The position numbers were made by a program, and so were the translations under genes. A DNA stretch of 22,205 bases, from positions 844 through 23,048 of the IMG/VR virus record IMGVR_UViG_3300030102_007520. The stretch is one strand, 5' to 3'. Each line of letters begins with the position of its first letter. Within the stretch, counting starts at the first letter, position 1. Under the pieces are notes generated by a model. It ran no database searches. It had not been told where the DNA came from and saw only the letters and a list, made by a program, of their open reading frames with translations. The stretch is from a virus. Below, one piece after another: positions 1 through 22,205 of this stretch.

Positions 1-2121
1 AATAGCTAAACTTTTTCTACCTTCTAATTGACTAAAACCAACGTTAGCCATAACAAACTCACCAAGAGTTATAGGTTCACCACTTTCTGTTTTTCTTTCA
101 GCTTGCGGGTTGTAATTTAATAATCTATCAGAAACTTCATCTATAGTTTTTTGTGTAAGCTCTGGTGATAAATTTAAGCTTCTTATATAGTTATTTATTG
201 CACCACCTTGTTCTATAACTGATTTATATACAGGGTTAAAATTTTTAGGACTTAAAAACTCTTCTTTTGTTGTAACGTTTTCAGCCATTTTGTTTATATC
301 ATCAACAAGTTTACTTCTTGACTCAACACCTTCTTCAAAAAACGCAGTACCTTCAGTAGCTCTTTTTAAACCAGTGCTTAACGCGCCTTTATGTATACTT
401 CTATTATAATCTTTTAAAAAGTTATAAGTACTTCTAGCGTTATTAAAATCTACATTAGCATAACCTAAACTAGCAAATAATCTTCTAATAAAATCTTGTA
501 TTTTTGTAAATAAAGTTTCATTAAACTTTATATCACCAGTTTCTATAGCGTCAGAAAATATAGTAAAATACTCATCAGGATTATCTAACATGTATTGTTT
601 ACTGTAAGCATCATTTATTCTTTTTTCTATAGCTGCTTCAGCTTCTGGTCCTATTATTTTTAAAAACTCATCTATAGTTTTTTGACTAATATCTGCTTTA
701 CTAGCTTTTATAATACCATGCAATAGTTCATGATTACCAGTATTATACCCTTCAATACCTTTTGTTTGTGCAACTTCTTTATTTATTATTATTTTGTCAC
801 CTATAACAAAACCGTTAGCATCTGCTCTTTCTTTACCATACTTCTCAATAATTTCATCGTTTGTTAAATCATCAATAAACTTTAAACTATATAAACTACT
901 ATGTTTTTTAGCAAAAGCCATATTAGCTTCAAACACTTCGTCAGCTTCTGCTTTTTTTACTTCAGCTACAATATCTTTATCGCTAGACAACTTAGCTTGT
1001 TCTCTAGCTATTTCTTGTTTTTGTTCAGCTTTTTTACCAACACCTGTAAAATCATTTTTTATTTTTATATTAGCAGTAGCGATATCTATTGGATCAGCTT
1101 CATCAACAAACTTTTTCATTTGTTGGTATGTTACTTTTTCTTTGTTAAGTACATATTCAGCTGGTTTTGCAGTTAAAAGCGAAAAACCTACAGTAGCGGG
1201 TGCTGTAACTGTACCTGTTATAGCTTCAAAACCTATTTCAGCCGGATCCATTTCTTGATCAGCGGCTAATCTACCAGCAACTTCACCTGTAGCTCCACCA
1301 GCAGCTTCAACAGCAGTACCAGCAACACCACCTGCAAAATAAGCCATTTTAGCGCTTCTAGCTGCACCTACTAAACCTTTTGTAGTTTGCGCTGCTTTAC
1401 CAGCTAAACCACCAGAAAGTGTTTCTATAGCACCTATAGCAATACCTCTACCTAAAGCTTTATTTCTTATTTTGTTACCTACATCACTTTGTAGTAATTC
1501 AAGTACATTTTCGTCGGTAAAAGGTTTGTTTTGTTTTTTTAACTCTTCTTCAATTAGCTCACCTAAAGTTAAAGCTGTTTCCATACCAGTTGCTAAACCA
1601 CCCATTAAACCGGCAATAGCACCTAAAGGTCCAGCAGTAAGACCACCAACTACAGCTGTACTAGCACCTGTAGCTAAAGCTTCTGGTGAATCAAAAGCTG
1701 TACCTAGTTGAGTACCTAGTGACTGTACAAAAAGCTCTGGCATTAAGCCAGGATTTTTTCTTACACCTCTAAAAAAAGCCGTCCAAGTTTTACCTTCATC
1801 ATTATATTGCTTCATAAACTTTTTCATACGTTCAGATTCAACGTATGTTTTAGCTTGTTGCTCTCTAGCTTTTATAAATTCTTGTACTGTTTGTAAATTA
1901 ACGCTAGATCCCTCTAAAAAAATATCAGCCGCTTCACCTGTAGTGCTAGCGGCGGCTATACCTCTACCTAACCAAGTTTGATCAAACCAGTTAACTTTTT
2001 CTTCTTGCTCTTGTGGTTTATCAGAATCTTTTACAGCGTTAGGAAATTTATTTAAAAAATCCTGAAGTCTATCTTGACTAACACTATATAACTGATTATT
2101 TACTTTATATATATCACTCAT
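1..2121 (-). CDS. Candidate internal/ejected virion protein with HExxH metallopeptidase domain, partial (3' end outside window)
   Basis: This frame is open for 707 codons from the ATG at 2121 to the window edge, so the C-terminus is missing. The ATG shares its A with the upstream stop (TAATG), which suggests translational coupling. Residues 1-130 are hydrophilic and helical-looking. Residues about 148-187 and 228-287 are rich in Gly, Ala and small hydrophobics (for example GGLTAGPLGAIAGLMGG), as in membrane-inserting or glycine-zipper stretches. Residues 464-468 read HELLH (bases 718-732), the zinc-binding HExxH signature. Glu517, in the context NPDEYFTIF, is a plausible third zinc ligand of gluzincin type, and a helical stretch follows it. 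Metallopeptidase domains of this style are known from large 'polyvalent' phage proteins delivered to the host. The position after the tail genes and next to two other cargo-like proteins fits an ejected protein. Peptidase activity and delivery are inference. Confidence 0.72.
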   Translation of the reverse strand, partial: MSDIYKVNNQLYSVSQDRLQDFLNKFPNAVKDSDKPQEQEEKVNWFDQTWLGRGIAAASTTGEAADIFLEGSSVNLQTVQEFIKAREQQAKTYVESERMKKFMKQYNDEGKTWTAFFRGVRKNPGLMPELFVQSLGTQLGTAFDSPEALATGASTAVVGGLTAGPLGAIAGLMGGLATGMETALTLGELIEEELKKQNKPFTDENVLELLQSDVGNKIRNKALGRGIAIGAIETLSGGLAGKAAQTTKGLVGAARSAKMAYFAGGVAGTAVEAAGGATGEVAGRLAADQEMDPAEIGFEAITGTVTAPATVGFSLLTAKPAEYVLNKEKVTYQQMKKFVDEADPIDIATANIKIKNDFTGVGKKAEQKQEIAREQAKLSSDKDIVAEVKKAEADEVFEANMAFAKKHSSLYSLKFIDDLTNDEIIEKYGKERADANGFVIGDKIIINKEVAQTKGIEGYNTGNHELLHGIIKASKADISQKTIDEFLKIIGPEAEAAIEKRINDAYSKQYMLDNPDEYFTIFSDAIETGDIKFNETLFTKIQDFIRRLFASLGYANVDFNNARSTYNFLKDYNRSIHKGALSTGLKRATEGTAFFEEGVESRSKLVDDINKMAENVTTKEEFLSPKNFNPVYKSVIEQGGAINNYIRSLNLSPELTQKTIDEVSDRLLNYNPQAERKTESGEPITLGEFVMANVGFSQLEGRKSLAI

Positions 2122-3998
2122 TACTGTTCTGTATCAAAATCTTTATTAACTGGTTTTAAATAATCATCTTGAAATAAAAGGTTTATTTCTCTAACAGTTT
2201 CCATAATAGCATTATTACCTATAGTAAAAGTTTTATTATACTTACCGTCTTTGCTTTTTATTCTAATCACGCTTTGATTAACTCTAGGGCCTAAACCACT
2301 TGTTCTACCTATAACTTCAAAACTATAATCATCTAATATATTTTTACTAAATTTACTTGTAATAAGATCTTTAAAACTTGTTGCTTTAGTATTCTTTAAA
2401 TTATTTAAACTAAGACCTCTTGTTCCTGGAGGTGGTGTGTTTTCTTCTTGTTCTACACCTGTTCTTTCGCTAGTAGCAAAATTAAATATAGAGAAAGAGT
2501 CATCATTAGCACCTAATAAACCTTCTATTTGAGCTATTTCTGAACCAGATATGTTTTCAATTATAATATCGCCACCTTTTTGATTTAAAGCGTTAGCTGT
2601 AAAAGTACCATCTTCAGCTTGCGTTATATCATAATAAAAATGTATACCAGGAAAACTTAATCTTTCTAAAAGTGCAGTTCTATTAGCTCTTTTAGCACTA
2701 CGAGCAACACGTGATTGTTGACCTACAGCGCTTGAAGGGTGACCACCAGTTTCACTATATGCAATAAAATCTTCTTTACTAGTTTTAGTAGAAGTATCGG
2801 TTGCACGTTGACTATAACCTTCTGCAAAAATAGATCTACCTTTTTCTAAAGCGTTAAATTTAAAAATTTTTCTTGTTAATTCTTCGTCTTGCATAGTTAC
2901 TATGTAATTTGCAAAACCAGCATAACCTACATTTAATTCTTCTTGAGTTAAACCATCTTTGTTTTTATCTAGTGTAGATAAAAAGTTTTCTCCAACAATA
3001 TTTATTTTTCCATCAGTGTCAGTAGGATCATAATGTCTTAATAATATATTAAAAAGTTTAGCAGAAATTACACTCTCACCCATTAAAGCTTCTTTAAAAC
3101 TTTTATTATCAAAACCATGTTTAACGTTCATTGCCCTTGCTAAAGCACCTTTAGTATTTATTATTTCATCTACATTATTTAAATATAAACCTTCCATGTT
3201 ACTACTCATAACTGAGCTTTTAGACTGTTTACCAAGTTGTAAAAATCTTTGATCAAGACTATTAAAATTTTTACCTGTAAGATTTTCTTTATCTACAGCG
3301 TTTTCACTTAAATGATTAGTAAACTGACTAAGCGTCATTGTAAAATCACTACCGTCTTGCTTTTTAACTACTTCGCCAGTTTCGTTATTTACTAAAGCAA
3401 ACTCACGTACACCGTTTTCATTTGTTCTAAAAACAGCTCTATTTTTATTTTCAGTAACTTTATTTTTATGATTTAATTTTAAAATAGCATTGACTAACTC
3501 ATTATAATGAACACTAGAAATATTAGTATCGTAGTTACCTTCTTCTATAAACTTAGCACCGTTAGCTATAGTTGCACCTATTTTTTCAATATCAGCAAAC
3601 AGCTCTTGCTGCTCCATTTTAAGCCTTAATCTTTGTCTTCTTTGTTCTTTATTTCCAAAACCAATTTTAAAAACACTTAATTTTTTTTGCTCTTCTTTGT
3701 TTTGTTCTATTTCATCAACTAAACTATTTATACCTTCGTAGTCACCGTAAAGCCCAGCTTGAGCTATTATAGAGTTTGTTTCTTGAGCATTTTGTACTAC
3801 TTCTTTAGCTAATTTACCACCTATTTCCATTACTTGACTAAAAGCATCTGCTTGCGCTTGCATTGTTTTACCATAAACAGTTGAAACACTTTGAAATATA
3901 TTTGAATAATCACCAGGAACACTTGCTAAAGAAGCTTTACTAGCTGCAGATATTAAACTAGAATCTGCTTTTGGTGTTAAAGAAAATGTTTTTGCCAT
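2121..3998 (-). CDS. Large virion (cargo-like) protein of unknown function with calcium-loop-like motifs
   Basis: This 625-residue protein begins two bases after the TAG stop of the gene before it. I do not recognise a named family. The first 150 residues are helical and rich in Ala, Gln, Lys and Glu, with a coiled-coil-like run at about 92-145. Residues 324-332 (DPTDTDGKI) and 344-354 (DKNKDGLTQEE) resemble paired EF-hand or dockerin calcium loops, but each departs slightly from the 12-residue consensus. The remainder is mixed, with a polar linker near 520-535 (EEN then TPPPG). No signal peptide or membrane helix is evident. It lies between the S74-bearing protein and the metallopeptidase protein, the position held by internal or ejection proteins in P22-like phages and by cargo proteins in crAss-like phages. 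That context suggests a virion-internal protein, but this is inference from position and composition. Confidence 0.6.
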   Translation of the reverse strand: MAKTFSLTPKADSSLISAASKASLASVPGDYSNIFQSVSTVYGKTMQAQADAFSQVMEIGGKLAKEVVQNAQETNSIIAQAGLYGDYEGINSLVDEIEQNKEEQKKLSVFKIGFGNKEQRRQRLRLKMEQQELFADIEKIGATIANGAKFIEEGNYDTNISSVHYNELVNAILKLNHKNKVTENKNRAVFRTNENGVREFALVNNETGEVVKKQDGSDFTMTLSQFTNHLSENAVDKENLTGKNFNSLDQRFLQLGKQSKSSVMSSNMEGLYLNNVDEIINTKGALARAMNVKHGFDNKSFKEALMGESVISAKLFNILLRHYDPTDTDGKINIVGENFLSTLDKNKDGLTQEELNVGYAGFANYIVTMQDEELTRKIFKFNALEKGRSIFAEGYSQRATDTSTKTSKEDFIAYSETGGHPSSAVGQQSRVARSAKRANRTALLERLSFPGIHFYYDITQAEDGTFTANALNQKGGDIIIENISGSEIAQIEGLLGANDDSFSIFNFATSERTGVEQEENTPPPGTRGLSLNNLKNTKATSFKDLITSKFSKNILDDYSFEVIGRTSGLGPRVNQSVIRIKSKDGKYNKTFTIGNNAIMETVREINLLFQDDYLKPVNKDFDTEQ

Positions 3999-4000
3999 AT

Positions 4001-4912
4001 CTATATTTGTTTAAATTCTACGTCTAATAAACTATAATCTACTCGATCGTAACCATCGACAACTGTAACAGCTTCTTTTGGAACTTCATAAGACATAACG
4101 CCTTGAAATAAACCTTTACCATATTTATCATCTTTATATTCAAAACTATATATATTTAAACCACTTGGTGATTTACCTATTTTGTTTATATTCTTTTTTA
4201 ATCTTATGTCAGAAGGAGGTACCGTAACAGCAGCTTTTGCTGCCATTGGTCCCATTATATAAGCGCCAGCAACTGCACCAATTGTACCTAAAACAGTACC
4301 GAACATTTGAGCACTTTGAGCAGCTTGTTGCCCGTACATATTAGCTGTCATACCCATGCTAGACATTTGATTAGCCATAGCTCTTTGCTCTCCTGCAGAA
4401 GCACCTGTTAAACCCGCTAGTTCCACACCTAACAAAGTAGACTCTCTACTTGCTTCTGCTTGTTGTACCATAGCATCACCTTGCCTTTGCTGTAAATCTA
4501 CAAGTGAAGCGCCTTTAGCTGCCATCATTTGATTTTGCCTTTCTTGTTGAGCTATATTTGCAGATATTTGTTGTGACTGAATAGACTGTTGGTTTGCTAA
4601 CGCTTGAGCTAAAGCAGCTATACCACTACTACCAGCAGAAGCTTGTAACTGTTGTAGTATGTTAGCTCTACTTTGAGCAGCTTGCTCTTCTCTAAATCTA
4701 GCGGCTTGCAAATCTACGGTAAAATCTTCAAAAGGATTTTCCATACCTTCAAAAGGGTTTGTAAACTTAAAAGCTTCAAACTCTTTTCTTTGCTCATCAA
4801 CTCTTTTTTGAGCTATGTCTCTTTGTTCTTTTTGATACTCAAACTGTTCTTGAGAAAGTTGATTCATCTCTCTCATAGCTTGAGCCTGTTGTTTTTTTGC
4901 TTTTTTACCCAT
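4001..4912 (-). CDS. Coiled-coil virion protein with C-terminal S74-like (endosialidase chaperone) self-cleavage element
   Basis: This 303-residue protein has three visible parts. Residues 1-50 are a charged Gln/Lys/Glu helix starting MGKKAKKQQAQAM. Residues about 65-200 are Ala/Gln-rich helix, and about 203-228 form one hydrophobic Gly/Ala segment that could enter a membrane. From Ser234 the sequence reads SDIRLKKNINKIG, the hallmark start of the Peptidase S74 intramolecular chaperone domain. The Ser234 and Lys239 spacing matches the catalytic Ser/Lys pair known for that family, where cleavage occurs just before the Ser. The element is short, about 70 residues, ending in LLDVEFKQI. S74 domains normally trim trimeric tailspikes or fibres. 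Here the rest of the protein looks like an ejection or internal protein (P22 gp7-like composition), not a fibre. The start overlaps the acetyltransferase gene by 8 bases (ATGGGTAA). Its stop is TAG, unlike the TAA of its neighbours. Confidence 0.72.
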   Translation of the reverse strand: MGKKAKKQQAQAMREMNQLSQEQFEYQKEQRDIAQKRVDEQRKEFEAFKFTNPFEGMENPFEDFTVDLQAARFREEQAAQSRANILQQLQASAGSSGIAALAQALANQQSIQSQQISANIAQQERQNQMMAAKGASLVDLQQRQGDAMVQQAEASRESTLLGVELAGLTGASAGEQRAMANQMSSMGMTANMYGQQAAQSAQMFGTVLGTIGAVAGAYIMGPMAAKAAVTVPPSDIRLKKNINKIGKSPSGLNIYSFEYKDDKYGKGLFQGVMSYEVPKEAVTVVDGYDRVDYSLLDVEFKQI

Positions 4913-5348
4913 TTTGTTTTTGTATATTATTTTTTAAGTACTTAAAACCTTCATATTCTACAGGTATCATTATCCAGTTTAAATCGTGGTGTAATTTTGA
5001 CATGTGTTTATCACCGCAAACTGTAAAAAGCTGCATAATACCTTGTTTTTCAGCTTCTTTTTCTACTTTTTGTATTAAAAGTTTTATTAAATCTTTTCTG
5101 TCTTTTTCTTTATACTTAGGATTAGATATTAAATAAGTTGCCCAACCTACTGTTCTTGGTTGCATTATAAATAAAAAATAACAAGCAACAACTACATTAT
5201 TTTTTTCTATAACAAAACACCTTTCATCTTCTGGTAAAAACGCTCTAGGTACTGGACCTTGACCGTTTCGCCACCACCATTCCCACCATTCGCAACACAA
5301 CTCATAATCACCTTTTTTAAAAGATCTAAAAGTTACATTATTGTTCAT
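4905..5348 (-). CDS. GNAT-family N-acetyltransferase
   Basis: This 147-residue protein has the size and layout of a single GNAT domain, which moves an acetyl group from acetyl-CoA to an amine. The central part runs from a beta strand (CFVIEKNNVVVACYFLF) to a conserved segment with an Asn-Pro-Lys turn (TYLISNPKYKEKDRKDLI). This is followed by the long helix expected to sit beside the CoA pyrophosphate. The N-terminus carries an unusual tryptophan cluster (WWEWWW, residues 21-26), followed by a Pro/Leu/Glu-rich turn (PRAFLPEDERCF). I recall this layout from acetyltransferases in other marine phage structural blocks. The substrate cannot be read from sequence; a neighbouring virion protein or a host target is possible. 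The last 8 bases overlap the next gene. The leader is A/T-only (AAATATAATTAA before ATG). Confidence 0.78.
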   Translation of the reverse strand: MNNNVTFRSFKKGDYELCCEWWEWWWRNGQGPVPRAFLPEDERCFVIEKNNVVVACYFLFIMQPRTVGWATYLISNPKYKEKDRKDLIKLLIQKVEKEAEKQGIMQLFTVCGDKHMSKLHHDLNWIMIPVEYEGFKYLKNNIQKQNG

Positions 5349-5361
5349 TTAATTATATTTA

Positions 5362-5383
5362 AGTGTATTTATATAGTTACACT
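5362..5383 (-). repeat. Small inverted repeat in the gap before the acetyltransferase gene
   Basis: The 44-base gap between the 141-residue protein gene and the acetyltransferase gene holds a perfect 6-base inverted repeat, AGTGTA and TACACT, with 10 A/T-rich bases between the arms. The stem is weak and has no clear U-run after it on the minus strand. It could be a modest RNA hairpin or a protein-binding site, or chance in AT-rich DNA. No recognisable promoter boxes were identified here. Confidence 0.3.
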
Positions 5384-5392
5384 ATTTGTATT

Positions 5393-5818
5393 TTATTTAC
5401 TGCTAACACTAACTTCAGAGCCAATAGAAAACAACTCTTTCTTACTGGGTGAAGTTACAGACATTTTAACTTTAGCAAAATAACCTTTTACATTTGAAAC
5501 ATTTAAGTTGTTATTTTTGTGAAAACTAAAAAAACTAACATCAGAATAATTTAAAGGTTTACTGTCTGTATCTGCTAATTCAGCTTCTAAATCAGATATA
5601 GTAGTGTTAAAGTCACTATTAGCTTCAACATCTATTGTTTTGCTACTAAGATTTTCTATTTTACCTACAAGTATATTTTCTACTGCATTAACAGCTGAAG
5701 TTACTTGAGTACCGTCTTCTGTAATAGGATCTGCAGCAAAAACTCTTAAATATAAATTATCACCGTTTTGAACAGAAGTGTTTATTTCGTTTGTAAAAGT
5801 TATTTTATATTTTGGCAT
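5393..5818 (-). CDS. Small beta-rich virion structural protein
   Basis: I place the start at the ATG at 5818, giving 141 residues beginning MPKYKITFTNEINTSV. The open frame has an earlier ATG at 5842, but that would overlap the preceding gene by 23 bases and add eight poorly conserved-looking residues. The chosen ATG lies one base after the upstream stop (TAATATG). The protein is rich in short beta strands (YKITFTNEI, NLYLRVFA, GYFAKVKMSV) and ends ELFSIGSEVSVSSK. A C-terminus of this form, 'ELFxxGSE...SSK', is familiar from small structural proteins of marine phages; this is recall, not a search. No enzymatic motif is present. Its place between a tail appendage protein and the acetyltransferase suggests a tail or appendage subunit. 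Confidence 0.65.
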   Translation of the reverse strand: MPKYKITFTNEINTSVQNGDNLYLRVFAADPITEDGTQVTSAVNAVENILVGKIENLSSKTIDVEANSDFNTTISDLEAELADTDSKPLNYSDVSFFSFHKNNNLNVSNVKGYFAKVKMSVTSPSKKELFSIGSEVSVSSK

Positions 5819-5819
5819 A

Positions 5820-7142
5820 TTATGAAGTTGTTGAAAGTACACATGCTCTATCTAAATCAAAAAATACATCTGTACTAAATTTTGGAAAACGTGTTATTGT
5901 AAAAGAACCTACTACATCTACTCTCATTGTAGCACCTTGAACAAATATTTTTGTCTTATCAGCTAAGGTTTGATTTGTTGTCACTGTAACTTGACCATTA
6001 CTAGTATCTATACCTGTAATTACACCACCATCTACATTACTAGTTTGTGTTTGTACTAAACCAGCACCTGTTAATTTAGCGCCAACAGTCATACCTTCTA
6101 TAGGGTTAAATGTTAAAATTTTAGAATTACTAGTAGCAGCGCTTAATTGATTTAAAGCTCTTACTTTACCAGGTTCACCAGCATCGTTTACTGTAATAAC
6201 AGAAATATCAAAAGAAAATAATAAACCGCAAAGATCATTTATTTGATCAAATCCATAAGCTCTAAAAGTAATTTGTCTAGTAATTTGACCTGTTACAGCA
6301 GCGCTTAAAGTTACAGTATTTGTTGTTGTATCTATAGCTGTTATTGTTGGAAATGTAAATATGCCCAAACTACCTGTTGTTGTAACAGCACCATTTGTAA
6401 TTTCACCAACATGCAAACCTACTATTAAATTATCTACATTGTCTAAAACAATATCAGTGACAGCCTCAGCGTCTGCGTTAAGCGTTTTTGTAATAGTTGC
6501 AAAAAAATCTGATTCTACAGGTTGTTTTGAATCTGCTATAACGTGTAGTTGAGTTGCTTGATTAAAAGTTGCTTTATAACCTAAAAAAGTAGTACCACCA
6601 GCATCTGAAAGGTTTTGACCAAAGTTAACTACAGCATTTGCTGATGCTTCAGAAGATCCTGTAGCTGTTGGATTACCTAAACCAGTGTTCGCTGCGTTTA
6701 AAGCAGTATTAGTAAACAAACCTTGACCTTCAAATCTTTCAGCAGCTTGATCTGATTTAGTACTAAATCTAACTGTAACATCAGATCCTTGCGTTAAATC
6801 ACTTGTTAGCAAAATTTCGTTTGAACTACTAGATGTTTTTGTGTCAAAATGTGGTTGAGCAAATACTAAAAACCTATATTCGTTACCTGCTGAAGCAGCT
6901 GGAATATTTACAGATCTTTGATAAGAATTAATAGGTATAGAAACATTACTTAAAGTATGCTCAGAAGTTATACCTGTTTCAAAAACATTTGTTTCAAAAT
7001 TATAAAATTTTGTTGGAGAAGAAGCGTCTCTAATTTGAAGACTAAACACAGCGTCTTTATCACCTGAAATAATATAATTTACTATATCACCACTACTTTT
7101 TACATTAACCTTATCTAGAGCTATACTTTTTATTAATTTCAT
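5820..7142 (-). CDS. Beta-rich tail or appendage structural protein with two similar repeats
   Basis: This 440-residue protein starts at an ATG sharing its A with the stop of the giant tail gene (TAATG), so translation is probably coupled. The N-terminal 125 residues form beta strands (VNYIISGDKDAVFSLQIRD, then EYRFLVFAQPHF). A Gly/Ala/Ser/Thr-rich region follows at 140-190. The C-terminal half has two modules of similar pattern. Residues 229-297 contain LIVGLHVGE and then ITAIDTTTNTVTLS. Residues 340-403 contain MTVGAKLTG and then ITGIDTSNGQVTVT. Such 'VG..v.G ... I..id....v.vs' modules are common in phage tail and fibre proteins. No catalytic motif is seen. Position directly after the stabilisation-type tail protein suggests an outer tail or fibre-attachment component. 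Confidence 0.6.
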   Translation of the reverse strand: MKLIKSIALDKVNVKSSGDIVNYIISGDKDAVFSLQIRDASSPTKFYNFETNVFETGITSEHTLSNVSIPINSYQRSVNIPAASAGNEYRFLVFAQPHFDTKTSSSSNEILLTSDLTQGSDVTVRFSTKSDQAAERFEGQGLFTNTALNAANTGLGNPTATGSSEASANAVVNFGQNLSDAGGTTFLGYKATFNQATQLHVIADSKQPVESDFFATITKTLNADAEAVTDIVLDNVDNLIVGLHVGEITNGAVTTTGSLGIFTFPTITAIDTTTNTVTLSAAVTGQITRQITFRAYGFDQINDLCGLLFSFDISVITVNDAGEPGKVRALNQLSAATSNSKILTFNPIEGMTVGAKLTGAGLVQTQTSNVDGGVITGIDTSNGQVTVTTNQTLADKTKIFVQGATMRVDVVGSFTITRFPKFSTDVFFDLDRACVLSTTS

Positions 7143-10100
7143 TACGTTATATCTTTTATTGTGTTACTAAAACCAATACCTTGAAAATTAAACTCACTTT
7201 GGTTTATCTCTGAACCACCTTTTATATAAGCGTAATACCTATTTTCTTTGTTAATAAAATCACTAACAGTTACACTATTTAAGTCTGTAGTTATTTCACT
7301 ACACTTCCAACCTGTATCGCCGTCATAGTTTAGCGTTTTAAATGATTTTACTGTAGTAGGTTCTTGGTTAAACAATGTGTTTACAAAAGATTCTGATATT
7401 AAATTATTATCGTCATCATCTTTTTTATCATAAAAATAGTTTCTAGTTTCATTATTGTGACTATAAATCTTACCGTTTTTAAAAGTATAATAAGTACTAG
7501 CTATACTTAATCCAGATTCAGGTATGTAAGATTTAAAACTTTCCCAACCTCTCACACTTTCTTTATAACTAACAGTTATAGAGTTTGTTGTATCATCAAA
7601 GCTTTTACCACTATCATAATCAGTGTTTGTTTTAAAAGTTATATTGTAATTACTTTTATCGTTATCATAACTACCAATTATAAAATTGTAATTACCTTCT
7701 AACTTATCACCAAAAAAGTTTTTCATACCAGCGTCTGAAATAGCTGTTAAACCATCCATTGATAATCTAAGTACAGCACCTCTTTGTTTGTCTGTAAAAT
7801 AAGCTCTATAACTTTCTTTAGCAAAACTTTCTGGGTTTTTTGATATACCATAATCACCAACAAAAGGCCTTGCTTGTCCTAAAACTTTATTTGAAGCTGT
7901 TAGCTGTGGATTACCATCTGCATTAAACAATATATCTTTATCAGCAAGTATTTGAACAACTTTATCTTCGCAAAAAGCTATTAAATCATTATCTCTTGTA
8001 TATAGTTTTTGTATACTACCGTATGTAGGTAATAAATCTTTTGTTATCTTTTCAGCTTGTATAAACTGATTTAAATTATTAGTGTTTGTGTTTTTGTTAT
8101 ATATACCTGAATATATTAAACCGTTTGTTCTATTATCTTCTTTATATTGTTGCTGTATAACAGAAGAAGCTTTTACACCGTTTTTTATAAATGGTTTGTT
8201 AAAATCATCTCTAATTCTATTTGACTCAACACCATTGTTAAAACTAAAACAGTTAAAGTATTCTAAACCAATTTTAGTTGGTTTTGGCTCTAAAGTTAAT
8301 TTAGTTATAATACCACCATCATCAGTACTATCATCATCAGCATCAATAGCTGTAAAGCCGTCATCAGATACACTTTTTATTTCGTACTCAACATAACTTA
8401 AGTCATCTTTAAAAAACTTTAATTTTAAACCTTCAAAATCACTTGCAGCTTGCGCTTGAGTAAAAGTAGTAGAATTTAAATGATCTAAACCAGGGTCTAA
8501 AGTTACTTCAACATCATCCCCATCAACATCCCAACCTGCAACTATACAGTCTTTAAAGTTAGGTGTACTTAAATGAGCATCGTTATCGTTACACCTTACA
8601 GCGCTACCAATAGGACCTACCATATGCCCATACTCTTCAGTAAGATTTAAAGGTATTGCGCTTGTTACTTCGTAATATAAATCTAAATTAATATTATCTT
8701 TAGGTTCTGTTTCAAATACAGCTGGGTTATCAGTTAAAAGTGTAGAGTTACTTGACGAAATATCTTGCACAAACTCTATAAAACTAAAACTACCAACATC
8801 TAAAGATTCTGGATTTACAGAACATTCAACCGAAGGATCTTTATCAAGTTCTAATATATAACAAACTCTTCTATTATGAGCTGCACCAAAGTTTTTTATT
8901 TGTTTTTCTAAATTTGAAAAATTTGTAGTTAATTCAGCAGAACTACTTGAAGTTTTATATTTCCACCAAGCATGATGAACGCTTTGTTCGTTTTGTATAA
9001 CATCAGTTCCTGTACCGCTAAAATTCATACGTACAGATCTATTCCAAGAAGTGTGATTATAAAGTCTTTTTATAGTTACATTTTTAATAGTAAAAATAAT
9101 TTTATTTATATCATTAGAAAATCTAAATTTATTACCTTGTATTAAGTTTTTAACTATATCTTCATTTTCAGGATTACCAAAAGTAGGATCCCATTGTCTT
9201 TGTATCTTGTTAAGATTATATCCAGTACTACTAACACCTTGTTGTGGTAAATCACAAACTCTATAAGACTCTAATGCTTGACAGTTAAAGTTTTCTATTG
9301 ACTGAAGATTTATTTCAGAACCTCCATTTGTATCATAAGCCCACGTACTACCAGAAATACCAGTACCACCTGCATCAACACTAAAAGAGTCTATAGCATC
9401 ACCAGCTGAGTTTATGCTAGTACCGTCATGTAAATCTTTACCAACTCCAGAAAAAGATAAATGCATAAAAAAACTACCAGTTGAATTATTACTACCATAA
9501 ACCTGCTCACCAACTCCAGCAGTACTCCAACTACCAATTTGACTTTTCCAAGCTTTTGGACCTCTGTTTTTTACAGCGTTATCTACAGCTGTTTTAAATG
9601 GTACTCCATTTGTACCACCTGGTAATCCTGTAAGAGTTGATCCTGGAAAAGATTCACTATAATCAGTATTATAAGTATTAGTTGTAATAATGCCTTCTAA
9701 ACCATCTACAAGACCACCATCGTTTTCGTTACGACCAGTATAGTTAGCATTACTAATTGAAGATGGAACTGCTATAAAATTATTTCCTGTTTTACCCATA
9801 GAGCAAGTAGCTCCTTTAAATAAATTACCACTACAAGAAACATCAAACTCAAAACTTTGACTAGCTGGCCTAGGAGCACCTGCAGGTAAATCTCTTAAAA
9901 AATTAAAAGTAGTAAGTCCATTACCTATATTTATTGCGCTTTTATTATAGTCGCTACTAATAGTTGGTTGCTGAGCTATAGTAAATACTTCATCTAAAAA
10001 CCAGCCTTTACTTTGTACAGCTGGACTTGTATCAAAAGAAATAATACTAACGTTAGTAGCAGCACCAGCCCAATCGTCTTGATGAAAAGTTGGAGCTGTA

Positions 10101-12655
10101 GCTGTAGGTGATGAAGCATGGTTGTTAGTGCTACGAAAAGTTGGAACGTTGCTGTTAGAAGATTCTTGCAGCATAGTAGGATTTGCACTAAATAAACCAG
10201 CATCTCTTAATGAAAACACTTTGTTTCTTGCAATAATGCTAGCTGTAATAGTATCTATTTGAGATTCTAAAAACTCTCTTGTAGTAGCGTTAGAATTTAT
10301 TTTAACAAAAAATCTACCTTGAAACTCTTCCCAGTTTTTTATTTCTTCTTTCCAAAAATTAGTTTTTAAATTTGTTGCTAAAACACCACTACTAGTTTCT
10401 ACCCAAGCGTCTTTAGCTTCTATATTTCTGTCTAAAGTTATACTATAAAAATCTGGACTACCTGTTTCAGTTGTTAAAGAAGTTATCTCGTATCTTGAAG
10501 ATGTTAAATCTGGAATAGTAAATGTTATATATATTTTAAAATTATCATCAAATATTTTTTGTATATCGTTTAAACCTTCAAGTAAAAACTGCGCTTTACT
10601 AATAATTATTTTACTTACTTCTTCTGCTGGTTGAGCGTTAGAGTTGAAATATAAATTAGCTAAAGTACCATCACCGTCAACAGTTCCTAAACTTATGTAT
10701 TTTCTTCTTATAAATTCTGGAGCTTCGTTTTGTATATCTATAACTTTAAATTTATTATCAACAAAAGTTACTTGAGAATTATTGTTTAAAGATTTTTTTA
10801 ATATTATAAAATCATCTTCTTGCAACTTGTTTCTTTCAGAGCTAGGAAAACTAATCCATAAATTACTATCAATATCTGCTTTATAAACTCTATCAACAAC
10901 TAAATTATAATATTCATTAGAAGTTTCTTTTATGTATGTTTTAAAATAAACGGCATCAGAATTTGTTAAAGTTGGTATATTTTCTAAAGTTAATCTGTTT
11001 GATTTACTAGAGTTTAGAGCAACTTCACTATCTGTTATATCTAAAGAAGCTGAATTAGAAGTAAATACAGGTGTTTCTCTACAGTACTGATCAAGAAAAA
11101 CAATACCAGCTTGATAAGTTCTAAGTGATTTTATAGATTTTTTACCAAAAGTAAAATCAATATTTTCGTTACTAAAAGTTCTACTTTCAAAATTTAAACT
11201 AATATCATTATCATAATTACCTAAATTTAAGTTTTGAACATAATTACCGTATATTAATCTATTAGCAGTAAATTCTTGAGCTTTTGCTTTTTTAGGTACA
11301 TTGTCATAAACTCTTAGTAATTGGTTTTCTGGTAAAACAGCATATATTAAGTCAGATGTTATTTCGTAAAAACCAGTATTACTTAAACTTTGTGTTGTAC
11401 CGTCACTTAAAGTTACATCACTATTAGTACCGTCAATAGTTGTCCAAGCTGGGTTATCATCAGTTCCATTAGCTTTTTTAGGTTTTATAGTGTCTATAGA
11501 GTATATAACTGGTGAGCTTTCTGATTTATATAATAAGTCTATTTCAACAACATCAACTGGAATATCTTTTGTAACAAAATCTGTTAATGTTATTTTTTTA
11601 ACTCTAGTTTCCATACCAGCGTTAATAGGCTCTTGAGTTGGTCTATAAGAAAATTTACTAGCTTCAAAACCTACTTGAGTAAAAGGAGCGAAAGCAGAAT
11701 ATTCGCCGTCCTGATATTTATACCTATATGAAAATCTTGGAAAGTCTTTGCTAAAAAGTAGTGTTTCTAAATCTTCTATTTGAAACTCAAACTGAACAGC
11801 TGTATTAGGTGTGGATGGATCAACTGAAATTATTAAACAAGTTATAGTAGCACCATTAATATCTTGTACTTTAGATCTTACTTGAAAATTTTCTGGTAAA
11901 ACACCAGGATGAGCAGGATCGCTTAACAATAAAATATCACCAACTTTTATAGAAGTGTTGTTTGATATTGTTAAGCCAACAGTAGAGTTAGTGTTGGTAT
12001 CTAATATAGTAACAGCTGCATCTATAATTCCAGAAACAAAAGCATCGTTTAATTTTTCTAAAGTAATCTTTGGTGCTAAGGTAGGTTTTTTCTTTATAAC
12101 AGTTATATTTTCTTTTTTAACCTCACCTGCACTTACGCTGTTTACATAAAAATTACTTGTTATTGTAAAATCTGTATTTATATTTTGTTCAAAACTTTTA
12201 ATATTTATTTTTTTGGGCTCATGAACACCATCTGTAAAAAATAAAAAATCATCTATTACGTTTACACCAGTTATATAAACATCTTTATCAAACTCTAAAA
12301 CACTATTGTTACTGTCTATCAAAAGAGGATTTATTTCGTCATCTTTATACTGCATGATAGCACTAGCATCATTACCAGATTTAACTATAAAATAATACGC
12401 AGAGTTGTTTTTTTCATCAGCAATAGAACCAATACATGTGTAATTATCAGGTATAGTTATTGTGCCTTGAGGATTGTTAGCGTCTATTTTTATTTCTGTA
12501 TTACCTAATATATTTTTTACACTACCAATATCAGAGCCCTCAGCACTTGATACTTGTATGTTCAAAGCTTCTCTATATTCGTTAGGCGGTAAAAGCCTTT
12601 CATCAAGGTCTAAGTTCATACGACCTTTAGTAAAAGTCTGTTTAATCTCAGGCAT
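7142..12655 (-). CDS. Giant tail stabilisation / muzzle-type protein (1837 residues)
   Basis: The N-terminus reads MPEIKQTFTKGRMNLDLDER, followed by a conserved-looking stretch to about residue 55 (NEYREALNIQVSSAEGSD). I recognise this as the start of the phage stabilisation protein family (P22 gp10-like), seen in crAss-like and marine podoviruses, which closes the lower end of the short tail. The C-terminal 365 residues, from about 1470 (NCFSFNNGVESNRIRDD), look like the conserved beta-propeller-type part and include GSIQKLYTRDNDLIAF and GNPQLTASNKVLGQ. Between them lie about 1400 residues of beta-rich sequence, with a Gly/Ser/Asn-rich section at roughly 850-1270 holding most of the cysteines (SCSGNLFKGATCSMG, VCDLPQQG, RRVCYILEL). 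P22 gp10 is about 470 residues, so this protein is greatly enlarged. No hydrolase motif was identified. It starts four bases after the ring protein stop. Confidence 0.78.
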   Translation of the reverse strand: MPEIKQTFTKGRMNLDLDERLLPPNEYREALNIQVSSAEGSDIGSVKNILGNTEIKIDANNPQGTITIPDNYTCIGSIADEKNNSAYYFIVKSGNDASAIMQYKDDEINPLLIDSNNSVLEFDKDVYITGVNVIDDFLFFTDGVHEPKKINIKSFEQNINTDFTITSNFYVNSVSAGEVKKENITVIKKKPTLAPKITLEKLNDAFVSGIIDAAVTILDTNTNSTVGLTISNNTSIKVGDILLLSDPAHPGVLPENFQVRSKVQDINGATITCLIISVDPSTPNTAVQFEFQIEDLETLLFSKDFPRFSYRYKYQDGEYSAFAPFTQVGFEASKFSYRPTQEPINAGMETRVKKITLTDFVTKDIPVDVVEIDLLYKSESSPVIYSIDTIKPKKANGTDDNPAWTTIDGTNSDVTLSDGTTQSLSNTGFYEITSDLIYAVLPENQLLRVYDNVPKKAKAQEFTANRLIYGNYVQNLNLGNYDNDISLNFESRTFSNENIDFTFGKKSIKSLRTYQAGIVFLDQYCRETPVFTSNSASLDITDSEVALNSSKSNRLTLENIPTLTNSDAVYFKTYIKETSNEYYNLVVDRVYKADIDSNLWISFPSSERNKLQEDDFIILKKSLNNNSQVTFVDNKFKVIDIQNEAPEFIRRKYISLGTVDGDGTLANLYFNSNAQPAEEVSKIIISKAQFLLEGLNDIQKIFDDNFKIYITFTIPDLTSSRYEITSLTTETGSPDFYSITLDRNIEAKDAWVETSSGVLATNLKTNFWKEEIKNWEEFQGRFFVKINSNATTREFLESQIDTITASIIARNKVFSLRDAGLFSANPTMLQESSNSNVPTFRSTNNHASSPTATAPTFHQDDWAGAATNVSIISFDTSPAVQSKGWFLDEVFTIAQQPTISSDYNKSAINIGNGLTTFNFLRDLPAGAPRPASQSFEFDVSCSGNLFKGATCSMGKTGNNFIAVPSSISNANYTGRNENDGGLVDGLEGIITTNTYNTDYSESFPGSTLTGLPGGTNGVPFKTAVDNAVKNRGPKAWKSQIGSWSTAGVGEQVYGSNNSTGSFFMHLSFSGVGKDLHDGTSINSAGDAIDSFSVDAGGTGISGSTWAYDTNGGSEINLQSIENFNCQALESYRVCDLPQQGVSSTGYNLNKIQRQWDPTFGNPENEDIVKNLIQGNKFRFSNDINKIIFTIKNVTIKRLYNHTSWNRSVRMNFSGTGTDVIQNEQSVHHAWWKYKTSSSSAELTTNFSNLEKQIKNFGAAHNRRVCYILELDKDPSVECSVNPESLDVGSFSFIEFVQDISSSNSTLLTDNPAVFETEPKDNINLDLYYEVTSAIPLNLTEEYGHMVGPIGSAVRCNDNDAHLSTPNFKDCIVAGWDVDGDDVEVTLDPGLDHLNSTTFTQAQAASDFEGLKLKFFKDDLSYVEYEIKSVSDDGFTAIDADDDSTDDGGIITKLTLEPKPTKIGLEYFNCFSFNNGVESNRIRDDFNKPFIKNGVKASSVIQQQYKEDNRTNGLIYSGIYNKNTNTNNLNQFIQAEKITKDLLPTYGSIQKLYTRDNDLIAFCEDKVVQILADKDILFNADGNPQLTASNKVLGQARPFVGDYGISKNPESFAKESYRAYFTDKQRGAVLRLSMDGLTAISDAGMKNFFGDKLEGNYNFIIGSYDNDKSNYNITFKTNTDYDSGKSFDDTTNSITVSYKESVRGWESFKSYIPESGLSIASTYYTFKNGKIYSHNNETRNYFYDKKDDDDNNLISESFVNTLFNQEPTTVKSFKTLNYDGDTGWKCSEITTDLNSVTVSDFINKENRYYAYIKGGSEINQSEFNFQGIGFSNTIKDIT

Positions 12656-12658
12656 ATG

Positions 12659-14239
12659 TTAGTGTTTTATTTGTTTAGATTTACCTCTTAAAGTTTGAGT
12701 TATTTCTTCTAATTTAATATTTGATAATCTTAATTTAGCTAGTCTTGTAGCTGCAGATTTTTCTTTTTTATATCTTCTTACTATATATTCTGGCGTGTTA
12801 GATCTTGTTGAAAGAACAGCGTACATTATATGTTTATACATAGCTTCTTCAGCAAACTTATGTACTTGCATTTCAGAGTCTGTACCTAAACTATCACTAA
12901 TATAATCTAATACAATTGTAGAACCACTTAAATTAGAGCTAAAATGTATTAAACCTTTTAAATCATCTATATAATAACTACCGTTATCTTGAGCGTGTTG
13001 AGGATCTATACCGTATCTTCTACCTACATTAGCTTCAAATATTTGATCATGATAATCGTAATCATGTTGTTTATTTTCATTAGGTTTGTTAGATTTGTAG
13101 TTAGTCCAAGTTGTTGAATCTTCAACTCTAATTAAAACAGGTGTTACACCTTCAAAATCAACAGTAACATTGTCTAAAAATAACTCAACAGATTTTATAT
13201 TTGTACCATCGTTAAGATTAGCTATTGTTGTATCAAAATCATTAAACATAGTTACTAAAATATAAACTACTTGATAATTTGAAACATTAACAGCGTTTAA
13301 AGTTTGCGTAACACCAGTTTGAGCACCGGTAGAACCATCCCACTCAACATAAGCCAAGCCGTTTGTTCCGTCTGCATGTGGTATAAAATTAGGGCCTTTA
13401 CTAGCAACACCAACAGTTTCTCTATTTAAACTAGCGCCAACTGTTTTTAAAGTATTTGTTACTTGGTCACCAGCCGTAGAGCTTATACCTAACCTTACAA
13501 TACAATTACTAGAAACACTAGCTACATTAGCTGGAACTGTACCATCACCTGATAAATCTAAAAGATCTATATTAGAAACGTCTACTTCTTGCCAACAACT
13601 ATAAGCTCTACCATAAACTGTTCCAGTTTCGTTAGCAGGAAATCTAGATGGATGTATTTTAGCTTTTAATAACCCACCAACAGGTGAAAAAATATCATCT
13701 GTAGCATCAGTTTCAGTATCATTATCTAGATCTAAACCTAAAGTTTTATTGTTTGTAAAAGCTGGTGTAAAGCTCCAGTTTTCAGTACTGTCAAAACTTG
13801 AGCTAAAATCACCGTTATTAAAGTCAGGTAAAGATCCTGCGCTACCTGCAAAATCATAGTTTCCACTTTCGTCTTGTTTTATTTTAAAAGGATTTGATGT
13901 TTTACCGAGAGTTGGGTAAAGCCTTTGTTTTATGCCAGAGTTATCTACGCTAGATATTTTTGTGTAGTTAACATAATCATGAGGAATTTTCATCGTTAAA
14001 GATGGTGGTAATTCTATTTCTTGTGATTTAAAAGATTTTATAGTATCAAAACTAAGTTCGGATAAAGCTCTTTTTGCGTGAAAAGCTATATCTATTTTTC
14101 TAGCTTTACTAATAATTTTTTCTTCACCTACATAAACTACCATAAATTGATTTATTATATCTTCAAGAGATACAAATTGATAGTTTCCATAATTATTACC
14201 TTGATAATAATCTCTTTGTGTTGTGTTTAATAAAGCCAT
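12659..14239 (-). CDS. Ring / tail-tube protein with apparent carbohydrate-binding-type insert
   Basis: This 526-residue protein opens with MALLNTTQRDYYQGNNYGNY and a helical region (IIKSARK-type charges to ELPPSLTMKIPHDYVNY, residues 24-92). I associate this pattern with the second neck ring protein of crAss-like and related marine phages. Residues about 144-362 look like a separate beta-sandwich. It begins SSSFDSTENWSF, has alternating strands, and closes with VELFLDNVTVDFE, the typical last-strand pattern of CBM4/9-like and other jelly-roll lectin domains. The core resumes at about 392 (HDYDYHDQIFEANVGRRYGI). It ends with a basic helical tail (RRYKKEKSAATRLAKLRLSN). Gene order (connector, then this, then stabilisation protein) supports a neck or tail-tube role. 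Sugar binding is inferred from the strand pattern only. Confidence 0.7.
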   Translation of the reverse strand: MALLNTTQRDYYQGNNYGNYQFVSLEDIINQFMVVYVGEEKIISKARKIDIAFHAKRALSELSFDTIKSFKSQEIELPPSLTMKIPHDYVNYTKISSVDNSGIKQRLYPTLGKTSNPFKIKQDESGNYDFAGSAGSLPDFNNGDFSSSFDSTENWSFTPAFTNNKTLGLDLDNDTETDATDDIFSPVGGLLKAKIHPSRFPANETGTVYGRAYSCWQEVDVSNIDLLDLSGDGTVPANVASVSSNCIVRLGISSTAGDQVTNTLKTVGASLNRETVGVASKGPNFIPHADGTNGLAYVEWDGSTGAQTGVTQTLNAVNVSNYQVVYILVTMFNDFDTTIANLNDGTNIKSVELFLDNVTVDFEGVTPVLIRVEDSTTWTNYKSNKPNENKQHDYDYHDQIFEANVGRRYGIDPQHAQDNGSYYIDDLKGLIHFSSNLSGSTIVLDYISDSLGTDSEMQVHKFAEEAMYKHIMYAVLSTRSNTPEYIVRRYKKEKSAATRLAKLRLSNIKLEEITQTLRGKSKQIKH

Positions 14240-14242
14240 TTA

Positions 14243-14944
14243 TTAAGATTTTTCTTGTTGTATTTCTTTTATCTCTTCTTGAGCAGCAACTTGTGATAAC
14301 TCAAAATCATTTATAGATACACCAGCTAGTTTCAATATTTTTAAAACTAAAGTATTTTCTTCTGAAATATGTAATTGGAAGTTTTTTACTCTACTATTAT
14401 CATGAAGAAAAACTCCTGTATTTTCTGCGTCTTCTACGTAAGTCCACTCTACTTTTCTTGGAGTTCTAATATAGTTTATAGAAATAGTTTGTTGTGTTTG
14501 TGGAAAAACTTTAATTCTAAAGTTTTTTAAAGTGTATATAGGATTTTTTTCTGTAGGTTTTAATATATTAGAATTATTTATTAAGTTTAATTCACTAGCA
14601 TTTACTTGTTCGCATTTTTTATCATTTAAAAAAACACTACCAAGTTTATATAAATCTGTAGTATTTAATAAATTATAGTCTTGTCCGCTTGCGTTAAAGT
14701 TTATAGTATCTTCTTTTTCAAAAATACTTATTTTTTGCTCTAAGTAATCTAACATATCAGAGTACTCTGTTTTATTACCTGCAAGTCTACCATATTGATT
14801 TATATCATAAAAGTATTGTTCAAATATTTCCATTTGAGCTTGATTTGCAAATAAATTAAAGTCTTGCGGCGTTATATAACCTCTTTGTTCTTTATTAGCT
14901 ATTGCTAATACTTTTTGATATACTGTGTCTATACTTACTGCCAT
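14243..14944 (-). CDS. Head-tail connector / tail tubular protein (P22 gp4-like)
   Basis: This 233-residue protein starts MAVSIDTVYQKVLAIANKEQ and continues with a short conserved stretch (RGYITPQDFNLFANQAQMEI). I recognise this opening as the tail tubular or connector protein of crAss-like phages and many marine podoviruses. It would form the first ring under the portal and, as in P22 gp4, lock packaged DNA in the head. N-terminal helices (residues 5-60) are followed by strands (ISINYIRTPRKVEWTYV, about 160-180) and C-terminal helices ending in EEIKEIQQEKS. The size is typical of connector rings. Its stop lies three bases before the ring protein ATG. The leader is an A-run (AATAAAAAAAAT before ATG) just downstream of the UACG-capped hairpin, so the hairpin may influence its mRNA. 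Confidence 0.78.
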   Translation of the reverse strand: MAVSIDTVYQKVLAIANKEQRGYITPQDFNLFANQAQMEIFEQYFYDINQYGRLAGNKTEYSDMLDYLEQKISIFEKEDTINFNASGQDYNLLNTTDLYKLGSVFLNDKKCEQVNASELNLINNSNILKPTEKNPIYTLKNFRIKVFPQTQQTISINYIRTPRKVEWTYVEDAENTGVFLHDNSRVKNFQLHISEENTLVLKILKLAGVSINDFELSQVAAQEEIKEIQQEKS

Positions 14945-14955
14945 ATTTTTTTTAT

Positions 14956-14992
14956 TGTAGTTACGATCGCCCCGTAGGGCGACCGCTCTACA
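14956..14992 (-). promoter_or_regulatory. Stable RNA hairpin with UACG tetraloop upstream of the connector gene
   Basis: The 54-base gap holds a GC-rich stem-loop in otherwise AT-rich DNA. On the minus strand the core is TCGCCC, loop TACG, GGGCGA (14967-14982), six perfect pairs with C(UACG)G, a member of the exceptionally stable UNCG tetraloop class. A CG/CG pair step and an outer CTGTAG/CTACA-type stem (14956-14960 with 14988-14992) can extend it. The minus-strand RNA after it runs into A-rich sequence, not U, so it is not a standard intrinsic terminator in the direction of the genes. A role in mRNA processing, stability or pausing is inferred. Confidence 0.6.
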
Positions 14993-14998
14993 GTTTGA

Positions 14999-15823
14999 TT
15001 AATTTAATCGTTTTTCTATATTTGAATATATTTCCATACCTTCATCGGTTTTAAACCAATGCGCTAAAGCAGTGTATGGATGCTCATCAAAAGGAACTGT
15101 CATTATAGTTCTATTATTAGAACCCCATAAAAAGTTTCTTTGATCAGGGCTTAACTTAATAATACCAAGCTCTGCAGCTTTAATACCAAAGTTTCTAAGC
15201 TGAACATTATCATCAGAAGCTAACTCTAAGAACAAAGCTGGATTATTTCTAGCAAATACTAGTAAATCACGTTTAAGTTCTTTAGAACTCATCTTAGATA
15301 CTTCAGAACCTTTCTCTACTCGCATTATAGCTTCCGCCATGTCAATATCTAAGTCTCTAGCTAAAATTATTGCATCTGCTTCTAGCTCTAAAATTTCTAT
15401 TTCATCAGCAGCAACTTTTTCAGGTTTAAATTCATAATATAAAGTTGTTCTGTGTGGGTGGTATAAAGATAAAAGCTTTTGTAAAACTGTTTTTTCTTTT
15501 GGTACAAATAAACTACCATCTCTAAAAATAATATGAGATAATCTTTGATCACCTTTCATTTCATCAACAAATGGTGTTTTTTGATTTTCACAATATTTTA
15601 ACTCTCTTTCGTAACCTTTTTCTTCATCAAACCAGTATATATTAGCTGATTTAATCATTCTTGATATAGGTTTTTTACTACCTTTTAAATAATAAACTCT
15701 ATCTTTTATTTCCCACTTTGGTTTTATAGATTTAAGTTCTTTTGTTTTTGGCGCTTCAACAACTGGTGTTTCAACTACCTGTGGAGTTTCTTCAACTTCC
15801 ACTTTTGTTTTCTTTTTTGCCAT
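14999..15823 (-). CDS. Conserved phage protein of unknown function between capsid and connector genes
   Basis: This 274-residue protein has a low-complexity N-terminus with Lys, Val, Glu and Pro (MAKKKTKVEVEETPQVVE, to about residue 30). A globular part follows, with KWEIKDRVYYLKGSKKPISR and WFDEEKGYERELKYCENQ (about 36-82). Its C-terminal half is helical and includes SSKELKRDLLVFARNNPALF and DNVQLRNFGIKAAELGIIKL (about 179-224), then a conserved-looking end, MTVPFDEHPYTALAHWFKTD. I recall similar proteins at this position in other phages of this type but know no assigned function. A minor capsid, decoration or assembly role is possible from position. The gene is set apart by a terminator hairpin on its upstream side and a UACG hairpin on its downstream side, implying expression different from the capsid gene. 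Its leader matches that of the scaffold gene. Confidence 0.7.
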   Translation of the reverse strand: MAKKKTKVEVEETPQVVETPVVEAPKTKELKSIKPKWEIKDRVYYLKGSKKPISRMIKSANIYWFDEEKGYERELKYCENQKTPFVDEMKGDQRLSHIIFRDGSLFVPKEKTVLQKLLSLYHPHRTTLYYEFKPEKVAADEIEILELEADAIILARDLDIDMAEAIMRVEKGSEVSKMSSKELKRDLLVFARNNPALFLELASDDNVQLRNFGIKAAELGIIKLSPDQRNFLWGSNNRTIMTVPFDEHPYTALAHWFKTDEGMEIYSNIEKRLN

Positions 15824-15834
15824 AATATAATATA
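15813..15834 (-). repeat. Leader and start copy 1 (identical to scaffold gene leader)
   Basis: Twenty-two bases spanning the start codon, the leader TATATTATATT followed by ATGGCAAAAAA, are identical to those at 18608-18629 upstream of the scaffold-like gene. The shared leader contains no G and no Shine-Dalgarno. Both genes therefore begin Met-Ala-Lys-Lys. It may be a shared translation-initiation signal or a trace of duplication; chance is possible in such AT-rich sequence. Confidence 0.5.
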
Positions 15835-15840
15835 TAATAA

Positions 15841-15878
15841 AATTAATAAAATAAAGTCGAGGCCGAAGCCCCGACTTT
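15841..15878 (-). terminator. Rho-independent terminator-like hairpin after the capsid gene
   Basis: Read on the minus strand, 11 bases after the capsid stop there is an 11-pair stem, AAAGTCGGGGC and GCCTCGACTTT (15868-15878 with 15853-15863). It contains one G-U wobble and is closed by the very stable C(UUCG)G tetraloop. The stem is followed by a U-rich run (ATTTTATTAATTTTA). This is a textbook intrinsic terminator layout in the direction of transcription. Partial read-through would give high capsid mRNA and less of the downstream genes. Confidence 0.85.
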
Positions 15879-15889
15879 TAAATAATGAT

Positions 15890-17407
15890 TTACTTCATTA
15901 ACATGAAGTTGTTAGCAGCTTGTGTAATTAAACATCTTTCAGTTAAGAAGTGTAATTGCATAGCATCTAAAGCAGATGTAGAAGCACCAACAGAACCAGT
16001 AACCCAAGTTTTCATTCTTCGGTTATCAGTTTGTGAAGCTCTAAACCTTACATGTAAGAAAGGTCTTTTTATGCTTTGTCCAACTGTTTGATCATAAACT
16101 GAAGAAGTACCAGCAGGTATCATAACACCTCTAATCGCATTAGTAGGACTAGCGTCATTAATACCACCTCTTGTAGCTTTGTCGTTTAAATATCTAAAGT
16201 CAGACTTGTAAAAGTCATAAGAACCTCTTCTGAAACCAGTAAAACCTAAGTTTAATGCCATATCTTCAGAGTTGTTAAATACACCGTAAGATGTACCACC
16301 AGCTCCGTAAGAGTTCATTGAAGCTAACATATCATCAATAGCTAAGCTAGTTGATCTGTTAACAAACATCATATACTCTTCAATAGCACCTTGCTTATCA
16401 AACTCAGCTAAAATTGCATCGAACTCAGCTAAATCAGTAGCAGCGTTAACACCAGTAACACCAGAAGTAATATTACCTCTAGACTCTATAGCAGCGAATA
16501 AACCTTCTGTACCTACAGATTTTGCAGCAGCTGAACCAGGTAATGTATGAGCACCGTCAATAACAGAAGAACTGTCATTTAATTCACTTTCTAACATTGC
16601 CATTTCAACATAATCGTTAAATCTTGCTCTTGTATCAGCTTCAGCTTTTAAGTACCATAAGTAACCTGATTGTCCGTTTTCAGCAGAAACTTCTACCCAA
16701 CCAATTCTTGAAGCATCAGAACCTGAAACTTCGTAGTAATCTTTCATGATTATTGGTTTGTTAGTAAAAGATTTAAATCTTGGTTCAACAGCACCTCTAG
16801 AGTCTGTCTCATTACCAGCAGCTATTGTAGCGCCACCTTTCATATATTTAGTTCCTTTACCAAATTCAGATCCAAAAACTAAAATAGTAACAGCGTTGTC
16901 AACATTACGAGCTGATAATGTAGCAGCACCAGCGTCATAAGGAAGAACATCAATAGTTGTTGCTGCAACAGTTACAACTAAACATTTAACAATACCGTTA
17001 ACAGAGTCAGAAACGATTACTAAATCGTTAACTCTAATACCATGACCATCACTAGAAATAGCGATACCATCAATATCTTTTTGTATTGTAATTTGTGTAC
17101 TTGTTGTACTGTTTACAGTAGCTCCACCAGCACCATCAGCTATTTTACCAGTGTATGATAAGTGTAATCTACCTTGTTCAGACCAGACGACTTGATCAGA
17201 CGTCATAGCCTCTTCTGCACCAACTTGTGATAAGAAACCAGAAATTGTTCTAGGTCCAAAAACCTCAGCTTCTTGTTCCATCAAGTCTGGCAGGTATTGT
17301 TGTGCCCAGTCGTTATCACCGGACGTAAAATCTAGGAAGTTTGTATTTAGCGTTTGCTTTTGTGGAGCAGGTACACTATTCAAACTACCTCCAGGAGTAA
17401 TTGCCAT
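15890..17407 (-). CDS. Major capsid protein (HK97-fold type)
   Basis: This 505-residue protein has the opening MAITPGGSLNSVPAPQKQTL and a conserved block at residues 30-85 (GDNDWAQQYLPDLMEQEAEV, then TISGFLSQVGAEE and VVWSEQGRLHLSY). I associate this block with major capsid proteins of crAss-like and related marine podoviruses. Residues about 85-180 form a Gly/Thr/Val-rich beta region that looks like an inserted domain (IRVNDLVIVSD, CLVVTVAATTIDVLPY). Later come a long helix typical of the HK97 spine region (GYLWYLKAEADTRARFNDYV, about 248-267) and capsid-like strands to the end. The position two genes after the portal, immediately after a scaffold-like gene, supports the call. A terminator directly follows, as often seen after highly expressed capsid genes. 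The leader is A/T-rich (AAAATTACAAAATT before ATG) without a Shine-Dalgarno. Confidence 0.87.
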   Translation of the reverse strand: MAITPGGSLNSVPAPQKQTLNTNFLDFTSGDNDWAQQYLPDLMEQEAEVFGPRTISGFLSQVGAEEAMTSDQVVWSEQGRLHLSYTGKIADGAGGATVNSTTSTQITIQKDIDGIAISSDGHGIRVNDLVIVSDSVNGIVKCLVVTVAATTIDVLPYDAGAATLSARNVDNAVTILVFGSEFGKGTKYMKGGATIAAGNETDSRGAVEPRFKSFTNKPIIMKDYYEVSGSDASRIGWVEVSAENGQSGYLWYLKAEADTRARFNDYVEMAMLESELNDSSSVIDGAHTLPGSAAAKSVGTEGLFAAIESRGNITSGVTGVNAATDLAEFDAILAEFDKQGAIEEYMMFVNRSTSLAIDDMLASMNSYGAGGTSYGVFNNSEDMALNLGFTGFRRGSYDFYKSDFRYLNDKATRGGINDASPTNAIRGVMIPAGTSSVYDQTVGQSIKRPFLHVRFRASQTDNRRMKTWVTGSVGASTSALDAMQLHFLTERCLITQAANNFMLMK

Positions 17408-17427
17408 AATTTTGTAATTTTAAATTG

Positions 17428-18618
17428 TTATTTATTGTTTTTAATTTTAAACTTAAAATCAGAAGAATTATTACCTAATACTCTTACTTTAATACCACCT
17501 GCTTCAACTTCATTAAAAGCTTGTCTTGGTGACATGTCAACATTTTTAGATTTAGCAATACTATCTTTCATAGCATCAGCTTTACCTTGTTCGTAAAAGT
17601 GTTTAGCAATAGCATCAGCATTCATAGCTGTAAATAAAGATTTATGATAACCTATAGCGTCTTTTAAAGCAGAATTTTTATCTAAAAACTTTTTAGTAAA
17701 ATTACTTATGTCGCTTTGAGTTGTCTTTATTTCATCAGCATTGTTTACATTGAATCTATATCTTTTATCACCGACGTTATATTCAAAACCTTTAAACTTG
17801 TCGTTAAAAACTTGATTAGTTTTTTGTGTAAAAATATCAGAGTTCTTTTTTACTATTTTTTCATTTGCTTCTGACTCTTTGTTATATCTATTAAAAAAAT
17901 CCCAAGCTTTTTGTTGTTCAGGCGTTAATCTTGAACCAGCTTTAATTTCTTTATAGTATTTAGACTTTTGCCCGTCTAAATAGGCTCTAGCGCTGGCAAC
18001 TTGCTCTTTTAACGCTAATTTTTTTCTTTTTATATCTCTTTCAGTATCTTCTTCTTCATCTATAGCAAACGTATCTTCCATCATAAAACTAATTTCATCA
18101 TCAGTTAAATGTTTTTTTGTTTGCTTATAATATTCTCTTAGCACGCTATTGTCATCATAATTAGTATAATCTTGATTTATACGTACATAATCATTTATAT
18201 CACCACCTGTTTCTTCCATAAAATCAACAAGCTTTTGTATGTTTTCTGGTAACTCTTTACCTGTTTCTTGAGCTTCAGCTATAGCTTCTTTAGTTTCTTC
18301 AACTAATTCTTCAACTTGCTCTTCAACCTTTTCTTCTGTTATTTCTTCAATAACGGGTTTTTCATCTTGAACTGTGTCGGAGACTTCTTCTCCGGCAGGT
18401 TTTTCATCTGTTGCTTCGACGTTTTCTTCGAGTACTTTTTCGCTAGTTTCGGATTCGTCGCGTACAGGAACCTCATCTGTGCTTTGCTCTGGAACGGCAT
18501 CTTCTTGTTTTTTTGGTGGGTTACTTAAATCTACTTTGATGATATTATCATCTGTTGTTTCTTTTTTTGCACTAAGATCTACCTTAGTAACATTATCTGT
18601 TTCTTGTTTTTTTGCCAT
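17428..18618 (-). CDS. Capsid scaffolding-like protein
   Basis: This 396-residue protein lies between portal and major capsid genes, the usual scaffold position. The first 125 residues are very acidic and disordered-looking, with many Glu, Asp, Thr, Val and Pro and a Glu/Val-rich helix (EEITEEKVEEQVEELVEE). The middle is helical: NIQKLVDFMEETGGDINDYV, HLTDDEISFMMEDTF, then a charged helix DIKRKKLALKEQVASARAYL. The last part is basic and helical (TAMNADAIAKHFYEQGKADA) and ends with Lys-rich residues (FKFKIKNNK). An acidic helical body with a basic C-terminal end matches known scaffolds, whose C-terminus binds the capsid protein. No protease motif is seen, so removal of the scaffold would need another route. 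The start leader is identical to that of the gene at 15823. Sequence family not confirmed. Confidence 0.7.
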   Translation of the reverse strand: MAKKQETDNVTKVDLSAKKETTDDNIIKVDLSNPPKKQEDAVPEQSTDEVPVRDESETSEKVLEENVEATDEKPAGEEVSDTVQDEKPVIEEITEEKVEEQVEELVEETKEAIAEAQETGKELPENIQKLVDFMEETGGDINDYVRINQDYTNYDDNSVLREYYKQTKKHLTDDEISFMMEDTFAIDEEEDTERDIKRKKLALKEQVASARAYLDGQKSKYYKEIKAGSRLTPEQQKAWDFFNRYNKESEANEKIVKKNSDIFTQKTNQVFNDKFKGFEYNVGDKRYRFNVNNADEIKTTQSDISNFTKKFLDKNSALKDAIGYHKSLFTAMNADAIAKHFYEQGKADAMKDSIAKSKNVDMSPRQAFNEVEAGGIKVRVLGNNSSDFKFKIKNNK

Positions 18619-18629
18619 AATATAATATA
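18608..18629 (-). repeat. Leader and start copy 2 (identical to the gene at 15823)
   Basis: This is the second copy of the 22-base identity across a start codon: TATATTATATT, then ATGGCAAAAAA. It forms most of the 27-base gap between the portal and scaffold-like genes. No promoter or terminator is otherwise visible in that gap. Confidence 0.5.
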
Positions 18630-18645
18630 ATAATAATTAATAAGT

Positions 18646-21063
18646 TTATCTAGGATCAAAAGATCCTAAACTAAAATCTCCACTAAGTATATCATTACTT
18701 GTAGACTCAAAGTTTTTAGGTGGTTTACCTGTTTTTCTTTGATCTATAAGCTCACTTTGTTGTGTAGCTTGTATTTTAGTTCTTTCATCTTTTCTATCTT
18801 CTTTTTCTTTTTCTCTATTTTTCATACCTTCAGTCTCAATACCTTTTAATTGCATGTTATATTGAAACTCTAAAGCCATTAGTTCTTTTTTAAACTCTAC
18901 TTCTTGTTGCATTTTTTGTGAATCAATTTGAGCTTTTAATTGTTGCATTTGAGCTTCGTTTTGAACAATAGCTTGATTTTTTTGAACTTCTATTTGTGCA
19001 GCAGCTTGAGCAGCTTGTGTATTAGACTGCGTTTGCGCTTGAATGTTTTGAAGTTGCATCTGTCTATCTTCATTTTGCTTTTTCTTTCTTCTTATTTTTA
19101 AAAGTTGATTTGCTAGTTTTATATTTTTTATTTCTCTAATATCAATAGCATCTTCAAGCTCTATATTTTTTTGTTGTAAAGCCATTTGAATATTATTTTC
19201 TAACATAGCTTTTTCTTCTTCATCTGGTTGAAGATTTATAAATATTCCAAAATCATATAAATGTAATTCTTTTATTTCATCTAAAGTAGCAACGTTATGA
19301 GCGCCAATAGCTTGAACAAAAGCATCTGCAGTTGGTGAATATTCTAATATATCTGATATTCTAAGAGAAACTTTTTCAGCTGTTTCAGCTGTTAAAAATA
19401 AACCTGACTGTAATATGTGTCTAGTAGCTGTATTACTATTAGCTGCAGCTATTTTTTGTATACCAACTAATGCGTTTTTATCTGGCATAGTACCATCTCT
19501 AGCCTCATTAAGCCCAGTAGTATCTCTAATCATTTGTAAATAATAATTGTAATTAGCTATAAGAGCTTGCATTTTATTACCACCACTACCACTAGTTATT
19601 TCTTGTATTGGTACTTTACCAGGATTTATATCACCATCTTGTGTAAATGATCTACCAATAACACTACCTGTTTGGAAGAACATGTTTAAAGCTTCTTGTG
19701 GATTATAATTTGTACCGTTACCTAAATCAACTTCTGCTAAACCATCAGCGTCTAAATAAACACCATCAGGTACCATACGTGACATCACTTGCTGTAGTTT
19801 TAAATGCGTAAGCTGTATCATATCAGCAAAACCAGTGATACGTTTAACTAGACTTTCTATTCTACCATCATACATCCTAGGCGCTACTATAGAGTAATTC
19901 ATTTTTACTTTATTGTAATCACTTTTACTACGCATCATGTTTTTAGCCATCTCCCACTTTAATAATTTATTTGTGCCAAGTATTAAAGCACCTTCATATA
20001 AAACTTCAACTGCTCTTTGTAGTTTATCAAAGCTACCTTGTTTATCATCAGGTGGGTTAAAAGTATCATCTTTTTGTATTATTTTAAAAGCACCAGTACC
20101 AGTTTCTTTTATTTTATAAACTTCGTTCATATACGTTTTATAATTAAAATATAAAACTTGAACCTTGTTATTATCTTCTTTGTTTGAGTTGTATCTATTT
20201 CTATTGTTATTACCTCTATAGTAAGAAGATTTTTTTAAAATATCTTGCAAGTCATTTTCTTCTAAAAACGGAAACTCTTTTGCAAGTTCGTTTATTGGTA
20301 TGTTTTTAACTTCACCAGCATAATATAAATCTTCAAAATAAGGTGAATCAGTGTAAGAATAAACTAAATTAGCAGGATCTATATATTTTATAGTAACACC
20401 TTCAGAAGTATTAAAATCAGTTTTCACAGCACCAATACCTAATACAGTTAAATCATAATAAAAACGTTTTTTAATTAACTCGTAATTATTACCTTCAAAT
20501 AAAACGTTTAACGCCTGTTCTTGAGCTAATTCTATTGACTGCTTGTAGTTTAACTGCATGTGCAGCTGTAATTCTTCTGTAGTTTCTGGTAATTCTTTAA
20601 TGTTACTTTCTCTTAAATTAATACCAAATCTTTCTTCAGCCTCATCGTTAAACTCTTTCATTTCCATATCACTAATTATACTTTCCATATATTTAGTTCT
20701 TTTTTCAACACCATTAGGTGATTGTGAAAAAGCTTTTATATCGTAAGTTCTTTGAGCCATACCGTTAACAACAATGTCTACAAACTTAGGTATAATAGGT
20801 ACAGGTGTCCAGTCTAAGTTTAAATAAGATAAATCACCATTAATAGATAATTCATCTTTATATTTTTGTATCGATTGCTCGCCTCTAGCATATAGTCTTA
20901 ACCTATGAAAGTCGTTGTAGTTGCTTTTATATCTATTGTTATTATAGTCTTCATTAAACCACTCTGTTTCTATAGCTTTTGCTACTTTTAACCCGTAATC
21001 ATAGCTTAACTTTTCAGCATCACTAACTGTTTGTTTTGGAAAATAACTATTAGAATATCCCAT
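18646..21063 (-). CDS. Portal protein
   Basis: This 805-residue protein directly follows the terminase, two bases after its stop. It would form the dodecameric portal ring through which DNA enters and leaves the head. The N-terminal half contains stretches typical of podovirus and crAss-like portals: RLRLYARGEQSIQKYKDEL, YLNLDWTPVPIIPKFVDIVV with NGMAQRTYDIKAFS, and FYYDLTVLGIGAVKTDFN with IKYIDPANLVYSYTDSPYFE. A conserved region near 510-545 (IRDTTGLNEARDGTMPDKNA) resembles the clip or stem part of this family. The last 145 residues are a long Gln/Ala/Lys/Glu-rich coiled coil (about 660-775), like the barrel at the top of P22-type portals, followed by a polar tail ending SLGSFDPR. The length of about 800 residues fits crAss-like portals and exceeds the P22 portal (about 725). 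Confidence 0.9.
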   Translation of the reverse strand: MGYSNSYFPKQTVSDAEKLSYDYGLKVAKAIETEWFNEDYNNNRYKSNYNDFHRLRLYARGEQSIQKYKDELSINGDLSYLNLDWTPVPIIPKFVDIVVNGMAQRTYDIKAFSQSPNGVEKRTKYMESIISDMEMKEFNDEAEERFGINLRESNIKELPETTEELQLHMQLNYKQSIELAQEQALNVLFEGNNYELIKKRFYYDLTVLGIGAVKTDFNTSEGVTIKYIDPANLVYSYTDSPYFEDLYYAGEVKNIPINELAKEFPFLEENDLQDILKKSSYYRGNNNRNRYNSNKEDNNKVQVLYFNYKTYMNEVYKIKETGTGAFKIIQKDDTFNPPDDKQGSFDKLQRAVEVLYEGALILGTNKLLKWEMAKNMMRSKSDYNKVKMNYSIVAPRMYDGRIESLVKRITGFADMIQLTHLKLQQVMSRMVPDGVYLDADGLAEVDLGNGTNYNPQEALNMFFQTGSVIGRSFTQDGDINPGKVPIQEITSGSGGNKMQALIANYNYYLQMIRDTTGLNEARDGTMPDKNALVGIQKIAAANSNTATRHILQSGLFLTAETAEKVSLRISDILEYSPTADAFVQAIGAHNVATLDEIKELHLYDFGIFINLQPDEEEKAMLENNIQMALQQKNIELEDAIDIREIKNIKLANQLLKIRRKKKQNEDRQMQLQNIQAQTQSNTQAAQAAAQIEVQKNQAIVQNEAQMQQLKAQIDSQKMQQEVEFKKELMALEFQYNMQLKGIETEGMKNREKEKEDRKDERTKIQATQQSELIDQRKTGKPPKNFESTSNDILSGDFSLGSFDPR

Positions 21064-21065
21064 AT

Positions 21066-22205
21066 TTATTTTATTATTTGTGAAGTATTACCAGTGTTTC
21101 TATACTTAGAAATACTTATGTTTAATTTTGTTTTTTCTTTTATATTGTTTGGTCTATACAAATGTCTATTACAAGCCATAATAGCTAAACCGCTACTAAT
21201 TGTTGCATCAAACTTTGTACGTTTGTTTATATCAAATTTACCCCAATCATTTAAAGTTTTATTAAAATGTATATTACCATAAACACCTTCTTTAATATGT
21301 CCAACATGTTGTTGTATATACATTTCTATAGCAGCAGCATGTGCTTGCTTTATATCCTCGCTAGTGTTTGGTATACCACCTATTTCTTTTTCAGCTGTTG
21401 ATAACTTGTTCCAAGATCTATCAGGACGATTCATACTATAACCTCGATAACCACGTCTTCGTAAATAGTATAATAATCTTGGTTTGTTATTTTCTGCAAG
21501 TAACGGCATACCGTAAAACACTAATGCCATTAATACATCTTCAAAAAATATATCAGCTGTCTGTGGCCTTGCTATATATTCTAAGAAAAAATGATTTGGC
21601 GGTGCATCTTCCATGCTAAACTTAGTTAAACCGTGTAAAGCTCCTTTTGAACCTTTTCCATCTACAGTACCGCTAATATCGTAGCTGTCGCAGCCAAAAG
21701 CGCCCATATGATCGTTGCCAGGGTATTTGATTCCATTTTTTAATATAATTTTATTCTGTAAGTTTAAAGGCGGTACCCAGCTAATATTAAATCTACCTTT
21801 TGGATCTGGATAAAATATTACACTTGTATCTTTTATACCGTTTAGCCATTGAAAATTACCAACACTAACATTGTGTTTAACACCTTCGTTATAATCTATT
21901 TGTTCGTATATTCTAACTAAGTTAAATATACTATTTTTTGCTTCATCTCTAAACGCATGCTCTTCAGTTCTTGGAAACTGTCTGTAAAATTCATTTAGCG
22001 CGTCTTGATCATTTTTTAAACCATCAACTTCGTTTTGCCAATGATCTATTATACCGTAATCTATTAATTCACCGTCTGGTCCGAAAACATCATTACTTGG
22101 ACTATTAAAGACTGGATGTCCGTATTCATCAATAAATCCTTCGTAGTTCCACTCCATTGGGATAAAGAGAGAATAAAGCCCAGACTTTGTCTGTCCATTA
22201 CGGTT
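21066..22205 (-). CDS. terL: Terminase large subunit, C-terminal part (5' end outside window)
   Basis: The frame is open to the window edge; the ATG at 22157 is internal, because sixteen further codons read in frame before it (ending SGLYSLFIP). Visible are the end of the ATPase region (FPRTEEHAFRDEA) and the RNase H-like nuclease domain that cuts concatemeric DNA during packaging. Numbered from the internal Met, candidate metal-binding acids are Asp157 (FGCDSYDISG), Glu222 (PLLAENNKPRL) and Asp317 (KFDATISSGLA), the expected order and spacing for a TerL nuclease. The region HFFLEYIARPQTADIFFEDV and LRRRGYRGYSMNRP resembles crAss-like and marine podovirus terminases. The Walker motifs lie outside the window. 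The last codons are two bases from the portal start, as is usual in packaging operons. Confidence 0.92.
   Translation of the reverse strand, partial: NRNGQTKSGLYSLFIPMEWNYEGFIDEYGHPVFNSPSNDVFGPDGELIDYGIIDHWQNEVDGLKNDQDALNEFYRQFPRTEEHAFRDEAKNSIFNLVRIYEQIDYNEGVKHNVSVGNFQWLNGIKDTSVIFYPDPKGRFNISWVPPLNLQNKIILKNGIKYPGNDHMGAFGCDSYDISGTVDGKGSKGALHGLTKFSMEDAPPNHFFLEYIARPQTADIFFEDVLMALVFYGMPLLAENNKPRLLYYLRRRGYRGYSMNRPDRSWNKLSTAEKEIGGIPNTSEDIKQAHAAAIEMYIQQHVGHIKEGVYGNIHFNKTLNDWGKFDINKRTKFDATISSGLAIMACNRHLYRPNNIKEKTKLNISISKYRNTGNTSQIIK

Follow-up and report, generated by a model that had tools for sequence, protein, structure and literature searches.

What does the truncated giant gene at one edge of this virus record encode, and if its product is a peptidase, what would that peptidase cut? 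The window, meaning the whole stretch of DNA analyzed here, is 22,205 nucleotides long and consists of bases 844-23048 of the 23,048-base virus record IMGVR_UViG_3300030102_007520. Two adjoining genes at its low end are the starting point:

1..2121, minus strand: N-terminal 707 codons of the giant-protein open reading frame (ORF), with ATG at 2121 and open to window base 1
2121..3998, minus strand: gene for a 625-amino acid (aa) protein, directly upstream of the giant gene; its positional equivalents in phages phi18:3 (gp121) and phi40:1 (gp100) are virion proteins detected by MS/MS

The original prediction had described a frame open to the low edge that carries HELLH at residues 464-468 and a candidate third ligand, Glu517. 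The frame was confirmed and these residue numbers were exact. It had also pointed to the sequence past the low edge. There, just below window base 1 and inside the giant gene, lie 10 N (an assembly gap, nominal in length) at record bases 834-843 (L003), followed by 276 further open codons up to the record end. These codons match the stretch directly after the peptidase domain in the giants of eight relatives; therefore, the giant gene appears to continue across the gap and to be truncated by the record end. On this match, the 276-codon tail is very probably part of the same gene as the window ORF. The full ORFs of relatives are 2118-3710 aa long and, by comparison, the window ORF covers at most the N-terminal third of a giant protein.

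The giant gene closes a portal-capsid-muzzle block. The upstream order on the same strand is terminase, portal, an acidic protein, capsid, several virion proteins, an 1837-aa muzzle-type protein, smaller proteins, the 625-aa protein and the giant gene. The match of the muzzle-type protein to crAss_MUZ_C (E 0.001) was below the Pfam cut-off. By portal identity, the nearest isolates were MW202828 (55%), Maribacter phage Panino (48%) and the Flavobacterium elemo phages (Elemovirus, 45%), followed by Cellulophaga and Tenacibaculum phages of Pervagoviridae and Pachyviridae. Judged from its sequence, the window comes from a marine phage whose relatives include crAss-like and Cellulophaga phages.

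For both the 625-aa protein and the giant, the gene at the equivalent position in phi18:3 and phi40:1 is annotated, on MS/MS evidence, as encoding a virion protein. The "cargo position" assigned to the window protein by the original prediction is supported by this synteny, although the MS/MS-detected giants (phi18:3 gp123 and phi40:1 gp101) are without HExxH, and no homology to them was detected for either the window peptidase domain or the C-terminal block described below. The window giant is probably packaged in the virion.

Two other genes of the block deserve mention. A 303-aa protein (4001-4912, minus strand) has an independent glycine-zipper hydrophobic stretch at residues 200-228 and, directly after it, a Peptidase_S74 chaperone-of-endosialidase domain just below cut-off (residues 234-277); it is a candidate small membrane or pore protein. 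Within the same structural block, 4905-5348 (minus strand) encodes a GNAT-type acetyltransferase (Pfam Acetyltransf_1, above cut-off), and MW202828 has an acetyltransferase-annotated gene at the equivalent place.

The putative peptidase of the giant protein has the following parts:

292..984, minus strand: zincin-like metallopeptidase domain, residues 380-610, as defined by a 26-sequence alignment (A1) and an AlphaFold2 model
718..732, minus strand: HELLH, residues 464-468, with predicted ligands H464 and H468 and general base E465; invariant in 26/26 and 57/57 sequences
571..573, minus strand: Glu517, the putative third ligand for zinc; unchanged in all sequences of both sets (26/26 and 57/57) and aligned to the Glu of NEFMAW, itself invariant, in N4-type virion RNA polymerases (vRNAPs)

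Any HExxH arose by chance in 0.16% of trials in shuffles of the window ORF. A tblastn search of phage records with the window ORF gave no match, and a single-protein scan of viral contigs with this ORF gave no relative; for contig scans with the zincin alignment, the alignment was too divergent. The route to relatives was to locate the muzzle gene in IMG/VR and then read downstream of it. The domain was present in 25 other giants at very different positions (E < 1e-40 after iteration). The mean column identity of the resulting alignment was 30%, and its sole invariant columns were one Gly, H464, E465, H468 and E517. A second set of 80 giants, sharing few records with the first, was collected via the C-terminal block and not via the zincin. 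The window-type zincin was carried by 57 of them, and the two His and both Glu were kept in all 57 domain copies, as fitted to the zincin profile.

The original prediction had suggested a profile search and a structure prediction as checks on its zinc peptidase, and each gave a mixed answer. Pfam, NCBIfam and PHROGs gave the domain no name: Pfam had no above-cut-off match in the 26 zincin domains, and a PDB sequence search with the zincin profile had no match. On the positive side was an alignment in register with the zincin of N4-type vRNAPs, as explained below. ATLF (E 0.037), TBPIP and LPD38 were below cut-off and were set aside as identities of the domain. AlphaFold2 on the 26 sequences gave a confident model (pLDDT 83.9, pTM 0.75), in which HELLH lies within one helix (82-94) and Glu517 begins a later helix (138-148), while Foldseek found no PDB match for it at E≤0.001. 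The top rows of the VIA structural list were mostly zincins, largely Glu-zincins, at weak scores (Z 3.2-3.8, rmsd 3.7-5.7). The best viral structural matches were giant phage proteins, including the elemo structural protein.

With its ligand set invariant, HELLH and Glu517 on separate helices of the model, and zincins dominating the low-Z fold neighbours, the assignment of the domain as a zinc peptidase is well supported, as the original prediction had proposed. It would be a Glu-zincin with H464, H468 and E517 as ligands and E465 as base, and the conservation of these residues leads us to infer that it is catalytically active.

For the comparison with N4, a single-sequence profile was uninformative and nine aligned N4-type vRNAP zincins were used instead. 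Hhalign matched the window zincin to them (55.6%, E 1.2e-4), and the two His and the third-ligand Glu were all in register. Column shuffles gave nothing better than E 0.17, and column shuffles and decoys scored far lower. Block shuffles that kept HExxH came close (score 36 vs 40), so most of the signal in this match is the active site.

A C-terminal block of 890 aa is common to nearly all full-length relatives of the first set; in it, HAD-like motifs (DFDDT, LTAR, DD) are followed by a long conserved helical part. The block had no PDB match by profile and no Pfam match above cut-off; DUF2608 appeared only below cut-off. Its alignment (A2; L096:1796-4465 and relatives), HAD-phosphatase-like in its motifs, is represented in at least 556 IMG/VR stretches.

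In the second set, HExxH was found in 72 of the 76 giants with a complete N-terminus, one each save for a single giant with two. Across all 80 giants, 73 were observed against 1.1 expected from shuffled sequences. Seven of the 80 were without HExxH, three of them cut; L132, L150, L167 and L191 are family giants with a complete N-terminus and without any HExxH. These complete giants, together with those of phi18:3 and phi40:1, indicate that the wider group can do without the peptidase. Sixteen giants had other HExxH domains, which formed three further clusters (8, 4 and 4 members). Other-cluster zincins, for example those in the N-terminal half of L142, L164, L147 and L154, read HELQH/HELGH, HEVGH with FLEE, or HEVGH with DEY.

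The zincin type changes at least 19 times on the C-terminal-block tree, near the mean of 22.3 in shuffles. By these comparisons, the peptidase is kept while its sequence cluster is exchanged. We read a zincin that is kept but swapped in type as a sign of a generic task of the giant protein, be it self-processing or delivery, more than of a fixed host substrate, although effectors also show rapid exchange.

The part of the giant protein upstream of the zincin is the other recurrent element:

988..2019, minus strand: N-terminal helical module, residues ~35-378, common to ~30 relatives and phage MW202828 (phrog_32588 match, 1.7e-29)
1561..1686, minus strand: glycine zipper, residues 146-187, nearly uncharged, with a small residue at 155/159/163/167/171/175/179/183 in ≥85% of relatives
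1390..1458, minus strand: second conserved Gly-spaced hydrophobic helix, residues 222-244 (G226, G230), from Kyte-Doolittle analysis and alignment
1261..1332, minus strand: third conserved Gly-spaced helix, residues 264-287 (G275/276, G279, G283), from alignment

The Gly/Ala-rich hydrophobic regions noted upstream of HELLH by the original prediction are real: Kyte-Doolittle analysis placed them at residues 148-190, 222-244 and 298-318. Its description of them as membrane-active-looking holds as a sequence pattern, with a small residue at every fourth position from 155 to 183 across 27 aligned sequences. The pattern was absent from shuffled giants. The zipper has, as a family average, 0.2 charged or polar residues per 19-mer, and its family-average hydropathy peak is only 1.23, below the usual transmembrane thresholds. 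In an AlphaFold2 model of residues 30-610 (pLDDT 71 overall), the N-terminal module is helical and the zipper part is of low confidence (pLDDT 42-88). The best structural rows for the zipper region were Tim17-family membrane proteins (Z 5.0-5.8, ~5 angstrom rmsd), namely a complex I subunit, taken to be NDUFA11, and a TIM23 core chain. This modelled Tim17-family likeness is a lead, not proof. The giant of MW202828 (L088:42-11621; 3859 aa) contains HEFGH twice and, in its N-terminal part, a related Gly-rich module.

All 24 second-set giants with the zipper module had the window-type zincin, as against 33 of the 56 that do not have the module (Fisher p 8e-5, with no correction for the relatedness of the sequences). 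The strict zipper pattern was found in 17 of the 80 giants, 16 of which had this same N-terminal module; a general requirement for a glycine zipper in giants was therefore rejected.

The explanation that we tentatively prefer is that the window encodes the N-terminal part of a packaged giant from a marine podovirus of the Bacteroidota type, and that the zincin of this giant is active and processes mainly the giant itself or its ejection partners. The giant would be packaged in the virion and ejected at the start of infection. Cleavage by the zincin, inside the capsid or once the tail has been passed, would divide the giant into functional parts. The N-terminal glycine-zipper module would stay in the envelope and the downstream enzymatic and C-terminal parts would be released by the cleavage. 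Sequence supports the conserved domain with its ligands, the zipper module, the pairing of this module with the zincin and the context of a giant gene, whereas we infer the catalysis, the action in cis, its timing and the membrane insertion.

Self-processing is favoured because HExxH is near-universal (72/76) while its bearers fall into four clusters with about 19 exchanges, as if activity were kept while the clade changes. The invariant H, E, H and E, the confident domain model with its mostly zincin neighbours, the register match to N4, the pairing of zipper and zincin and the MS/MS-detected positional equivalents speak for it as well. Among the roles proposed for the MPTases of polyvalent proteins, autoprocessing before or after delivery is the favoured one, the other being host cleavage (PMC5512222). 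Against self-processing, the N4 vRNAP, which has been studied more than any other protein with such a domain, is packaged uncut (PMC5512222), module exchange is also seen in host effectors, four complete giants are without HExxH, and the 24/24 pairing was drawn from related sequences.

The original prediction had read the protein as one that is injected with the DNA and cuts a host target or opens a path through the envelope. The synteny supports the cargo-like gene position in this reading; the host or envelope role fares less well, with the exchange of zincin types arguing at least equally for self-processing. As an injected effector, the zincin would cut a specific host protein, such as a defence, transcription or envelope factor. 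The cargo-type gene position agrees with this, as do the frequent exchange of zincin types, which resembles that of arms-race modules, and the substrate-specific Glu-zincins among its distant low-Z fold neighbours; host cleavage is also one of the roles named in PMC5512222. However, nearly all giants keep a zincin whatever its clade, where one would expect freer gain and loss of host-specific effectors, and no hint of a substrate was found. An effector, like the envelope device described next, is a main rival of self-processing, although we regard it as somewhat unlikely.

Alternatively, zipper and zincin together might form an envelope-entry device, in which the zipper helices form or line a channel and the peptidase clears an envelope protein. 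The conserved and almost uncharged zipper, its Tim17-family structural rows and its constant association with the window-type zincin are in line with such a device. The 33 giants that have the zincin without the N-terminal module, the low hydropathy peak and the low confidence of the zipper model are not, and make it quite improbable. A role for the zincin in assembly, as a protease acting in trans to mature capsid or scaffold proteins, is very improbable: the zincin does lie within the structural block, where no other protease was recognised among the scanned window genes, but it is embedded in a giant protein, and relatives with HExxH-less giants still make virions. That the domain is a catalytically dead structural remnant can be practically dismissed, for although zincin activity is a prediction, the catalytic and ligand residues are invariant in an alignment of such low average identity.

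The preferred explanation of self-processing can be extended to the family in a form that is speculative and, as a whole, unlikely. Giant ejected proteins of this kind may have a protease slot that must hold one zincin and accepts unrelated clades, in about one-third of cases as a cassette with a glycine-zipper membrane module, and ejection may be completed by self-cleavage that leaves the zipper as a translocon. The divergent zincin cluster, its pairing with the glycine zipper and the conserved but swappable slot appear to be new.

No module is commoner in giant injected phage proteins than the zincin, and PMC5512222 leaves undecided whether zincins cut the phage protein that carries them or a host protein. 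A group of several hundred members, with its slot kept and the occupant swapped, and with a cultivated elemo relative that has the domain, makes this question testable. The pairing with the glycine zipper is a lead on how Bacteroidota podoviruses move large proteins and DNA through two membranes.

Among known systems, the cultivated relative is the Flavobacterium phage elemo giant (QMP84709, 3694 aa), annotated as a structural protein without a stated experiment. It occupies the same gene position and has a related zincin at residues 1458-1650 (E ~1e-7, HEIFH), but an A2-type C-terminal block was not detected in it, and the test used showed no glycine zipper. In the crassvirus phicrAss001, the ejected cargo proteins gp45-gp50 are in the capsid and tail (PMC10172136). 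The window giant gene, which follows a muzzle-type gene within a structural block of crAss-like type, resembles that setting by position, and no RNA polymerase was found in the window-group giants scanned. A crass-type RNA polymerase motif (DxDGD/DFDID) was sporadic in the giants, one each in L093 and L099, and not conserved.

The N4-type vRNAP (Schitoviridae gp50) is a giant virion protein, as the window giant is predicted to be, with one zincin around residue 2228, in the part C-terminal to the polymerase; like the window giant, it is preceded by smaller virion proteins. Its HELVH and downstream Glu are in register with HELLH and E517. In the window group, however, the zincin is N-terminal of a conserved C-terminal block that differs from that of N4, and related giants scanned with Pfam/PHROGs had no T7-like RNA polymerase domain, the window protein itself being truncated. 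We therefore do not class the window protein as an N4-type vRNAP.

Zincin MPTases are a hub domain of giant injected "polyvalent" proteins and are always fused to N4-like RNA polymerases (Iyer et al. 2017, PMC5512222). No Pfam polyvalent-domain model was above cut-off in the 26 zincin domains or the scanned giants and blocks, although some published clades may lack Pfam models. In the window group, unlike polyvalent proteins, the partner modules (the glycine-zipper module and the C-terminal block with HAD-like motifs) are not recognised families, and the zincin slot has at least four sequence clusters. The likenesses are a giant modular protein of 2118-3710 aa in relatives, encoded with late genes beside packaging and structural ones (terminase, portal, capsid and muzzle), and a recurrent zincin with the HExxH and Glu layout. 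The HAD-like motifs in the C-terminal block of relatives may mark a second biochemical domain beside the zincin (DUF2608 below cut-off). By these sequence features, the nearest known kind of protein is the polyvalent or N4-vRNAP-type MPTase protein.
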